Below, piece after piece: positions 1 to 64,000 of a stretch of 64,000 nucleotides of DNA. The notes beneath the pieces were generated by a model that saw only the letters and a program-made list of their open reading frames with translations, was not told the DNA's origin and did not search any database. The stretch lies in assembly GCF_020179605.1 (NCBI RefSeq), contig NZ_JAINZO010000001.1:1054001-1118000 (forward strand), written 5' to 3'. The stretch comes from Geomonas agri (GTDB taxonomy: Bacteria; Desulfobacterota; Desulfuromonadia; Geobacterales; Geobacteraceae). Each line of letters starts with the position of its first letter. The stretch's first letter is position 1. Position numbers and translations under genes: made by a program.

Positions 1-923
1 ATGCCTTCTATCCGCCTCAGTTCTCGCCGCCGTCGCGCATCACCCGTGAAGAGATGGACGCCAGGATGGATGCGGGGCTCGACACTTTTGCCCTTTCCAT
101 TCCCCCCGACTTCCAGCGTGACCTCTTGGCCGGACGCAGAGCCGAAATCCAGCTGAATATCGACGCCACCAGGATGAGCCAGGCCTTCACCGGCAACGGC
201 CACATCCAGACCATCGTTTCCAACGAGATCGCCGGTTTCCTGCAGCGCTACCGCCCCGATGCGGGGCAGCAGGTCGATTTGGCCTTGAGGGCGCGCTTCA
301 ACCCGGAGTTGAACAAGTCCTGGTTCGGGGCCGTCATGAAGATCATCGACAACATCACCCTGCTTTCCATCATCCTGACCGGTGCGGCCCTCATCCGTGA
401 ACGGGAGCATGGCACAGTCGAGCATCTCCTGGTCATGCCCATCACCCCTTTTGAAATCATGATGGCCAAGGTCTGGGCCATGGCCCTGGTGGTGCTCTGC
501 GCAACCACGGCCTCGCTCTACCTGGTGGTCGAGGGGGCGCTTCGGGTTCCGATCGAGGGCTCGGTGCCGCTGTTCCTCGCGGGGACCGCGCTGCACCTCT
601 TCGCGACCACTTCCCTCGGTATCTTCCTTGGCACGGTGGCGCGCAGCATGCCCCAGTTCGGCCTTTTGACCATGCTGGTCCTGCTTCCCCTGCAAATTCT
701 TTCCGGCGGCACCACGCCGCGCGAGAGCATGCCGGCGCCGGTGCGCGGCGTCATGCTCGCCGCCCCGAATACCCATTTCGTCATGCTCGCCCAAGCTATC
801 TTGTACCGCGGCGCCGGGTTCGACGTGGTGTGGCCCCAGTTCGCAGCGCTCTTCCTGATAGGGAGCGTCCTCTTCGCCATCTCTCTTTCCCGCTTCCGCA
901 AGACCATCGCGACCATGACCTGA
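1..923 (+). CDS. ABC-2 type transporter permease (YhhJ-like), 5' end outside the window
   Basis: Inner-membrane permease subunit of an ABC exporter. The reading frame is open through the left edge (frame of base 3), so the start lies upstream; about 307 C-terminal residues are visible. They show a soluble extracytoplasmic stretch, then about five hydrophobic segments with the ABC-2 signature region (an RERE-HGTVEHLLVMP block right after the first visible membrane helix, and a later LLPLQILSGGTTPRESMP stretch). This matches YhhJ/YbhS-type permeases, usually about 370 residues long and paired with an ATPase that should lie to the left. The next gene starts 71 bp downstream on the same strand, so the envelope genes that follow may be co-transcribed. 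Confidence 0.85.
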   Translation, partial: AFYPPQFSPPSRITREEMDARMDAGLDTFALSIPPDFQRDLLAGRRAEIQLNIDATRMSQAFTGNGHIQTIVSNEIAGFLQRYRPDAGQQVDLALRARFNPELNKSWFGAVMKIIDNITLLSIILTGAALIREREHGTVEHLLVMPITPFEIMMAKVWAMALVVLCATTASLYLVVEGALRVPIEGSVPLFLAGTALHLFATTSLGIFLGTVARSMPQFGLLTMLVLLPLQILSGGTTPRESMPAPVRGVMLAAPNTHFVMLAQAILYRGAGFDVVWPQFAALFLIGSVLFAISLSRFRKTIATMT

Positions 924-994
924 CGCGTGTGCATGTCGCAAAATTTGGTATAAATAAAGCTCGTTGCCAGAAATCCGGTTATCTGGAGGAGTAT

Positions 995-1975
995 ATGCAC
1001 TTTCCCCGACAGGTCGCGCGCCTTGTCGTGCTGACCGCCGCCCTTCTGTTCCCGTCCTCTCACGTCCTTTGCGCCACAGTAGTACCCTTGTCCATCTCCT
1101 CCGGTACCACCACCAGCTCCTATTACGCCGCTGCCAGTGCCGTGGCCAAGATCTTCAACAAGAAGAGCGCGGTCTACGGGGTCAGGCTGGCAACTGTTGC
1201 CTCGGCCGGGTCGGTAGCCAACATCGACGCCGTCGCGGAGGGGAAGGCGGCCTTCGGCATCGCCGAGACGGAACTCTTAAAGAGGGCGATGCAGGGGGTA
1301 CGTCCCTGGGAAGGTATGGCGAGGGGGGGGCTGCGGGCGGTGCTCGGGCTCTACCCGGCAACGGTCACCATCGTGGCGGCCGTGGACAGCGGCATCAAGC
1401 GCGTTGCTGACCTGAAGGGGAAAAGGCTCAATATCGGCGCTCCCGGCTCAATCGACAACACCTACGCCAGTGCGCTGCTGCAGATGTCGGGACTCAACCC
1501 CGGTGAAGTGATCAGCTCCCAGCACTCCACGGCGATCGCCCCGGAACTGCTGCAAAAAGGCGATATCGATGCCTACCTCTGCATTGTCGGCCATCCGAAC
1601 CTGACGGTGCTGGAGGCAAGCGCCGGCAACCGCAAGGTACTCCTTGTCCCGCTGGACGAAACCCTGATCAAACAGGTGACCGCCAACAACCCGCTGCTCG
1701 CGCCGGTGGTCATCCCCATGCGCTTCTACCCCAACGTGCAGGCCACCGGCACCGTGCAGAGCCTGGGCGTCCGAACCGTCTTGTTCACCTCTGCCGACCA
1801 GTCCGACGAGTCGGTATATAACGTGGTGCGCGAGATCCTCGGCAACCTCGACCTGTTCCGGCGTCAGCACCCCATTCTCCAGGATCTGACCCCGGAGCAG
1901 GCAGCCCGGGTTACCGTCATCCCCCTGCACCCCGGGGCAGCACGTTATTTCAAAGAGTCCGGCCTGATTCCCTAG
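995..1975 (+). CDS. TAXI family TRAP transporter solute-binding protein
   Basis: Periplasmic binding protein of 326 residues. The ATG at 995 is chosen because GGAGGA lies 4 bases upstream and an N-terminal signal peptide (about 27 residues, ending SSHVLCA) follows directly; the frame is open further upstream but lacks both. After the signal the sequence has the TAXI hallmarks: SISSGTTTSSYYAAASAVAKI near the start, then ASAGSVANIDAV and a GAPGSIDNTYAS block. TAXI proteins usually capture organic acids for a DctQM-type permease, but no permease gene is present here. The neighbours are an ABC permease, a hydrolase and MlaA, so it may serve an envelope function instead; that is inference. Confidence 0.85.
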   Translation: MHFPRQVARLVVLTAALLFPSSHVLCATVVPLSISSGTTTSSYYAAASAVAKIFNKKSAVYGVRLATVASAGSVANIDAVAEGKAAFGIAETELLKRAMQGVRPWEGMARGGLRAVLGLYPATVTIVAAVDSGIKRVADLKGKRLNIGAPGSIDNTYASALLQMSGLNPGEVISSQHSTAIAPELLQKGDIDAYLCIVGHPNLTVLEASAGNRKVLLVPLDETLIKQVTANNPLLAPVVIPMRFYPNVQATGTVQSLGVRTVLFTSADQSDESVYNVVREILGNLDLFRRQHPILQDLTPEQAARVTVIPLHPGAARYFKESGLIP

Positions 1976-1996
1976 CACCGGCTCTGGGAGGTATCC

Positions 1997-3286
1997 ATGA
2001 AACGTTTACTGGCATTGACCCTGCTGATTGTTTCCCTCATTGCCGCCCGGCCTGCCACCGCGGCGCCCCCGCAATCATATTTCTACCCGTTCGTGAACCC
2101 GTACGAGGCGACGGTGATGGAACTCCCTAAGGAGTTCGAGGTCCGGCTGCCGGACCAGGTCCCGGTGTACGAGTTCGTAGTCCGTCCCTTCCCGAATCGG
2201 GATATACCCGAAGTGTTCTGGTACGAGAAAGGGCTCGCCTGCTCGCTGGTGTACCAGGAGCGCAAGGCCCCGCTGGTCTTCCTGATCGCCGGTTCCGGCT
2301 CCCGATTTGACGTCCCCCGCATGCTCAAGCTGCAAAAGGTGCTGTACCAGACCGGTTTCCACGTTGTTTCCATCACCTCGCCCACCCACATGGACTTCGT
2401 GGTCAACGCGGCCAGCGGGCTTCCCGGCATTGCCACCGATGACGCCAAGGACCTGTACCGGGTGATGGACCTGGCCTACCAGAAGGTGCGCGATCGCATC
2501 CAGGTCTCCCAGTTCCTGCTTGCCGGCTACAGTCTTGGCGGCTTCAATGCCGCTTTCGTTGCCAAACTCGACGATAAGGAGCACCACTTCAACTTCAAAC
2601 GCGTGCTCCTGGTCAACCCGCCGGTCTGCCTGTACGACTCGGTTTCGGCGCTGGACCGGCTGCTGGTACAAAACGTCCCGGGAGGGATGGACAACTTCGA
2701 CACCTGGTTCCGCGGCGTCTTCAGCGAGACCATGCACTTGGCTGAATCGTGGGGGCCGGGCGGGTTGAGCGGCGAGTCGATGTACCGCACCTACAAACGG
2801 ATGCAGCCCAGCGAAAGCAACCTGGCGGCCTTGATCGGCCTTACCGCGCGCATGAACGCGGCCGACATGATTTTCACTGCGGACGTAATGAACGGGGGCG
2901 GCTACATCGTGCCCAAAAACGTCCGTCTCACCTCGACCACCTCGCTTACCCGCTACGCAACTGTTGCCTACAAGACCAGCTTCGTGGATTATTTCGATCA
3001 GTGGCTGTTCCCGCATTACCAGAAGACGGAGCCTGGCCTGACCCGCGAGCAACTGCTGCGGCGGGAAACCCTGCGCTCGCTCGAGGGATACCTGAAAGGA
3101 TCCGGCAAGTTCGGGCTCATCCACAACGAGGACGACATCATCCTGGTTTCCGGTGACATCGAGTACCTGGAACGTGTTTTCGGCGACCGGGCCTGGATCT
3201 TCCCCAGCGGCGGTCACATGGGCAACATGTTTCACCCCGACGTCGTCTCCGCCATCACCGGCTTTCTGAAAGGGAAGGAGGAGTGA
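1997..3286 (+). CDS. secreted alpha/beta hydrolase (serine esterase type)
   Basis: A 429-residue protein with a cleavable signal peptide (about residues 1-22, ending PATAA), so probably periplasmic or outer-membrane associated. The nucleophile elbow GYSLGG is at residues 177-182 (Ser179). An oxyanion-type loop follows the strand APLVFLIAGSGS near residue 95, and a late GGHMGN motif near residue 407 is a plausible catalytic His. The substrate cannot be read from sequence. A good Shine-Dalgarno (GGGAGG) precedes the ATG. The gene begins 21 bp after the TAXI gene and its stop overlaps the next start, which ties it to MlaA and suggests phospholipid or lipid-like substrates; that is inference from context. 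Confidence 0.75.
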   Translation: MKRLLALTLLIVSLIAARPATAAPPQSYFYPFVNPYEATVMELPKEFEVRLPDQVPVYEFVVRPFPNRDIPEVFWYEKGLACSLVYQERKAPLVFLIAGSGSRFDVPRMLKLQKVLYQTGFHVVSITSPTHMDFVVNAASGLPGIATDDAKDLYRVMDLAYQKVRDRIQVSQFLLAGYSLGGFNAAFVAKLDDKEHHFNFKRVLLVNPPVCLYDSVSALDRLLVQNVPGGMDNFDTWFRGVFSETMHLAESWGPGGLSGESMYRTYKRMQPSESNLAALIGLTARMNAADMIFTADVMNGGGYIVPKNVRLTSTTSLTRYATVAYKTSFVDYFDQWLFPHYQKTEPGLTREQLLRRETLRSLEGYLKGSGKFGLIHNEDDIILVSGDIEYLERVFGDRAWIFPSGGHMGNMFHPDVVSAITGFLKGKEE

Positions 3287-4122
3287 TCATGAAAAACTAC
3301 AGCTATCACAAGCCTTGCTCGATGGCTCATACAACAGCGAAGCGGACCCCCGGTTTACTCGCCAAGAGAAGCCTCCTGGCGCCGCTGCTGGTTGTGCTGC
3401 TGCTCTCCGCCTGCAGCACCGCGCCCATAGTGACCGGTCCGGTTGAGCCGCCGCTTCGGCGCTACGAGGACCTGGTGAAGCCCGGGCAGCCCAACATGCT
3501 GGACGTGAAGGATTCCGTGGAGGGGTTCAACCGCGGCAGCTACCGGTTCAACTATTACTTCGACGAGTACTTCTATCGCCCCATCGTGCGCGGCTACGAG
3601 TTCATCACGCCCAATTACGTTGAGGACCGCGTTTCCGACGCCATCGACAACCTGGGTGAAATTACGAACTTGACTAATAATCTCATGCAGTTCAACCTAA
3701 AGGCCGCCGGAATCACGGTGAGCCGCTTTGTGGTCAACTCGACCATCGGCGTGGGAGGTCTGTGGGACCAGGCCAAGAAGATGGGGCTCAAACGCCAGAC
3801 CGAAGATTTCGGTCTCACTTTGGGACATTACGGAGCCGGCAGCGGCAGCTATCTGATGCTCCCCGTGATGGGGGCCTCCAACGTGCGGGACACGACCGGG
3901 CTAGTCGCCGATCTGGCCACCTCCAACTATCTGGGGCCGGTCGCCTGGATCAACGACAGCACCTTTACCTATGCCTATTCCGGCATCTATGCCGTGGACA
4001 GGAGGCATCGCACCCCCTTCAGGTACCGCCAGACCGGCTCGCCGTTCGAATACGAGCTGATTAGGAGTCTGTACACTATGAAGCGCGATTTCGATATCAG
4101 TCAGACCAACGAGAAGAAGTAA
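3283..4122 (+). CDS. mlaA: MlaA/VacJ family outer-membrane lipoprotein
   Basis: Family role: removes mislocalised phospholipids from the outer leaflet of the outer membrane as the OM component of the Mla pathway. 279 residues. A long N-terminal signal ends in the lipobox LLSAC (Cys44), followed by the MlaA core: DVKDSVEGFNRGSYRFNYYFD, then YRPIVRGYEFITPNYVEDRV, then a RFVVNSTIGVGGLWD block and DFGLTLGHYGAGSGSYLMLP. The frame begins at GTG 3283, which overlaps the TGA of the hydrolase gene; an in-frame ATG at 3289 is an equally good start. No MlaB-F genes are in the window. Confidence 0.92.
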   Translation: MIMKNYSYHKPCSMAHTTAKRTPGLLAKRSLLAPLLVVLLLSACSTAPIVTGPVEPPLRRYEDLVKPGQPNMLDVKDSVEGFNRGSYRFNYYFDEYFYRPIVRGYEFITPNYVEDRVSDAIDNLGEITNLTNNLMQFNLKAAGITVSRFVVNSTIGVGGLWDQAKKMGLKRQTEDFGLTLGHYGAGSGSYLMLPVMGASNVRDTTGLVADLATSNYLGPVAWINDSTFTYAYSGIYAVDRRHRTPFRYRQTGSPFEYELIRSLYTMKRDFDISQTNEKK

Positions 4123-4137
4123 ATCCGGAGGCGGCAG

Positions 4138-5091
4138 TTGCTGAGGTTCCTACAGTCCATCTTCCGGCGCGGCACCAAGGGAGGCGCCGTGCCGGCCTCC
4201 CTGGTCAACAAGGCCATCGAGCGCGCCGTTGACGGCACCGATCCCTGGATCCGGGCCGTTTTCGCCTACAAGAAAAAACTCCGTCCCGCCGTTATGCACG
4301 CCATCGACCACGTCGTCACGCTTGTGGACGGCACTGGGCCGGTCCTGCCACTCGATCTGCAAAGCTACGACACCAATCCCAACCTGCGCACCTACTTCGT
4401 CACCGCCTCAGAAATGGCCGACTTCCTGGAGCGTGAGCCCAACCTGGTGCAGATGCGCGGCCAGAGCGCATCGCTGCAGCACGGCGCGACCGCACTTTTA
4501 CTCATGGAAAAGCGGGAGCGGCTCACGCTGGGGGCATCGCTCTCGGGCGACGTGGTGCTGCGCGATGTACCTCAGGTAACGGTGAGCTTCGAGGCGCACC
4601 GGCTCATGGACCTGAACGACAGCGAGGAGGAAACCCGCTACCAGTTGAAGCGCCGGGCCTATGATCACCTGCTGCGTATCGCCCTGGGGCGGATCACCGA
4701 GATGAAGACCAAGCGGGGTACCCTGGAAAAGCACCGTACCCTTCTCAGTTCCAAGCTCTCCCTGTTGCAGCGCGGTGGCTTTGGCTTTGATCCTCGTTCG
4801 GGGGGGGAGACCGATGTAGCCGGGCTGGAGAAAAGGCTGGCCGATATCGAGGCGCAGTTGCTGGCAATGGGGAAGGACGACAAGATGCTGGAGGTTTACC
4901 TGGGGGTGGTGGCCGACGTCCTAGGGCGTGCCGAGGAGTACCTGTGGGTGGGTACCGAGACCCTGGTCGTGGACCGGATGGGGATCAAGCGCAAGGAAGC
5001 CGGGGCGGATGCCCGCGAAGTGACCTTTGACGTCTTGTGCGACGCCGAGGGAAGAAAGCTGGTCGCCTCCCTGGTGAACATACCGGCCTAA
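4138..5091 (+). CDS. hypothetical protein, last gene of the envelope operon
   Basis: A 317-residue protein that I do not recognise. It starts at TTG 4138, supported by a strong GGAGG 8-12 bases upstream; no ATG fits better. It has no signal peptide or membrane helix, so it is probably cytoplasmic. The N-terminal half is mixed alpha/beta, and residues about 160-250 are charged and helical with likely coiled-coil character. It is separated from mlaA by 15 bp and followed by a terminator, so it closes the operon. The C-terminus ends in an AREVTFDVLCDAEGRKLVAS strand-rich segment. Confidence 0.7.
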   Translation: MLRFLQSIFRRGTKGGAVPASLVNKAIERAVDGTDPWIRAVFAYKKKLRPAVMHAIDHVVTLVDGTGPVLPLDLQSYDTNPNLRTYFVTASEMADFLEREPNLVQMRGQSASLQHGATALLLMEKRERLTLGASLSGDVVLRDVPQVTVSFEAHRLMDLNDSEEETRYQLKRRAYDHLLRIALGRITEMKTKRGTLEKHRTLLSSKLSLLQRGGFGFDPRSGGETDVAGLEKRLADIEAQLLAMGKDDKMLEVYLGVVADVLGRAEEYLWVGTETLVVDRMGIKRKEAGADAREVTFDVLCDAEGRKLVASLVNIPA

Positions 5092-5183
5092 GGGCTTGGC
5101 TCCGCCAGGACAGGTCCCCAAAAACGGAAGGGGGCTGACTTCGCCAAGTGCCAGTCCTCTTTAAAGCCAACGATGGCAAACCA

Positions 5184-5220
5184 AGTCCCCCCGCGGTACC
5201 GCCGCAGGGGGCTCTTTTTT
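5184..5220 (+). terminator. rho-independent terminator of the envelope operon
   Basis: A GC-rich hairpin (CCCCC-GCGG stem, TACC loop, GCCGC-GGGGG arm) is followed by six T residues ending at 5220. It lies 93 bp after the stop of the last operon gene. Confidence 0.8.
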
Positions 5221-5474
5221 ATGCCCGCTCTTGTTCCGGATCGAACACCACGCAGCGCAGCCCTAACCCTTCCAAAGCTGGCCCGCAGCAACCGTTGCAG
5301 GAAATGCAGACGGCCATGCCGTGGTCGCCCTCGTGCCATCTCTTGACCAGGTCCGGTTCGCCGATCACGGGGGCGGCTTAGCGCCGAATTGGGCCTCTTC
5401 CTGTCGCACCAACGTTGCCGAGCGCACGAAGCGGTCCTTCAGCAGCAGTTTGCCTATTTAAAAAGTTGTGCCAT
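5219..5474 (-). pseudogene. fossil of an old-yellow-enzyme type NADH:flavin oxidoreductase (N- and C-terminal ends only)
   Basis: On the minus strand an intact Shine-Dalgarno (AAGGAG-like, just above 5475) precedes ATG at 5474-5472 and the codons MAQLFK. The frame then shifts and continues as IGKLLLKDRFVRSATLVRQ, the typical OYE N-terminus (LKNRFVRSAT). About 300 codons are missing. The sequence resumes as PVIGEPDLVKRW, then HEGDHGMAVCISCNGCCGP and GLGLRCVVFDPEQERA with a TAA at 5221-5219, the typical C-terminus with its CxxCxxC cluster. Normal members have 340-400 residues, so only about 75 codons remain. This is a frameshifted, internally deleted relic. Confidence 0.8.
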
Positions 5475-5712
5475 CCCTTGCTCCTTGCTCCTGTACTGGT
5501 CCTCAGGACGGAAAGCAGCTTCAACTCTGGCCTCTCTAACAGGACTTCTTGCCGAATAAGCCACTGGTGTCGTCGAATATTCTCTAATCCCAGTCTGCAG
5601 CTCTGCTGTTATCTTCAAATTTCAGTATGTTACAGGTTGGCATGGGCGATGCTATTAGTTAGGCATAAGCGCGCTGGAGCGCGAAAAAAACTCGATCAAG
5701 GAGGATGTAACA
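5475..5712. other. gene-free stretch upstream of the small secreted protein
   Basis: No supported coding sequence. It should hold the promoter of the gene at 5713 and the former promoter of the OYE fossil; I see no convincing -35/-10 pair. A strong AAGGAGG at 5699-5705 serves the downstream ATG. Confidence 0.4.
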
Positions 5713-6018
5713 ATGAAAAAACAACTTTTGGTCCTTATGGCGGTATCCCTTTTCGCGGCGGCAACACCGGTACTGGCTGAGGAGACCGCCAACCACGGCA
5801 CCATGCACAAAGGCGGCGATGCGCAGTGCGAGAAAGAGTGCGCGATGCTTCTGAAGGATTGCAATAACCAGGTCGACAGCATCCAGGACAGGATCAGGAA
5901 ACTGCAGGTCGCCATTAATGAGAAGGGCGCGAGCACCTACACTGTAGCAGAGCTGAAGATCCTCAAGAAGAAACTTCAGGAGGCAAACGACACGCTGCGC
6001 GTGTTGAACAAGCACTAG
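5713..6018 (+). CDS. small secreted hypothetical protein with helical body
   Basis: A 101-residue protein with a clear signal peptide (residues 1-22, cut after PVLA). The mature part is short, charged and helical. It starts with a His/Cys-containing segment (DAQCEKECAMLLKDC, Cys spaced 3 and 7 apart) and continues as a probable coiled coil (QDRIRKLQVAINEKG, then ELKILKKKLQEAND). An AAGGAGG ribosome-binding site sits 8 bases before the ATG and a terminator follows 49 bp after the stop, so it is probably monocistronic. I do not recognise a family. The Cys triplet could bind metal or form disulfides in the periplasm; that is speculation. Confidence 0.8.
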   Translation: MKKQLLVLMAVSLFAAATPVLAEETANHGTMHKGGDAQCEKECAMLLKDCNNQVDSIQDRIRKLQVAINEKGASTYTVAELKILKKKLQEANDTLRVLNKH

Positions 6019-6066
6019 TCGCAGCGACAACACCCGGTCATCGGCTTGGTGCGATGGCGACAAGGA

Positions 6067-6104
6067 AAGGGCCCGCCCCCTAGGTGGCGGGCCCTTCTTT
6101 GTTT
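6067..6104 (+). terminator. bidirectional-looking terminator between convergent genes
   Basis: Perfect 11-bp inverted repeat AAGGGCCCGCC / GGCGGGCCCTT (6067-6077 and 6086-6096) followed by T-rich sequence on the plus strand. It lies between the stop at 6018 and the minus-strand stop at 6133, so it can serve both genes. Confidence 0.85.
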
Positions 6105-6132
6105 CAGGCGCGAGCGTTCCGCGATACTCGGA

Positions 6133-7527
6133 TCACTTGATGGTGAAACCGCCGTCCTGGTTGGGAGCGATGGTGGCGTCCAGGTACTGGACCTGGTACC
6201 CCTTCTCCTTGAGGATGGTGTAGGCCATTTCGGCTCGGGTGCCGGTGTTGCAGTGCAGCACGACCTTCTTGTCCCTCGATATTTCTGCCAGGCGGTCGGC
6301 GATCTCGTCGGCCGGGATGTTGACTGCACCCTTTATCATCCCCGTTTTGGCAGCTTCGTCGGCGCCGCGCACGTCCAGCAGTTGCACCCCGGCCGGAATG
6401 CTGCGGGCGAAGGCCTGGAACTCATTGACCGGTATGGTGCCCGGCTTAAGTTTGGGAACGTAGACGACCTGGGTGGCCGGTTTCCCGGTGGCGGCCTGAT
6501 AACCCGCACCTTTCCAGGCGTCGTACCCGCCCGTGAGGACGCGTGGCCCTGGGTAGCCGGCCTTGATCAACTTGGCCGCGACACGTTCGGCGGCGCCGTC
6601 GCCTGAGGCATCGTAAATCACGACCGGAGGCTTGAACTCACGTTTAGGGAAGTTGACCAGGACCTGGTCCAGGTCCCGTTCCGGCACATTGGTGGCTCCC
6701 GGGATGAAACCTTGTCCGGTTTGTGACTCCGGGCGCACATCGAGGAGCACGAGCGAGAGCCCTTTGTCCAGCCACCCCTCTTTGAGGGACTGCGCGCTCA
6801 GCACCGTGAAGTTGCGGTTGTTCCATTCGGGAATGCCGTCGTGGAAGATTTTTACGTTGGTATAACCGAGTTTTTCCGCCTCACGGGCGGAAGAGGGGCT
6901 GAGCGCTCACGTGACGCCGGCACAGAAGTAGACCAGCAGTTCCCCCTTGTCCTTGGGGAGCTTGTCCAGGTTCTTCTGGAAAGCGGGGTAGGGGATATTG
7001 ATGGCGGTCGGGATTGTTCCCTCCTGGAACTTGGGCCCCGGCCGCGCGTCCACCAGGGTGTATTTCTCCTTCCCTGAGATCAGCTTTTCCATCTGCTCGA
7101 CCTTGAGCTGTTTTTCAACAGGCACTTTCATGGCCGGCTTGATGGATATCTCGCTGATTTTCTTAATGCCGTTACTCCCCTCCACGTAGGCGACGCGCAC
7201 CTCGTGTCCTTTCTTTATGGCCCGAAGCGACTTGTCCAGGTTTCCGGGGACGGCTGGGTTCACGATGCTAAGGGTGTCCTTGTCGAAGGCCACCACCTCG
7301 GCGCCGTCGTCGAACTTCAGTTGGATGGTCTGCGATTTCATGGCCACGTTGTCAAAAAAGGCGCGGAGTTGCCCTGGGGCAGGCTTGTGGCAGACCGCGC
7401 AGGACTTCACTTCCTTTACTTTTACCTTGGCCGGCGTTGCCTGGTCAGCTGCGAAGACCCCTGGAGTAGTGATAAGAGCGGTCGCTGACAGGATGGAAAG
7501 AGTACTGCACATTCCTCGAAGATACAT
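6133..7527 (-). CDS. secreted heme-c/triple-rhodanese protein with in-frame UGA (predicted selenocysteine)
   Basis: One 464-residue reading frame interrupted only by TGA at 6907-6909 (residue 207). Order: signal peptide (1-26), a CAVCH heme-c motif (Cys43, Cys46, His47), a linker domain, then rhodanese domain 1 ending YFCAGVT-UGA-ALSPSSA, where relatives carry Cys or Sec. Domain 2 (about 243-340) has IYDASGD where the active-site Cys loop should be, so it looks inactive. Domain 3 (about 360-464) has a normal loop HCNTGTRA (Cys426). AAAAGGAGGAG precedes the ATG. The part after the TGA has no Shine-Dalgarno of its own, and a hairpin follows the UGA at SECIS distance. Role: periplasmic sulfur, polysulfide or selenium transfer or redox chemistry, inferred. 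The alternative is a nonsense-mutated pseudogene. Confidence 0.75.
6874..6892 (-). promoter_or_regulatory. candidate bacterial SECIS hairpin downstream of the UGA
   Basis: On the mRNA, 14 bases after the UGA, a perfect 7-bp stem UUCCGCC / GGCGGAA closes a 5-base loop CGUGA that contains GU. Bacterial SECIS elements (E. coli fdhF is the model) place a short stem with G and U in its loop at about this distance after UGA for SelB binding. The fit is by eye, not by a covariance model. Confidence 0.6.
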
Positions 7528-7839
7528 CTCTTCTCCTCCTTTTAACTGAACTTAGATGCCTTTTGAACCGTATCGGCATTACTGTGCTGAGTTATAGCAG
7601 TTTGTTTACATCAAAGCAGTTGACACCTGACCACAGAAAACGTGAAGAGAGAGAAGGAAACCCTCTCATACCGACGTTTTCATACAGCCCACGGGCTATC
7701 TGCCAATGCTCTTATCCTTCTTGTCTTCTGACGCCATTGGGGTTATCTTCACTATTCCCCGGCGCGCCTGGCAGCCGGTTTCACCCCGCGCCCCCCTGGC
7801 ACTGAGGCCAGCCGAAACAACCATAAAGGAAGGGCTCTT
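7528..7839. other. divergent intergenic region, no gene seen
   Basis: This 312-bp stretch separates the selenoprotein-like gene (minus) from the MATE gene (plus) and must carry both promoters. The part next to the minus gene is AT-rich. I see no convincing promoter pair, operator or RNA gene. Confidence 0.4.
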
Positions 7840-9183
7840 TTGTCCGCAACGAACCACGTTCCGCGCCTGCTGAAACTGGCAGGCCCCATGATACTTTCCA
7901 CCTCCGCCATCACCCTGATGCAGATCGTGGACGCCATCGTCCTTTCCCGGCATTCGAGCGCCGCGGTGGCGGCCATCGGACCGGCCGGCCTGGCGGTAAT
8001 CCTGTTCCAGGGCTTTCTCTTCGGCACCGCCGGCTACGCAGGGACCTTTGTGGCCCACAACCATGGGCGCGGCGACATCGCCGGAGTGCGCAAATCGGCC
8101 TGGCTCGGCATCCACACTGCGCTCGCCTCCGGCGTCCTGGCGCTGGCCGTTGCCTGGCCGATCGGCCAACTCTTTCGTTTGGCGGGGCATACTCCTGACG
8201 TCGCGGGCGACGAGATCAGCTACTTCACCATCTGCATGGCGGGTTCGTTGTTTCCCGTGCTCGGGTCCGCTCTGGCGGGCTGGCTTTCCGGCATCGGGCG
8301 CCCTGCCATCGTCACCGCGGTGACCTTCTGTTCCTTCGTCATCAACGCACTACTCGCCTGGGGGCTGGTGCTGGGGGAGTGGGGCATGCCGCGACTCGGG
8401 ATAACCGGTGCCGCGCTGGCCACCGTCTCGGCCCAGGCCGTGGCCGCGTTACTCTACGCTGCCATCTTCGTCGTCGGCCATGGCTGCTCCGCCCGTAATG
8501 CCCGCCGCCCAGACCGCGTCGAACTCTTCCGTTTCCTGAAACTCGCCATGCCCATGGGACTGCGCATCAGCGGCGAGCTCCTGGCCTGGACCCTGTTCCT
8601 GGTTGTGCTCGGCCGGCTGGGAACCGCCGAACTGGCGGCCTCCAGCATCGCGTTCCGGATCAACGGTATGGCCTTCTTCCCCGCGCTCGGCCTCGGGCAG
8701 GCGGCGGGCATCCTTGTGGGACACGCTCGCGGGGCAGGGGAGGACGACGAGGTCCCGGCCATCGCCTCCCAGTCGCTGCTGGTGTGCGAAGTCTGGATGC
8801 TGGTGATGGCGGTTCTCTTCGCCACGTGCTCCGCTCCACTCATCTCCGTCTTCGCCGGTCATGGCCGGGAGTCTGTCCAGATCATCGAAACCGGTTCCGT
8901 CATCATGAAGTTCGTGGCCTTTTACTGCCTCTTCGATGCCGCCAACGTCATGACCGGCTGCGTGCTCTCCTCCGCCGGCGATACCAATTGGGTCGCCCGT
9001 ACCTTCGTCTATTCCTCCGCTGGCTTCCTGCTTTGCCTGTGGCTGATTGACAGCTTCATGCCCAGCCTTATCGCCGAGTGGACCCTCGGCACTTGTTTCG
9101 TCCTGTTCACCGCCGTTGTCTGGTCGCTGCGCTTTCATTCTGGCGCCTGGAGAACGATCCGGGTGTTGCACGACTCACACTAA
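7840..9183 (+). CDS. MATE family multidrug/cation antiporter
   Basis: A 447-residue integral membrane protein with about 12 hydrophobic helices in two similar halves. The N-terminus (LAGPMILSTSAITLMQIVD) and the second-half repeat (LKLAMPMGLRISGELLAW, then LGLGQAAGILVGHARGA) are typical of NorM/MATE exporters, which use Na+ or H+ gradients to extrude drugs or metabolites. Start chosen at TTG 7840 with AAAGGAAGGG about 7 bases upstream; no ATG is available before the first helix. It appears monocistronic. Substrate unknown. Confidence 0.9.
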   Translation: MSATNHVPRLLKLAGPMILSTSAITLMQIVDAIVLSRHSSAAVAAIGPAGLAVILFQGFLFGTAGYAGTFVAHNHGRGDIAGVRKSAWLGIHTALASGVLALAVAWPIGQLFRLAGHTPDVAGDEISYFTICMAGSLFPVLGSALAGWLSGIGRPAIVTAVTFCSFVINALLAWGLVLGEWGMPRLGITGAALATVSAQAVAALLYAAIFVVGHGCSARNARRPDRVELFRFLKLAMPMGLRISGELLAWTLFLVVLGRLGTAELAASSIAFRINGMAFFPALGLGQAAGILVGHARGAGEDDEVPAIASQSLLVCEVWMLVMAVLFATCSAPLISVFAGHGRESVQIIETGSVIMKFVAFYCLFDAANVMTGCVLSSAGDTNWVARTFVYSSAGFLLCLWLIDSFMPSLIAEWTLGTCFVLFTAVVWSLRFHSGAWRTIRVLHDSH

Positions 9184-9531
9184 GGCTGCCCGGTGCCGTC
9201 AGACTATTCCCTACCTGGCTGCTGTAGAATCTCTCCTGTCCTTACTCCAATCGCCCTCTATCCCCGCTTTTTTGTTCCAGTACTGCGCCACCATTGACAG
9301 CGTGATGCGGTTCTTTGTTTCGTGTATTCAGTAATTTGCACTGTGTGACCTTTTCCTGTTGTCATAGGAGTGAACAAGGCAACACATAAACCTACTTATT
9401 GTGTGTGCAATTAATATAAATTTTGTTGACTGTTTTGGTTATATAAGATACAACCTCACACAAGCATGGATCTGGGGTTTTATACTTTTCCCCGATCCCA
9501 GCACTGAATCGCATCTGGAAAGGAAGCCGCA
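9184..9531. other. intergenic region upstream of cysH
   Basis: Contains no gene. The last 130 bp are AT-rich and hold the probable cysHDN promoter. I found no recognisable riboswitch (no SAM-type conserved core). Confidence 0.4.
9426..9454 (+). promoter_or_regulatory. putative sigma-70 promoter for cysH-cysD-cysN
   Basis: TTGACT (9426-9431), 17-bp spacer, TACAAC (9449-9454). The -35 is near consensus and the -10 matches 4 of 6. It lies in an AT-rich region about 78 bp before the cysH start. Confidence 0.45.
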
Positions 9532-10224
9532 ATGAACGCTGTGCCTGAAATTCCCGCCGACGCAACCGCCCAGGATATCTTGCGCCTCGGCCTTGAAGCC
9601 GCCCAAGGACCGGTGAAGCTCGCCTGCTCCTTCTCGCTGGAGGATGTCGCCATTATCGAACTGGCCAAGGAGGCCGGCCTGGAGATCGGCGTTTTCGCCC
9701 TCGATACCGGCCGGCTCAACGAGGAAACCTACGAGGTCGCCGACGCCATCACCGAGCGATACCGGATCCAGATTGACTGGTTTTTCCCCAAGCATGAAGC
9801 TGTAGAGAAGCTGGAGCGCGAGAAGGGGCTTTTCTCCTTCAGGGAGTCCCTGGAAAACCGCCACGAGTGCTGCCACATCCGTAAGGTGGAACCGCTGGGG
9901 CGCGCGCTGCAGGGCCTGGCCGGCTGGATCACCGGCATGCGCCGCGACCACAACGTCACCCGCACCGACCTGAAGGCCATCGAACTGGACCAGTTGAACG
10001 GCGGCATCCTCAAACTCAACCCACTGCTGGACTGGAGCGAGGCCCAGCTCCTGGAGTTCGTCAAGGAGCGCCGCCTGCCGCAGAACCGCCTCCTGAAGCA
10101 AGGCTACCGCTCCATCGGCTGCGCCCCTTGTACTAGGGCGGTTCAGCCCGGCGAGGACGCCCGCGCTGGCCGTTGGTGGTGGGAGAACCCTGAGCACAAG
10201 GAGTGTGGCCTGCACCGCAGGTAA
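9532..10224 (+). CDS. cysH: adenylylsulfate (APS) reductase, assimilatory
   Basis: Reduces APS (or PAPS) to sulfite in the cytoplasm for cysteine synthesis. 230 residues. The iron-sulfur type is indicated by the Cys pair at 113-114 (HECCHIRK) and CAPC at 197-200, the four [4Fe-4S] ligands of APS-using enzymes. The catalytic C-terminal motif is KECGLH (Cys225). The N-terminal PAPS-reductase fold is seen in LACSFSLEDVAIIELA and FALDTGRLNEETYE. An AAAGGAAG ribosome-binding site precedes the ATG. It leads the cysH-cysD-cysN cluster; no cysC kinase is present, which agrees with APS rather than PAPS as substrate. Confidence 0.93.
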   Translation: MNAVPEIPADATAQDILRLGLEAAQGPVKLACSFSLEDVAIIELAKEAGLEIGVFALDTGRLNEETYEVADAITERYRIQIDWFFPKHEAVEKLEREKGLFSFRESLENRHECCHIRKVEPLGRALQGLAGWITGMRRDHNVTRTDLKAIELDQLNGGILKLNPLLDWSEAQLLEFVKERRLPQNRLLKQGYRSIGCAPCTRAVQPGEDARAGRWWWENPEHKECGLHRR

Positions 10225-10292
10225 CAGGGTAGGGGACGACGCGCCCGGCGCTGATAAGCTCCGGCACACGAAGATCGATACGGGATAACGCC

Positions 10293-11198
10293 ATGAAGAA
10301 AAATCTGACCCATCTGCAGCAACTCGAAGCCGAAAGCATCCACATCATCCGCGAGGTGGTGGCCGAGTTCGACAACCCGGTGATGCTCTACTCCATCGGC
10401 AAGGATTCCGCGGTGATGCTGCACTTGGCCCGCAAGGCCTTTTACCCGGCACCGCCGCCTTTCCCGCTGTTGCACGTCGACACCACCTGGAAATTCCGCG
10501 ACATGATCGAGTTCCGCGGCCGCATGGCAAAGGAGTCCGGCATGGAACTGCTGGTGCATGTGAACGAGGACGGGGTGAAAAAGGGGGTCTCTCCCTTCAC
10601 CCACGGCTCCGCGCTCTACACCGACGTGATGAAGACTGAGGGGCTTAAGCAGGCTCTCGACAAGTATAAGTTCGACGCGGCCTTTGGCGGTGCACGCCGC
10701 GACGAGGAGAAGTCCCGCGCCAAGGAGCGCATCTTCTCCTTCAGGAGCGCCAATCACCGCTGGGACCCGAAGAACCAGCGCCCCGAACTCTGGAGTTTGT
10801 ACAATACCCGCGTCAAGCCGGGCGAGAGCATCCGCGTCTTCCCGCTCTCCAACTGGACCGAACTGGACATCTGGCAGTACATCCACCTGGAAGAGATACC
10901 CATAGTGCCGCTTTACTATGCGGCGGAGCGTCCCGTGGTTGAGCGTGACGGCATGCTGATCATGGTCGACGACGACCGGCTGGAATTGCAACCGGGCGAG
11001 AAGGTCGAGTACAAGTCGGTCCGCTTCCGCACTTTGGGCTGCTATCCGCTCACCGGCGCGGTCGAGTCAGAGGCCGACACGCTCCCCGAGATCATCCAGG
11101 AAATGCTGCTTACCCGCACCTCCGAGCGCCAGGGGCGCCTGATCGACCACGACCAGGCCGGTTCGATGGAGAAGAAGAAACAGGAAGGATACTTCTAA
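10293..11198 (+). CDS. cysD: sulfate adenylyltransferase subunit 2
   Basis: Small catalytic subunit of ATP sulfurylase, which makes APS from sulfate and ATP together with CysN. 301 residues, the family's usual length. The PP-loop motif is seen in [19 protein letters not shown] near residue 30, followed by [17 protein letters not shown] and the conserved [17 protein letters not shown] block. The C-terminus [18 protein letters not shown] is also typical. The gene is 68 bp after cysH, and its last base overlaps the A of the cysN start codon, so translation is coupled. Confidence 0.96.
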
Positions 11199-12850
11199 TG
11201 GCACATCAATCAGAACTGATCGAGAAAGATATCCTTGCCTACCTGAAGAGCCAGGAGGAGAAGTCGTTGCTTCGCTTCATCACCTGCGGCAGCGTGGATG
11301 ACGGCAAGAGCACCCTGATCGGGCGCCTGTTGTGGGATTCCAAGATGGTCTTCGAGGACCAGTTGGCTGCGCTCGAGGCGGACAGCAAGAAAGTGGGGAC
11401 CCAGGGGGGCGCCATCGACTATGCGCTCCTTCTAGACGGGCTGCAGGCCGAGCGTGAGCAGGGCATCACCATCGACGTCGCCTACCGCTTCTTCTCCACC
11501 GCCCGCAGGAAGTTCATCGTGGCCGACACCCCGGGACACGAGCAGTACACCCGCAACATGGTGACCGGCGCCTCGACGGCCAAGGTGGCCGTGATCCTGG
11601 TCGACGCGCGCAAGGGGCTCTTGACCCAGACCCGCCGGCACAGCTTCCTGGTTTCCCTGGTTGGCATCAAGCACGTCGTCCTGGCCATCAACAAGATGGA
11701 CCTGATCGACTACGACGAGGAGAAGTTCCGCGCCATCGAGGCGGACTACCGCGAGTTCGCCGCGCCGCTAGGGTTCACCAGCATCACCGCGCTCCCGATT
11801 TCCGCGCTGAACGGCGACAACATCATCGACAAGAGCGGCGAGACCCCGTGGTACCAAGGACCGACCTTGATGCACTTCCTGGAGACGGTGCAGGTCGAGG
11901 ACGACCGCGACGAGCAGCCGTTCCGCCTCCCGGTGCAGTGGGTGAACCGTCCCAACCTCGACTTCCGCGGTTTCTGCGGCACCGTCGCCTCCGGCACCGT
12001 CCGTCCCGGCGACGAGATCCGGGTCGCCTCCTCGGGCCAGACCAGCAAGGTCGCCCGCATCGTCACCTTCAACGGCGACCTGGATGAGGCGGTGGCGGGG
12101 CAGGCGGTGACGCTCACCCTGGAGGACGAGATCGACATCAGCCGCGGGGACATGCTGACCCGTCCCGAGGCGCCGCCGCTCTACACCAGGCATCCTGAGG
12201 CACACTTGGTCTGGATGCACGACGAGCCGCTGCAGCCTGGCCAGCTTTACCTGGTGAAGACGGCAACCGGCGTGACGCCGGGCCGGGTGACCGCAGTGCA
12301 ATACGCGGTGGACGTGAACACGTTGGAGCAGAAGCTGGTGAGCACCCTGGGGCTGAACGAGATCGGCCTGGCGCGCATCGAGCTGGACCGCCCGGTGTCC
12401 TTCGACCCGTACGGCACCAACCGTGACACCGGCAGTTTCATCCTCATCGACCGTTTCACCAACGCGACCGTGGCGGCGGGGATGGTGCTGAACGCTCCCG
12501 ACGAGTCGCAGCGGGCGCACCTCTCGGCGGGCGAGAGTAACCCATGGGCTCCGCGGCATATCACCCTCGACGCGGTGGCCGCGACCAACCTGAACCTGGT
12601 CGATTTGACCGAAGAGAAGGGGCTTTTTATCCTCGATCTCGCCCAGAGCATCCATGATTATCTGGGCAAGGGAAACCGCATCCTGATCAGGCTGCGCGAT
12701 CTGTCACAACTGGAGCCGGTGGCGCAGCTGGCCTACGACCATGAGCTTGCCTTTGAATTTGACCGAAGCGGTGACGGTGTGAGCATCCTGCTCTTCAAGC
12801 GCGGAACGACGCCGGCAAAAGGGTACGGTGACGACGGCACCGGCATCTAG
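11198..12850 (+). CDS. cysN: sulfate adenylyltransferase subunit 1 (GTPase)
   Basis: Regulatory GTPase subunit of ATP sulfurylase. GTP-hydrolysis motifs are clear: [16 protein letters not shown] (P-loop), [13 protein letters not shown] (switch II) and AINKMDL (NKxD). EF-Tu-like barrels 2 and 3 follow. At 550 residues it is somewhat longer than the usual 470-ish of E. coli CysN. The extra C-terminal 75-80 residues do not contain a P-loop, so this is not a CysN-CysC fusion. The start overlaps the end of cysD by one base. A terminator follows 13 bp after the stop. Confidence 0.95.
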
Positions 12851-12862
12851 CCAGAACAAACC

Positions 12863-12898
12863 AAAGGCCAAGGGGCGGCTGCTCCTTGGCCTTTTTTG
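12863..12898 (+). terminator. terminator of the cysHDN cluster
   Basis: Stem AAGGCCAAGG / CCTTGGCCTT followed by a run of T residues. Confidence 0.88.
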
Positions 12899-12934
12899 TT
12901 GTAGCAAGTGAACCCTTCCGAGACCGACCAGGTG

Positions 12935-13423
12935 CTAAAGCTTGGTGAGATAGGCGTCCCTGGTCAGCCAGAGCTCTTCCATCCGGTACATGTGCCAGTG
13001 ATCGTGCATGAGGATGTGCCTAGTGAGGATGTAAAGCGAGTACGCCTCGTATTCCGGGTGCGTCCCGGTCCTGCACCACGTTGTTTCGTCCAGTCCTTTC
13101 AGCAGTTCCAACTGCTTCACCCTGCAGGTGGTGAACTGGTCCAGAGCCGTCGTTATTTCCAACCGCGACGGAGTGTCAGGTTCCTCTTCCCCTTGTCCTG
13201 GAAGGTATGGGATGAATTGGGGATGCTCCTCCTTCAAAAAACGGTCGATCCTCTGTAGCAGCATGGGCTGTACCTCGGCGAGGTGGTTGACGTGCTCGGC
13301 TATGGTCCAGAAGCCGTCACCCCTCCGTAGATCCAGTTTCTGCTCCGGAATGGTTGCCACGAACTGCGACAGGATGCTGGGCGTCCTTTTGAGGCCGTCG
13401 AGCAGATCGGGGATGTCGCGCAT
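12935..13423 (-). CDS. DinB/YfiT-like four-helix metal-binding protein
   Basis: A 162-residue protein of the DinB-like superfamily: four-helix bundle with a metal site made of three His. Helix-borne His are visible in AEHVNHLAE (near residue 42) and in RHILMHDHWHMYRME (near 145). Start chosen at ATG 13423, with AAAGGAG 6 bases upstream, rather than the GTG five codons earlier that lies over the ribosome-binding site. Members act as thiol-dependent transferases or are uncharacterised; the substrate cannot be told here. It is convergent with cysN and shares the 12.9-kb intergenic space. Confidence 0.8.
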   Translation of the reverse strand: MRDIPDLLDGLKRTPSILSQFVATIPEQKLDLRRGDGFWTIAEHVNHLAEVQPMLLQRIDRFLKEEHPQFIPYLPGQGEEEPDTPSRLEITTALDQFTTCRVKQLELLKGLDETTWCRTGTHPEYEAYSLYILTRHILMHDHWHMYRMEELWLTRDAYLTKL

Positions 13424-13536
13424 TGCTTCTCCTTTCACGCCGTGTCTTACGCCTACTGCTGGCGCATGTGTTTACTTCATTGAGTTTCCCTTTAAACGGT
13501 ACTAGATACTGCCGCAATGAGCAACTTTGTTATGCA

Positions 13537-13629
13537 AGTGCCCACCGGGTCTGTGTTGGCTGCCATCAGCCCGAGGCCCGCACGATGGAAGGTCCCGTCC
13601 CCTGCGAAGGGTGCCACCAGACCCTCTGA
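13537..13629 (+). pseudogene. C-terminal fragment of a multiheme c-type cytochrome
   Basis: The frame ending with TGA at 13629 reads CYASAHRVCVGCHQPEA, then GPVPCEGCHQTL. Two CxxCH heme motifs, at 13552-13566 and 13603-13617, with an upstream His (AHRVC), are the standard end of c3/c7-type cytochromes. No signal peptide or start with a ribosome-binding site precedes it; upstream the frame runs into the promoter side of the DinB-like gene. It is a truncated relic of about 30 codons. Confidence 0.65.
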
Positions 13630-13670
13630 ATCAGGCGTAAACCAAAAAGGATCGAATTGATCTTTTTATG

Positions 13671-13700
13671 TTGACTTGTACCGCCGCTGCGGTGTATGAG
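13671..13700 (+). promoter_or_regulatory. putative promoter of a short structured transcript
   Basis: TTGACT (13671-13676), 18-bp spacer, TATGAG (13695-13700). It points toward the small ORF at 13736 and the terminator at 13831. Confidence 0.4.
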
Positions 13701-13735
13701 TAGATAACTTCTATTTCGGGAAAGGAGATCAGGCT

Positions 13736-13798
13736 ATGTGGACCTCTAAGTTTGCTATTCGCCCTGTATCGCACTGCAAAGAAGGTTGCAGAATTTAG
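13736..13798 (+). CDS. 20-codon ORF with ribosome-binding site, overlapping RNA hairpins
   Basis: ATG at 13736 is preceded by AAAGGAG (13721-13727). It encodes 20 residues starting MWTSKFAI and ending HCKEGCRI before TAG at 13796. Both Cys codons lie in the two arms of a 6-bp hairpin (13774-13779 / 13786-13791). The stop codon overlaps a second 9-bp hairpin (13798-13806 / 13811-13819, one G-U pair, loop TAGC). A terminator follows at 13831. This is the layout of a leader peptide or of a short structured RNA, but the next gene on this strand is more than 1 kb away. It may not be translated. Confidence 0.4.
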   Translation: MWTSKFAIRPVSHCKEGCRI

Positions 13799-13830
13799 CC
13801 CGTCTCTAGCGAGGCGGGCGTCCCTTACCC

Positions 13831-13862
13831 AAAGAGCTCCGGCAGCGATGCCGGGGCTCTTT
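13831..13862. terminator. bidirectional terminator
   Basis: Stem AAAGAGCTCCGGCA / TGCCGGGGCTCTTT with loop GCGA. Its A/T-flanked ends let it work for the plus-strand short transcript and for the minus-strand yeiH-like gene that ends at 13879. Confidence 0.75.
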
Positions 13863-13878
13863 GTATTCGTGGTCCAGG

Positions 13879-14811
13879 TCATGCGATCCCGATCGCCAAT
13901 AACGCGGCCAAAGTTACGCAGCTTACTGCGACCCAGAGCGTCACACCTTGCAGCATGGGACGCAATCCCACCCTCCTGAACACTTCCCGGCTTAGTCCCA
14001 GCCCCACCAAGAACAAAGAAATCTTGAGACAATGTGTGGCTAACGCCGCGACGTGGTCCCACTGTGGCCCGTATGCCGGTAGAGCGGTCCTGATAGTTGC
14101 CGCAAGAAGAAACCCGATGATGAACAGGGGGATGCTGATCCTCTCCCTCGATCCCCTCAACAGCGCAAAGCCAAGCACGACCGGCGTGATCCAGATGGCT
14201 CGGGCCAATTTGACGGTGGTGCCGACCTTCAGTGCCTGAACCCCATAGGCGGAAGCGGCACCGACGACGCTACTGGTATCGTGGATGGCGAGGCCGGCCC
14301 AGGTTCCGAAGACGCCCTGCGGGAGCCCGAGCAGGTGTCCGATGAGAGGGAAAACCAGCAACGCGATGGCATTGAGGGTGAAGACAGTGCCGAGCGCGAC
14401 TGCCGTCTCGTCGTCTTTGGCATCAATCACCGGTGCCATCGCTGCTATGGCGCTGCCGCCGCAGATGGCGGTTCCGGCGGAAATGAGTATCGAGGTGTTA
14501 CTGCCGGTGCCAAAGAGTTTCCCCAGCAGGTAGCCCACGGCGAGCGTACAGCTGATCCCGACGATGGTGTAGAGCAGGTTTGCCCTCCCTGTCTGCAGTA
14601 CTTCACCTATCTCCAGTCCGAAGCCCAGCCCCACTACGGAAAGCTGCAGGGTGATCTTGCTCAACCGCGCCGTGCGCGTCAGCCATGGATTCCCGAACAC
14701 CAGGGCATACGCTATCCCTAATGCGAGTGCGACTCCTGTGCCGCTCCCTGGTGCGGCGGCTGCTATCAGCATCAATCCCAAGACGACGATCCGAACTTCT
14801 ACCCTCTGCAT
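13879..14811 (-). CDS. yeiH: YeiH family putative sulfate/sulfite exporter
   Basis: A 310-residue integral membrane protein of the UPF0324/YeiH family with about ten hydrophobic helices. Family blocks visible: VSVGLG-like VVGLGFGLEIGEVLQ, then LFGTGSNTSILISAGTAICGGSAIAAMAPVI, and FGTWAGLAIHDTSSVVGAA. Members are annotated as putative sulfate exporters and have been linked to sulfite. Start chosen at ATG 14811 with GGAGGGG upstream; the TTG four codons earlier overlaps that site. It is divergent from a LysR regulator, the same pairing as E. coli yeiE-yeiH, and lies near sulfate-assimilation genes, so a role in sulfite homeostasis is plausible. Confidence 0.88.
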   Translation of the reverse strand: MQRVEVRIVVLGLMLIAAAAPGSGTGVALALGIAYALVFGNPWLTRTARLSKITLQLSVVGLGFGLEIGEVLQTGRANLLYTIVGISCTLAVGYLLGKLFGTGSNTSILISAGTAICGGSAIAAMAPVIDAKDDETAVALGTVFTLNAIALLVFPLIGHLLGLPQGVFGTWAGLAIHDTSSVVGAASAYGVQALKVGTTVKLARAIWITPVVLGFALLRGSRERISIPLFIIGFLLAATIRTALPAYGPQWDHVAALATHCLKISLFLVGLGLSREVFRRVGLRPMLQGVTLWVAVSCVTLAALLAIGIA

Positions 14812-14881
14812 TGTCCCCTCCAATATGTGGAAATCATGGTTGGATCATATCGCTATTGCTATATAAATAAAAATGAGTAAT

Positions 14882-14905
14882 ATAATTTTTTTGGATCAAA
14901 ATTAT
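14882..14905. promoter_or_regulatory. perfect inverted repeat between yeiH and the LysR gene, candidate operator
   Basis: ATAATTTT (14882-14889) and AAAATTAT (14898-14905) form a perfect 8-8-8 dyad in an AT-rich divergent promoter region, 19 bp before the LysR start. LysR boxes are dyads of the T-N11-A form, so this is a reasonable autoregulatory site. Confidence 0.45.
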
Positions 14906-14923
14906 TTATGAAGTGGTGCGGTC

Positions 14924-15814
14924 ATGGCTATTACGCTGAGGCAGTTGGAGATCTTCGAGAAAGTTGCGATGTGCGGGCAGGTGACGCAAGCGAGCAATCA
15001 ACTGCTCTTGACGCAGTCTGCGGTCAGCATGGCGCTCGCGGAACTGGAGCGGTTGTCGGGGGCGCCGCTCTTCGAGCGTTCCGGGCGGCGGCTCTATTTA
15101 AACGATCGCGGTCGGCAGTTGCTCCCCGAGGCCCGGGAGGTGCTGGCAAGGGTGCACAGGATAGAGAGGTTCCTGGAGGAATCGATCGGGACCCCGACGG
15201 GAACGCTGGTAGTCGGTGCGAGCACTACCATCGGCAATTACCTCCTTCCTGCAATGGTCGGCGAGTTCTCGCGTCTCTACCCTGGCGCCAAGGCTCTTTT
15301 GCAGGTGGGCAACGCGCTCCAGGTAGAGCAGGGGGTCGAGGCGGGCGAGCTGGATCTCGGGTTAATCGAAGGGCTGCAGCACCTCCCGTCCCTCGAGGCC
15401 TCCCCTTGGCGGCGGGATGAATTGGTGTTGATCGTGGGGAAGGATCACCCTTGGGCATCGCTGGGGCGAGCGACGCCGGACATGCTGAAGGATGCGGCCT
15501 GGATCATGAGGGAAACGGGATCCGGCACCCGGGAGATTTTTGAAGCCGCCATGGAGAGGGCAGGGGTGAGCTACGCGGTGGCTCTTGAACTGGGGCACAC
15601 GGAGGCGATCAAGAAGGCGGTGGAAGCTGGGTTAGGGGTAGGGTGCATCTCGCGCATGGCCGTGCAACGTGAGCTCGACCAGGGATGGCTGTACGAGGTG
15701 GCCAATCCGGTCGACCTGCAGCGAACCCTGTTGATCGTAACCAGGAAAAACGACTATCGCAGCGCCTTGTTCAAGGCTTTCCTGGATCTGCTGGAAAACA
15801 ATAAAGAGCTTTAG
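14924..15814 (+). CDS. LysR family transcriptional regulator (YeiE-like)
   Basis: A 296-residue regulator. The N-terminal winged helix-turn-helix is seen in LRQLEIFEKVAMCGQVTQASNQLLLTQSAVS-type sequence (residues 4-35), followed by ALFERSGRRLYLNDRGRQLL-like wing residues. The effector domain (about 90-296) has the family's periplasmic-binding fold, with ASTTIGNYLLPAMVGEF at its start. Divergent from the exporter gene with 112 bp between the starts, it probably controls that gene and itself. The co-effector may be sulfite or cysteine-related by analogy with YeiE; that is inference. The ribosome-binding site is weak. Confidence 0.9.
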   Translation: MAITLRQLEIFEKVAMCGQVTQASNQLLLTQSAVSMALAELERLSGAPLFERSGRRLYLNDRGRQLLPEAREVLARVHRIERFLEESIGTPTGTLVVGASTTIGNYLLPAMVGEFSRLYPGAKALLQVGNALQVEQGVEAGELDLGLIEGLQHLPSLEASPWRRDELVLIVGKDHPWASLGRATPDMLKDAAWIMRETGSGTREIFEAAMERAGVSYAVALELGHTEAIKKAVEAGLGVGCISRMAVQRELDQGWLYEVANPVDLQRTLLIVTRKNDYRSALFKAFLDLLENNKEL

Positions 15815-15856
15815 ACTAAGGATAGGGGTGAGCCGCCGCTCCTCGCCCTGGGACTT

Positions 15857-17374
15857 TCAGGGTAGGGAGAAATAGAAGGTGGCGCCCTTGCCCGGCTCTC
15901 CTTCGGCCCACACCTCGCCTCCGTGCCGCTTGATGATTCTCTCCACCGTTGCCAGCCCGATACCGAACCCGCCGCTTCGTTGCGACCCCGGCAGACGCCG
16001 GAACGGGACGAATATCTCCTTGGTCTGCGCCGCGTCGAAGCCGATACCGTTATCCCTGACGTAGAACGCCGGCACGCCTTCACGGATGGTACTTCCGAAC
16101 TCGATGACAGTCTCCTTCCGTCCCGCCGTGTACTTCCACGCATTGCCGAGCAGGTTGGCGAGGACCACCCTGAGCAACTGGCTGTCCCCCTGTGCCGACA
16201 GGCCTGGCGCTATGGTGAAGGTCGCCAGTCGCTGCGGCTCGGACCGCGCCAGTTCGGCCGCGATCTCCTCTGCTCCGAGGCTCAGGTCCACCGTTTCCTG
16301 CTTCGGTTCCGCGTGCGCCATCTCCGCGAATTCGAGCAGGGCGTTGACCAGCTTGTTCATCTTCACGGTGCCCTCGTAGGCTTTCTGGAGGAAATCGCGG
16401 CAGTCGTCGCCGAGCATGTTGCCGCACGTCATGCTGACAGCCTGGCAGTAGCCGCTGATCAGGTTCAAGGGTTGACGCAGGTCATGGGCCACCGTGTAGT
16501 TGAAGGCGGTCAGGTCGCGGTTGGCGCTCTCCAACTCATCCGCCCGTGACGACAGGGCCCGGTTCAGGTCCGCGATCTTCTGCTCCAGGACTTTTCTCTC
16601 AGTGATATCGTCGATGATAGCGACCATGAAAGTGTCCTTGCCGTTTCGGTCCTGTACCATGGAGACCGTTAGGGAGGCCCAGACGACGGTGTTGTCGTGG
16701 ACGTAGCGTTTTTCCAGCGAATAGCTGCGCTGTTTTCCTTCCAGCAGAAGTTCATGGTGGCTGCGGCACACCGGCAGGTCCTCGGGATGGGTGAAGTCGT
16801 AGATGGTGGCGGGTACGCTGCCGCTGTTGCACCCCGCGATGTCGCAGTACTTGTCGTTGATGCGCAGGAAGGTACCATCCATGGCAACGTGCCCGACCCC
16901 GACGGCGGCCTGGTCGAAGGTAGCCTGGAGTCGCTGCTCGCTTTTGCGCAGCAGCTCGTTCTGCTCGGTAAAGCGGTGCTTCAGCTCCCTTACCTTGACG
17001 ATCCCGGTCACGGCGGTATGCAGCTTGGATAAATTGACCGGTTTGAAAATGTAGTTGCTGAAACCGAGCTCGATGGCGCGTACCAGGAAACTGGTGTCGC
17101 TGTAGGCGCTGACTGCTATCAGGTCGACTTCCTGGTCTATTTCCCGGATGTGGCCCGCCATGGTGAGACCGTCCATCGCCGGCAACCTGATGTCGGTGAT
17201 CACGATCTGCGGCCGGTGTTCCTTAAACAGAGTCAACCCCTGTGCTCCATCACTTGCTATCAGAATGTTGATGTGGGGATGATCCTCGATAAGGAGGTTG
17301 CCGATCAGCTCCCGTGTCTCGGCCTCGTCTTCCACGTATAGGATGCTCGTTACCCGCTCTCTAGCTGTAGGCAT
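15857..17374 (-). CDS. hybrid sensor kinase: receiver-PAS-histidine kinase
   Basis: A 505-residue cytoplasmic signalling protein. Residues 8-125 are a receiver domain with Asp61 as phospho-acceptor (VITDIRLPAMDG) and a conserved KP (IFKPVN). A PAS/PAC domain follows (about 145-265). Then comes a HisKA-like dimerisation domain whose H-box is VAHDLRQPLN (near residue 300), and a HATPase domain with N-box NLLGNAWKYT, G1 DNGIGFD and G2 GGFGIGLATV. There is no transmembrane segment, so its input likely arrives by phosphotransfer or through PAS. Its ATG is one base past the stop of the kinase gene upstream, so translation is coupled. Confidence 0.92.
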   Translation of the reverse strand: MPTARERVTSILYVEDEAETRELIGNLLIEDHPHINILIASDGAQGLTLFKEHRPQIVITDIRLPAMDGLTMAGHIREIDQEVDLIAVSAYSDTSFLVRAIELGFSNYIFKPVNLSKLHTAVTGIVKVRELKHRFTEQNELLRKSEQRLQATFDQAAVGVGHVAMDGTFLRINDKYCDIAGCNSGSVPATIYDFTHPEDLPVCRSHHELLLEGKQRSYSLEKRYVHDNTVVWASLTVSMVQDRNGKDTFMVAIIDDITERKVLEQKIADLNRALSSRADELESANRDLTAFNYTVAHDLRQPLNLISGYCQAVSMTCGNMLGDDCRDFLQKAYEGTVKMNKLVNALLEFAEMAHAEPKQETVDLSLGAEEIAAELARSEPQRLATFTIAPGLSAQGDSQLLRVVLANLLGNAWKYTAGRKETVIEFGSTIREGVPAFYVRDNGIGFDAAQTKEIFVPFRRLPGSQRSGGFGIGLATVERIIKRHGGEVWAEGEPGKGATFYFSLP

Positions 17375-17375
17375 G

Positions 17376-19829
17376 TCATACCTCGATGATGAATTCGGCG
17401 CCGCTGTCGGTGTTCTGTGCGGTCAGTTTGCCGCCCATGCTCTTCTCAATGATCGCCTTGGACATGAACAGGCCGATCCCTGTTCCCTTGCCGGGCTCCT
17501 TGGTGGTGAAATAGGGGTCGAAGATCTTGTCGATGACTCCGGCCGGAATGCCTCCCGCGTTGTCCGAAACCGTAACCACGCTTTTGTCGTCGTGCTTGCT
17601 TATCCTGATGACCACCTTAGGATTGGCGACAGAATGTTCACGCAGCGCGTCACGTGCATTGACCAGGATGTTGATCACCACCTGCGCGTACTCGTTGCGG
17701 TAACCATCAGCCATGACGGCTTCCTCGGGACGGTGCACCTCCACAGCGATCCCCTGCAGTGTTTCCCTCACCATCGACAGCGCGTTGTTGATCACCTCGC
17801 CGACGTCGAATGGCAGTTTGGTCTTGTCCGGGTTCAGGTACGCAGAAAAGTCCTCGATCGTCTTGGACATGTGTTCGATGAGCTCCGTGCCACGGCCCAC
17901 GCTTTTGCGCACGATCTCCACGGACAGGGTGCCACGTTGGTAGCTCCTTGCCAGGTTCTGCAGTATCAGCCCGAGCACGTTCAGGGGCTGGCGCCACTGG
18001 TGCGAGATGTTGACCAGCATTTCCCCCATCGCCGCCAGCCGATTTTGCTGCATGAGCATCTGATCCCTGACTCTCAGTTCCTCGACCGCCCGTAGCCGCT
18101 CCTCAGTTTGGCTTTTCAGTTCCTGCAGGGCATGCCTTAGTTCCTCGGTTCGTTCCCGCACCCGCACTTCGAGGCTGTTTCTGGCCTTACGCACCTCCTC
18201 CTCGGCCTTCTTGCGTTCGGTGATGTCAAGGGCGAAACCGACCCCTTCCTCGGGTGCTTCAGGCAGGGTGGCGGCGCCTATGATGATGGGAACCCTGGTG
18301 CCGTCGCTGCGCAGGAACTCCTTCTCGTATGGCGTGTCGAGGCCGGTGGCACGCAGTTCGTCAAGGGCGTACTGGTCCAGAGCATCGAACTCGGGTGGGG
18401 TAAGCTCGCTCCACTTTATCGTCCCCGCTTCCAGTTCGGCCCGGCTCCGCCCCAGCATGTTGAGAAAGGCGTCGTTGGCGTCGAGGATGTCCCCGTGCAT
18501 GTTCCAGTAGATGAGGCCGATCATGCCGGAGTCGAAGATCCTTCGCAGCCGCGCTTCGGCCTTCTTGGGATCGGTGATGTCGAGGGTGGTGCCGATCACC
18601 CGGGTCGGCCTCCCTGCTGCATCGAAAAACACCTGTCCCCTCGCCATAAGCCAGCGTTCCTTGCCATCCTCGATGCCGATGGCGCGGCATTCGGCCCGGT
18701 AAAAGCCGCCGCTGTCCGGCTGCAGGGCCTTCTTAAGCGCTTCCTGCGCCTGTGCACGGTCTTCCGGGTGGACCGCGGATATCAACAGTTCGTAGGACGC
18801 CGCCGCATCAGGCGACAGCCCGAAGTTCCTCTTGGCTTGGTCGGACCAGGTCAGCTTGCCGGTTTGTGGTTCGAACTCGAAGGTGCCCATGCCGGTGGTG
18901 GTGATGGCCATCTGCAAGGTGGCCTCGTTGTAGCGCAGTTTCTCCTCACTTCGCGCCAGTTCCTCGGATCGCCTGGCAAGCTCCTGGCTCTTTTCCTGTT
19001 CCATCCGCGCCAGTTGCACGTAGTCGGCGAGGAGTCCAAACAGCATGACAAACGCCCCGATGACGATGATGTTGCGGCCAAGATAGAAGGGGAGGTTGAA
19101 CCAGTTTGCCCCCAGTGCGTTCATGGCAACCGACGAGGTGGCGGCCAGTTGTGACAAAGCCGTAAAGGCGAAGAGGCGGTCTCCGGTATCGAGGTAGGTC
19201 GCAGTGGCTACCACTGCGCTGGCGAAGAGCATCGTCGCCAGGAACAGCAGAAGGGCGACCTCCCCCTCCGTGAAGCTTCCTGCCACCACCATGACAGGGA
19301 GGACGCGATCGAGTTTCACCACGGCAACCGCGGCCAAGGTGACCGCTCCGACCGCTGCTGCCGCAATCATCCAGGCGGAACGTCTGCCGCGGGGGACAGA
19401 GCTGAAGGGGGCAATTATGACGCAAGCGGCAAGGGTAGCCATCTGCAGGTTCATCAGCCAGGGGGAAGTGTTCGGCAGCGCCTCGATGATGCCTCGGTTG
19501 CCTGGCAGCGTTGGGAATACCAAGAGACGGAAAATGGAATAGATGGAGTGAGCTAGGTAGGCGATCCCTATCCAGAAAGGGGCGGGATACCTGAGCACCT
19601 GGTGTCGCCCCAAGGCGAGAAACGCGACACAGAAGGAACAAAGGGCAACGAAGGTATGTACCGTGGGCAGATACCACTGCACCACTTCAGATCTGGTCGG
19701 CGGAGCAAAGAAATACACCAGGACGTTGAGTAAGCCGAGAGAGGCGGCTACAACGACTATCACAGCGTAGAGTGGCCGGTCCGGCCGATTTATCAAAAAA
19801 CTGCTCTGGGTCACAGATAGGCCATCCAT
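17376..19829 (-). CDS. membrane sensor histidine kinase with two PAS domains
   Basis: An 817-residue protein. The first 270 residues hold about eight hydrophobic helices (MASE-like integral sensor region). Two PAS domains with PAC tails follow (about 300-420 and 425-540). After a coiled coil comes the kinase core with H-box ISHQWRQPLNVLG (near residue 610), typical of Geobacter HWRQPL-type kinases. The HATPase domain ends in GTGIGLFMSKAIIEKSMGGKL. The first two PAS-region repeats are well conserved in length. It is the first gene of a two-gene unit with the receiver-kinase. The start at 19829 has a poor ribosome-binding site, so the true start may be slightly downstream. Confidence 0.9.
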   Translation of the reverse strand: MDGLSVTQSSFLINRPDRPLYAVIVVVAASLGLLNVLVYFFAPPTRSEVVQWYLPTVHTFVALCSFCVAFLALGRHQVLRYPAPFWIGIAYLAHSIYSIFRLLVFPTLPGNRGIIEALPNTSPWLMNLQMATLAACVIIAPFSSVPRGRRSAWMIAAAAVGAVTLAAVAVVKLDRVLPVMVVAGSFTEGEVALLLFLATMLFASAVVATATYLDTGDRLFAFTALSQLAATSSVAMNALGANWFNLPFYLGRNIIVIGAFVMLFGLLADYVQLARMEQEKSQELARRSEELARSEEKLRYNEATLQMAITTTGMGTFEFEPQTGKLTWSDQAKRNFGLSPDAAASYELLISAVHPEDRAQAQEALKKALQPDSGGFYRAECRAIGIEDGKERWLMARGQVFFDAAGRPTRVIGTTLDITDPKKAEARLRRIFDSGMIGLIYWNMHGDILDANDAFLNMLGRSRAELEAGTIKWSELTPPEFDALDQYALDELRATGLDTPYEKEFLRSDGTRVPIIIGAATLPEAPEEGVGFALDITERKKAEEEVRKARNSLEVRVRERTEELRHALQELKSQTEERLRAVEELRVRDQMLMQQNRLAAMGEMLVNISHQWRQPLNVLGLILQNLARSYQRGTLSVEIVRKSVGRGTELIEHMSKTIEDFSAYLNPDKTKLPFDVGEVINNALSMVRETLQGIAVEVHRPEEAVMADGYRNEYAQVVINILVNARDALREHSVANPKVVIRISKHDDKSVVTVSDNAGGIPAGVIDKIFDPYFTTKEPGKGTGIGLFMSKAIIEKSMGGKLTAQNTDSGAEFIIEV

Positions 19830-20035
19830 TTATTGAGGTTGAAGTGATTACTGATGGAAATTCATTGCAGGTCGTAGCATTAGAATTCGGTAATTATATA
19901 CAGACGGAGAAGGGTGGCAACATGCATAAAGACAGGAGTGACGGCTGCGTAGCGGTGGAGAGGATATATGTGAGGATGCTTGCGGGGCGGGGGGCGAGAC
20001 GACTTCATGCAGGAGGAGTGGGTGAGGGGGGACAG

Positions 20036-20071
20036 CAAAGAGCGGGACCGCCTCGAATGAAGCGTCCCGCT
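20036..20071 (-). terminator. probable terminator of the small hydrophilic gene
   Basis: Stem GCGGGAC / GTCCCGC (20042-20048 / 20064-20070) followed on the minus strand by CTCTTTG. It is just past the stop at 20082. Confidence 0.5.
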
Positions 20072-20081
20072 TGACCAAGCA

Positions 20082-20387
20082 TTACCATCTACCTTTGTAG
20101 GCCGATACCTCTGCCGGCGAACCTTCGGTAGGATCCCGCTCGGCGGTGTGTTGGGCCCACCGTTCGTGGGAAGGGGATGCCAACGCAACGTCGGGACCTT
20201 CCGCAGGATCGCGTCCCGGGGTGAAATCCTCGTGACTACCCTGGCTGAGGCTGGCAGAGGTTTCCTCTTTGGAACTCCTACCGGCATTTTCCGCCATTGG
20301 TTGGCCTCCTATCGACCCCTGGTGCTGCCGGTCAAGTTCCGCAACCGGGTCGGCGTGTCTGAATGTCTGATGCCCATGTTTTCTCAT
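20082..20387 (-). CDS. small hydrophilic hypothetical protein
   Basis: A 101-residue protein with no hydrophobic segment, rich in His, Glu, Ser and Pro and probably disordered (starts MRKHGHQTFRHADPVAELD, ends EVSAYKGRW). Start chosen at ATG 20387, which has GGAGG 7 bases upstream; the longer open frame to 20495 has no such site. I do not recognise a family. The sequence composition is unlike a translated shadow: nothing overlaps it on the other strand. It has its own terminator. Confidence 0.55.
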   Translation of the reverse strand: MRKHGHQTFRHADPVAELDRQHQGSIGGQPMAENAGRSSKEETSASLSQGSHEDFTPGRDPAEGPDVALASPSHERWAQHTAERDPTEGSPAEVSAYKGRW

Positions 20388-20693
20388 GATGGACCTCCGC
20401 GCTGGGCCTCCTGTCAACATACCTTGGGAGCAGGTCATCTCATTGCCATTCCTTATTTTACGCTGGTTACGGTTATGCCTGGGCGAATACTTCATCCCGG
20501 CAGGCTAGCGGCTGCGCCCACCTGGTATGCGGTTCAGCCGGGGACTGGCTCGTCAGGTGCCTGTCTCCCTGTTTTTTGTGGAGCGAGAGGTGACGTAGGG
20601 GGGAAGGGAGGTGTGCAAAGAAAAGCGGGAATCCGGGTGGGGGGAAAAGAAAAACGGGGTCCGGCAATGTGCCGAACCCCGTTTCTTGATTGA
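20388..20693. other. intergenic region, no gene seen
   Basis: About 300 bp between the small hydrophilic gene and tRNA-Ala. Besides the tRNA terminator at 20645 and the small gene's ribosome-binding site I see nothing specific. Confidence 0.4.
20645..20684 (-). terminator. terminator after tRNA-Ala
   Basis: Stem AAACGGGGTtCGGC / GCCGgACCCCGTTT followed by T-rich sequence on the minus strand. Confidence 0.85.
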
Positions 20694-20769
<76 letters not shown>

Positions 20770-20793
20770 ATTATCTCTCGCGGTTATAAGGAA

Positions 20794-20826
20794 GAAAAAA
20801 GAGGTTAGGCTAACGCCCAACCTCTT
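20794..20826 (-). terminator. terminator after tRNA-Leu (CAG)
   Basis: Stem AAGAGGTTgGGC / GCCtAACCTCTT followed by six T on the minus strand. It separates tRNA-Leu from tRNA-Ala. Confidence 0.85.
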
Positions 20827-20833
20827 GATCTTT

Positions 20834-20920
20834 TGGTGCCGAAGACTGGAATCGAACCAGCACACCCTTGCGAGTACTAGAACCTGAATCTAGCGCGTCT
20901 ACCAATTCCGCCACTCCGGC
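20834..20920 (-). tRNA. tRNA-Leu (CAG)
   Basis: 87 nt with encoded CCA and the long variable arm of class II tRNAs. Anticodon stem CTAGA / TCTAG with loop TTCAGGT gives CAG. Confidence 0.96.
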
Positions 20921-21029
20921 TTGCGAGAGACCTACTTATAGCAAAGGAGGCCTCTCCGTGCAAGAAAAAAATGCCTGAATGATTATCTTTTTTCGCCTAG
21001 GCGGATAAATCATTAAAAAAACGAGGGAA

Positions 21030-21055
21030 GCAAAAAGGGGGCTCGCGCCCCCTTT
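21030..21055 (-). terminator. terminator of the ferritin-like gene
   Basis: Perfect 9-bp stem AAAGGGGGC / GCCCCCTTT, loop GCGA, followed by T residues on the minus strand. Confidence 0.88.
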
Positions 21056-21083
21056 CGTCGTGCCGTTATCTGCAGTTCTGCCG

Positions 21084-21572
21084 CTACTCCCTGACGAAGG
21101 TGTCCATGTCGGATTCGTCGACCATGGCCATGATCCTGGCGTACTCGGCCTCGATGGTCAGGAAGTGGTTGTGGGTCTCGTTGGCGTTCCACAGAAAGAT
21201 TTCCTTGATGCCCGGGTCGCTGATCCTGCCCGCCGTCTCGCGCAGGGCGTTCTCCAGGTGGGTCTCCTTGTCCATCGCGTACTCCAGAGCCTTCTGCTCG
21301 GTGAAGTCGGAGTCGATGGCCTTCTGGATCGAGGTGATCCAAAGCGCCTCGTTTTGCGGCGGGGCGGTGATGAACTCCTCGAAGGAACCGAGGTCGTTGC
21401 CGTGGTAGGCCTTGAAGAACTGTGCAGCATGCTCCTTCTCTTCACGAGCCAACTGCTCGAACAGTCGCTTGGCTTCCGCATCCTTCATATGCTGTGCGCC
21501 GATCTGGTAGAAGTTCATCGCGTTCTTCTCGGTTTGAATGGCCTGTTTCAGTGCTTCTTGCATGTCTTTCAT
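21084..21572 (-). CDS. ferritin-like/rubrerythrin-type diiron protein
   Basis: A 162-residue four-helix bundle protein without a rubredoxin domain. Diiron ligands are suggested by IQTEKNAMNFY (Glu near 14), LAREEKEHAAQFF (EEKEH near 48), KETHLENALRE and NETHNHFLTIE in the last helix. Such proteins reduce peroxide or store iron in anaerobes under oxygen stress. AGGAGGTG is 4 bases before the ATG. A near-perfect sigma-70 promoter lies 48-75 bp upstream and a terminator follows, so it is monocistronic. Confidence 0.85.
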   Translation of the reverse strand: MKDMQEALKQAIQTEKNAMNFYQIGAQHMKDAEAKRLFEQLAREEKEHAAQFFKAYHGNDLGSFEEFITAPPQNEALWITSIQKAIDSDFTEQKALEYAMDKETHLENALRETAGRISDPGIKEIFLWNANETHNHFLTIEAEYARIMAMVDESDMDTFVRE

Positions 21573-21619
21573 TCACACCTCCTGTACCCTTGAATATCAT
21601 TAAAGTCGTTGGTGTAAAC

Positions 21620-21647
21620 ATTATATGGGGTGTTATTAGGTTGTCAA
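21620..21647 (-). promoter_or_regulatory. strong sigma-70 promoter of the ferritin-like gene
   Basis: On the minus strand TTGACA (21647-21642), 16-bp spacer, TATAAT (21625-21620): both hexamers are perfect consensus. Transcription would start near 21613, giving about 40 nt of leader. Confidence 0.8.
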
Positions 21648-21825
21648 CTGGACCACTTCGTCTGCGCAATGTCAGCGGTGAAGGTGAGTAGGGTGTGTAC
21701 AAGGAAAATGAGTGGTGTGTAATAGATGATGGCAAAAGATCAAACGCGGGAATGTATCGATGTGTGACTGGTGTGACCGAAATGCTTGGACTATGACAGT
21801 GGTTGTCAGGAAGGGGAGCAGAAAC

Positions 21826-21859
21826 AAAAAAGCGTCCCGGCTCTAAAGCTGGAACGCTG
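21826..21859 (-). terminator. terminator after the distal tRNA-Leu (GAG)
   Basis: Hairpin AGCGTTCCAGC / GAGCCGGGACGCT (small mismatches) followed by T6 on the minus strand. Confidence 0.75.
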
Positions 21860-21869
21860 TCTGTTTGTG

Positions 21870-21956
21870 TGGTGCCGAAGACGAGACTCGAACTCGTACA
21901 GGCTATCGCCCGCCACCCCCTCAAGATGGTGTGTCTACCAATTCCACCACTTCGGC
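21870..21956 (-). tRNA. tRNA-Leu (GAG), copy 2
   Basis: 87 nt, encoded CCA. Anticodon stem CCATC / GGTGG (one T-G pair) with loop TTGAGGG gives GAG. Identical to the copy at 22128 over its full length by eye. Confidence 0.95.
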
Positions 21957-22081
21957 AAGAAGAACTCAGTTTGTATCATCAGCTGAGTCTGAAGTCAAGA
22001 ATTAAGAGAGCGGAATGACAGTTTTTTACTGCCATTAACAGTTCAAGGGGGAGGGGATGTCACCTCCCCAAGAGCCGGAAT

Positions 22082-22116
22082 AAAAAAGCGTCCTGGCTCA
22101 TGGAGCAGGACGCTTT
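22082..22116 (-). terminator. terminator between the two tRNA-Leu (GAG) copies
   Basis: Stem AAAGCGTCCTGCTC / GAGCCAGGACGCTTT followed by T residues on the minus strand. Confidence 0.85.
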
Positions 22117-22127
22117 CGATGTTTAGC

Positions 22128-22214
22128 TGGTGCCGAAGACGAGACTCGAACTCGTACAGGCTATCGCCCGCCACCCCCTCAAGATGGTGTGTCTACCAAT
22201 TCCACCACTTCGGC
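22128..22214 (-). tRNA. tRNA-Leu (GAG), copy 1, behind secG
   Basis: Same 87-nt sequence as copy 2. It begins 60 bp after the secG stop, the same secG-tRNA-Leu order as secG-leuU in E. coli, so it is probably processed from the gap-pgk-tpi-secG transcript or a promoter close by. Confidence 0.95.
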
Positions 22215-22274
22215 AAGAAGAATCCAGTTTGTATCATCTGGCGGCAGAGATGTCAACCGCAAATTTCTAATTAA

Positions 22275-22679
22275 CTACTTTGCCGGAGCAGCGGGGGCTG
22301 CAGGTGCGGCCGGAGCTGCGGGCGCAGCCGGAGCGGCGGGTGCAGCAGCGTTGCCGGGAGCTGCGGGTTTGATCGGTTGCTGCAACGGCATGCCGCCCAT
22401 CGGGGCCGGCTTGACCTTGGGTGCCTTGGACATGATGGAGGAACCGCCTCCTTTGCCCGACACGAAAGCCAGGGAGAGGGAGGTCAGCATGAAGATGACC
22501 GCTGCATACGTGGTCAGTTTGCTCATGAAGGTGTTGCCGCCGCCCGCGCCGAACACGGACTGGCTGCCGCTGGCGCCGAATGAGGCACCCATCTCGGCGC
22601 CTTTGCCTGACTGAAGCAGGACGACAACGATGAGAGCGAAACAGACTATGACGTGCAGGGTTACCAGTAAATAAGTCAT
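22275..22679 (-). CDS. secG: preprotein translocase subunit SecG
   Basis: Auxiliary subunit of the SecYEG translocon in the inner membrane. 134 residues: helix 1 (LHVIVCFALIVVVLLQSG), the conserved cytoplasmic loop GKGAEMGASFGASGSQSVFG, then helix 2 (TYAAVIFMLTSLSLAFV). Residues after 105 are an Ala/Pro tail (repeats of AAPAAP), longer than in E. coli SecG. The gene is 78 bp past tpiA on the same strand. Confidence 0.95.
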   Translation of the reverse strand: MTYLLVTLHVIVCFALIVVVLLQSGKGAEMGASFGASGSQSVFGAGGGNTFMSKLTTYAAVIFMLTSLSLAFVSGKGGGSSIMSKAPKVKPAPMGGMPLQQPIKPAAPGNAAAPAAPAAPAAPAAPAAPAAPAK

Positions 22680-22757
22680 TTAAAACCTAACCTCCGAGAT
22701 TGTTCACGAGACTGCCAAAGAGACTGTTTAGCATATTTGCGAAAAATAACCAAGTTT

Positions 22758-23513
22758 TTATTCGCCGAAACGGACGATGGAAGCGAAAGAGGCTCCCTTG
22801 AGACTGGCGCCGCCGACCAGGGCGCCGTCTATGTCAGCGCAGGACATGAGCCCTTTGACGTTCTCCGGCTTGACAGAACCGCCATACAGTATCCTCACCT
22901 TGTCGGCTGCAGTCTTGCCGAACATCTTGGCGACCACGCCGCGCACGAAGGCGTGTGCTTCCTGCGCCTGATCGTCGGTGGCGACCTTGCCGGTACCGAT
23001 GGCCCAGACCGGTTCGTAGGCGATGATCACCGGTGCGAATTGAGTCTCGTTGAGTCCTTCCAGGCCGCCCTGCACCTGGCGCTCCAGCACCTTGAAGGTG
23101 TCGCCGGCTTCACGAGCCTCGAGCGTTTCGCCGATGCAGAAGATGGGGACCAGGGCACCCTTGAGCGCCGCCTTGATCTTCTTGTTGACGGTCTGGTCGG
23201 TTTCGCCGAAGTACTGCCTGCGCTCGGAATGGCCGATGATGACGTGGCTGGCACCTGCGTCGAGCAGCATGCGCGGCGACACCTCGCCGGTGAAGGCGCC
23301 TTCCTCCTCCCAGAAGACATCCTGGGCGGCGAGGCTGATGTTGGTGCCGGCGAGCGCCGCGGGCAGCGACGGCAGCACGGTGAATACCGGCGCGACTACT
23401 ACCTCGACGCTGTTCACGCCGGCGACCAGCGGTGCCAGTTCCTCGATCAGGGCCAGTGCCTCACCCTTTGTCTTATATAGTTTCCAGTTGCCTGCTATGA
23501 CCGGCTTGCGCAT
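22758..23513 (-). CDS. tpiA: triosephosphate isomerase
   Basis: Interconverts dihydroxyacetone phosphate and glyceraldehyde 3-phosphate. 251 residues, standard length. Catalytic residues are visible: AGNWKLYK (Asn, Lys), IIGHSERRQYF (His), AYEPVWAIGTG (Glu) and the phosphate loop YGGSVKPEN. Start chosen at ATG 23513 with GGAGGAACC directly upstream; the frame extends ten codons further without a ribosome-binding site. Third gene of gap-pgk-tpi-secG. Confidence 0.97.
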   Translation of the reverse strand: MRKPVIAGNWKLYKTKGEALALIEELAPLVAGVNSVEVVVAPVFTVLPSLPAALAGTNISLAAQDVFWEEEGAFTGEVSPRMLLDAGASHVIIGHSERRQYFGETDQTVNKKIKAALKGALVPIFCIGETLEAREAGDTFKVLERQVQGGLEGLNETQFAPVIIAYEPVWAIGTGKVATDDQAQEAHAFVRGVVAKMFGKTAADKVRILYGGSVKPENVKGLMSCADIDGALVGGASLKGASFASIVRFGE

Positions 23514-23597
23514 TGGTTCCTCCAACAATGGTAGTGACTGCAATCTCAGATGGCGGCCCGACCGGTCAGACTGGTCGGACCAGTCGGACTCTGTCGC

Positions 23598-24797
23598 CTA
23601 CTTGTGTCCCTTGTCTTCCAGCACCTTGATGCCCGGCAGTTTCTTACCTTCCAGGAGTTCCAGGAAAGCGCCGCCGCCGGTGGAGATGTAGCTGATCTTC
23701 GCGTACTCGCCGGCACGGTGCACCGCGACGTCGGTATCGCCGCCGCCGACGATGGTCAGGGCGTAGGAGTTGGCCACTGCGGAGACCATGGCGAAGGTGC
23801 CGCGCGAGAAGGCGTCCATCTCGAAAACGCCCATCGGGCCGTTCCAGACGATGGTCTTCGCGTTCTGCAGCGCTTCGGTGAAGAGAGCCACGGTGGCGGG
23901 GCCGATGTCGAGCGCCATCCACCCCTCCGGGATTTCCTGGATCGGGCAAACTTTGGTCTCGGCGGCTGGGTTGAACTGGTCGGCGACCACGCAGTCTACC
24001 GGGAGGTAGAACTTGACGCCCATGGCGCGCGCTTTCTCGTAGGTCTTCATGGCGGTCTCGATCAGGTTGTCCTCGACCAGCGACTTGCCGACGTTGTAGC
24101 CCATCCCTTTCAAGAAGGTGAAGGCCATGCCGCCGCCGATGATGATCTTATCCACCTTGTCGCACAGGTTCTCGAGAACCTCGATCTTGCCGGAGACCTT
24201 GGCGCCGCCCAGGATGGAGACCAGCGGGCGGATCGGGTTCTTCATCGCCTTCTCGAAGTAGTTCATCTCGTTTTTCATCAGGAAGCCGGCAGCCACCACC
24301 GGGAAAAAGTCGGTGATCGCCTCGACGGAGGCATGGGCGCGGTGCGAGACCGCGAAGGCGTCGTTCACGTACACCTCGCAGTCGTTGGCCAGCGCCTTGG
24401 CGAAGTCGACGTCGTTTTTCTCCTCGCCGGCGTAGAAGCGCACATTCTCCAGCATGACCACGTCGCCCGGCTGCATGGCGTTGATCATGGCGCGCACGTC
24501 ATCACCGATGCAATCAGAAGCAAGTTTCACCTCTTTGCCCAGCAGCCTTGAGAGGCGCTTGGCGGCGGGGGCCATGGAGTACTTCTCCTTGCGCTCACCC
24601 TTGGGGCGGCCCAGGTGCGAGGCAAGCACGATCTTGGCCTTCTGGTCGAGCGCGTAGTTCAAGGTCGGCAGCACGGCGCGGATCCTGGTGTCCTCGGTGA
24701 TGTTCTGGTTGTCGTCCAAAGGAACGTTGAAGTCGACACGCATGAACAGCTTCTTCCCGGTAAGGTTTTCGATCTCATCGATGTAACGAATTGACAT
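23598..24797 (-). CDS. pgk: phosphoglycerate kinase
   Basis: Transfers phosphate from 1,3-bisphosphoglycerate to ADP. 399 residues. Landmarks: [15 protein letters not shown] near the N-terminus, [10 protein letters not shown], the hinge [14 protein letters not shown], and the nucleotide loop [10 protein letters not shown] with [16 protein letters not shown] at 24797 has TAGGAGGAG just upstream. It lies 80 bp after gapA, and that gap contains a hairpin. Confidence 0.97.
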
Positions 24798-24812
24798 GAC
24801 TCCTCCTAGACG

Positions 24813-24848
24813 CAAAAAAATAAACGAGGGGGGAGAATAGCTCCCCCC
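24813..24848 (-). terminator. hairpin with T-tract between gapA and pgk (attenuating terminator)
   Basis: On the minus strand GGGGGGAG / CTCCCCCC (loop CTATT) is followed by TCGTTTATTTTTTT. It could end part of the gapA transcripts and lower expression of pgk and tpiA. Confidence 0.6.
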
Positions 24849-24877
24849 CCGCAATGTGTATTCAATTTCGCAACTTC

Positions 24878-25885
<1,008 letters not shown>

Positions 25886-25913
25886 TTAATTAAGTATTCC
25901 TTCACAATTGGGG

Positions 25914-25942
25914 ATACTAACAGCCGAACCGGTGCCCGTCAA
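25914..25942 (-). promoter_or_regulatory. sigma-70 promoter of gapA
   Basis: TTGACG (25942-25937), 17-bp spacer, TAGTAT (25919-25914) on the minus strand, about 40 bp before the gapA start. Confidence 0.65.
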
Positions 25943-26153
25943 GATTTTATTCAAGCTTTTTCGGGTACGGTCGATACCGACAATGGGTGTGAGTCGACAT
26001 GCTATCAGCAGGGATTCGCATGATTGAAACAGGAACTTTTGTGGGTGAATAAATCCACATAATAATTGACTTTCAGTTGAAGTATAAATTATGCTGGCGT
26101 GGCCCATGATGCGCATTTCTTTCCTCCACGCCGTTGCTGGAAATAGACCATAG

Positions 26154-28229
26154 ATGAAAATGACACTGGAAAAACGCATCTTACTGTTTTCCTTCCTGAT
26201 CCTCTTCCTCACCATCTTCATTGGTTCCGGTATGGACATAATGGCGTTGCGCAAGGACCAGGTGAACGCACTCAGCCTGCGTTCCAAGGGACTTGCCGTC
26301 GCTCTCAAATCCAACATCGAGAAGGTCATCAACCTCGGTCTGGAATTGAAGGACATGACCGGTGTGTCGGATAAGTGCCGCGAGATCATCGAGGGGAACC
26401 CGGACATCGCCTACTGCGTGGTGACCGAACTCAACGGCAAGGTGCTCTTCGCCAGCGATCCCCGCTTCTTGTCCCTGCCCATTCAGGAATCGCAGAAGGA
26501 GGAAGCGCGGCTTGGAGAAGAGCCGGTCTATAAGCGCCGCCTCACCATGACAGTGGGCGGCTCGACCAACTCCTATTACGACAACGCCGTCATGGTGATG
26601 AGCCCGTACGGCAAGCCGCTGGCGCAGGCCCACGTCGGCTTCAGCGACCAGGTCGTCTTCGACAAGATGAAGGGTATGGTGCTGAAGACCCTGTTCCTGC
26701 TGGGTATCTCCCTGGTCACCTCCTTCACCCTGATTATGCTCTTCATGAAGAGATACGTGATGCAGCCCATCTCCATGCTGCTCAAGGGCGTAAAGCAGAT
26801 CTCCGAGGGGGCGTTCGACACCCACATCGGCGAGGTTCAGGTCTACGAGTTCAACGAACTGGCCCGCAACGTCAACATCATGTCCCAGTTCCTGAAAAAC
26901 AGGGACGCAGAAATCAAGAAGAACTACCAGGACATGGAGCGCACCTTCGACGAGTTGCAGGCCTCCTACCGCAAGCTGGAGAAGCTATCCACCGATCTCG
27001 AGCGCTCCGAAGAGTTATACAAGTCGCTCATGGAGGACGCCAGCGACGCCATCGTGGTCATTGGCTCTGACGAGTGCATCCGCATGGTCAACAAGATGGC
27101 GGAGGAGTTCTTCGGCTACGACGCCAAGGAACTGGTGGGGCTGCCGCTCACCAAGATGCTCCTGCTGTTGAACATCAGCAACATCCCCAAGGTGCACCGG
27201 ATCTTCCGCGAGGCGGCCGAAGGGGCGCATATAGCCGAAGAGATGCAACTCTCCCGCAAAGAAGGGGGCGCCATGGTCGCCATGCTGCACGCCTCCAGCA
27301 TCAAGAGCGGCTCCGAGACCCTGGTGCAGGCGATCTTCCGCGATGTTACTCGCGAACGCGAGATCATCCTCAACCTGGAGAAGAGCTCCGCCGACCTTGC
27401 CCGCCTGAACCGGATGAAGGACTCCTTCCTGGGGCTCGCCTCGCACGAACTGAAGACCCCGCTCACCGTGATCATGGGCTACTCCGAGCTGATCACCACC
27501 GACCTCGCCGACAAGGTGGACAATACCGTGCTGGAGATGGTGGTCAACATCGCCAACGCCGCGGCGCGCCTGGACAACATCATCAAGGACATGGTGGATG
27601 TGTCCATGATCGACGAGAAGCGACTGCAGCTCAAGGTCGAGGATATTCAGCTGAACCGCCTCATCGAGGCGAGCGTGAACGAGTTGCGCTTCTTCTTCTC
27701 CATGAGGAAGCAGGAGGTGGTGCTGAACCTGGACGAGTCGCTTCCCACCATCCGCGGCGACGCTCTGCGCCTCATGCAGCTTCTCTCCAATATCCTGGGC
27801 AACGCCATCAAGTTCACCCCCGACGGCGGGCGCATCACGGTCAGCACCTCGGCCAAGTACCTGCTGCGCGGGCCGGCCGGCAGCGACGAGAGCGCGCCTG
27901 GGCGGGAACACCACCTGTTCCTGGAGATCACCGTTACCGACACCGGTATCGGCATCGATCGCGAGGACCAGTTGCGCGTCTTCGACAAGTTCTACGAGGT
28001 CGGTAACATCCAGGAGCATTCCAGCGGTAAGGTCGCCTTCAAGGCCAAGGGGGCAGGGCTCGGCCTCTCCATCGCCAAGGGGATCGTCGACATGCACGGA
28101 GGCGAGATCTGGGTCGAGTCCACCGGCTACAATCCGGACCGTTTCCCCGGCTCCTCCTTCCATATCCTGCTCCCCGTTTCTCCGGGTCTGAACGAGGGAA
28201 GCACGGACTACAGCAGGCTTTTGCGTTAA
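26154..28229 (+). CDS. membrane sensor histidine kinase with HAMP and PAS
   Basis: A 691-residue inner-membrane kinase. Helix 1 is at 8-25, a periplasmic sensor (about 35-185) follows, helix 2 is at 188-210, and then HAMP (about 212-265), a coiled coil and one PAS domain (about 285-405). The kinase core has H-box LASHELKTPLTVIMGYS (His near 430), N-box LLSNILGNAIKFT, G1 VTDTGIGI and G2 GAGLGLSIAKGI. The frame starts at ATG 26154 with an alternative ATG at 26160; neither has a clear Shine-Dalgarno. No partner response regulator is adjacent. Confidence 0.92.
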   Translation: MKMTLEKRILLFSFLILFLTIFIGSGMDIMALRKDQVNALSLRSKGLAVALKSNIEKVINLGLELKDMTGVSDKCREIIEGNPDIAYCVVTELNGKVLFASDPRFLSLPIQESQKEEARLGEEPVYKRRLTMTVGGSTNSYYDNAVMVMSPYGKPLAQAHVGFSDQVVFDKMKGMVLKTLFLLGISLVTSFTLIMLFMKRYVMQPISMLLKGVKQISEGAFDTHIGEVQVYEFNELARNVNIMSQFLKNRDAEIKKNYQDMERTFDELQASYRKLEKLSTDLERSEELYKSLMEDASDAIVVIGSDECIRMVNKMAEEFFGYDAKELVGLPLTKMLLLLNISNIPKVHRIFREAAEGAHIAEEMQLSRKEGGAMVAMLHASSIKSGSETLVQAIFRDVTREREIILNLEKSSADLARLNRMKDSFLGLASHELKTPLTVIMGYSELITTDLADKVDNTVLEMVVNIANAAARLDNIIKDMVDVSMIDEKRLQLKVEDIQLNRLIEASVNELRFFFSMRKQEVVLNLDESLPTIRGDALRLMQLLSNILGNAIKFTPDGGRITVSTSAKYLLRGPAGSDESAPGREHHLFLEITVTDTGIGIDREDQLRVFDKFYEVGNIQEHSSGKVAFKAKGAGLGLSIAKGIVDMHGGEIWVESTGYNPDRFPGSSFHILLPVSPGLNEGSTDYSRLLR

Positions 28230-28347
28230 TCAAATCTCAGCAACTTCATCTTGAATCTACCTGCCAATTCCTGTATAAAAATAAGGTTTTTCTGCCGTTC
28301 ATGAATCCCCGTTGCCGGGGTGATTCACGCTTAGTTTGGAGGGATGC

Positions 28348-29118
28348 ATGAGGCTCAGCCTCTTGGCAAGTGGCAGCAAGGGGAATTCCCTGTTTCTGGA
28401 AACCGATTCCTGCCGTTTGCTGATCGATGCCGGCCTCTCCGGTCGGGAGACCACCAACCGGCTCGCCTCCATCGGCGTCGACGCCGCCACGCTGGACGGC
28501 ATCCTGGTTACCCACGAGCACACCGACCATATTCGCAGCGTCGGCACGCTGGCCCGACGCCTGAAGATCCCGGTGCTCGGTTCGAGCCGGATGCTGCAGG
28601 CGGCGCACCACGTGATCGGCAAAACTGAATGCATCGAGTTCGAGGCGGGCGCATCCTTCACCTTCAAGGGGATTTCCATCGATCCCTTCCCGGTGACGCA
28701 CGATGCCTGCGATCCGGTCGGTTTCCGGATCGAGAGCGGCGAGGGGTGCATCGGTTTTGCCACCGATCTCGGCATCGCCACCCGGTTGACCCAGGAAAAA
28801 CTGAAGGGGTGCCGAGCGCTGGTGCTGGAATTCAACCACGACGAGCAGATGCTGCAGGACGGACCTTATCCCTGGCACCTCAAGCAGCGCATCCGCTCCC
28901 GCCACGGACACCTCTCCAATGCGGAGGGGGCGAACCTTCTGGAGGAACTTCTGCACGGCGACCTGCAGGGGGTCTTTCTCTCCCATCTCTCCGAGGTGAA
29001 CAACGACCCGGCGCTGGCACTAGCCGCTGCGCGCGGGCTTTTGAGCCGCCAGAACATGTGCGGGCCTGACCTCTTCCTGGGGTGCCAGCACCAGGTGAGC
29101 GGCGTATTCTCTGCGTGA
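28348..29118 (+). CDS. MBL-fold metal-dependent hydrolase (YycJ-like)
   Basis: A 256-residue metallo-beta-lactamase-fold protein. It starts RLSLLASGSKGNSLFLE, the typical YycJ/WalJ opening, followed by the metal site THEHTDHIRS and later His/Asp residues (PVTHDACDPVGF, then GFATDLGIA, then EFNHDEQML and SRHGHLSN). YycJ-type proteins are putative exonucleases or phosphodiesterases. ATG 28348 is chosen because GGAGG lies 6 bases upstream; the TTG four codons before lies over it. Confidence 0.85.
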   Translation: MRLSLLASGSKGNSLFLETDSCRLLIDAGLSGRETTNRLASIGVDAATLDGILVTHEHTDHIRSVGTLARRLKIPVLGSSRMLQAAHHVIGKTECIEFEAGASFTFKGISIDPFPVTHDACDPVGFRIESGEGCIGFATDLGIATRLTQEKLKGCRALVLEFNHDEQMLQDGPYPWHLKQRIRSRHGHLSNAEGANLLEELLHGDLQGVFLSHLSEVNNDPALALAAARGLLSRQNMCGPDLFLGCQHQVSGVFSA

Positions 29119-29124
29119 TTCTCG

Positions 29125-29165
29125 CACCCCCCTTCGCCTGGCGGAGGGGGATGCACCTGTTTTTG
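29125..29165 (+). terminator. GC-rich dyad with T-tract after the MBL gene
   Basis: GCACCCCCCTTCGCC and GGCGGAGGGGGATGC form a near-perfect stem, followed eight bases later by TTTTT. It may be a terminator or one of the GC-rich dyad repeats seen elsewhere in the window. Confidence 0.55.
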
Positions 29166-29205
29166 CCATAAAAAAATCAGATAATTCAGCAAGGGGGAAG
29201 AATTC

Positions 29206-30501
29206 GTGATCGAACGTTACAGCCGTCCTGAAATGACCCGCATCTGGGAGCCCGAAAACCGCTACGCCAAGTGGCTCGAGATAGAGATCTACGCCTGCGA
29301 GGCCCACTCCGAGATGGGGCGCATCCCGAAAGACGCGGTTTCCCGCATCAGGGCCAAGGCGAGCTTCGACGTGGCACGCATCGACGAGATCGAGCGCACC
29401 GTCAAGCACGACGTCATCGCGTTCCTCACCTCGGTTGCCGACTACATCGGCGACGACTCCCGCTTCGTTCACCTGGGCCTTACTTCCTCCGACATCCTCG
29501 ACACCTCTTTTGCCATGCTCTTGAAAGAAGCGGGTGAGCTGATCATCTCCGACATCAAGCGCCTCATGGCCGTAATCAAGACCCGCGCTTACGAGCACAA
29601 GATGACCCCGCAGATGGGTCGCTCGCACGGCATCCACGCCGAGCCGGTCACCTTTGGCCTCAAGATGGCACTCTGGTACGACGAAATGGCCCGTAACCTG
29701 AAGCGCATGGAAGCGGCCCTGGAGACCATCTCCTACGGCAAGATCTCCGGCGCCGTCGGTACCTTCGCCAACATCGACCCGCAGGTCGAGGAGTACGTCT
29801 GCAAGAAAGCGGGCCTGAAGCCGGCTCCCTGTTCCACGCAGGTGCTGCAGCGCGACCGCCACGCCGAATACTTCACCACCCTGGCCATCATCGCCTCCTC
29901 GATAGAGAAGTTCGCCGTCGAGATCAGGCACCTGCAGAGGACCGAGGTGCTCGAGGCCGAGGAATTCTTCAGCAAGGGGCAAAAGGGCTCTTCCGCCATG
30001 CCGCACAAGAGGAACCCGGTCCTTTCCGAGAACCTGACCGGCCTGGCTCGCCTGATGCGCGGCTACGCCCTGTCCGCCATCGAGAACGTGCCCCTTTGGC
30101 ACGAGCGCGACATCTCCCACTCCTCCGTTGAGCGCATCATCGGACCGGACGCAACCGTCACCCTGGACTTCATGCTTAACCGCGCCATCGGCCTGATCGA
30201 AAACCTGGTGGTTTACCCTGAAAACATGATGCGCAACCTGAACCAGATGCGCGGCCTGATCTTCTCCCAGCGCGTGCTGCTGAAGCTGGCCGAGGCGGGC
30301 GCCTCCCGCGAGAAGGCCTACGCCCTGGTGCAGAGAAACGCCATGAAGGTGTGGGAAGAGGGCAAGGACTTCCAGACCGAGCTCTTAAACGACGAGGAAG
30401 TAACCTCGTTCCTCCCGGCCGAGGAAATCAAGGAAGCGTTCGACCTCGGTTACCACATGAAGCACGTCGACACCATTTTCACGAGGGTCTTTGGTGGATA
30501 G
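29206..30501 (+). CDS. purB: adenylosuccinate lyase
   Basis: Acts twice in purine synthesis (SAICAR to AICAR, adenylosuccinate to AMP). 431 residues. Signature GSSAMPHKRNPV (the fumarase/aspartase-family loop) is at about residues 263-274; other landmarks are LTSSDILDTSFA, MGRSHGIHAEP and ERDISHSSVERI. It starts with GTG at 29206, with AAGGGGGAAG upstream. It is the first gene of a purine cluster; its end overlaps the MscS start by a few bases. Confidence 0.97.
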   Translation: MIERYSRPEMTRIWEPENRYAKWLEIEIYACEAHSEMGRIPKDAVSRIRAKASFDVARIDEIERTVKHDVIAFLTSVADYIGDDSRFVHLGLTSSDILDTSFAMLLKEAGELIISDIKRLMAVIKTRAYEHKMTPQMGRSHGIHAEPVTFGLKMALWYDEMARNLKRMEAALETISYGKISGAVGTFANIDPQVEEYVCKKAGLKPAPCSTQVLQRDRHAEYFTTLAIIASSIEKFAVEIRHLQRTEVLEAEEFFSKGQKGSSAMPHKRNPVLSENLTGLARLMRGYALSAIENVPLWHERDISHSSVERIIGPDATVTLDFMLNRAIGLIENLVVYPENMMRNLNQMRGLIFSQRVLLKLAEAGASREKAYALVQRNAMKVWEEGKDFQTELLNDEEVTSFLPAEEIKEAFDLGYHMKHVDTIFTRVFGG

Positions 30502-31582
30502 CCTCCTCTACTACCTGACACCGGACGAGATGGATCCGTTCTATCTCTTCTGGGCCAAGCAGGCGGTGATTTCCGTCGCTATCATCGCCTTCTTTTACCT
30601 CCTCTCCAGGCTCTTGCAGGTGCTGATTGCCAAGATCGGCACCCGCCTGTGCGCCGCCACGGAGACGGACCTCGACGACAGGATCCTTGAGCGGGTCTCC
30701 GGTCCCGCCATGCTCCTGGTCAACTGCGCTGGCCTGTACCTGGCTATCAAGCGCCTGCCGCTGCACGACAAGGTTGGCATCGCCGCGGCCGGGCTTCTGT
30801 TCGTGGTGAACATAACCATCCTCACCGTCATCGCCTACCGGGTGTTGGACGAACTCCTCAAGGCGTACGGGGCGCGGGTGGCCGGGGCCGAGGTGAGCCG
30901 CCAGATCATGCCGCTGGTGGAGAAGCTGTGCACCATCTTCCTGGTGGTCACCGCGCTCATCATCACCCTCAAGCACTTCAACTACGACATCCTGTCGCTG
31001 GTCACCGCACTGGGCGTTGGCTCTCTGGCCATCGGCCTCGCCGCCAAGGACACCCTGGCCAACATGGTCTCCGGTTTCACGTTGATGATTGACCGTCCCT
31101 TCCGCATCGGGGACCGCATCCAGCTGGGTACCCAGGTGGGCGACGTCATCGACATTGGTCTCAGGAGCACGAAGATCAAGGGGGCCGACAACACCTTCCT
31201 GATCATCCCGAACTCGGAGCTGTGCAACTCGACCCTGGTTAACATGGCCTTCCCGGACGTCAGGGTGAAGGGGCGGGTCAACATCGGCATCGGCTATGAA
31301 TGCGACGTTGAGCGCGCCAAGAACCTCATGGTGCAGACTGCGCTCTCGGCGCCCGACGTGCTCAAGGAGCCCAAGCCCGACGCCTACTTCATGAACTTCG
31401 GCGACAGCGCGCTGAACCTCTCGCTCTTCTTCTGGGTTGCCGACTACACCCACACCGTCTCGGCTACCGACCAGATCAACAGCGCCCTGCTGCAGTGCTT
31501 CCAGGACAACGGCATCACCATCCCGTACCCGACGCGTACGGTTATCCATGAAAAGGACACCAACAATGCCCCACAGGATTGA
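30491..31582 (+). CDS. MscS family mechanosensitive ion channel
   Basis: A 363-residue membrane protein with four or so helices before the conserved pore helix and beta domain. The MscS core is in VTALGVGSLAIGLAAKDTLANMVSGFTLMIDRPFRIGD-type sequence (residues about 170-210) and the following strand region VIDIGLRSTKIKGADNTFLIIPNSEL. Such channels release solutes under hypo-osmotic shock. It starts at TTG 30491 or GTG 30494, overlapping the end of purB, and its end overlaps the purL start. An osmotic channel inside a purine operon is odd, but no frameshift or foreign base composition is visible. Confidence 0.9.
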   Translation: MVDSLLYYLTPDEMDPFYLFWAKQAVISVAIIAFFYLLSRLLQVLIAKIGTRLCAATETDLDDRILERVSGPAMLLVNCAGLYLAIKRLPLHDKVGIAAAGLLFVVNITILTVIAYRVLDELLKAYGARVAGAEVSRQIMPLVEKLCTIFLVVTALIITLKHFNYDILSLVTALGVGSLAIGLAAKDTLANMVSGFTLMIDRPFRIGDRIQLGTQVGDVIDIGLRSTKIKGADNTFLIIPNSELCNSTLVNMAFPDVRVKGRVNIGIGYECDVERAKNLMVQTALSAPDVLKEPKPDAYFMNFGDSALNLSLFFWVADYTHTVSATDQINSALLQCFQDNGITIPYPTRTVIHEKDTNNAPQD

Positions 31583-34556
31583 GATCACCCTTAAGGACGA
31601 GGTTCGCGACCCGCGCGGTGAGCGCATCAAGCGCGAGATCGCGCACTTCCTCCACCTTGACGTGGCCGATGTGCGTACCATCGACGTCTACACCGTCGAC
31701 GCGGCACTCTCCGCCGAGGAACTGACCCAGGTTGCTGCCGGTCCCTTTAGCGACCCGGTCATCCAGAACTACTCGATCGACAAGCCCGCCGCGGCAGGTT
31801 TCGATTACCTGGTAGAGGTCGGCTTCCGTGCCGGCGTCACCGACAACGTCGGCCGCACCGCCGGCGAGGCGATCGGCTATTTGCTGGGCCGCCCGCTGGC
31901 CGCAGGGGAGGGGGTGTACACCTCCGTGCAGTATCTGATCTCCGGGAAGCTCGCCCAGGCGGACGCCGAGAAGATTGCCACCGGGCTTTTGTGCAACACG
32001 CTGATCCAGCGCTATCAGATTCTCGACGCGGCCACCTTCAAGGCCCAAGGGGGCGTCGCTCCCTTCGTCCCTAAGGTGCAGGTCGAGGCCAAGGTAGAGG
32101 TCAACATTATCAACCTCGAGGTTTCCGACGAGGAACTGATGCGCATCAGCCGCGACGGCGTGCTGGCACTTACCCTGGACGAGATGAAGATTATCCAGGC
32201 GCACTACCGTGACCCGCAGGTGGTCGAGAAGCGCAAGAGCTTGGGCCTCGGCGCGGCTCCCACCGACGTCGAACTGGAAGCGCTGGCCCAGACCTGGTCC
32301 GAGCACTGCAAGCACAAGATCTTCTCCGCCGACGTCACCTACGAGGACGGCACCGGCAAGACTGAAAAGATCAACTCGCTGTTCAAGAGCTACATCCAGA
32401 AGACCACTGCTGACGTGCGCGCAGCACAGGGCGACAAGGACTACTGCCTCTCCGTCTTCAAGGACAACGCAGGCGTCATCAAGTTCAACGACGACTGGTC
32501 CCTGGTGTTCAAGGTGGAGACCCACAACTCTCCGTCGGCTCTTGATCCCTACGGCGGGGCGCTGACCGGCATCGTCGGCGTCAACCGCGACCCGTTCGGC
32601 ACGGGGAAGGGCGCCAAGCTCATATTCAACACCGACGTCTTCTGCTTCGCCGATCCGTTTTACGAGAAGGAGCTCCCCAAACGCCTGCTGCACCCGCGCC
32701 GCATTTACGAGGGCGTGGTCGAGGGTGTCGAGCACGGCGGCAACAAGAGCGGCATCCCGACCGTGAACGGCTCGCTGGTATTCGACGAGCGTTTCGCCGG
32801 CAAGCCGCTGGTATTCTGCGGCACCGCCGGTCTCATGCCCGCCACCATCAAGGGTGAGCCCTCGCACCAGAAGAAGATCACTCCGGGCGACCTCATCGTC
32901 ATGACCGGCGGCCGCATCGGCAAGGACGGCATCCACGGCGCCACCTTCTCTTCCGAGGAGCTGAACGAGAACTCGCCGGTGTCCGCGGTGCAGATCGGCG
33001 ACCCGATCACCCAGAAGCGGATGTTCGACTTCCTGATCCGCGCCCGCGACAAGGCGCTGTACCGCTTCATCACCGACAACGGGGCAGGGGGGCTTTCCTC
33101 CTCTATCGGCGAGATGTCCGAGGAGTGCGGCGGCTGCCAGCTCGACCTCTCCAAGGCTCCGCTCAAGTACCCGGGACTGGCTCCCTGGGAGATCCTGATC
33201 TCCGAGGCCCAGGAGAGGATGAGCCTCGCCGTGCCGCCCGAGAAGATTGATGAGTTCATGGAGATGGCCAAGCGCTACGGCGTGGAGGCGACCGTGCTCG
33301 GCACCTTCACCGATTCCGGCATCTTCCACATGCTCTACGGCGACAAGACCGTGGCGTACCTGCCGCTGTCCTTCATGCACGCCGGCCTGCCGCCGATGCA
33401 GATCCCTGCGCGCTGGGAGCAGCCGGTGCACGAGGAGCCGAAACTCGCTCCGGCCGCTGATTACACGACCGACGTCAAGGCACTCCTTTCCTCGCTCAAT
33501 ATCTGCTCCAAGGAGAGCGTCGTACGTCGCTACGACCACGAGGTCCAGGGCGGTTCGGTGGTGAAGCCGTTCACCGGCGTCGACAACGACGGCCCGTCCG
33601 ATGCCGCGGTGGTTCGTCCCATCCTGGACTCCTTCGAAGGGGTCGTGGTCGGTCACGGCATCTGCCCGCGCTACAGCGACATCGATGCCTACGACATGGC
33701 GGCCAACGCCATCGACGAAGGTCTTAGGAACTACGTCGCGGTAGGCGGCTCGCTCGATCTCGTCGCCGGTCTTGACAACTTTTGCTGGTGCGACCCGGTC
33801 CTGTCCGAAAGGACCCCGGACGGTCCGTACAAGATGGCCCAGCTGGTGCGCGCCAACAAGGCGCTCTACGACTACTGCACCGTCTTCTCCATGCCGCTCA
33901 TCTCCGGCAAGGACTCGATGAAGAACGACTTCTACGACGGCACCACCAAGATCTCCATCCCGCCGACCCTTCTCTTCTCGGTCATCGGCAAGATGGAGGA
34001 CGCGCGTCTCGCCGTCACCATGGACGTGAAGCACGCCGGCGACCAGGTGTACCTCCTGGGTGCCACCGCCAACGAGCTGGGCGCTTCCGAGTACCTGGCA
34101 CAGCAGGGCTTCGTAGGCAACAACGTACCGAAAGTAGACGCGCAGGCGGCGCTCGCCACCTACCGCGCTTACGGTGCGGCGCTCAAGGCCGGGCTGGTTG
34201 CTTCCTGCCACGACCTCTCCGACGGCGGCCTCGCGGTTGCTGCGGCTGAATCCGCCTTCGCCGGCGGCTTCGGTATTGAGCTCGACTTGGCCCAGGTGGC
34301 ATACAAGGGTGTCGCGGCGGACAAGAGTGACATCGTGCTGCTCTTCTCCGAGTCCGCCTCCCGCCTGCTGGTGACGGTACGTGCCGAGAAAGCAGCCGAG
34401 TTCGAGAAGGCCATGGCAGGCACTGCCTTCGCCAAGGTCGGCGCGGTGACCGCAGAGCCGACCCTGAAGGTGAAGGGTCTTGCTGGCAACGTGGTGGTTA
34501 ACGCCGCTAACTCCGAGCTGAAAGCCGCCTGGCAGGAGCCGCTCAAGGACCTGTAG
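31566..34556 (+). CDS. purL: phosphoribosylformylglycinamidine synthase, synthetase component with PurS-like N-terminus
   Basis: Makes FGAM from FGAR, ATP and glutamine-derived ammonia. 996 residues. Residues 1-160 look like two PurS-like modules (HRIEITLKDEVRDPRGERIK, then VEVGFRAGVTDNVGRTAGEA). The synthetase body follows: LAQTWSEHCKHKIF, KVETHNSPSALDPYGGA, DNGAGGLSSSIGEMSEE and SCHDLSDGGLAVAAAE. The glutaminase is encoded separately (purQ, next gene). ATG 31566 is chosen because AAAAGGAC precedes it and homologues begin MPHRIE-like; the frame is open further upstream through the mscS gene. It overlaps mscS by 17 bases. Confidence 0.95.
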   Translation: MPHRIEITLKDEVRDPRGERIKREIAHFLHLDVADVRTIDVYTVDAALSAEELTQVAAGPFSDPVIQNYSIDKPAAAGFDYLVEVGFRAGVTDNVGRTAGEAIGYLLGRPLAAGEGVYTSVQYLISGKLAQADAEKIATGLLCNTLIQRYQILDAATFKAQGGVAPFVPKVQVEAKVEVNIINLEVSDEELMRISRDGVLALTLDEMKIIQAHYRDPQVVEKRKSLGLGAAPTDVELEALAQTWSEHCKHKIFSADVTYEDGTGKTEKINSLFKSYIQKTTADVRAAQGDKDYCLSVFKDNAGVIKFNDDWSLVFKVETHNSPSALDPYGGALTGIVGVNRDPFGTGKGAKLIFNTDVFCFADPFYEKELPKRLLHPRRIYEGVVEGVEHGGNKSGIPTVNGSLVFDERFAGKPLVFCGTAGLMPATIKGEPSHQKKITPGDLIVMTGGRIGKDGIHGATFSSEELNENSPVSAVQIGDPITQKRMFDFLIRARDKALYRFITDNGAGGLSSSIGEMSEECGGCQLDLSKAPLKYPGLAPWEILISEAQERMSLAVPPEKIDEFMEMAKRYGVEATVLGTFTDSGIFHMLYGDKTVAYLPLSFMHAGLPPMQIPARWEQPVHEEPKLAPAADYTTDVKALLSSLNICSKESVVRRYDHEVQGGSVVKPFTGVDNDGPSDAAVVRPILDSFEGVVVGHGICPRYSDIDAYDMAANAIDEGLRNYVAVGGSLDLVAGLDNFCWCDPVLSERTPDGPYKMAQLVRANKALYDYCTVFSMPLISGKDSMKNDFYDGTTKISIPPTLLFSVIGKMEDARLAVTMDVKHAGDQVYLLGATANELGASEYLAQQGFVGNNVPKVDAQAALATYRAYGAALKAGLVASCHDLSDGGLAVAAAESAFAGGFGIELDLAQVAYKGVAADKSDIVLLFSESASRLLVTVRAEKAAEFEKAMAGTAFAKVGAVTAEPTLKVKGLAGNVVVNAANSELKAAWQEPLKDL

Positions 34557-34649
34557 ATAGCGAATCTTTTATATGCAGAAAAAAAGCGGGTTGTGCAATA
34601 ATGAGAGCCGCTGTGCCCGCTACTAACCATCCGATAGAGGACTTTATTG

Positions 34650-35474
34650 ATGACCAAGGCTAAAGCGCTTGTCATAACAGGCAACGGCACCAACTGCGAA
34701 ACCGAGGCGGCCCACGCCTGCAAACTGGGCGGCTTCGACGAGGCGCGCATCGCCCATATAGCTGAGCTTCTCACCGGTGAGGTGAGGCTGGACGACTACC
34801 ACTTCCTGAACCTGACCGGCGGCTTCCTCGACGGCGACGACCTCGGCAGCGCCAAGGCCCAGGCCAACCGCCTGCGCTACGCGACGGTTGAGGGCAAAGA
34901 AGAGCGCCTCGTGGACCAGATCACCCGCTTCATCGCGGACGGCAAACTAATCCTGGGCGTCTGCAATGGCTTCCAGCTCCTGGTGAAGATGGGAATGCTC
35001 CCGGCTCTTGGCGGCAACTACCTGAACCAGACCGCGACTCTTACCTACAACGCGAGCGGCCGCTTCCAGGACCGCTGGTGCTACTTGAAGGTCGATGCCG
35101 ATTCCCCGTCCCTGTACACCCGCGGCATCGAGGGCGGCGTCTACCTCCCGGTTCGCCACGGCGAAGGGAAGTTCCTGGTGGACGACGCCAAGACCCTGGA
35201 GGCGATTGAGGGCAAGCACCTCTCCTGTCTCAAGTACTCCGATAAGAACTACACGGCGCCGACCATGGAATTCCCTGAGAACCCCAACGGTTCCGTGAAC
35301 GCCATCGCTGGCATCTGCGACGAGACCGGCAGGATCATGGGGCTCATGCCGCATCCCGAGGCATTCGTGCACCGCACCCAGCACCCGCGCTGGACTCGTG
35401 AAGAGCTGCCGGAAGAGGGCGAAGGCCTGATCTTCTTCAAGAACGCAGCGAAATACGTCAAAGAGAACTTCTAG
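34650..35474 (+). CDS. purQ: phosphoribosylformylglycinamidine synthase, glutaminase subunit
   Basis: Class I glutamine amidotransferase that feeds ammonia to PurL. 274 residues. Catalytic Cys is in LILGVCNGFQLLVKMG; His and Glu are in LMPHPEAFV. The N-terminal KALVITGNGTNCETEAA is typical of the longer PurQ type that partners large PurL proteins. Start taken as ATG 34650; a TTG directly before it is possible. It is separated from purL by 93 bp. Confidence 0.94.
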   Translation: MTKAKALVITGNGTNCETEAAHACKLGGFDEARIAHIAELLTGEVRLDDYHFLNLTGGFLDGDDLGSAKAQANRLRYATVEGKEERLVDQITRFIADGKLILGVCNGFQLLVKMGMLPALGGNYLNQTATLTYNASGRFQDRWCYLKVDADSPSLYTRGIEGGVYLPVRHGEGKFLVDDAKTLEAIEGKHLSCLKYSDKNYTAPTMEFPENPNGSVNAIAGICDETGRIMGLMPHPEAFVHRTQHPRWTREELPEEGEGLIFFKNAAKYVKENF

Positions 35475-35497
35475 CACCACTTTTATAAGGAGCAGTC

Positions 35498-36934
35498 GTG
35501 GAAGAAATGATGATGCGCAGGCCCGAAGAAGAGTGCGGCATTTTCGGTGTATTCAACCACCCGGAGGCGTCGAACCTCACTTACCTCGGGCTCTACGCCT
35601 TGCAGCACAGGGGACAGGAAAGTTGCGGCATCGTCTCCTCGGACGGAAGCAGTCTGCACGCGCATAAAAGCATGGGACTCGTCGCCGACGTGTTCGGCAA
35701 CCCCGAAATCTTCAAGACTCTGCCCGGTCGTTCCGCCATCGGCCACGTGCGTTACTCGACCACCGGCTCCTCGGTGATCAAAAACGTCCAGCCCATCAAT
35801 GTGGACTACTCCCGCGGCTCCATCGCGATAGCCCACAACGGCAACATCGTCAACGCCCAAATCATCAAGGACGAGCTGGAGGCCTACGGTTCCATCTTCC
35901 AGACCACCATGGACACCGAGATCATCGTCCACCTGCTCGCCACTTCCAAGCAGAATTCGCTTCTTGACCGAATCACCGACGCACTGTCCCGCATCCAGGG
36001 CGCCTACTGCCTCCTATTCCTGACCGAGAGCCGCATGGTAGCGGTGCGCGATCCCAACGGCTTCCGTCCGCTCTGCCTCGGCCGCCAGGGGGGCGCTTAC
36101 GTGGTCGCCTCCGAGAGCTGCGCCCTCGACCTGATCGATGCCGAGTTCATCCGTGAGATCGAGCCGGGCGAGGTGATCGTCATCGACAAGAACGGCCTGA
36201 CCTCCTTCTTCCCGTTCAAGAAGGTACAGCCGACCCCGTGCATCTTCGAATTCGTCTACTTCGCGCGTCCCGACTCCCACATCTTCGGCAAAAACGTGTA
36301 CCAGGTGCGCAAGGAGCAGGGGCGCCAGTTGGCCCGCGAGCACAAGGTCGATGCGGACATCGTCATCCCGATCCCGGATTCCGGTGTCCCCGCGGCGCTT
36401 GGCTACGCCGAGGAATCCGGCATTCCGTTCGAGCTGGGATTGATCCGCAACCACTACGTCGGCCGTACCTTCATCGAACCACAGCAGGCGATCCGCCACT
36501 TCGGCGTTAAGATCAAGCTGAACCCGGTGCGCGAGGTGCTGAAAGGCAAGCGTGTGGTGGTTATTGACGACTCCATCGTGCGCGGCACCACCTCCAGGAA
36601 GATCGTCAAGATGATCAGGAACGCAGGCGCCGCCGAGGTGCACGTGCGCATCTCCTCGCCGCCGACCAGCTATCCCTGCTACTACGGCATCGATACCCCG
36701 AACCGCAAGGAGCTGATCTCCTCGTCGCACTCGATCGACGAGATCCGCCGTTATATTACCGCCGATTCGCTCGGCTACCTCTCCGAAGAAGGTCTCATGT
36801 CTACCGTCGGCGCCGAGAATGCCGATTTCTGCACCGCCTGCTTTACCGGGGGATACCCGGTTAAATTCCCGCGTCTGATGGACCAGCAAGAGCCGCAGAT
36901 GGGATTATTCGAAAAGGAGACTGCCGAGAAATGA
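35498..36934 (+). CDS. purF: amidophosphoribosyltransferase (iron-sulfur type)
   Basis: First committed step of purine synthesis: PRPP plus glutamine to phosphoribosylamine. 478 residues, GTG start with AAGGAG upstream. A 12-residue propeptide precedes the catalytic Cys13 ([11 protein letters not shown]). The PRPP loop is [18 protein letters not shown]. Cys residues in [24 protein letters not shown] and [11 protein letters not shown] match the four [4Fe-4S] ligands of the B. subtilis-type oxygen-sensitive enzyme, as suits an anaerobe. Its TGA overlaps the pyrE ATG. Confidence 0.96.
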
Positions 36935-37479
36935 CCGAAAAGGAAAGACTGAAGAAGATCATCATTGAGCTGTCCTACGAGAAGAGGAACGTGACCTTGG
37001 CTTCCGGTCGTCAGAGCGATTTTTACTTTGACGGGAAGCAGACCACGCTGCACCCCGAGGGCGGCTACCTGACCGGCAAGCTTTTCTTCGAGGCCATCAA
37101 GGACGTCGAAGGTGTTGAAGGGGTAGGGGGGCTTACCCTGGGCGCAGACCCTATCGCCACCGCTACCTCCGTGGTCAGCTTCCTGGAGGGTAAACCGGTC
37201 CCGGGCTTCATCATCCGCAAGGAGCCCAAGGGGCACGGCACCGGCGCATGGCTGGAGGGGCGCAAGAACCTGAAGCCCGGCTCCAAGGTGGTCATCGTCG
37301 AGGACGTCGTGACCAGCGGCGGCTCCTCCCTTAAGGCGATCAAGCGCGCGGAGGAGGAAGGGCTGGTGGTCCTGGGTGTGGTCACCCTGGTGGACCGTGA
37401 GGAAGGCGGCCGCGAGAACATCGAGGCCGAAGGGTACTGGCTGAAGTCCATCTTCACCAAAGCCGAGATCCTCGCTTAG
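36931..37479 (+). CDS. pyrE: orotate phosphoribosyltransferase
   Basis: Converts orotate and PRPP to OMP in pyrimidine synthesis. 182 residues. PRPP-binding motif [18 protein letters not shown] is near residue 110; the N-terminal [20 protein letters not shown] is characteristic. It overlaps purF by 4 bases (ATGA), so both nucleotide pathways are co-translated at the end of the cluster. A terminator follows 26 bp after the stop. Confidence 0.95.
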
Positions 37480-37504
37480 TAGTTGATCGATACTGTGCGT
37501 ACCG

Positions 37505-37538
37505 AAGGCGGCAATTTGTTCATTGCCGCCTTTTTTTT
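37505..37538 (+). terminator. terminator of the pur/pyrE cluster
   Basis: Perfect 10-bp stem AAGGCGGCAA / TTGCCGCCTT followed by eight T. Confidence 0.92.
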
Positions 37539-37545
37539 CTTCTTG

Positions 37546-37631
37546 CTCCTCCCCCCGGAAGGGGGAGGTTGGGAGGGGGGCGCCGTACAAAAACTTTCCC
37601 CCTCCCTGACCCTCCCCCTCCGGGGGAGGGA
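37546..37631. repeat. GC-rich dyad repeat, copy 1 of 3
   Basis: About 86 bp beginning CCTCCCCCCGGAAGGGGGAGG, then GGGAGGGGGGCGCCGT, a short A-rich middle and CCCTCCCTGACCCTCCCCC ending GGGGGAGGGA. The two ends are inverted copies of each other. Closely similar elements lie at 38361 and 61454. It runs up to 3 bases before the next start codon. Confidence 0.7.
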
Positions 37632-37633
37632 AT

Positions 37634-38323
37634 ATGGACAGACCGATTCCTATGGAAGAGATACTCAGACGAAATCGTGAACTGCTGGCCCAGGTGGATG
37701 CCTGGTTTGCCCGCTGCATGGCGGCGTACCCCGAGCACATCGCCTGCCTGGGCGGCTGCTCGGGCTGCTGCCGTGGCACCTTTGACATCACCCTGCTGGA
37801 CGCGTATTTCCTGAAGCGCGGCTTCGATGCACTGCCGGAAGCGGTCAAGGAGCAGGTGCTGGCGAAGTGCCGGGAGCGACTTGCCCTGATGCGGCAAGAG
37901 TGGCCGGAACTGGACCACCCCTTCGTGTTGAACTACCGCCCGGAGGAGGACTGGGAACTGCTCATGCCGGACGAGGACGAGACGCCCTGCGTCCTGCTCG
38001 GCGAGGACGGCCGCTGTCTGGTCTACGATCATCGCCCCATGACCTGCCGCCTGCACGGCATCCCGCTGGTGGACACCGAGGGAGAAGTGATGCACGACGA
38101 GTGGTGCACCATGAACTTCACCGAGGTGGACCCGCTGGAGCTGTCCGCTATTACCGCGCCTTTCGATGCCATCTTCCGCGAGGAGGTTGCACTGTTCAGG
38201 GACTTCACCGAGCGGCTGCTTGGGCAGAGGGTGAGCGAGCTGGATACCTTCATCGCACTGGCGCTGATGATCGACTTCGATGGGTTCGATTGGAAGAGCT
38301 GGGCGGAGGAGGGGGGCGAATAG
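37634..38323 (+). CDS. YkgJ family cysteine cluster protein
   Basis: A 229-residue cytoplasmic protein with the zinc- or iron-chelating Cys cluster of the YkgJ/Fli family: CLGGCSGCCRGTFDI (near residue 38) and the second part CLVYDHRPMTCRLHG (near 130), plus a later DEWCTMNF. The biochemical role is not established. The ATG at 37634 has GGGAGGG 4-10 bases upstream, supplied by the end of the dyad repeat. A second ATG at 37652 has no ribosome-binding site. Confidence 0.85.
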   Translation: MDRPIPMEEILRRNRELLAQVDAWFARCMAAYPEHIACLGGCSGCCRGTFDITLLDAYFLKRGFDALPEAVKEQVLAKCRERLALMRQEWPELDHPFVLNYRPEEDWELLMPDEDETPCVLLGEDGRCLVYDHRPMTCRLHGIPLVDTEGEVMHDEWCTMNFTEVDPLELSAITAPFDAIFREEVALFRDFTERLLGQRVSELDTFIALALMIDFDGFDWKSWAEEGGE

Positions 38324-38360
38324 TTATTCGCCCTCCTTGTCTAGATGGCATTCACGCTCC

Positions 38361-38440
38361 TCCCCCTGGAGGGGGGAGGTTGGGAGGGGGGCGCCGTTAA
38401 ACCTTACCCCTCCCTGTCCCTCCCCCTCCGGGGGCGGGGA
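38361..38440. repeat. GC-rich dyad repeat, copy 2 of 3
   Basis: CCTCCCCCTGGAGGGGGGAGG, then GGGAGGGGGGCGCCGTTA, then CCCTCCCTGTCCCTCCCCC and an ending GGGGGCGGGGA. Same order of parts as the copy at 37546, so it is a repeated element flanking the ykgJ-like gene on both sides. Confidence 0.7.
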
Positions 38441-38530
38441 CGCTATAGCCACGACATTGCTGTTTTCGGGGCAAACCATTATTCGCCCCTACAGGACGTG
38501 TACATTTAACTGCTTGAAAAGGAACTGCTG

Positions 38531-39076
38531 ATGGCCCTGCCTTCCACCATATACCGCGCTTCCGTGCAACTCTCTGATCTGGACCGCCAGGTCTACGCCG
38601 ACATTCAGACCACCATTGCCCAACATCCCTCAGAGACTTCGGAGAGGCTGTTGGCCAGGTTGTTGGCCTTGTCGCTTTGCTACGAGGAGGATCTCGCCTT
38701 CACCAAGGGGGTCGGCTCGGGGGACGAGCCGGATCTCTGGAGCAAGGGACCGGACGGACGGGTTCAGCTTTGGGTCGAGGTGGGGCAACCGGATCCGGAA
38801 CGGTTGGCGAAGTCCTGCCGCCACGTCGAGCGCGCCTTCCTGTTCACCTTCGGCGCCAACGTCAGCCGCTGGCTGACACAGCATCAGACAAAACTTGCAC
38901 AGGTTAAGAACCTGACGGTGATCTGCATCGACTTCGACTTTCTGCGGCAGCTTTGTGATAAGCTGGAGCGGGTGATCAACTGGTCGATTACTGTCACAGA
39001 GGGAAACATCTACTTGACCTATGACGGTCAGACCATCGAAACGAGCCTGGAACACATCTGCGGCCCCCATCGCTAG
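38531..39076 (+). CDS. YaeQ family protein
   Basis: A 181-residue protein of the YaeQ family (PD-(D/E)XK nuclease-like fold, function not settled). Conserved blocks: STIYRASVQLSDLDRQVYAD, HPSETSERLLARLLAL, and the nuclease-like core DEPDLWSKGPDGRVQLWVEVG with QPDPERLAKSCR. It starts at ATG 38531, eleven bases after AAGGA. A small solitary gene, no operon partner evident. Confidence 0.88.
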   Translation: MALPSTIYRASVQLSDLDRQVYADIQTTIAQHPSETSERLLARLLALSLCYEEDLAFTKGVGSGDEPDLWSKGPDGRVQLWVEVGQPDPERLAKSCRHVERAFLFTFGANVSRWLTQHQTKLAQVKNLTVICIDFDFLRQLCDKLERVINWSITVTEGNIYLTYDGQTIETSLEHICGPHR

Positions 39077-39106
39077 CCTTTGGATGGGGAGATGGAGGAA
39101 GACACC

Positions 39107-39634
39107 ATGGCTACTTCCAGACACCTTCTCATTCCACTGTTCTTGTTGCTCGTCATTCACTCCGCTTCAATTCGCGCCTTTGCCGGATCCTGCCCACCAA
39201 CCCCCTGGGACGAGATCGGACCGTTCTACCGCCCCAACACGCCGGTACGTGACACTATTGGCAAAGGTTACCGCCTGAGCGGCACGGTCCGCTCCTCCGC
39301 CGATTGCTCCCCCATTACCAACGCCCGCATCGAGTTCTGGCAGGCCGGCCCCGACGGCCGCTACGACGATGCCTATCGCGCTACTGTTTACTCCGACAGG
39401 AAAGGGCGCTATCGCCTGCAGACCTTTCCGGCCGTGCCCTACGCCAACCGCCCGTCGCACATTCACATCCTCGTGGACGTAAAGGGGTTCGAGGGGCTGG
39501 TGACGCAGCACTATCCCAAGCGTGGGGCTAAGGGGGCACAACTGGACCTCGTGCTGGTGCCGGAAGGGAAAGATGTGGGGAAATCAGGCGGCCGGGCCGA
39601 TGATTTGATCCGACCCGGCAAGGGGAGCAGGTAG
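39107..39634 (+). CDS. secreted intradiol ring-cleavage dioxygenase-like protein
   Basis: A 175-residue protein with a signal peptide (about residues 1-26). The mature part is the beta fold of intradiol dioxygenases: DEIGPFYRPNTPVRD, the RIEFWQAGPDGRYDDAYR block, a GRYRLQTFPAVPYANRPSHI segment and a terminal HIHI. Tyr in GRY and Tyr/His in the RPSHIHI region match the usual Fe(III) ligands. Secreted members are known but poorly characterised; the substrate is unknown, and in an anaerobe an oxygenase role is doubtful. ATG 39107 is used because GGAGG lies upstream and the signal peptide begins there. Confidence 0.75.
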   Translation: MATSRHLLIPLFLLLVIHSASIRAFAGSCPPTPWDEIGPFYRPNTPVRDTIGKGYRLSGTVRSSADCSPITNARIEFWQAGPDGRYDDAYRATVYSDRKGRYRLQTFPAVPYANRPSHIHILVDVKGFEGLVTQHYPKRGAKGAQLDLVLVPEGKDVGKSGGRADDLIRPGKGSR

Positions 39635-39636
39635 AG

Positions 39637-40380
39637 TTACTCTTTGTCGAGCGGCACCTGGAGCATGGTTGCCAGATCCCTCGCGTTTTGAGGGGCCGCG
39701 CCCCCCACATCGTTGTTGAAATAGATGTAGACGTCCAAACCGCGGCTTAAGTATTTCCTGATCCTCGCCATGTCCTTCTCCAGTTGTTCCTTGGTGTAGA
39801 ACCCGTTGTAGCTCCCCTCCATCCCATGTCGCCTGATATAGACGAAGTCTGCGGTGATCGGCGGTGCGTCGATGAATATTGGGTGGTCTGCCATGCACAG
39901 TGACACATTGCGGTCGCGGCACAGGCTCACCACCTCGTCGGTAAGCCAGCTTTCGTTCCTGAACTCCAGCGTGTGCCTGCCGTGGTATGGTGCCACTTGG
40001 TCCAGGAATTTTTCCAGTCTCCCCAGGTCGACCTTGAACTGCTGTGGGAACTGCCAGAGGACGACTTGCAGTTTCTCCTGCAACTCACGGGTCGGCTTGA
40101 AGAATCTCGATAAGGCCGTTTCGATATCGTGCAGCCTCTTGATGTGGGTAATGTAGCGGCTCCCTTTCAGCGCGAACGAGAAGTTGGGCTCGCTCTCGTC
40201 GTGCCAATGCTTGAAGATCGCCGCAGAGGGGGTCCGGTAGAAGGTGACGTTGAGTTCAACGGTGTCGAAGACGGAACGGTAATGTTCGAACCAGTCTTTG
40301 GTCTTGAGCTCCGCCGGGTAAAAGTTACCGCGCCAATGGTTGTAGCTGAAACCGCTGCAGCCGAGGTAGAGCTTCGCCAT
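39637..40380 (-). CDS. DUF72 (YecE) family protein
   Basis: A 247-residue TIM-barrel protein of the DUF72/YecE family. Family blocks: LYLGCSGFSYNHWRGNFYP at the N-terminus, YFYRTPSA-like VELNVTFYRTPSAAIF, FALKGSRYITHIKRL, and LEFRNESWL with a C-terminal VYIYFNNDVGGAAPQNAR. The enzymatic role is unknown. Convergent with the dioxygenase-like gene; only 2 bp separate the two stop codons. Confidence 0.9.
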   Translation of the reverse strand: MAKLYLGCSGFSYNHWRGNFYPAELKTKDWFEHYRSVFDTVELNVTFYRTPSAAIFKHWHDESEPNFSFALKGSRYITHIKRLHDIETALSRFFKPTRELQEKLQVVLWQFPQQFKVDLGRLEKFLDQVAPYHGRHTLEFRNESWLTDEVVSLCRDRNVSLCMADHPIFIDAPPITADFVYIRRHGMEGSYNGFYTKEQLEKDMARIRKYLSRGLDVYIYFNNDVGGAAPQNARDLATMLQVPLDKE

Positions 40381-40524
40381 GATGATCCCCCATATACGAG
40401 TTGTGGGATGCGAGGTGATCTTATGGATCGTTAATTTTTTTAAACTTGGTTAGTATACCCGATGCAGCCGCAGGGGCCAGTCATGGAGGAGGGGAGAACC
40501 TTCTTTAAAATTTAGTCTGTTCGC
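40381..40524. other. intergenic stretch between DUF72 and the tandem repeats
   Basis: Holds the probable promoter of the DUF72 gene on the minus strand; no gene seen. Confidence 0.35.
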
Positions 40525-40860
40525 GTTGCGAACTTGTACGGGCACGTTGCGAACTTGTACACCCGCGTTGCAAACTTTTACACCCGGGTTGCAAACTTGT
40601 ACATCCGGGTTGCAAACTTGAACACCCGGGTTGCAAACTTGAACACCCGGGTTGCAAACTTGTACATCCGGGTTGCAGACATGTACACCCGCGTTGCAAA
40701 CTTGTACACCCGGATTGCAAACTTGTACACCCGGGTTGCAAACTAGTACACCTGGGTTGCAAACTAGTACACCCCTGTTGCGAACTTGTATATCCGTGTT
40801 GCAATTTTGTAGATGCATGTTGCAAGTTTGTAAGGGCGCGTTGGAATATGCCACCACGAC
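40525..40860. repeat. fifteen-unit 21-bp tandem repeat array
   Basis: Fifteen head-to-tail 21-bp units from 40525 to 40839, consensus GTTGCAAACTTGTACACCCGG, plus a degenerate sixteenth to 40860. The inner units (3-12) differ at 0-4 positions; units 13-15 diverge more. Each unit contains the palindromes TTGCAA and TGTACA. Because 21 is a multiple of 3, several frames are open: the minus strand can read repeated VQVCNPG or TSLQPGC heptads without stops, while the plus-strand VANLYTR frame is broken by TAG in units 11 and 12. The minus-strand frames have no Shine-Dalgarno and begin inside the cytochrome terminator, so I do not call a gene. Confidence 0.9.
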
Positions 40861-40873
40861 CGCCTTTGAGCAC

Positions 40874-40905
40874 AAAAAAAGGCGGGACCTTTCGGTCCCG
40901 CCTTT
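40874..40905 (-). terminator. terminator of the dodecaheme cytochrome gene
   Basis: Stem AAAGGCGGGACC / GGTCCCGCCTTT, loop GAAA, followed by TTTT on the minus strand. Confidence 0.9.
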
Positions 40906-40926
40906 GTGTTCATATGGTGCTGCCAG

Positions 40927-41949
40927 TTACATCTTATGGCACTTGTCGCAGTCGCCGCTGGAGGTGAAGGCGTCCTTGCCATTGTGGCATGCGCCGCAGG
41001 ACTGGCCTTTCTCCATGTCGCCCATGGTGTGGTGCTTGGCGCCGGCTTGCATCGGGAAGATCTTGGTGTGGCAGTCAGCGCACTTGTAGGCTTCCAGGTG
41101 GAAGTCGTGGCTGAACTTCACTTCGCCGCCCTCGTTCTTGAAGATGACGTTGCCGGGCTTGTAGCCTTTGTGGCACTTGTTGCAATCGCCGGCTACGGAG
41201 AATGCCTCTTTGCCGTTGTGGCAGCCGCCGCAAGACTTGCCTTTGTTCATGTCGGCCATGGTGAAGTGCTTGGCGCCGGCCTTGAAGGCGAAGAGCTTCG
41301 TGTGGCAGTCTTTGCAGCTGAATGCTTCGAGGTGGAAGTCGTGGCTGAACTTGGCGTCGGTCACCCCTTTGGCTTTCCAGGTGATCTCGCGGGGTTTCAT
41401 GCCGGCGTGGCACTTGCCGCAGTTGCCGGCGACGGTGAAGGCTCTCTTGCCGTTATGGCAGGCGCCGCAGGTCTTGCCTTTCTCCATCTGGGCCATGGTC
41501 ACGCGGCCCTCTTTGCCGGTGATTACGGTGCCGTTGTGGCACGCTTTGCAACCGTCACTGACTTTGGCAAGGTGAACAGAGTGGTTGAAGGTGGTCTGAC
41601 CCAGACCCTTAACTTTGAAATCTACGTTACGGGGTTTGCCCTTGTGACATTTGACGCAGCTCTTTTCATCGGCTACGCTAAAAGCCTTGATGCCAGTGTG
41701 GCAAGCACCGCAGGACTTAGTCTTTTCCATTTCGGCCATGGTGAAGTGCCGCTTCGCCTTAAGATCGAAGATAGCGTTGTGACAGATCCTGCAATTGTTG
41801 TTATATTTCAGCAGGTGCACATCGTGACTGAAGACAACGGCGTCCCCGTTCTTAAGAGGAAACTTGACGTCTTTGGTCTCCTTGGCAAAAAGCGCAACCG
41901 GCGACGCACAGACGATAAGAACCATAAGCAAGGCGAGGCGAAACTGCAT
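40927..41949 (-). CDS. periplasmic dodecaheme c-type cytochrome made of four c7-type modules
   Basis: A 340-residue protein with a signal peptide (about 1-23). It carries twelve CxxCH heme motifs (first CRICH, last CDKCH) arranged as four repeats of about 75-80 residues. Each repeat starts with F-H-x-x-H (FSHDVHLL, FNHSVHLA, FSHDFHLE twice), has three hemes, and contains a TMAxM motif between hemes 1 and 2. This is the GSU1996-type wire-like architecture of Geobacter, which carries electrons across the periplasm. AAGGAG is 8 bases before the ATG. A strong promoter lies 55-83 bp upstream and a terminator 22 bp downstream, so it is a single-gene unit. Confidence 0.93.
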   Translation of the reverse strand: MQFRLALLMVLIVCASPVALFAKETKDVKFPLKNGDAVVFSHDVHLLKYNNNCRICHNAIFDLKAKRHFTMAEMEKTKSCGACHTGIKAFSVADEKSCVKCHKGKPRNVDFKVKGLGQTTFNHSVHLAKVSDGCKACHNGTVITGKEGRVTMAQMEKGKTCGACHNGKRAFTVAGNCGKCHAGMKPREITWKAKGVTDAKFSHDFHLEAFSCKDCHTKLFAFKAGAKHFTMADMNKGKSCGGCHNGKEAFSVAGDCNKCHKGYKPGNVIFKNEGGEVKFSHDFHLEAYKCADCHTKIFPMQAGAKHHTMGDMEKGQSCGACHNGKDAFTSSGDCDKCHKM

Positions 41950-42003
41950 GGTACACTCCTTCTGGCTATTTATTTGCTATCACCTTAGGGCAATAGCCGG
42001 GAT

Positions 42004-42032
42004 AATATACACATCGCAAAGGGCATCGTCAA
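42004..42032 (-). promoter_or_regulatory. sigma-70 promoter of the dodecaheme cytochrome gene
   Basis: TTGACG (42032-42027), 17-bp spacer, TATATT (42009-42004) on the minus strand. Confidence 0.65.
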
Positions 42033-42091
42033 TTCAAAACTATTGATTGTTTTTTATGTTTGGCCGGTTAGGCCCTGTAAGAGGAGGGATG

Positions 42092-42610
42092 ATGAAAACG
42101 ATTTTGCTCTCCCTTTTGATGCTTTCTCTACTGGCTCCATCCCTCGCCCGCGCCGCTTTCTACCAGTGGACCGACGCTCAGGGTGTCGTCCATTTTACCG
42201 ATAACCGCAACAACATCCCCAAGCATTACCGCGACAAGGCACAGCGGGTCGAACTCTCCGACAGCACCCCTGCGGTCGTGTCCCCCGGCGGCAAAACAGA
42301 ATCCTCCGCAGCGCCCAGCACGGCTCCCGCGCCGGGTGGACATGGCGAGCGCTGGTGGCGCGATCGCTTCAAGTCGCTGCGAACCGAGTTGAAGACGCTC
42401 CAGGACCAGCGCGCGGGCCTGGAGCAGCAACTGGTCGAGTTGCGACGGAAACGCACCATCTTCCAGCGCGCACGGGACCGCGAAGCCATCAATCGCATGG
42501 AGGCGCAGGTCTCCGTCGTTGACGGCAAGATCAGCGAGATGCTGAACCGCATAGCCGCCCTCGATCTCGCTGCCGCCCAGGCAGCGGTGCCTCTAGAGTG
42601 GCGTCAGTAG
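42092..42610 (+). CDS. DUF4124 domain protein, exported
   Basis: A 172-residue protein with a signal peptide (about 1-20) and directly after it the DUF4124 motif FYQWTDAQGVVHFTDNRNNI, a short domain common in exported proteobacterial proteins. The C-terminal half (about 85-165) is a long charged helix, probably a coiled coil (LRTELKTLQDQRAGLEQQLV). ATG 42092 is chosen because GAGGAGGG lies upstream; the adjacent ATG at 42089 is equally possible. Function unknown. Confidence 0.82.
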   Translation: MKTILLSLLMLSLLAPSLARAAFYQWTDAQGVVHFTDNRNNIPKHYRDKAQRVELSDSTPAVVSPGGKTESSAAPSTAPAPGGHGERWWRDRFKSLRTELKTLQDQRAGLEQQLVELRRKRTIFQRARDREAINRMEAQVSVVDGKISEMLNRIAALDLAAAQAAVPLEWRQ

Positions 42611-42634
42611 CTTGCTCACGCAATTTATTAGCGG

Positions 42635-42663
42635 TTGCGGGCCTAGTTAAGCTGTGCTATAAA
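42635..42663 (+). promoter_or_regulatory. putative promoter of nadC-birA
   Basis: TTGCGG (42635-42640), 17-bp spacer, TATAAA (42658-42663), 36 bp before the nadC start. Confidence 0.45.
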
Positions 42664-42698
42664 AAACTGCCGCTTAACTTAGGGAGAATTGAGATTAT

Positions 42699-43529
42699 AT
42701 GAACCAAATCGATAACATAATCGACAACGCACTGGCCGAAGATATCCATACCGGCGACATCACCACCCTCTCCGTCGTCGCCAATCCGCGTCGCATGCGC
42801 GCCAGACTGGTCGCCAAGGAGGAGATGGTCCTCTCCGGCGTCGACGTGGCCCGTCGTGTCTTCGCACGGCTCGACTCCGGAATCGTTTTTACCGCCCACT
42901 TCCAGGACGGCGCTCGGCTCAATAAGGGTGACATCATCGCCGTGATGGAGGGGAATGCAGCGACGCTTTTGCAAGGGGAACGGGTTTCCCTGAACCTGCT
43001 GCAAAGGATGAGCGGCATCGCTACCCAGACCGCCCTGTACGTCAAGGAACTGGAAGGGACCGGAGCCCGCGTCGTCGATACCAGGAAGACCACCCCCGGC
43101 CTGCGCGTGCTGGAGAAGTACTCGGTGAGGGTAGGGGGCGGCACTAACCACCGTACCGGCTTGTACGACGGCGTGCTGATCAAGGAAAACCATATCGTTG
43201 CCGCAGGCGGCATCGCCGAGGCTGTGCGCGCCGCGCGTGCCTATATCCCGCACACCCTGAAAATCGAGGTTGAGACCGAGACGCTGGACGAGGTCAAGCA
43301 GGCGCTCGAAGCGGGCGCCGACATCATCATGCTGGACAACATGTCGCTCGATCAGATGACCGAGGCGGTGCAGATAATAAATAAGAGGGCGCTGGTCGAA
43401 GCGTCCGGGGGGGTGAACCTGAAAACGATCAGGTCCATAGCCCTGACCGGTGTGGACATCATATCGGTCGGAGCGCTCACCCACTCGGTTCGCGCGACCG
43501 ACATCTCAATGCTGATGGAGGGCGTTTGA
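42699..43529 (+). CDS. nadC: nicotinate-nucleotide pyrophosphorylase (carboxylating)
   Basis: Makes nicotinate mononucleotide from quinolinate and PRPP in NAD synthesis. 276 residues. Conserved blocks: LAEDIHTGDIT, LNLLQRMSGIATQT, DTRKTTPGLRVLEKYSVRVG, GGGTNHRTGLYDGVLIKENH, and the C-terminal VEASGGVNL with ISVGALTHSV. The TGA overlaps the TTG start of birA. Confidence 0.96.
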   Translation: MNQIDNIIDNALAEDIHTGDITTLSVVANPRRMRARLVAKEEMVLSGVDVARRVFARLDSGIVFTAHFQDGARLNKGDIIAVMEGNAATLLQGERVSLNLLQRMSGIATQTALYVKELEGTGARVVDTRKTTPGLRVLEKYSVRVGGGTNHRTGLYDGVLIKENHIVAAGGIAEAVRAARAYIPHTLKIEVETETLDEVKQALEAGADIIMLDNMSLDQMTEAVQIINKRALVEASGGVNLKTIRSIALTGVDIISVGALTHSVRATDISMLMEGV

Positions 43530-44509
43530 AAGACTCCGGGGTCGATGGCAGGATAATCGAGCTGTTCCGCTCCGGCGATGGGGTGGTTTCCGGCGCTGCG
43601 CTGAGCCGCCTCCTGGGTGTATCGCGAACCGCAGTCTGGAAGCACGTCAAGGGGCTCCGCGCCTGCGGATACCTGATCGAAGCCGTCCCCTCCAAGGGTT
43701 ACCGGTTGCTCTCATCACCCAAAGTTCTCACCCAGTTAGATCTCTCCTCCGGCCTCGACACAAAGAGAGTCGGCTCCAGCATCATCTGTCTCAAGGAAAC
43801 CGAGTCCACTAACCAGGTCGCCTTCAAGCTCGCCGAAGACGGCGCCCTAGAAGGGACCGTGGTCATCGCCGACGCCCAGACCGCCGGCAAGGGGAGGCTC
43901 GGGCGTGTGTGGCTGTCGCCCCCCGGCGTCAACCTGTACTGCTCAGTGGTGCTGCGTCCCGCCATCGCACCCATGGCGGCCTGCCAGCTCACCTTTCTTT
44001 CCGTGGTCGCCGTGGCCCGTGCCATCGAAAGCTGCACTACGCTCAAGCCGCAGATCAAGTGGCCCAACGACATCCTGATTAGCGGCAAGAAGGTTGCGGG
44101 GCTCCTCAACGAGATGAACGCGGAGACCGAGAAGGTCAATTTCGTGGTGCTGGGGATCGGCGTCAACCTGAACCTGGACATGGCCTCGATATCGGAGTCG
44201 CTCCTGCGCCACCCGGCTACCTCGTTGTTGCAGGAAGGTGGCGTGGAGGTGGATCGCCTCGCCTTCACCAAGGCGCTGCTTATCGAGTTGGATCGGTTGT
44301 ACGACGTGTTCCTGGCCGAGGGGGAAGCGCCGGTGCGGGCCGAGTGGCTGGAGCGGTCCGCCATCAAGGGGCGTAACGTCAAGGTGAGCCAGGGCGAGCG
44401 CGAGTTCGTGGGCATGGTACAGGGGGTCGATTCCTTCGGCGCCTTGCTGGTGCAGTTGTCCGACGGTAGGATGGAGACCGTGCTCTCCGGCGACGTCGCA
44501 CTCGTCTAA
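43526..44509 (+). CDS. birA: biotin--[acetyl-CoA-carboxylase] ligase with repressor domain
   Basis: Attaches biotin to carboxylase and, with its N-terminal helix-turn-helix (residues about 10-60; VVSGAALSRLLGVSRTAVWKHVKGL), can act as a biotin-responsive repressor. 327 residues. Ligase motifs: TESTNQVAF, AGKGRLGRVWLSPPGVNLY (biotinyl-AMP loop) and IKWPNDILISGKKVAGLLNE. Starts at TTG 43526, overlapping the nadC stop, so it is translationally coupled to nadC; the coding sequence of nadC holds a weak GGAGGG upstream. Confidence 0.94.
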   Translation: MKDSGVDGRIIELFRSGDGVVSGAALSRLLGVSRTAVWKHVKGLRACGYLIEAVPSKGYRLLSSPKVLTQLDLSSGLDTKRVGSSIICLKETESTNQVAFKLAEDGALEGTVVIADAQTAGKGRLGRVWLSPPGVNLYCSVVLRPAIAPMAACQLTFLSVVAVARAIESCTTLKPQIKWPNDILISGKKVAGLLNEMNAETEKVNFVVLGIGVNLNLDMASISESLLRHPATSLLQEGGVEVDRLAFTKALLIELDRLYDVFLAEGEAPVRAEWLERSAIKGRNVKVSQGEREFVGMVQGVDSFGALLVQLSDGRMETVLSGDVALV

Positions 44510-44512
44510 AGG

Positions 44513-44614
44513 CGGCTCACGCAAAGGCGCAAAGAAAAGCAAGCCTTTGTGCTGTGACCGTTTTACTTTTAGTTTCGGTATGTGCTTGGCGTCTTTGCGG
44601 CTTCGCGTGAGGCG
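44513..44614. repeat. inverted repeat of the CTCACGCAAAG-type intergenic family
   Basis: Left arm 44513-44535 (CGGCTCACGCAAAGGCGCAAAGA) and right arm 44592-44614 are inverted copies with about four mismatches, 56 bp apart. The motif family of tandem CACGCAAAG..GCAAAGA is a dispersed intergenic repeat in several bacteria. Confidence 0.6.
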
Positions 44615-44632
44615 CAGTTTGGGAGGTTTTCC

Positions 44633-45400
44633 TTGCTTTTGGTGATCGACGTCGGGAACAGCAACATCGTTCTCGGGATTTACGATGAGGAACGACTGGT
44701 TCAGGACTGGCGGGTTTCCACCGACAAGTCCAAGACCATCGACGAGTACGGCATCCTGTTCCACGACCTGTTCCGCCTGTCGGGGATCGTCTTCTCCGAC
44801 GTGAAGGACATCATCGTTTCCTCGGTGGTGCCGACCCTGACCGGTGTGCTGGAAAAACTGGCGCGCCAGTACTTCAAGATCAATCCCTACGTGGTGGGAC
44901 CGGGCATCAAGACCGGCATGCCGATCCACTATGACAACCCGAAAGAGGTTGGGGCGGACCGCATCGTGAACGCCATCGCGGGCTTCGAGAAGTACCGCAC
45001 CCCGCTTATCATTGTGGACTTCGGCACCGCCACCACCTTTGACTACGTCAACAAGAAGGGGGAGTACTGCGGTGGCGCCATCGCCCCCGGGCTCGCCATC
45101 TCGATGGAGGCCCTGTTCCAAAAGGCGAGCAAGCTGCCGCGGGTAGATATTGCCCGCCCGCCGGCTATCATCGCCAAGAACACGGTGAACTCGATGCAGG
45201 CCGGCATCTTCTTCGGCTACGTGGGACTTGTCGACGGCATCGTGCAGCGCATGAAGGCTGAAGGGAAAGAGAACGTAAAGGTCATCGCCACTGGCGGGCT
45301 TGCCTCGCTGATCGCGCCGGAATCGAGCACCATCGAGGCGGTGGACGAGTTCCTCACCCTCGAGGGGTTGCGCATCATTTATAAGAGGAACAAGCCGTAA
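44633..45400 (+). CDS. coaX: type III pantothenate kinase
   Basis: First step of coenzyme A synthesis, ATP-dependent phosphorylation of pantothenate. 255 residues. ASKHA-fold motifs: [17 protein letters not shown] (phosphate 1), [28 protein letters not shown] and [14 protein letters not shown] 44633 is taken as the start because GGGAGG lies 7-12 bases upstream and homologues begin with LLVIDVGN; an earlier in-frame start at 44582 lies in the inverted repeat. Confidence 0.94.
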
Positions 45401-45403
45401 GGG

Positions 45404-45446
45404 CACCCCCTCGATCCCCCTTTCGCAAAGGGGGATCGAGGGGGTG
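45404..45446. repeat. perfect 20-bp inverted repeat after coaX
   Basis: CACCCCCTCGATCCCCCTTT, loop CGC, then its exact complement to 45446. It may act as a terminator for coaX but lacks a T-run. Its core CCCCCTTTCGCAAAGGGGG recurs in related form at 45490-45522 and 56450-56476. Confidence 0.75.
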
Positions 45447-45489
45447 ATTTGACTTGCATTGCGGGGCAGGATGTGGCGGCTACTACGGC

Positions 45490-45522
45490 TACCCCCCCCT
45501 GTCCCCCCTTTGCAAATGGGGG
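45490..45522. repeat. second dyad of the CCCCCTTTGC family
   Basis: ACCCCCCCCTGTCCCCCC-type arm with TTTGCAAA at the centre and GGGGGGAC on the other side. It shares its core with the repeats at 45404 and 56450. Confidence 0.55.
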
Positions 45523-45805
45523 GACGTGAGGTTCGTGCTGCGCTTAGAGGAACATCGGCGTCCCGGCACAAGCTCAGAGAGCCTGCGGAAGAGGGTAGGT
45601 AGCAACTGTCTTTGAAACATCACGTTTTTTCTTGGATAGGGAGAGTTGGTTCACACGCTGAGGCGGGTGAGGGAGGTACGCTAAAATCCATTGAGAGTTC
45701 AGCCAGGTAGTTGATAGTGCGTTGTTTGTTTCGTCTGCTTTACTCAAGTCGGTTTCTCGTTGAAGCGTAGGTCATTGATGATCTTCATTCTAAAGGGAGG
45801 GCACT

Positions 45806-47905
45806 ATGGGAAGGTATGAAACGGCAAAACTGCGTAACCTCGGTATTGTAGCTCACGGCGGTGCCGGCAAGACCTCGCTGGCTGAAGCGATCCTGTTCGA
45901 TACGGGCATGATCGACCGGCTGGGGAGGGTCGACGACGGCAGTTCCACCATGGATTTCGAGCCCGAAGAGATCAAGCGTCGCATCTCGATCACCTCTTCC
46001 CTGGACCACTGCGAGTGGAAAGGGCACTCCATCCACATAGTCGACACCCCGGGCTATGGCAACTTCATTGCCGACACCCGCGCCTGCATGAGGACGCTTG
46101 ACTGCGCGGTCGTGATCCTCTCCGCCATCTCCGGCGTCAAGGTCCAGACCGAGGAAGTCTGGCAGTGGGCCAACGAGTTCGAGATCCCGCGCATCGCTTT
46201 CGTTAACAAGATGGACCGCGAGCGGGCCAGCTTCCTGCGCGCCATCGACGACATGGAGAAGGCGCTGGGCGCCAGGGGGGTCGCGGTACAGATGCCCCTG
46301 GGGGCCGAGGAGAACTTCGAGGGGGTCATCGACCTGGTGCGCATGAAGGCGTACCGCTACCAGAAGGACCTCTCCGGCAAGTTTACCGAGGGGGAGATTC
46401 CGGCCGAACACCTTGACGAGGCGAAACGCCTCAGGGAGATGATGGTCGAGACGGTCGCCGAGGCGTACGACGCTCTGACTGAAAAGTTCCTCGACACTGG
46501 TGAACTCTCCGAAGAGGAGATCCTTGACGGCATCAGGGTTGGCACCATGCGCAGCACCTTTACCGCGGTCTTCTGCGGGTCGGCTGCCATGAACATCGGC
46601 GTGGCGCAGCTTCTGGATGGCATCTGCGATTTTCTCCCTTCGCCGCTGGATCGCACCAAGGCGGTCGGGATCGATCCCAAGACCGAGCAGATCATCGAGC
46701 GCGCCCCCTCCGAGAGCGAGCCGTTCTCTGCGCTGGTCTTCAAGACCACCTCGGACCCCTACACCGGCAAGATAACCATCTTCCGTGTCTACTCGGGCGT
46801 GCTCAACTCGGACTCGCTGGTTTACAACTCGGCCAAGGGGGTCCAGGAGCGCATCGGCCAGATCTTTGAGCTGGAAGGGAAGAAACAGCACCCGATCAAG
46901 CAGGCAGTGGCCGGCGACATCGTCGCCGTCGCCAAGCTCAAGGAAACGGTCACCGGCGACACGCTCTGCGACGAGGCGAAGCCAATCGTCTACGAACCGG
47001 CCCAGTCGCTGCAGCCGGTGATCTCCTACGCGATCGAGCCCAAGACCAAGAACGACGAGGACAAGATCCACGGCGCCCTGCAGCGCATGATCGAGGAAGA
47101 CCCGACCATCGAGAGCCACCGCGACCCGCAGACCCGCGAGTTCATCATCTCCGGCATGGGTCAGGTGCACCTTGAAGTTGTGGTCGAGAAGTTGAAGCGC
47201 AAGTTCGGCGTTGACGTCGTCCTGAAGACCCCGAAGGTGCCGTATCTCGAAACCATCCGCGGCTCGGCGAAGGTGCAGGGAAAATACAAGAAGCAGTCAG
47301 GCGGGCGCGGCCAGTACGGCGACTGCTGGATCGAACTCTCTCCGATGCCGCGCGGCGAGGGGTACAAGTTCGAGGACAAGATCGTGGGGGGCGTCATCCC
47401 GCGCCAGTACATCCCGGCGGTCGACAAGGGGATCCAGGAGGCGGCCAAGGAAGGATTCCTGGCCGGCAACCCGGTAGTCGATTTCAAGGTCGCGCTCTTC
47501 GACGGCTCCTTCCATACCGTTGACTCCTCGGAGATGGCCTTTAAGGTCGCCGGTTCCATGGCCTTCAAGAAGGCGATGGAACAGTGCAAGCCGGTCCTTT
47601 TGGAGCCGATCGTCAACATGAAAATCACCGTACCCGACGAGAACATGGGCGACGTGATCGGCGATCTCAACTCCAGGCGTGGCAAGGTAGTCGGCGTCGA
47701 GCCCAAGGCGAACTCGCAGATCATCAGGAGCGTGGTGCCGATGTCGGAGGTGCTGACCTATTCCAATGACTTGCGCTCCATGACCAGCGACCGCGGCATG
47801 TTTACCTCGGAATTCTCCCACTACGAGGAGGTCCCGAGTCACCTGGCCCAGAAGATCATTGCCGAGGCGCAGGACCAAAAAGGCAATAACCACAAGAGTG
47901 CTTAA
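45806..47905 (+). CDS. elongation factor G paralogue (EF-G2 type)
   Basis: A 699-residue translational GTPase with all five EF-G domains. The P-loop is NLGIVAHGGAGKTSLAEAIL, with GG in place of the ID of canonical EF-G (AHIDAGKTT). Switch II is IVDTPGYGNFIADTRA (canonical: DTPGHVDF), NKxD is AFVNKMDRER. Domain IV contains SGGRGQYGDCWIEL. The changed G1/G2 motifs and the missing TTTERIL match the divergent EF-G2-like group, which is poorly characterised (possible ribosome recycling or stress role). The ATG has AAGGGAGG upstream. Preceded by a 400-bp gap and followed by tandem repeats. Confidence 0.9.
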   Translation: MGRYETAKLRNLGIVAHGGAGKTSLAEAILFDTGMIDRLGRVDDGSSTMDFEPEEIKRRISITSSLDHCEWKGHSIHIVDTPGYGNFIADTRACMRTLDCAVVILSAISGVKVQTEEVWQWANEFEIPRIAFVNKMDRERASFLRAIDDMEKALGARGVAVQMPLGAEENFEGVIDLVRMKAYRYQKDLSGKFTEGEIPAEHLDEAKRLREMMVETVAEAYDALTEKFLDTGELSEEEILDGIRVGTMRSTFTAVFCGSAAMNIGVAQLLDGICDFLPSPLDRTKAVGIDPKTEQIIERAPSESEPFSALVFKTTSDPYTGKITIFRVYSGVLNSDSLVYNSAKGVQERIGQIFELEGKKQHPIKQAVAGDIVAVAKLKETVTGDTLCDEAKPIVYEPAQSLQPVISYAIEPKTKNDEDKIHGALQRMIEEDPTIESHRDPQTREFIISGMGQVHLEVVVEKLKRKFGVDVVLKTPKVPYLETIRGSAKVQGKYKKQSGGRGQYGDCWIELSPMPRGEGYKFEDKIVGGVIPRQYIPAVDKGIQEAAKEGFLAGNPVVDFKVALFDGSFHTVDSSEMAFKVAGSMAFKKAMEQCKPVLLEPIVNMKITVPDENMGDVIGDLNSRRGKVVGVEPKANSQIIRSVVPMSEVLTYSNDLRSMTSDRGMFTSEFSHYEEVPSHLAQKIIAEAQDQKGNNHKSA

Positions 47906-47965
47906 CTGAAGTTGTAAACAGGCTGCCCGGCCCACCTTCGCCAAGGCTACGGTGGGCAAGTCTCA

Positions 47966-48057
47966 CGAAGTCTCGGCCAAGGGGGGGCTTGCCCCGCCGA
48001 AGCCTTGGCCAAAGGGGGCTAGCCCCACGAAGCCTTGGTGAAGTAGGGGCCGGGCGC
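47966..48057. repeat. short tandem repeat of about 30 bp
   Basis: Three imperfect copies beginning CGAAGTCTCGGCCAAGG (47966), CGAAGCCTTGGCCAAAG (47998) and CGAAGCCTTGGTGAAGT (48028). The first two end in GGGGGCTNGCCCC, which can form a hairpin. They lie between the EF-G paralogue and the SPOR gene, and may serve as terminator. Confidence 0.6.
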
Positions 48058-48095
48058 GCCTGACTCGAATGTCATGACAGGGAGGATGGAGCCAG

Positions 48096-49280
48096 ATGGC
48101 GAAGCAATTTACACCCGATGAAGATGAAACCGTAGACCACAAGAAGAGCTCGCAACAGCGACTCCTTTTGCTTCTGCTGCTGCTCATCGCCCTTTTTGCT
48201 TACCTTTACTTCTTTACTGGGCTGATCAAGCCGCGCGAAGAGGCGCCCGCGCCCCCTCCGCCCGCACCCGCGCCGGCTGTGGTGAAGAAGCCGCTGCCGC
48301 CACGTTCCCCCGTCGCCGAGGCACCGACCTCCGCCAAGGCTACGGCCGGCAAGCCGACTACTGAAGCTGCGGGTAAGCCGGGTGAACCCGCCAAAGCTGG
48401 CGAGGCCAAACCCGCTCCTGCCGCTAAGCCGGGGACGCCTGTTGCGCCTCCTGCAACCCCCGCGGCGCCTGCTGCCAAACCCGGTGCACCTGCTGCGAAA
48501 CCCGGGGCGCCGGCTGCAAAACCTGAGGCACCTGCGGCCAAGCCTGGTGCGCCTGCAGCGAAACCTGGTGCGCCTGCAGCGAAACCTGGGGCGCCTGCAG
48601 CGAAGCCAGGCCAGCCTGCGGCAGCTCCCGCTGCGGCAGCAAAGGAGGCCAAACCCGCAGCAACGAAAGAAGCCAAGCCTGCCGCCGGGAAGGAGTCCAA
48701 ACCGGCCGCCAAGGAAGCCAAAGCCGCGGCAGCGGGCAAGGAGGCCAAGTCTGCCAAGGAGGCCAAAGAAGCCAAGCCGACTAAGCCCGTTGCCAAAGCC
48801 GCTGCCAAGGCCAAGGCAAAAGGCGTTTTCTCCCTCGAGCTCGACAGCGAGGTCGCGGAGAGTGAGGTCGCCTCGGTCACTGCCAAGCTCAAAAAGGCTG
48901 GCGTCGCGCCGGTAGTCACCACCAAGACCCACAAAGGCGAGCCAATGCACCGCTTGTTCCTGGCCGACTTCGCCAACCACGACGAGGCCGCCGAAGAACT
49001 GGCGCGCCTCAAGGGCGTTGCTCCCAATGCCTTCATGCTCAAGGAAGGTGGACGCTACGCGGTCTACGCTGGTTCCTTCATGAGGGAAGGGAAGGCAGCC
49101 GTGGAACAGGACCGCCTCTACGACAAGGGGGTTCGCCTGGTGCTCAAGAAGGCCAATATCCCGGTGACGGTGGTCAAAGTCCGTGCCGGCAGCTTCGCCG
49201 ATCCGACCAGCGCCGAGAAGGCGGCGGCGCACCTTAAGAAGACCGGCCTTACAGCCAAGGTCGTCAAGGCAGGGAAATAG
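48096..49280 (+). CDS. SPOR-type protein with single membrane anchor and Ala/Pro/Lys repeats
   Basis: A 394-residue protein: cytoplasmic N-terminus (1-21), one transmembrane helix (about 22-42), a long low-complexity region (about 45-245) and a C-terminal region (about 250-394) that looks like two peptidoglycan-binding SPOR-like modules (GVFSLELDSEVAESEVAS, then VRAGSFADPTSAEKAAAHL). In the middle, tandem 21-bp units encode seven to nine AAKPGAP heptads, and then (K/E)AKPA-type repeats follow. The periplasmic linker would reach from inner membrane to cell wall. The start has GGAGGATGGAGC upstream. First gene of a four-gene unit. Confidence 0.75.
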   Translation: MAKQFTPDEDETVDHKKSSQQRLLLLLLLLIALFAYLYFFTGLIKPREEAPAPPPPAPAPAVVKKPLPPRSPVAEAPTSAKATAGKPTTEAAGKPGEPAKAGEAKPAPAAKPGTPVAPPATPAAPAAKPGAPAAKPGAPAAKPEAPAAKPGAPAAKPGAPAAKPGAPAAKPGQPAAAPAAAAKEAKPAATKEAKPAAGKESKPAAKEAKAAAAGKEAKSAKEAKEAKPTKPVAKAAAKAKAKGVFSLELDSEVAESEVASVTAKLKKAGVAPVVTTKTHKGEPMHRLFLADFANHDEAAEELARLKGVAPNAFMLKEGGRYAVYAGSFMREGKAAVEQDRLYDKGVRLVLKKANIPVTVVKVRAGSFADPTSAEKAAAHLKKTGLTAKVVKAGK

Positions 49281-49284
49281 CTAA

Positions 49285-50181
49285 GTGTCGAAGGTCACCT
49301 TCAGGATTTCTGCGGCTGCGGCCCCGTACGTCGGGGCCGATAAGCCCAGGGAGAACCGGATGCAGGCCGCAGCAGGGCGTGTGGCGCTCCCGCCGGGCGA
49401 TCTGGTACTGCTTTTGTACTATCTCTGCCATGATGCGGACCAGGAGGTAAAGCAGCAGGCGATGGCGACGCTGCGCTCCCTGGAAAGGCCACTTCTGGAA
49501 CAGATCCTGTCTGAGCGCGAACTCCATTCGCAGGTTTTGGACGCGCTGGTGCAGTTGCACGGCAGAAAACCGGAGATCGCGGCGCTGCTCGCCGGGCATC
49601 AAAACCTCAGCGAAAAGGCGGCAGCCTTTCTCATGGCACAGAGGGGCGCCGCCTTGGCCGCCCCCCAGGCGGCGCCGCACGCGGCTCCTCACAAGGAACA
49701 TGACCTGGAGGAGGTCGACGAGACCATCGGCCCTGACGATGATGAACCGATCGACGAGGAAGAGTACCAGTCAAAGTACCAGATGGCCCAGGCCATGGGG
49801 GTTGGCGACAAGATCAAGATGGCCATGACCGGCGATAAGGAGTGGCGTTCCATCCTGATCAAGGACACCAACAAGCTGGTGTCAGGTGCTGCCATCAAGA
49901 ATCCGCGTATGACCGAATCGGAGGTGCTCGCCATCGCCAAGTCGCAGATACAAAACGACGAGGTGATCCGGGTCATCTGCGCCAACAAGGACTGGATCAA
50001 GAATGGGCAGATCAGGAAGGCTCTGGTGGAAAACCACAAGACGCCTCTGCCCAACGCGCTCCGCTTCCTTGGCACGTTGGGGGAGAAGGATCTCGCCAAC
50101 CTCGCCAAAAGCAAAAACGTCAACACCATCATCTCGACCCAGGCGCGCAAGATTTTGCTGAGTAAGAAGGAAAATAGGTAA
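49285..50181 (+). CDS. hypothetical protein upstream of the MglA-like GTPase
   Basis: A 298-residue protein that I do not recognise. It has no signal peptide or membrane helix. Residues 1-125 are HEAT-like helical (LVLLLYYLCHDADQEVKQQAM, then LERPLLEQILSERELHSQVL); an acidic linker (DETIGPDDDEPIDEEEYQ) follows; residues 165-298 are a second helical domain (MTESEVLAIAKSQIQNDEVI). GTG start at 49285, four bases after the SPOR stop, and only 16 bp before the GTPase gene, so it probably works with that GTPase as partner or regulator; that is inference. Confidence 0.65.
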   Translation: MSKVTFRISAAAAPYVGADKPRENRMQAAAGRVALPPGDLVLLLYYLCHDADQEVKQQAMATLRSLERPLLEQILSERELHSQVLDALVQLHGRKPEIAALLAGHQNLSEKAAAFLMAQRGAALAAPQAAPHAAPHKEHDLEEVDETIGPDDDEPIDEEEYQSKYQMAQAMGVGDKIKMAMTGDKEWRSILIKDTNKLVSGAAIKNPRMTESEVLAIAKSQIQNDEVIRVICANKDWIKNGQIRKALVENHKTPLPNALRFLGTLGEKDLANLAKSKNVNTIISTQARKILLSKKENR

Positions 50182-50197
50182 TTCAGGGGGATCTCGA

Positions 50198-51106
50198 ATG
50201 GCTCTGGTGAACCAGGCAAAGCGTGAAATCAACGCGAAAATAGTCTTTTTCGGCCCCGGTCAGGCAGGTAAGGGCACCAGCCTCAGGCACGTCTTCAATA
50301 AGCTCAAGCCCGAATTCCGCGGTGCGTTGAAGGTGATGAGCGTGCAGGGCGCCCGCATGTTGTTCTTCGACTTCACCCCGCCCGGTGACGGCAACGTCGA
50401 CGGCTACCGGGTTCGTTTCCATCTCTACACCGTCTCCGGGCCGCTAGTGGACCCGGCGGCCTGGAAGATGGTGCTGAAGGGCGCCGACGGGGTAGTGTTC
50501 GTGGCGGACTCGGCTCCGCAGCGGTCGGCCGAAAACCAGGCCGGGCTGGGCCAACTGGTCGAATACCTGAAGGGGTATGGGCAGAGCCTGACCTCCATAC
50601 CGACCATCCTGCAGTACAACAAGAGCGATCTCGCCGACGCAGCTTCGCAGGCCGAGTTGGAGCAGCAGCTGAACCCGTCGCGGCTGGCCAGCTTCAAGAC
50701 CAGCAGCCAGACGGGTGAGGGCGTGCTGCAGGGGCTCATGGCGCTGGTGAAAAGCATTCTGACCGGGTTGCGCGCCAAGGGGACCGCCGCCATTGCCAGC
50801 GGCGAAGGGCTGCAACAGATGATGGAACCGCTGGCTGCCGCTGCGCCTGTGTCGCGGCCCGTCGCGGAGGAACCTTCCGCTGCATCCGCACCCGCTCAAT
50901 CCGCCGCTGCCGTGCCGCCTCCGGCCGCGCCTGCGGCACCGGTAGTATCAGCACCGGAGGCGCTGGAGGAAGCACGGCTGTCTCTGGAGATAGCAGGTGA
51001 TCCCGTGGCCACGGGCGACGTGGTTCGCGTTCCGTTGACCATCCGTAGCGGCGACCTGGAAAAGACCGTGGTGCTGACCCTGTCGCTCGGCCTTTCCGAG
51101 GAGTAG
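50198..51106 (+). CDS. MglA/Arf-like small GTPase with C-terminal extension
   Basis: A 302-residue protein whose first 190 residues resemble MglA, the polarity GTPase of Myxococcus: FFGPGQAGKGTSLRHVF (P-loop, residues 18-34), FDFTPPGDGNVDGYRVRFHLYTVSG (switch region) and LQYNKSDL (NKxD). The P-loop reads GQAGKGTS, with Gly after the Lys where Ser/Thr usually binds Mg2+. The C-terminal 110 residues are an Ala/Pro linker and a small strand-rich tail ending TVVLTLSLGLSEE, absent in Myxococcus MglA. Start at ATG with GGGGGA upstream. The neighbours (SPOR, unknown, MgtC) suggest an envelope or polarity system. Confidence 0.75.
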   Translation: MALVNQAKREINAKIVFFGPGQAGKGTSLRHVFNKLKPEFRGALKVMSVQGARMLFFDFTPPGDGNVDGYRVRFHLYTVSGPLVDPAAWKMVLKGADGVVFVADSAPQRSAENQAGLGQLVEYLKGYGQSLTSIPTILQYNKSDLADAASQAELEQQLNPSRLASFKTSSQTGEGVLQGLMALVKSILTGLRAKGTAAIASGEGLQQMMEPLAAAAPVSRPVAEEPSAASAPAQSAAAVPPPAAPAAPVVSAPEALEEARLSLEIAGDPVATGDVVRVPLTIRSGDLEKTVVLTLSLGLSEE

Positions 51107-51109
51107 TGC

Positions 51110-51790
51110 TTGGGTCCCGACTTCGACATCTACCTGCTGTGCCGATTGCTGCTCGCCTCGTTCCTGGGGGGGCTGATCGGCCTGGAGCGTGAGATCCACG
51201 GCCGTCCCGCCGGGTTCCGGACCCACCTCTTGGTCTCGCTCGGCTCGTGTCTATTTACGATCTCGTCCATCGAGATCTACCGTATCTTCGGCAACTTCGC
51301 CGGCGGTCCGGTCGGGGTCGACCCGGGCCGTGTCGCCGCTCAGGTGGTCGCTGGTATCGGTTTCCTGGGTGCGGGCGCCATCATCAGGGAGCGCGCCTCG
51401 ATCCGCGGGCTCACCACCGCCGCTTGCCTTTGGGTCGCCGCGGCACTGGGTATCGCCTGCGGCATCGGGCTTTTCTGGCTCGCGATCTCCGTCACGCTGG
51501 TGGCCCTGGTGAACCTCCTGTTACTCAAGGAGGTGGAGAAGAGACTCTCCCGCGACACCTACGTGCTGGTCAAGGTTTGGGGCGAAGACCGGTCCGACTT
51601 CGTCACCCGTGTCTACGAAACCCTCAGCTCTGCCGGTATCGAGCGGGTCGACGCTAAGTTGCAGAAGGACATCGAGCACGGCGTGATATTTCTCGAGTTC
51701 CAGGTCAAGCAGCCCAAGAAGTCCAGCTCCGCGGACCTCATGGCGCGTCTGAGCGTAGTGGAGGGTGTCAAGAGGATCGGAATCGACTGA
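51110..51790 (+). CDS. MgtC/SapB family membrane protein
   Basis: A 226-residue membrane protein with four or five N-terminal helices and a C-terminal soluble domain. MgtC signature: LLASFLGGLIGLEREIHGRPAGFRTHLLV and, later, VVAGIGFLGAGAIIRERASIRGLTTAA. The soluble ACT-like tail is about residues 145-226 (YVLVKVWGEDRSDFVTRVY). MgtC proteins influence Mg2+/ATP homeostasis and c-di-nucleotide signalling in some species. TTG start, 3 bp after the GTPase stop; the terminating gene of the unit. Confidence 0.9.
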   Translation: MGPDFDIYLLCRLLLASFLGGLIGLEREIHGRPAGFRTHLLVSLGSCLFTISSIEIYRIFGNFAGGPVGVDPGRVAAQVVAGIGFLGAGAIIRERASIRGLTTAACLWVAAALGIACGIGLFWLAISVTLVALVNLLLLKEVEKRLSRDTYVLVKVWGEDRSDFVTRVYETLSSAGIERVDAKLQKDIEHGVIFLEFQVKQPKKSSSADLMARLSVVEGVKRIGID

Positions 51791-51841
51791 TCCCATCAGC
51801 CCCATTTTTAAAGCAGTCAACCAAGGAAAGGAGAACAGAGC

Positions 51842-52378
51842 ATGGCGGAACTGAAAGGAAGCAAGACAGAGAAGAACCTGCAGGACGCGTTCGCCGGCGA
51901 GTCGATGGCGCGCAACAAGTACACCTACTACGCGGCGGTGGCCAAGAAGGAAGGGTACGAGCAGATCGCGGCACTGTTTCTCGAAACGGCTGAGAACGAG
52001 AAGGAGCATGCCAAGCTGCACTTCAAAGCCCTCTCCGGGCTCGGCGACACCATCACCAACCTGAAAGCCGCTGCGGCTGGCGAGTACGCCGAGTGGGTCG
52101 ACATGTACCCGCGCATGGCCAAGGAGGCCCGCGAAGAGGGCTTCACCGCTATCGCCGCCATGTTTGACGGCATTGCCGCCATCGAGAAGGCACACCAGGA
52201 GCGCTACAAGGCCCTGCTGGCGTCGGTAGAAGAGGGGACCGTCTTCAAGGATGAGGCTCCCACTAGCTGGAAGTGCCGTAATTGCGGCCACATCCACGAG
52301 GGAACCGATGCACCCGATATGTGCCCGGTCTGCCATCACCCCAAGGCGCACTTCGAGCGTCTGGCCGAAAATTACTAA
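51842..52378 (+). CDS. rbr: rubrerythrin
   Basis: Peroxide reductase of anaerobes. 178 residues, the classic architecture: diiron four-helix bundle (residues 1-140; KNLQDAFAGESMARNKYTYYA, ETAENEKEHAKLHFK, AAMFDGIAAIEKAHQERY) and a C-terminal rubredoxin-like domain with two CxxC pairs (WKCRNCGHIHEG and DMCPVCHHPKAHF). AAAGGAGAA is upstream of the ATG. It probably works with the ferritin-like protein elsewhere in the window. Confidence 0.96.
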   Translation: MAELKGSKTEKNLQDAFAGESMARNKYTYYAAVAKKEGYEQIAALFLETAENEKEHAKLHFKALSGLGDTITNLKAAAAGEYAEWVDMYPRMAKEAREEGFTAIAAMFDGIAAIEKAHQERYKALLASVEEGTVFKDEAPTSWKCRNCGHIHEGTDAPDMCPVCHHPKAHFERLAENY

Positions 52379-52383
52379 CCTGC

Positions 52384-52418
52384 CGGGGTGGGGGAGACCA
52401 CTTCTCCCTCGCCCCTGT
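52384..52418 (+). terminator. possible terminator after rubrerythrin
   Basis: GGGGTGGGGGAGA pairs with TCTCCCTCGCCCC across a short loop; T-tract weak. Confidence 0.45.
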
Positions 52419-52483
52419 TCCGCTTCATCCCCGTTGGGCCTGCCTCCACGCTGCGTGCGGTTCATCCAAGACAGCAAAATCCC

Positions 52484-52513
52484 TTGTATACGGCAGACTT
52501 TACGTGCTATGAT
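52484..52513 (+). promoter_or_regulatory. putative promoter of the kinase-BON gene
   Basis: TTGTAT (52484-52489), 18-bp spacer, TATGAT (52508-52513), about 33 bp before the start codon. Confidence 0.5.
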
Positions 52514-52545
52514 GCGGCGGTTTCTCATTAGCAAAGGAGGCTTGC

Positions 52546-53367
52546 ATGGCAATCATCACAATTTCCAGGGAGATGGGGACCGGCGCCTACGCCATTGCCA
52601 AGGAACTGGCAAAGAAGCTCAAGTACACCCTCGTTGACCGCGTAAAGATCGAGGAATTGGCCCCCGCCTACGGCCTGACCCCCGAGATCCTGGAAAGGGT
52701 GGACGAGAAGCCGCCGTCCTATCGCACCGCCGAAGACCGCCTCCAAGCTGCGCATCTTGCTACTATGGAGCTCATCCTGCTGGACTGCGCCAAGAAGGGT
52801 AACGTGATCCTCTACGGCAGAGGGGCACAGGATCTCATCAAGGTGCTGACCACCGTGCTCAGGGTCCGCTTCATAGCGCCTTTTGAAGACCGGGTGGAAA
52901 AGTTTGCCGAAAGGGAGTGGATCGATCCGGACCTGGCCCGCGAGCTGATCAGGAGGAGCGACCACCAGTTGGGCGGCTTTATCCATTTCTACTTCGATCG
53001 TGACTGGAATGACCCGCTGGCCTATGACCTGCTTTTCAACACCAAGTCTTCCACCCCGCACGCCATGATCGAAGCTATCATCGCCGCCTCCAAGGATCCC
53101 CGTCTCAAGGAAGGGGAGGAGGAGTCCATGGCACTGCTCGAAGACCTGATCGTGGCCAAGAGGGTCGAGGCCGAGCTGCTCAAGTCGTCGCTGGCACGGG
53201 CCCTGAAATTCTGCATCAGCTGCGAGGACGGCATCGTCACCCTGGCCGGTCACGTCCAGACCGAGGAGGAGATCGAGGAAGCCATCGAACTGGCCAGGTC
53301 CGTGGAGGGCGTCACCGACGTCGAAAGCGATCTGGATGTACTGAGCTACAAGCCGGTGAAGGATTAA
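52546..53367 (+). CDS. cytidylate kinase-like domain fused to BON domain
   Basis: A 273-residue protein. Residues 1-195 are a cytidylate kinase-like (Cytidylate_kin2) module: IITISREMGTGAYAIAKELAKKL, where the usual ISRQFGSGG P-loop is changed to EMGTGAYA, then LYGRGAQDLI and the lid region FIAPFEDRVEKFAERE. Residues about 205-270 are a BON domain (LARALKFCISCEDGIVTLAG, then GHVQTEEEIEEAIELARSVE), usually found in envelope or osmotic stress proteins. The combination suggests a regulatory nucleotide-binding role rather than CMP phosphorylation. A good promoter lies upstream and AAAGGAGG before the ATG. Confidence 0.82.
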   Translation: MAIITISREMGTGAYAIAKELAKKLKYTLVDRVKIEELAPAYGLTPEILERVDEKPPSYRTAEDRLQAAHLATMELILLDCAKKGNVILYGRGAQDLIKVLTTVLRVRFIAPFEDRVEKFAEREWIDPDLARELIRRSDHQLGGFIHFYFDRDWNDPLAYDLLFNTKSSTPHAMIEAIIAASKDPRLKEGEEESMALLEDLIVAKRVEAELLKSSLARALKFCISCEDGIVTLAGHVQTEEEIEEAIELARSVEGVTDVESDLDVLSYKPVKD

Positions 53368-53393
53368 AGGCAGGGACTAGGGACCGGCACTAC

Positions 53394-53484
53394 AAATAAA
53401 AAGGGGCTGGGAGCGTAGGTGCGGGGGGCGGAAACCATTAGCGGTTTTTCCAGCCCCCAGCCCTTAGCCTCCAGCCCCTTTGTT
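53394..53484. terminator. long imperfect dyad between convergent genes
   Basis: AAATAAAAAGGGGCTGG on the left pairs with CCAGCCCCTTTGTTTTT on the right; the interior is a run of CCAGCCC/TAGCC repeats. It fits a bidirectional terminator for the kinase-BON and PHP genes. Confidence 0.6.
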
Positions 53485-53485
53485 T

Positions 53486-54343
53486 TTAGCCTCTCTGGCT
53501 TTGGGCCCGCTTCAGCGCCTCGACGCAGGTATAGGGTATGGCCATGCTCCCCTTGCCGGTACCCATGTTGATCCCTTCCTCGATGCCGTGGTAATCGGAA
53601 CCGCCGGTCCAGATCAGCCCCTTTTTCTCCGCGGTAGATACCAGGAAGGCGCTTTCCTGTTCGTTGCAGACGTTGTTGAAAGCCTCCACCCCGGCAAGCC
53701 CCATGGCGCAGAGCTCGTCGATGATGCGGGTCAGCGTGTCGCGGTCGTTGGTTATGGTGGTGGGGTGGGCCAGCACCGCTACCCCGCCGAGCTTCTGCAC
53801 TGTCGCCAGCGCCTCTTCCATCGGGAAATAGCGTTTGGGGACATCGCACGGGAGCAGGTAGCGCACGAAGGCGTCCTGCATATCCCTTACGTATCCCTTG
53901 CTCATCAGTACCTGCGCGATGTGGGGGCGTCCCAGTGCCCCTCCCGCCAGTGCGGCTGCTTCGGCGCTGGAAATGGGTGCTCTCCCTTCCGTTGCCAGCT
54001 TCTCGTTGATGCGCCCCACGATCGCCTCGCCGCGTGCTTCCCTGCGATCCCTGAATTCCTTAAGAATGGACTGTAATTGCGCATCGTGGTGATCGAGGAG
54101 GTAGCCGAGCAGGTGGACGTCCTTGAACGAGCTGTAGGCGACGGAGAACTCGAGGGCAGGCAGCACCTCCACACCGGCGGCAGCGCCTGCCGCGAGTGCC
54201 TCGTCGATGCCGTCCACGGTATCATGGTCCGCCAGCGCGATCGCCTTGAGTCCGAGTCCTTTGGCCATGGCCACCAGCTCGCTGGGGGTACGCACCCCGT
54301 CGGAAAAGGTGGAATGTAAATGCAGGTCTACCAGTTCTCTCAT
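53486..54343 (-). CDS. PHP-domain phosphoesterase (3',5'-nucleoside bisphosphate phosphatase/RNase AM-like)
   Basis: A 285-residue PHP metallophosphatase. Metal-binding motifs: VDLHLHSTFSDGVRTP at the N-terminus, ALADHDTVDG, LEFSVAYS, VLAHPTT and the C-terminal GSDYHGIEEG. This pattern matches YciV/RnaAM-like enzymes, which hydrolyse pAp and trim 5'-rRNA ends. Convergent with the kinase-BON gene. AGGGAGATAC precedes the ATG. Confidence 0.88.
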   Translation of the reverse strand: MRELVDLHLHSTFSDGVRTPSELVAMAKGLGLKAIALADHDTVDGIDEALAAGAAAGVEVLPALEFSVAYSSFKDVHLLGYLLDHHDAQLQSILKEFRDRREARGEAIVGRINEKLATEGRAPISSAEAAALAGGALGRPHIAQVLMSKGYVRDMQDAFVRYLLPCDVPKRYFPMEEALATVQKLGGVAVLAHPTTITNDRDTLTRIIDELCAMGLAGVEAFNNVCNEQESAFLVSTAEKKGLIWTGGSDYHGIEEGINMGTGKGSMAIPYTCVEALKRAQSQRG

Positions 54344-54419
54344 GTATCTCCCTCGAATTTGATCAGGCCATTATAGGGTGTTCTCCCGTTTGTGCAATAG
54401 GGAAGGACGCAGTTAGCAG

Positions 54420-54448
54420 TTGCCTTGACTGGTACCATCTTGTATAAG
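54420..54448 (+). promoter_or_regulatory. promoter of the small membrane protein and nth
   Basis: TTGCCT (54420-54425), 17-bp spacer, TATAAG (54443-54448), 36 bp before the GTG at 54484. Confidence 0.55.
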
Positions 54449-54483
54449 GAAGCATTACTTTTGAAAGAACGATAGAGGTGTGT

Positions 54484-54708
54484 GTGGCAAAAACGAAGGG
54501 GATGGCTGGAGCGGTATTCGCACTGTCCACGTTTATCATAGGGGGGCTTCTTACTTTCACTGGTTTGGGGCTGATAGCCTTTATGAAGAACCAGGACCTG
54601 CTCGGCTGGGGGGAGGGGCGCAGCATCGGCATACTGCTGGTATGCGTGGGACTGCTCGCTTCCATCATGGGCGTACTGGTAATGCGCGTGATCACCAACA
54701 GGTTATGA
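54484..54708 (+). CDS. small two-helix membrane protein
   Basis: A 74-residue protein with two hydrophobic helices (about 7-27 and 48-66) separated by a polar loop (KNQDLLGWGEGR). Start taken as GTG 54484 with AGAGG 5 bases upstream; a GTG two codons earlier is possible. It is one base before the nth start and shares its promoter. No family recognised. Confidence 0.65.
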   Translation: MAKTKGMAGAVFALSTFIIGGLLTFTGLGLIAFMKNQDLLGWGEGRSIGILLVCVGLLASIMGVLVMRVITNRL

Positions 54709-54709
54709 C

Positions 54710-55366
54710 ATGAGGGACGACCAGATCCACCAGGCGATAACGATCCTCACCGAGGCGGTCAAGGCCTGGGTGAGCCCCGCGGTGACCATCGTCGCCACGC
54801 AGGGGAAGGATCCTTTCAAGGTGCTGGTCTCCTGCATCCTATCGCTGCGGACCCGCGACCAAGTCACCGCCGACGCTTCGGCCCGGCTTTTCGCCCTGGC
54901 GGATTCCCCTGAAAAGATGATCCACCTTGATGTGCCGCGGATCGAGGCGGCCATCTACCCGGTCGGCTTCTACCGCGTCAAGGCTGAGCAGATTCTCGAG
55001 ATATCGCGCTCGTTGTGCGAACTGTACCGGGGAGCGGTCCCGGATGAGCTGGAGACGCTGCTGAAATTCAAGGGGGTTGGGAGGAAGACCGCTAACCTGG
55101 TGCTCACCCTCGGTTTCGGCAAGCCCGGTATCTGCGTCGACATCCACGTGCACCGGATCTCCAACCGATGGGGCTACGTCAAGACCCGCACCCCGGAACA
55201 GACGGAATTCGCACTGAGAGAGAAACTGCCGGCGGAGTACTGGATCATAATCAACGATCTTCTGGTGACTTTCGGGCAGAACCAGTGCACGCCACTTTCA
55301 CCGAGGTGCTCGACCTGTCCGTTGTACGATCTGTGCGACAGGGTGTCTGTTACCAAATCAAGATAA
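54710..55366 (+). CDS. nth: endonuclease III
   Basis: Base-excision repair glycosylase/AP-lyase for oxidised pyrimidines. 218 residues. The helix-hairpin-helix LLKFKGVGRKTANLVLT (catalytic Lys near 124) and the catalytic Asp region ICVDIHVHRISNRWG are clear. The C-terminal [4Fe-4S] Cys are in QCTPLSPRCSTCPLYDLC. ATG is one base after the membrane protein stop, so translation is coupled. Confidence 0.95.
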   Translation: MRDDQIHQAITILTEAVKAWVSPAVTIVATQGKDPFKVLVSCILSLRTRDQVTADASARLFALADSPEKMIHLDVPRIEAAIYPVGFYRVKAEQILEISRSLCELYRGAVPDELETLLKFKGVGRKTANLVLTLGFGKPGICVDIHVHRISNRWGYVKTRTPEQTEFALREKLPAEYWIIINDLLVTFGQNQCTPLSPRCSTCPLYDLCDRVSVTKSR

Positions 55367-55475
55367 AACAGTGTTGCACAAACTCGCTCTTTGAGTATAA
55401 TGGGGCCTTGAGTTTTTTGGTACTAAGCAAAAATGCTATCCGCTGGTGCAGAGCATCAGCCACTCTGGGGGGATT

Positions 55476-56333
55476 ATGCTTAAGAAGATAGGTTTCGTCG
55501 GTCTGGGCACCGTCGGCGTTCACATGGCAGCTAACCTTGCCAAGTCGGACTACCAATTAACGGTGTTTGACCAAGACGCAAATGCGATGGCTGAACTTGC
55601 CAAGCTGGGCGTGAAAGTCGGCGAATCGCCGATGGCCACCGCCAAAGGGCAGGATCTGGTTATCGTAATCGTGCCGGAGAGCAAGTACCTGGTCTTTGGC
55701 GAGAACGGCGTCCTGGAAGGGATCGACCCCGGCACCATTCTGGTCGACATGGGCACCCACTGCCTGGAGACCATTGAGCGCATGGCCGAGGAAGCGAAGG
55801 CGCGCCGGGTCATGTTCCTCGAGGCGCCGGTCTGGGGGAGCAAAGAGCACGCGGCCAACGGGTTGCTCACCATCCTCGCCGGTGGCGACGAAGCCCTTTT
55901 GGGTCGTTGCCGTGAGCCGTTCTCCTATTTCGGCCTCAATATCATCCATATCGGCAAGATCGGCGACGCCACCCGCATGAAACTGATCGTGAACCTGCTG
56001 CAGGCAGAGATGATGCAGTCCCTTTCCGAGGGGCTGGTCTTCGGCGAGAAGATGGGCTTCAAACCTGACAAGATTCTCGAGGTGCTCGATTCCGGCGGGG
56101 TTGCCTCGCCGCTGTTCCACTCCAAGGGGCGCTCCATCGCGCGCGGCGACTTCAGCCGTAACCTGGCGCTCAAGTACGTCGACTCGCAGATGCGTCGCGT
56201 ACTGGAGATGGCCGATAAACTGGGACTCGATCTCCCCGCCGCGAAGACCGTCTCCCAGATCTACGATCAGGCCGTCAAGGATGGTCGCGGCGAAGAGGAT
56301 TTCTCCGCCATCGTAAAGCTGCTGCGCAAGTAG
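55476..56333 (+). CDS. NAD(P)-dependent beta-hydroxyacid dehydrogenase family protein
   Basis: A 285-residue dehydrogenase of the 3-hydroxyisobutyrate/glyoxylate reductase family. N-terminal Rossmann motif KIGFVGLGTVGVHMAANL; substrate motif VWGSKEHAANGLLTILAGG (family: D/E-x-PVSGG); catalytic Lys near residue 170 in IGDATRMKLIVNLL. In Geobacter, close relatives are described as glyoxylate/succinic semialdehyde reductases; which substrate applies here is not decided by sequence. ATG 55476 is preceded by GGGGGGATT. A terminator follows. Confidence 0.88.
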   Translation: MLKKIGFVGLGTVGVHMAANLAKSDYQLTVFDQDANAMAELAKLGVKVGESPMATAKGQDLVIVIVPESKYLVFGENGVLEGIDPGTILVDMGTHCLETIERMAEEAKARRVMFLEAPVWGSKEHAANGLLTILAGGDEALLGRCREPFSYFGLNIIHIGKIGDATRMKLIVNLLQAEMMQSLSEGLVFGEKMGFKPDKILEVLDSGGVASPLFHSKGRSIARGDFSRNLALKYVDSQMRRVLEMADKLGLDLPAAKTVSQIYDQAVKDGRGEEDFSAIVKLLRK

Positions 56334-56356
56334 CCACTGTTTTACACTTGTCGTCC

Positions 56357-56391
56357 AAAGAGGCGCCCCCCAAAAGGGCGCCTCTTTTTTT
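56357..56391 (+). terminator. terminator of the dehydrogenase gene
   Basis: Perfect 12-bp stem AAAGAGGCGCCC / GGGCGCCTCTTT followed by a T-run. Confidence 0.92.
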
Positions 56392-56449
56392 GCTTCCGGA
56401 ATGATGTGCGGTGCACTCTCCCATCAAGCGTCGTCCGCGCCTCGCGTTC

Positions 56450-56476
56450 CCCCCTTTGCGAAGGGGGGACAGGGGG
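56450..56476. repeat. dyad of the CCCCCTTTGC family
   Basis: CCCCCCTTTGCGAAGGGGGG core, the same as the cores at 45404 and 45490, without a T-run. Confidence 0.5.
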
Positions 56477-56763
56477 AGTTTTCCCCGCTCCGCCTCCTTT
56501 TGCCCGCCCAAATCAACATCCACCCACCATCTCCTGCACCTCCGCACCTGTCCCACAACATCCCATTCCCCATCTATAAATGAAAAAAAATTGTGTGTAC
56601 AAAAAAGTTACGGATGCAGTAAAAATAGATATTCAATTTTTTAAAAACTATTTGGATTGTTTTTAACAGGTACTAATTGTTAATTATCTGATCACAAAAC
56701 AATAAGTACTTTTACTGTTACGGTTTACACATGTAGAGATAGGATTGTAGTAGGCGTAACGTT

Positions 56764-56783
56764 ATTACTACTTCAGTAGTAAT
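56764..56783. promoter_or_regulatory. perfect inverted repeat just before the ftsH ribosome-binding site
   Basis: ATTACTAC / GTAGTAAT around TTCA. It sits directly before GGGAGAACT and the ATG, so it could bind a repressor or fold in the mRNA and mask the ribosome-binding site. Confidence 0.45.
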
Positions 56784-56792
56784 GGGAGAACT

Positions 56793-58586
56793 ATGGGGAA
56801 CACTAGAAACAAGAAGCTTCTGTTTTTGGGTCTGTCTTTGAGCTTTTTGGCCCTGGTCGGTTATGGCCTCTATTCCTGGCAGCAATCACACGCGGATACT
56901 AGCAGGCAAATCAGCTACACCACCTTCATTCAGAAAGTATCGGCCGGCAATATAGCCAAGGTGAGGATCGTCGGCGACGAGATCACCGCCCACGCTAAAA
57001 ACGGCGAGAAGTTCAACCTCTTTCTCCCGGCAGGCGCCTACCTCGGCGATCTGCTCATCGCCAAGAAGGTCGATTTCTCCTCGACACCTCCGTCCGGCGG
57101 GCCTAACTGGTTCGAGATTGGTTTCCTGGTTGCAGTCGGCATATTCCTGTTTGTCATCCTGAGACGTTTCACCGGCATGGGGAGAAGCCGTGCCCGCGTG
57201 GTCGACTACTCAGAATCGACCACCCGTTTCAGTGACGTGGCCGGCGCCGAGGAGGCCAAGGCGGAACTGCTGGACACGGTCGAGTTTCTCAAGGATCCCG
57301 AGAAGTTCTCCACACTGGGTGGCAAGATGCCCACCGGCGTGCTCCTCGTAGGCCCTCCGGGCACCGGCAAGACCTTGATCGCACGTGCGGTCGCGGGGGA
57401 GGCGGACGTTCCTTTCTTCTCCATATCCGGTTCGGAATTCGTCGAGATGTATGTCGGCGTGGGCGCGTCGCGGGTCAGGGACCTGTTCGCGCAGGCCAAG
57501 AAGGCGGCGCCCTGCATCGTGTTCATCGACGAGATCGATGCGGTCGGCCGCAAGCGTGACGCAGCCGCCGGCGGCGGCGCCAGCGACGAACGCGACCAGA
57601 CCCTGAACCAGTTGCTAGTTGAGATGGACGGCTTCGAGGTGAACTCCGGCATCGTGGTGCTGGCCGCCACCAACCGCCCAGAGATCCTCGACGCGGCGCT
57701 GCTGCGCTCCGGGCGCTTCGACCGTCAGGTCACCGTGGGCTCCCCCGACATCAGGGGACGTGAGGCAATCCTCAAGGTGCACGCGAAGAACGTCCCGCTG
57801 CACGATGCAGTCGACCTGTTGGTCATCGCGCGCGGCACGCCCGGTTTCTCCGGCGCCGATTTGGCCAACGTGGTCAACGAGGCCGCCATACTCGCCGCGC
57901 GCTCCAACAAGGGTGTGGTCGAGATGATCGACTTCGACCTGGCCAAGGACAAGGTGCTCATGGGCGCCGAGAAGAAGTCCATGGTCCTCTCCGACAAACT
58001 AAAGCTTTCCACCGCGTATCACGAGGCGGGCCACGTTCTGGTGGCGAAACTTACTCCGGACGCCGACCCGGTACACAAGGTGACCATCATCCCCAGGGGA
58101 CGGGCAATGGGGGTTACCGTGCAGATCCCCGAAGACGACATCTACTGCTACACCAAGGAGATGCTGGTCGCCCACCTCAAGGTGCTCATGGGTGGGCGTG
58201 CTGCCGAGGAGCTTATTTACAGCACCACCACCACGGGGGCTGGCAACGACCTTGCCCGTGCCACCGACACCGCGCGCAGGATGGTCAGCGAGTGGGGCAT
58301 GTCGCGTGCCTTTGGCCCGGTGGCCTTCGGACACAACGAGAACACCGATAACGGCGGGAAGAAAGGCTTCAGCGATGTCACCGCGCGCGAGATGGACAAC
58401 GAGATCCGCTCCATCGTCAGCGGCTGCTACCAGGGCGTCGTGACCCTGTTGCAGGAAAACATGGACGCTCTCGAGCGGCTGACCCGGGAACTGGTTGTCA
58501 AGGAAACTCTCGACGCCGGCGAGATAGACAGCATCCTGGGGTTCGGGGACGATAACAGCAGCGATCCGGTATCCGCGGCAGCGTAA
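56793..58586 (+). CDS. ftsH: ATP-dependent zinc metalloprotease FtsH
   Basis: Membrane-anchored AAA+ protease. 597 residues, slightly shorter than usual. Two transmembrane helices (about 9-27 and 108-127) flank a small periplasmic domain. AAA motifs: [19 protein letters not shown] (Walker A), [12 protein letters not shown] (Walker B), [23 protein letters not shown]. Protease site HEAGH near residue 410, third zinc ligand region [14 protein letters not shown]. Start has GGGAG 5 bases upstream. Confidence 0.96.
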
Positions 58587-58629
58587 CACTGTCGGCGGCA
58601 GCCTAACCAATCCAGCCTGGAAACAACCT

Positions 58630-58674
58630 GGGGGATCGGCGCGCTCTACCACGCGCCGGTCCCCCTTTGCTTTC
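58630..58674 (+). terminator. terminator of ftsH
   Basis: Stem GGGGATCGGCGCG / CGCGCCGGTCCCC followed by a pyrimidine-rich CCTTTGCTTTCT tract. Confidence 0.8.
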
Positions 58675-58761
58675 TCAATCAGCAGCAAAAGCTTGCCCCC
58701 ACCAGCCGATCGATGTTATGAAAGAGCCTGGCCCTGGCCCATTTGAACCGAGGAGCACCCG

Positions 58762-59241
58762 ATGACCAACAACGATGTTTTCCGCAGACTGCGCTACGCG
58801 CTGAACCTCAACACCCAGGCTGTCGTGGAGGCGTTTCGGCTTTCGGACATGAAGATGGGGCAGGCGGACATCACCAGCTTGGTCAAGAAGGATGATGAGG
58901 AAGGGTTCCGCGAGTGCGGCGACGATGTCCTCCAGGCGTTTCTGGACGGCCTCATTGCCTTGAAGCGGGGCAAGCGTGAAGGGGCGGAGAGCAAGGTGGC
59001 ACCGTTACCGGAGCAACTGACCAACAACGACATCCTCAAGAAGATCCGTATTGCCCTGAGTCTGAAAGAAGACGAGATGCTGGCCATCTTCAAACTGGCC
59101 AAATTCCCGGTTTCCAAGTCCGAGCTCAGTGCGGTGTTCCGCGCCAAGGGGCAGGAGAACTACAAGCCGTGCGGCGACCAGATGCTGCGTAATTTTCTCA
59201 AGGGGCTGACCATGAAGTACCGGGAAGGTGCCCAGGACTAA
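58762..59241 (+). CDS. DUF1456 (YehS) family protein
   Basis: A 159-residue protein made of two similar halves, each about 65 residues: NNDVFRRLRYALNLNT, then LVKKDDEEGFRECGDDVLQAFLDGLI, and NNDILKKIRIALSLKEDEM, then FRAKGQENYKPCGDQMLRNFLKGLT. This is the DUF1456/YehS pattern; function unknown. AGGAGC lies before the ATG. Confidence 0.88.
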   Translation: MTNNDVFRRLRYALNLNTQAVVEAFRLSDMKMGQADITSLVKKDDEEGFRECGDDVLQAFLDGLIALKRGKREGAESKVAPLPEQLTNNDILKKIRIALSLKEDEMLAIFKLAKFPVSKSELSAVFRAKGQENYKPCGDQMLRNFLKGLTMKYREGAQD

Positions 59242-59260
59242 AGGCTGAAGGGAGGTTCGT

Positions 59261-59701
59261 TTGGACCGTCACGAAGTCGAAGGGGCCGCTGTCACGGCCG
59301 GAACTACCGAAACCGGAGTTGCTGGCGTCAAGGCTGCTGATGGTGAAACTGCCGGAACTGCCAATGTTGAAGCTAGTGAAGCTGCCGAAGTGATCGACCC
59401 GGCTGTCATTGCCCGTGGCCTGGTTGCGGTGCGCAAGCGCCGCTGGTGCCTCTGGATCGTCCTCATCGTTTACCTTCCGACCATGTACCTGACCCAGAGG
59501 ATTACCCATTCCTTCAGCGGCTCGATGCCGGTCTTTTTCTGCTGGTTCGCCGTGCTGCTCTGCGTCATGTTTTATTCCGCAACCGCCCGGTGCCCGCGCT
59601 GCCGCAACTACTACCACATGCAGGGGATGGCGCTACTTTATCTGCGCAAGTGCCTGCACTGCCAACTCCCCCTCAACGCTGACAAAGGTGACAGGTTCTA
59701 G
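59261..59701 (+). CDS. membrane protein with zinc-ribbon-like tail
   Basis: A 146-residue protein. Residues 1-50 are low complexity (Ala, Glu, Thr, Val rich), then two membrane helices (about 62-78 and 88-108), then a cytoplasmic or periplasmic tail with two CxxC pairs, CPRCRNYYHM and CLHCQLPL, likely a zinc ribbon. TTG start at 59261 with GGAGG 6 bases upstream. No family recognised. Its stop overlaps the convergent gene at 59698 by 4 bases. Confidence 0.65.
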   Translation: MDRHEVEGAAVTAGTTETGVAGVKAADGETAGTANVEASEAAEVIDPAVIARGLVAVRKRRWCLWIVLIVYLPTMYLTQRITHSFSGSMPVFFCWFAVLLCVMFYSATARCPRCRNYYHMQGMALLYLRKCLHCQLPLNADKGDRF

Positions 59702-60366
59702 GGAGTGCCTGCTTCCTTTCCTTGCGTTATTTCTGTATATGCCTTCTGGGCCCTGTCCACCACTGACAACTCCGTCTCGAGTTCATACAAGAGGCTGTCC
59801 CCGTCCACGTCACTCTTGCGCATGAATATTTCCATGTCTCTTACGCCTTGCTCGTTCAACTCTTGAGACAGGTACTCGTCGATGGCCTCTATGTCGAGTT
59901 CGAAGGCCCGATAGGCCCGTTGTACCGCCTGTCCCTGCTCGGCGATAGGCTCGAAGGCGTCTCCCAGCTCCATGCGAGGCAGCTTCGCATTACCTGACAG
60001 CCTTGGGTAGCGACACTCTCCTGCCGATTTTTCCCCCTCAACCAGGTAAGCATTGCCCTGGTAGTGCATCCCGTTGGCGTGCTGAACCAGCTTTTCGCCC
60101 GCGCCGGTCATGGTGTTGACCTCCTCCCTGAAGGCTCGGTAGGCGCGCGGCAGGTCGGCTTGGTCGGCGAACTTCACGTCTTCCAGCGCCTTGCGTGTTT
60201 TCTGTGTTTTTAGCTGCGCGTACTGCAGGTCGTCCTGCACCGTCTGCAGCGATGCGCTGTTCCCCTGCCGCAACCCTACCCACCTTGACGTGCATCCCGT
60301 CAACGACATCCCAATGAAGACTACCGTCAGCCAACCGAGAGGACGAAGTGAGTTCAGTTGTCTCAT
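59698..60366 (-). CDS. DUF2959-like lipoprotein
   Basis: A 222-residue lipoprotein with lipobox SLTGC (Cys25). The mature part is helical and charged (LKTQKTRKALEDVKFADQ, then DIEAIDEYLSQELNEQGV) and resembles DUF2959 proteins, which are otherwise uncharacterised. AGGAGCTGTC precedes the ATG. Confidence 0.65.
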   Translation of the reverse strand: MRQLNSLRPLGWLTVVFIGMSLTGCTSRWVGLRQGNSASLQTVQDDLQYAQLKTQKTRKALEDVKFADQADLPRAYRAFREEVNTMTGAGEKLVQHANGMHYQGNAYLVEGEKSAGECRYPRLSGNAKLPRMELGDAFEPIAEQGQAVQRAYRAFELDIEAIDEYLSQELNEQGVRDMEIFMRKSDVDGDSLLYELETELSVVDRAQKAYTEITQGKEAGTP

Positions 60367-60619
60367 GACAGCTCCTGTTATGCTATTGCGATTGGTTAAT
60401 CGTACTTAATGTGTTGCGGGTGTCAACGCGCCTGGTGGAACAAAAAACGGCGTCGGATGCCAGCTCGGTGGCAGCAGGGAAAGGTGAGAAGAGGGCGCAC
60501 CGATACCTGGGATTTTTGGTAAAATGAAGACACTCAGCTCTGCTGCTAATGAGAGTGCAACCCATTTCATTTCGGCTGCCGTAACCGATTTCATTGGTTA
60601 TGGCAGCGTGGAGGAAATC

Positions 60620-61405
60620 ATGAAAAAGTACCTGTTCGCATTGATGATGACACTCGCGGCCCAGGGAGCAGGCGCCGCGGTGGTGGCGCATAACGTCGAG
60701 TACCGGCAGGGTGACACGGTCCTGGAGGGATATGTCGCTTATGATGATGCCATCAAGGTGAAGCGTCCCGGGGTGCTCGTTATTCACGAGTGGACTGGTG
60801 TCAGCCCTTACGAGAAGATGCGCGTCGAGCAACTTGCCAAGCTGGGATACGTTGCCTTCGCCGCCGACATCTACGGGAAGGGGGTGCGCCCGGTCGGTCC
60901 TGAGGCGGCGGCCAAGGAAGCGGCCAAGTACCGAGGCAATGACCGGAGCCTGATCCGTGCTCGCGCCGCGGCGGGACTCGAGAAGCTGGCGGGGTTCCCA
61001 CAGGTTGACCCGAAGCGTCTGGCCGTGATGGGATATTGCTTCGGCGGCACCGCCGCGCTGGAATTGGCCCGAAGCGGCGCCGACGTGCTGGGCACGGTTA
61101 GCTTCCACGGCGGCCTCAGCACGCCCAACCCGGCCGATGCCAGGAACATACGCGGCAAGGTGCTGGCGCTGCATGGGGCAGACGACCCCTTCGTGAAACC
61201 CGATGAGGTCGCCGCCTTCCAGAAGGAGATGCGGGATGCCAAGGTTGACTGGCAGATGAACTTCTACGGCAACGCGGTGCACAGCTTCACTAATCCCAAG
61301 TCCGGCAATGACAACAGCAAAGGGGCCGCCTATAACGAGAAGGCGGACCGGCGCTCCTTCGAGGCGATGAAGATCTTCTTTAACGAGATTTTCGCAGCAC
61401 CCTGA
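60620..61405 (+). CDS. dienelactone hydrolase family protein, exported
   Basis: A 261-residue alpha/beta hydrolase with a signal peptide (about 1-20, ending GAGAA). Catalytic triad candidates are Cys in MGYCFGGTAAL, Asp in LHGADDPFV and His in NAVHSFTNP, the pattern of dienelactone hydrolases. GGAGGAAATC precedes the ATG at 60620; the longer open frame to 60524 has no ribosome-binding site. Substrate unknown. Confidence 0.88.
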   Translation: MKKYLFALMMTLAAQGAGAAVVAHNVEYRQGDTVLEGYVAYDDAIKVKRPGVLVIHEWTGVSPYEKMRVEQLAKLGYVAFAADIYGKGVRPVGPEAAAKEAAKYRGNDRSLIRARAAAGLEKLAGFPQVDPKRLAVMGYCFGGTAALELARSGADVLGTVSFHGGLSTPNPADARNIRGKVLALHGADDPFVKPDEVAAFQKEMRDAKVDWQMNFYGNAVHSFTNPKSGNDNSKGAAYNEKADRRSFEAMKIFFNEIFAAP

Positions 61406-61658
61406 CCACAGGACCTCCACGTCTACCACTCCTGAGGCCGTAGTCCACAACTCCTCCCCCCGGAGGGGGGAGGTCGGGAGGGGGCTCGCTTCTAGGCAAA
61501 CTACATTTCCCCCTCCCTGACCCACCCCCTCCGGGGAGGGGCAACGGGCGACTCCAGAGACATTCTTCCCGCGATCAGCGACACAAGGTGCAGTCATGGC
61601 GGATCGCTCCGAACCAGACTGAAGCCCATTCCCTCGATTACGCCTTCTTCGAAGGTGT
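61406..61658. other. intergenic region with a dyad repeat
   Basis: The main content is the dyad repeat at 61454. Downstream of it I see no gene until the LigD remnant. Confidence 0.4.
61454..61544. repeat. GC-rich dyad repeat, copy 3 of 3
   Basis: CCTCCCCCCGGAGGGGGGAGG, GGGAGGGGGCTCGC, a 20-bp middle, CCCTCCCTGACCCACCCCC, GGGGAGGGG. Same modules as at 37546 and 38361. Confidence 0.7.
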
Positions 61659-61895
61659 CTCGACCCTCCCGAGGAGGAAAGCCTGCCGTGGGAACTGATC
61701 GCTGAGGCCGATCACATGCTGCACATCCACCTACAGGAATACGGACTGGAGAGCTGCATGCAGACGACTGGATGTAAGGGGTACTACGTCGCGGCGCCGC
61801 TGGTCGCTGCTGCCACCTGGCCCGAGATGACCAACGTCTCCACTCGTATTTCCAAAGAGATGGAAGCGAAGTTTCCAGACCGCGAGCTGCGGTAG
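61659..61895 (+). pseudogene. remnant of a LigD polymerase/primase domain
   Basis: A 78-codon open stretch ending in TAG at 61893-61895 reads LDPPEEESLPWELIAEAD, then QEYGLESCMQTTGCKGYYVA and PLVAAATWPEMTNVSTRI. This follows the order of the LigD polymerase domain: (D)LDP-PWxxV-LGLxSFVKTTGGKGLHVVVPL-W-EVKxF. The active LH of GGKGLH is changed to YY and the DLDP lacks its first Asp. There is no start codon with ribosome-binding site and the remaining domain is absent. It is a decayed fragment of an NHEJ ligase gene, located just before sbcCD. Confidence 0.7.
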
Positions 61896-61973
61896 AAGTT
61901 GCCAGGTTAGAGAGCTTGACTTGCCCCCGCGGGCGGCGGTATACCTGTGCAATTCACTTTTCCCGGAGCATCC

Positions 61974-63239
61974 ATGCCCGTTCGCTTCATCCACACCTCC
62001 GACATCCATCTCGGCAAGACCTACCGCGCCTCCGGCTGTGATGTCCAGCGCTACCAGGACTTCTTCACCACCTTCGCCGCCATCGTGGCCGACGCGGTGC
62101 GCGAGCAGGTCGACTTTGTCCTCATCGGTGGTGACCTGTTCCACACCGGCCAAATCCTCCCCAAGACCTTTGCCAAGACCATCGAGATCCTGCAGCCGTT
62201 GAAGCATGCCGGTATCCCCTGCCTGGCTGTCGAAGGTAACCACGACTGGATCCACCGCCGTGACAGCGTCTCCTGGATGGAAGCGCTCTCGCAGCTTGGC
62301 TACATCTCCCTGCTGCGCCCCTCTCGGAGCGCCGACGGTGGCTACCTCTTCGACCCCTTCGACCCGGAGCAGGGGAGCGGCGGGCATATCGAGGTTAAAG
62401 GAGTGAATATTTATGGCCTCGGATACATCGGCTCCCAGGCAGGCAACCACGTTCCGCGCATCTGCGACGCCATCGCCACCAACCGCAACATCCTGCTCTT
62501 TCACGTCGGTGTCTGGACCTATTCCCCCGTGGAGATCGGCAACATTAAGCCCGAGGAAGCACAGCCCCTGGCAGCATGTTTCGATTACGTCGCACTCGGC
62601 CACGGCCACAAGCCCTACATCGTCAATGACGCCGACGGCCGCCCCTACGCCTTCAATCCCGGCTCCCCCGACTGCGTTGATTTCGGAGAGGAGCGCTACG
62701 ACAAGGGATACTACCTGGTTTCCCTGGAACCGGACGGTACGGTGCAGCATGAATTCCGTCGCACCACGCCGCGCCCGATGCTGGTCGTAACTGCCAACCT
62801 TGACGGCGCTGGCAACGCCACCGATGCCCTGGAGCTGTTCAAGAGCCAGATGGCGGAGAAGCTTACCGATTGCGGCGACGAGCGCGCCCCGCTCATCGAA
62901 GTTCGCCTTGCCGGTAAGGTCGGCTTCCACCCCTTCGAGTTGAGCCGTGACCGTCTGCGCGCTTCGCTGTGTGAGATCTGCGAGCCGCTGCACCTGGAGA
63001 TCAAGAACCACCTTTCTCTGGTTGCCGGCGGGGGAGGGGAGGAGAAGGTCAAGAAGAGCCTCGCCGAGATCGAGCGAGATGTCCTTGGCGAGCTGATCGG
63101 CGCCAACAGCCACTACCAGGGGCGCGTGGATGAGCTGACTCGCCTGAGCCTGGCGCTGCGGGACTTGGTACTCAAGGGGGACGTGGAAGGCGAGGAGCTG
63201 CTGAGCCTGCTTTCCTCCGGAGGTGACCAGTGCGCATAG
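61974..63239 (+). CDS. sbcD: SbcD-like DNA repair exonuclease (metallophosphoesterase)
   Basis: Nuclease subunit of SbcCD/Mre11-Rad50-type complexes, which process double-strand breaks and hairpins. 421 residues. Motifs: FIHTSDIHLGKTYRASG, IGGDLFHTGQILP, VEGNHDWIHRRDS and LGHGHKPY. The C-terminal cap domain is longer than in minimal SbcD. ATG 61974 is chosen because GGAG lies upstream and homologues begin just before HTSDIHLG. Its end overlaps the start of the ATPase gene. Confidence 0.9.
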   Translation: MPVRFIHTSDIHLGKTYRASGCDVQRYQDFFTTFAAIVADAVREQVDFVLIGGDLFHTGQILPKTFAKTIEILQPLKHAGIPCLAVEGNHDWIHRRDSVSWMEALSQLGYISLLRPSRSADGGYLFDPFDPEQGSGGHIEVKGVNIYGLGYIGSQAGNHVPRICDAIATNRNILLFHVGVWTYSPVEIGNIKPEEAQPLAACFDYVALGHGHKPYIVNDADGRPYAFNPGSPDCVDFGEERYDKGYYLVSLEPDGTVQHEFRRTTPRPMLVVTANLDGAGNATDALELFKSQMAEKLTDCGDERAPLIEVRLAGKVGFHPFELSRDRLRASLCEICEPLHLEIKNHLSLVAGGGGEEKVKKSLAEIERDVLGELIGANSHYQGRVDELTRLSLALRDLVLKGDVEGEELLSLLSSGGDQCA

Positions 63240-64000
63240 TCTCGGTCCATCTCAAGAACATCAAGTCGCACCGCGAAAAGGAACTCGTCTTCTCCCCGGG
63301 GATCAACGTCCTTTCCGGCGCCAACGGCTCGGGCAAGAGCACCATCTTCGAGGCCATCGGCTACGCCCTGTTCGGTGTCGATGCCAAGGACTTCGTCTCC
63401 AATGCGGAGCGCTTCCTCACCATCGGCACCAAGCGCGGCGAAATCGGCGTGGTGTTCGAACCGGCACCGGGCGAGCTGTACCGGGTGACCCGCACCGTGG
63501 GTACGGCCGGCAAGTGGCTCCTGGCCAAGGAGGTGGGTGACGAGTTCGAGGTCGAGGAACACGCCAACATGGAGGAGACCGAGGCGCGTATCGCGCAATT
63601 GCTCGGCCTTTCAGGCACGCGGCCGTTGTCGGAGCAGTTCAAGCTGGTGATCGGCCCCTTCCAGAACGACTTCCTCGGCCCCTTCGTGATCAAGCAGCCC
63701 GCCAAGCGCCAGGATGCCTTTGACGAGATCCTCGGCATCGATGCCTGGCGCAAGACCCAAGACAAAACGAAGGTTTTGACTAGCACCATTAAGGCAAAGC
63801 TAGATGTGCTGCAGGCCGAGGTCGATACCAAGTCGGAGCAGATTGCCATCCTGCCTGTCAAGGAACAGGAACTGGCCGACCTGCGAGCTCAGGGTGAGAC
63901 CAAGCAGGCCGAATTGGTGATCAAGGCGGATGCGCTTGAGCAGGCCACGACCCTGCTGAACACGCTGGAGTCGAAAAAAGAGGCGATCCAGGTAGTCCAG
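63230..64000 (+). CDS. sbcC: SbcC/Rad50-like ATPase, 3' end outside the window
   Basis: The frame is open to the window edge, so only the first 257 residues are seen: RIVSVHLKNIKSHREKEL, Walker A LSGANGSGKSTIFEAIGY (near residue 35), and from about residue 190 the start of a long coiled coil (LQAEVDTKSEQIAILPVKEQ). GTG start at 63230 with CGGAGG 5 bases upstream, overlapping the sbcD stop by 10 bases. It partners SbcD in double-strand-break processing. Confidence 0.9.
   Translation, partial: MRIVSVHLKNIKSHREKELVFSPGINVLSGANGSGKSTIFEAIGYALFGVDAKDFVSNAERFLTIGTKRGEIGVVFEPAPGELYRVTRTVGTAGKWLLAKEVGDEFEVEEHANMEETEARIAQLLGLSGTRPLSEQFKLVIGPFQNDFLGPFVIKQPAKRQDAFDEILGIDAWRKTQDKTKVLTSTIKAKLDVLQAEVDTKSEQIAILPVKEQELADLRAQGETKQAELVIKADALEQATTLLNTLESKKEAIQVVQ

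Follow-up and report, generated by a model that had tools for sequence, protein, structure and literature searches.

We analysed a 64,000-nucleotide stretch of the Geomonas agri genome (hereafter the window; the genome comprises 4.68 Mb in seven contigs, with a stated completeness of 100% and contamination of 1.85%) and found on its minus strand a gene, running from position 7527 to 6133, that forms a single 464-residue frame whose sole break is a UGA codon at 6909-6907 (residue 207). Comparison with homologues makes it almost certain that this UGA is decoded as selenocysteine (Sec). The predicted product is quite probably an exported (periplasmic) protein in which an OB-like domain bearing a single heme c precedes three rhodanese domains, and we hold with similar confidence the explanation of the gene as a whole, namely an exported heme-c triple-rhodanese selenoprotein that carries Cys202-x4-Sec207 and Cys426. 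A redox-type mechanism for this protein is a good possibility rather than a probability.

The layout with a single in-frame TGA is common to 10 Geobacterales genomes, including that of Geomonas agri. The preliminary description of this DNA was right about the 464 codons between 6133 and 7527 and the single UGA break, but it left out the strand; read on the plus strand, the same interval contains four in-frame TGA codons and was rejected as a gene. On the minus strand the complete gene with Sec207 (6133-7527) ends at its own TGA stop at 6133-6135, and its ATG (7525-7527) is preceded by a Shine-Dalgarno-like sequence, AAGGAGGAG, at 7533-7541, recognized by eye. Inspection of the translation reveals a probable Sec-type signal peptide (residues 1-26; 7450-7527), and alignment of homologues places a heme-c motif, CAVCH, at residues 43-47 (7387-7401), with C43, C46 and H47 invariant in all 34 aligned homologues. 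By sequence, with export judged by eye, the protein thus has the exported CXXCH of a monoheme c-type cytochrome. An AlphaFold2 model based on the 34-row alignment had a mean pLDDT of 88. Residues 37-136 modelled alone gave an OB-like barrel (mean pLDDT 84), from which we delimit an OB-like beta domain at residues 48-135 (7123-7386). When this N-terminal part was used in a fold search, CusF was among the OB-like folds matched (best Foldseek E 9e-4; best Z 8.6, which is the tool's "possible common arrangement" level), and no function was drawn from the fold. H108, within this domain, is His in 31 of the 34 aligned homologues and Gln in three, and is a candidate second heme ligand.

The remainder of the chain matches PF00581 over three stretches (155 bits, cut-off 22). 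Rhodanese domain 1 (residues 139-243; 6799-7113), supported by Pfam, selenoprotein models and the AlphaFold2 model, contains the C-x4-U loop. Rhodanese domain 2 (residues 244-350; 6478-6798), delimited by its Pfam match and by alignment, has the loop YDASGDG, in which Asp306 (D in 33 of 34 rows) lies about where the active-site Cys would be; judged by this loop, the domain is probably inactive, being without the catalytic Cys. Rhodanese domain 3 (residues 362-452; 6172-6444), delimited by alignment, has the canonical loop CNTGTR, and its Cys426 (6250-6252) is invariant in 34 of 34 aligned rows. The catalytic Cys of the PF00581 family is therefore represented by Cys202 and Cys426. The heme-c motif, the three rhodanese domains and the division into a probably inactive and a normal Cys domain are all as the preliminary description had proposed.

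In order to determine how the UGA at 6907-6909 is read, we compared the gene with its relatives. Among 97 genomes examined, 10 (Geomonas agri included) encode an orthologue bearing a single in-frame TGA, and in an alignment of 30 loci all 10 TGA codons fall in the same column, which is occupied by Cys in the other 20. In a scan that covered named genomes of bacteria and archaea, 291 relatives were confirmed, of which the best 80 were kept. Among these best 80 of 291, residue 207 is Sec at 16 loci and Cys at 64, several genomes being represented in both sets, so that the proposal that homologues should have Cys or Sec at this residue is borne out in 80 of 80. The 16 Sec loci are six from Geobacteraceae (Geomonas, Geomobilimonas, Citrifermentans), nine from Nitrospirota and one from an uncultured bacterium; within the same best 80 of 291, the closest named relative of the protein is that of Geomonas azotofigens, with 86% identity. 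A more distant Geomonas homologue (L048, G004:C15:400755-402086) has the heme motif and Ser in the 207 column, and both pair cysteines (C202, C207) are missing from its rhodanese domain 1. The alignment of a UGA with Cys or Sec in homologues, by which bacterial selenoproteins are recognized, is thus observed here.

The genome also encodes the machinery for Sec insertion: selA, selB, selD and tRNA-Sec (selC; 74.9 bits, cut-off 47), the four genes on which the preliminary description had made its reading depend, are all present. The selD gene itself (C2:65544-66458) has an in-frame TGA, and Geomonas agri SelD is probably a selenoprotein too. Within the window, an Rfam scan at gathering scores returned nothing beyond two tRNA matches. 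All 10 Geobacterales Sec genomes gave a SelB match, as did 9 of the 10 other Sec genomes, the exception being G106; none was obtained in the three Geothrix genomes tested, which have the Cys form.

It is very improbable that UGA207 is a true stop, separating a 206-residue heme protein from a second protein, or that the gene is a pseudogene or contains a sequencing error. Under translation table 11 the region does divide into two ORFs, of 206 and 223 amino acids. Against this, the same UGA recurs in 10 Geobacterales genomes, nine Nitrospirota loci and one uncultured bacterium, always opposite Cys, and the sequence downstream is under constraint (dN/dS of 0.09-0.23 after the UGA and 0.05-0.16 before it, in five comparisons). 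No Shine-Dalgarno-like sequence was seen by eye ahead of the downstream GTG at 6804, in agreement with the earlier remark that no new ribosome-binding site follows the TGA. Sequencing error, in which TGC or TGT would have been misread as TGA, is excluded because independent genomes have the identical TGA. Taken with the hairpin comparison below, the Sec/Cys column and the sel genes support the selenoprotein reading with which this analysis began.

A hairpin lies immediately downstream (6874-6892), identified by folding, comparison and published criteria. Its stem joins +15 to +21 with +27 to +33 after the UGA in exactly 7 bp around the loop CGUGA, and the perfect 7-bp hairpin with a GU-containing loop 14 nt past the UGA that had been reported earlier is therefore exact. 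The bacterial SECIS model, as given in the part of a 2026 review consulted here (PMC13188914), has a loop of 3-9 nt, a stem of 4-16 bp, a G in the first two loop positions and a loop situated 16-37 nt past the UGA. The hairpin falls within these limits, with a loop of 5 nt that starts 21 nt past the UGA, a stem of 7 bp and G as the second loop nucleotide. We reduced 26 Sec entries to 20 that are distinct over 60 nt; all seven pairs form in 15 of these and six of seven in the other five, whereas among 60 distinct Cys homologues none forms all seven and five form six. The mean MFE is -13.4 for Sec and -8.6 for Cys sequences (p 1.6e-8, although the sequences are related and not independent).

These differences do not make the hairpin a stand-alone proof of Sec, a use of it that we rejected. 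When synonymous codons of the window gene were redrawn, all seven pairs arose in 6.7% of 20,000 draws (P 0.067) and equal folding stability in 28% of 2,000 draws; when each of the 20 distinct Sec genes was redrawn 500 times, the corresponding stability fractions ranged from 0.002 to 0.72 and were below 0.05 in just 3 of 20. The hairpin alone is weak evidence, and the argument against chance rests on conservation of the column. In an alignment of 19 distinct 42-nt sequences five of the seven stem pairs are invariant. All 19 sequences keep the pair +18/+30, whose two nucleotides both stand third in their codons, as C-G, U-A or U-G; the pair +15/+33 swaps between C-G and U-A and is broken in 5 of 19. 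The G at +23 (second loop position) is kept in 18 of 19, though the amino acid encoded there varies. Against 500 shuffles of the 19 rows, the covariation score was reached in 0, the number of cells changed on both sides in 1 and the number of cells paired in 7; the counts of double-change pairs (233/500) and of further pair types (239/500) were no better than in shuffles. A structure slid by +3 has two double-change pairs and six such cells, compared with two and seven at the real position, and 58.6% of its cells are paired, compared with 96.2%. The hairpin supports the case for Sec without carrying it.

The nucleophile of a canonical rhodanese sits directly after the strand, a position that we take to be occupied here by Cys202 (6922-6924). 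This residue is C in 33 of 34 aligned rows and in 80 of 80 loci (best 80 of 291), and Sec207 lies five residues further. The earlier placement of Sec in the rhodanese active-site loop therefore stands as far as the loop is concerned (YFCAGVT-U-ALSPSSA), but the canonical catalytic position is that of the conserved Cys202. In BH2092 (3nhv), a solved rhodanese-like protein, a C-x4-C loop aligns with the loop of domain 1. Because Cys202 is kept, because BH2092 has C-x4-C and because the selenoprotein TsoB shows the same spacing, we regard Sec207 as the partner of Cys202 and not its replacement. Judged from these alignments, Sec207 is the second member of a C-x4-U pair that is C-x4-C in other homologues.

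In order to follow the history of this residue, we masked the Sec residue in a set of 87 proteins and built from it a quick tree, with long branches present, on which Sec needs at least two changes. A single origin, with all Sec rows together, was rejected on the same quick, long-branched tree (p-AU 0.014). On these two grounds the Sec forms of Geobacteraceae and Nitrospirota look independent, and the tree suggests that the form in Nitrospirota is probably a second gain. Alternatively, Sec may have been gained once, long ago, and then lost many times, or it may have been transferred.

Five rhodanese selenoprotein forms are catalogued in the consulted part of the 2026 review (PMC13188914). The statement of the preliminary description that such selenoproteins are already known is thus correct, and the heme-c/triple-rhodanese arrangement that it did not recognize appears undescribed: we found none in the open-access literature, and the consulted part of that review mentions no heme for its forms. 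Form 1, for which the same source cites Zhang and Gladyshev 2005, has the motif UxxS, one Sec and PF00581, with WP_010941598.1 as an example. The Geomonas protein has U-A-L-S in its rhodanese domain and so carries UxxS. The comparison with WP_010941598.1 extends to the listed motif and PF00581, as distinct from architecture; if that protein shared the heme-c/triple-rhodanese architecture, the family would not be new. TsoB (NF045694), described as rhodanese/DsbD fusion-like, is listed with the motif UxxxxU (PMC13188914, consulted part). Residues 145-246 match its rhodanese part, and its U-x4-U spacing equals that of C-x4-U here. The Geomonas protein nevertheless falls outside TsoB, scoring 53.2 bits against a cut-off of 805 and having C-x4-U with one Sec, whereas TsoB has two Sec and is by name a DsbD fusion. 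The best match to an NCBIfam selenoprotein model was NF041203 (rhodanese_LYCAU, rhodanese-related (seleno)protein; 126 positions) at 80.6 bits, below its cut-off of 115; the motif listed for it is CxU (PMC13188914, consulted part), with Sec two residues past Cys, whereas in the Geomonas protein the distance is five.

The closest architectural counterparts are the Cys orthologues of Geobacterales, Geothrix, Anaeromyxobacter and Betaproteobacteria, which, in the rows aligned, share the heme motif and three rhodanese domains at 39-56% identity and differ in having Cys at 207, with the complete hairpin in 0 of 60 distinct sequences. Three Cys homologues (L080, L099 and L133, around 8001-9269) have stop-to-stop frames of 813, 625 and 821 residues, compared with about 470 in most, possibly through N-terminal additions. 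We also observed five triple rhodaneses without CXXCH (L041-L045, in G071, G073, G087, G063 and G059), lipoprotein-like by eye, each with one in-frame TGA in the loop CGG(I/P)TU and a predicted hairpin about 14-16 nt past the TGA; no ext family member was found among 10 chosen ORFs adjoining two of these Sec paralogues (L041 and L042). Two further rhodaneses (L046 and L047) have a single domain and measure 131 and 138 residues between stops; they too have an in-frame TGA in this loop (CASPTU and CNGFSU), and both score below the NF041203 and TsoB cut-offs.

ExtH (NF040901) is an exported rhodanese-like lipoprotein of about 49 kDa from a Geobacter selenite/tellurite cluster, according to the consulted parts of PMC5877670 and PMC6148476. 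The Geomonas protein resembles it in being exported and rhodanese-like, and membership was rejected at 12.8 bits against a cut-off of 200. EanB and PDB 1yt8, which were among the best Foldseek matches, likewise have multiple rhodanese domains per chain, but whole-chain TM-scores are about 0.2. We know of no heme or Sec in either. The octaheme cytochrome TIGR04315, listed as a selenoprotein family in the consulted part of PMC13188914, was matched in 16 of the 20 Sec genomes, with no in-frame stop among the matches listed, so that they show no direct link to the present gene.

Next we examined the genomic neighborhood. On one side of the rhodanese gene lies a convergent small gene (5713-6018) that matched no family, and on the other a divergent MATE transporter, past which lie the sulfate assimilation genes cysH, cysD and cysN (9532-12850). 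Between the small gene and the rhodanese gene, a GC-rich inverted repeat followed by a T-rich stretch (6064-6106, by eye) looks like a terminator. In seven Geobacterales-type Sec loci (L056-L062; the search was confined to these), cysH occurs in four (L056, L058, L059, L061) and cysN in three. The orientation of the cysHDN genes is divergent to that of the rhodanese gene, four to five of the seven loci also keep unrelated genes on its other side, and L060 lacks them all; we therefore regard their proximity as synteny of close relatives and give it zero functional weight. Elsewhere in the window, a LysR-type regulator (14924-15814) adjoins a YeiH-like transporter; among the models matching this regulator, 'selenium metabolism-associated LysR' ranks third, at 194.6 bits and below the cut-off of 250.

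The Cys homologues have a different neighborhood. One BLAST cluster of molybdopterin enzymes, to which the PhsA-like (thiosulfate/polysulfide-reductase-like) enzyme of locus L119 belongs, is represented in 24 of 64 Cys loci versus 0 of 16 Sec loci (best 80 of 291; flanks are shorter on small contigs), in 20 Cys loci on the same strand and within 6 kb, and NrfD, FeS, porin and multiheme genes often accompany it. A family-model scan of one such cluster, at L119 (one gene from L126), identified a PhsA-like Moco enzyme (505 bits, cut-off 694), an NrfD subunit, an FeS subunit resembling DsrO/TtrB, an ExtM cytochrome above its cut-off, a cytochrome with distant similarity to the TIGR04315 octaheme family and a DUF3373 protein guessed to be a porin. 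These neighbors point to redox reactions of sulfur compounds at the cell envelope. The Geomonas agri genome contains no PhsA-like match at the family cut-off. It has three molybdopterin-enzyme matches with one in-frame TGA each (C1:1154043-1154945, C1:1257759-1258097 and C2:1318734-1319105), possibly formate-dehydrogenase-type selenoproteins.

Since the window gene seems solitary and the PhsA-like neighbor is found in none of the 16 Sec loci, we drew on the Cys homologues in considering function. The conserved heme motif and C-x4-C/U pair, together with the sulfur-redox neighbors of the Cys homologues, lead us to favor a heme-linked oxidoreductase, and the likely role is that of a periplasmic heme-wired polysulfide or persulfide oxidoreductase. 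The export signal, heme motif, Sec and two active loops are seen in the sequence; the following scheme adds, by inference, a persulfide, a Se-S bond, a direction and partners. SelB, tRNA-Sec and the hairpin past UGA207 would insert Sec. With polysulfide, thiosulfate or a partner protein as the donor, Cys202 would accept sulfane sulfur and form a persulfide, which Sec207 would attack, releasing sulfide and leaving a Cys-S-Se-Sec bond. That bond could then be reduced by the heme, or by a cytochrome via the heme. In the reverse direction sulfide would be oxidised to bound sulfane sulfur. Cys426 may store or relay the sulfur, and Sec at 207 would make the resolving step faster. Weighed against this scheme are the loss of C202 and C207 in L048 and the Gln at H108 in 3 of 34 homologues.

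The main rival to a heme-linked oxidoreductase is a sulfur carrier. The selenoprotein could be a plain sulfurtransferase in which Cys202 (or Sec207) and Cys426 relay sulfane sulfur, with the heme structural or redox-sensing, much as Sud serves as a polysulfide carrier in Wolinella. We consider this a serious possibility that stays short of probable. It accords with the three rhodanese domains in the chain, with the presence of the sulfurtransferases 1yt8 and EanB (persulfide Cys412) among the closest solved multi-rhodaneses and with the resemblance of the L119 neighbors to Phs/Ttr/Dsr-type enzymes. However, one nucleophile would suffice for such a relay, yet none of the 80 loci (best 80 of 291) has lost the second residue of the pair, and all 34 aligned homologues retain the heme motif. 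It is unlikely that the protein instead acts on selenium or tellurium oxyanions. The Geobacter ext cluster does combine the rhodanese-like ExtH with a predicted cytochrome selenoprotein, ExtKL (consulted parts of PMC5877670 and PMC6148476), and the L119 locus has its ExtM cytochrome, but the ExtH score is far below the cut-off and none of the 10 neighboring window ORFs scanned matches any ext family at E 1e-5.

The fullest form of the favored reading is a heme-wired, Sec-dependent sulfane-sulfur oxidoreductase tied to the cytochrome network of metal reducers, with Sec gained at least twice (in Geobacteraceae and in Nitrospirota), and we advance it tentatively. If it is true, a C-x4-U site and heme c in one polypeptide would couple periplasmic polysulfide or persulfide reduction (or sulfide oxidation) to cytochromes. 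Annotation without Sec decoding would turn the gene into two short proteins and hide an exported heme protein that occurs in Geobacterales, in Nitrospirota and, as the Cys form, in several further groups. The Sec and Cys forms are directly comparable because both exist in named strains. Rhodanese domains are usually regarded as sulfur carriers; the present protein suggests that, in a chain that also contains a heme and a Cys-Sec pair, they may work as redox enzymes. Selenium supply would then be tied to electron transfer and to the sulfur chemistry of the periplasm.
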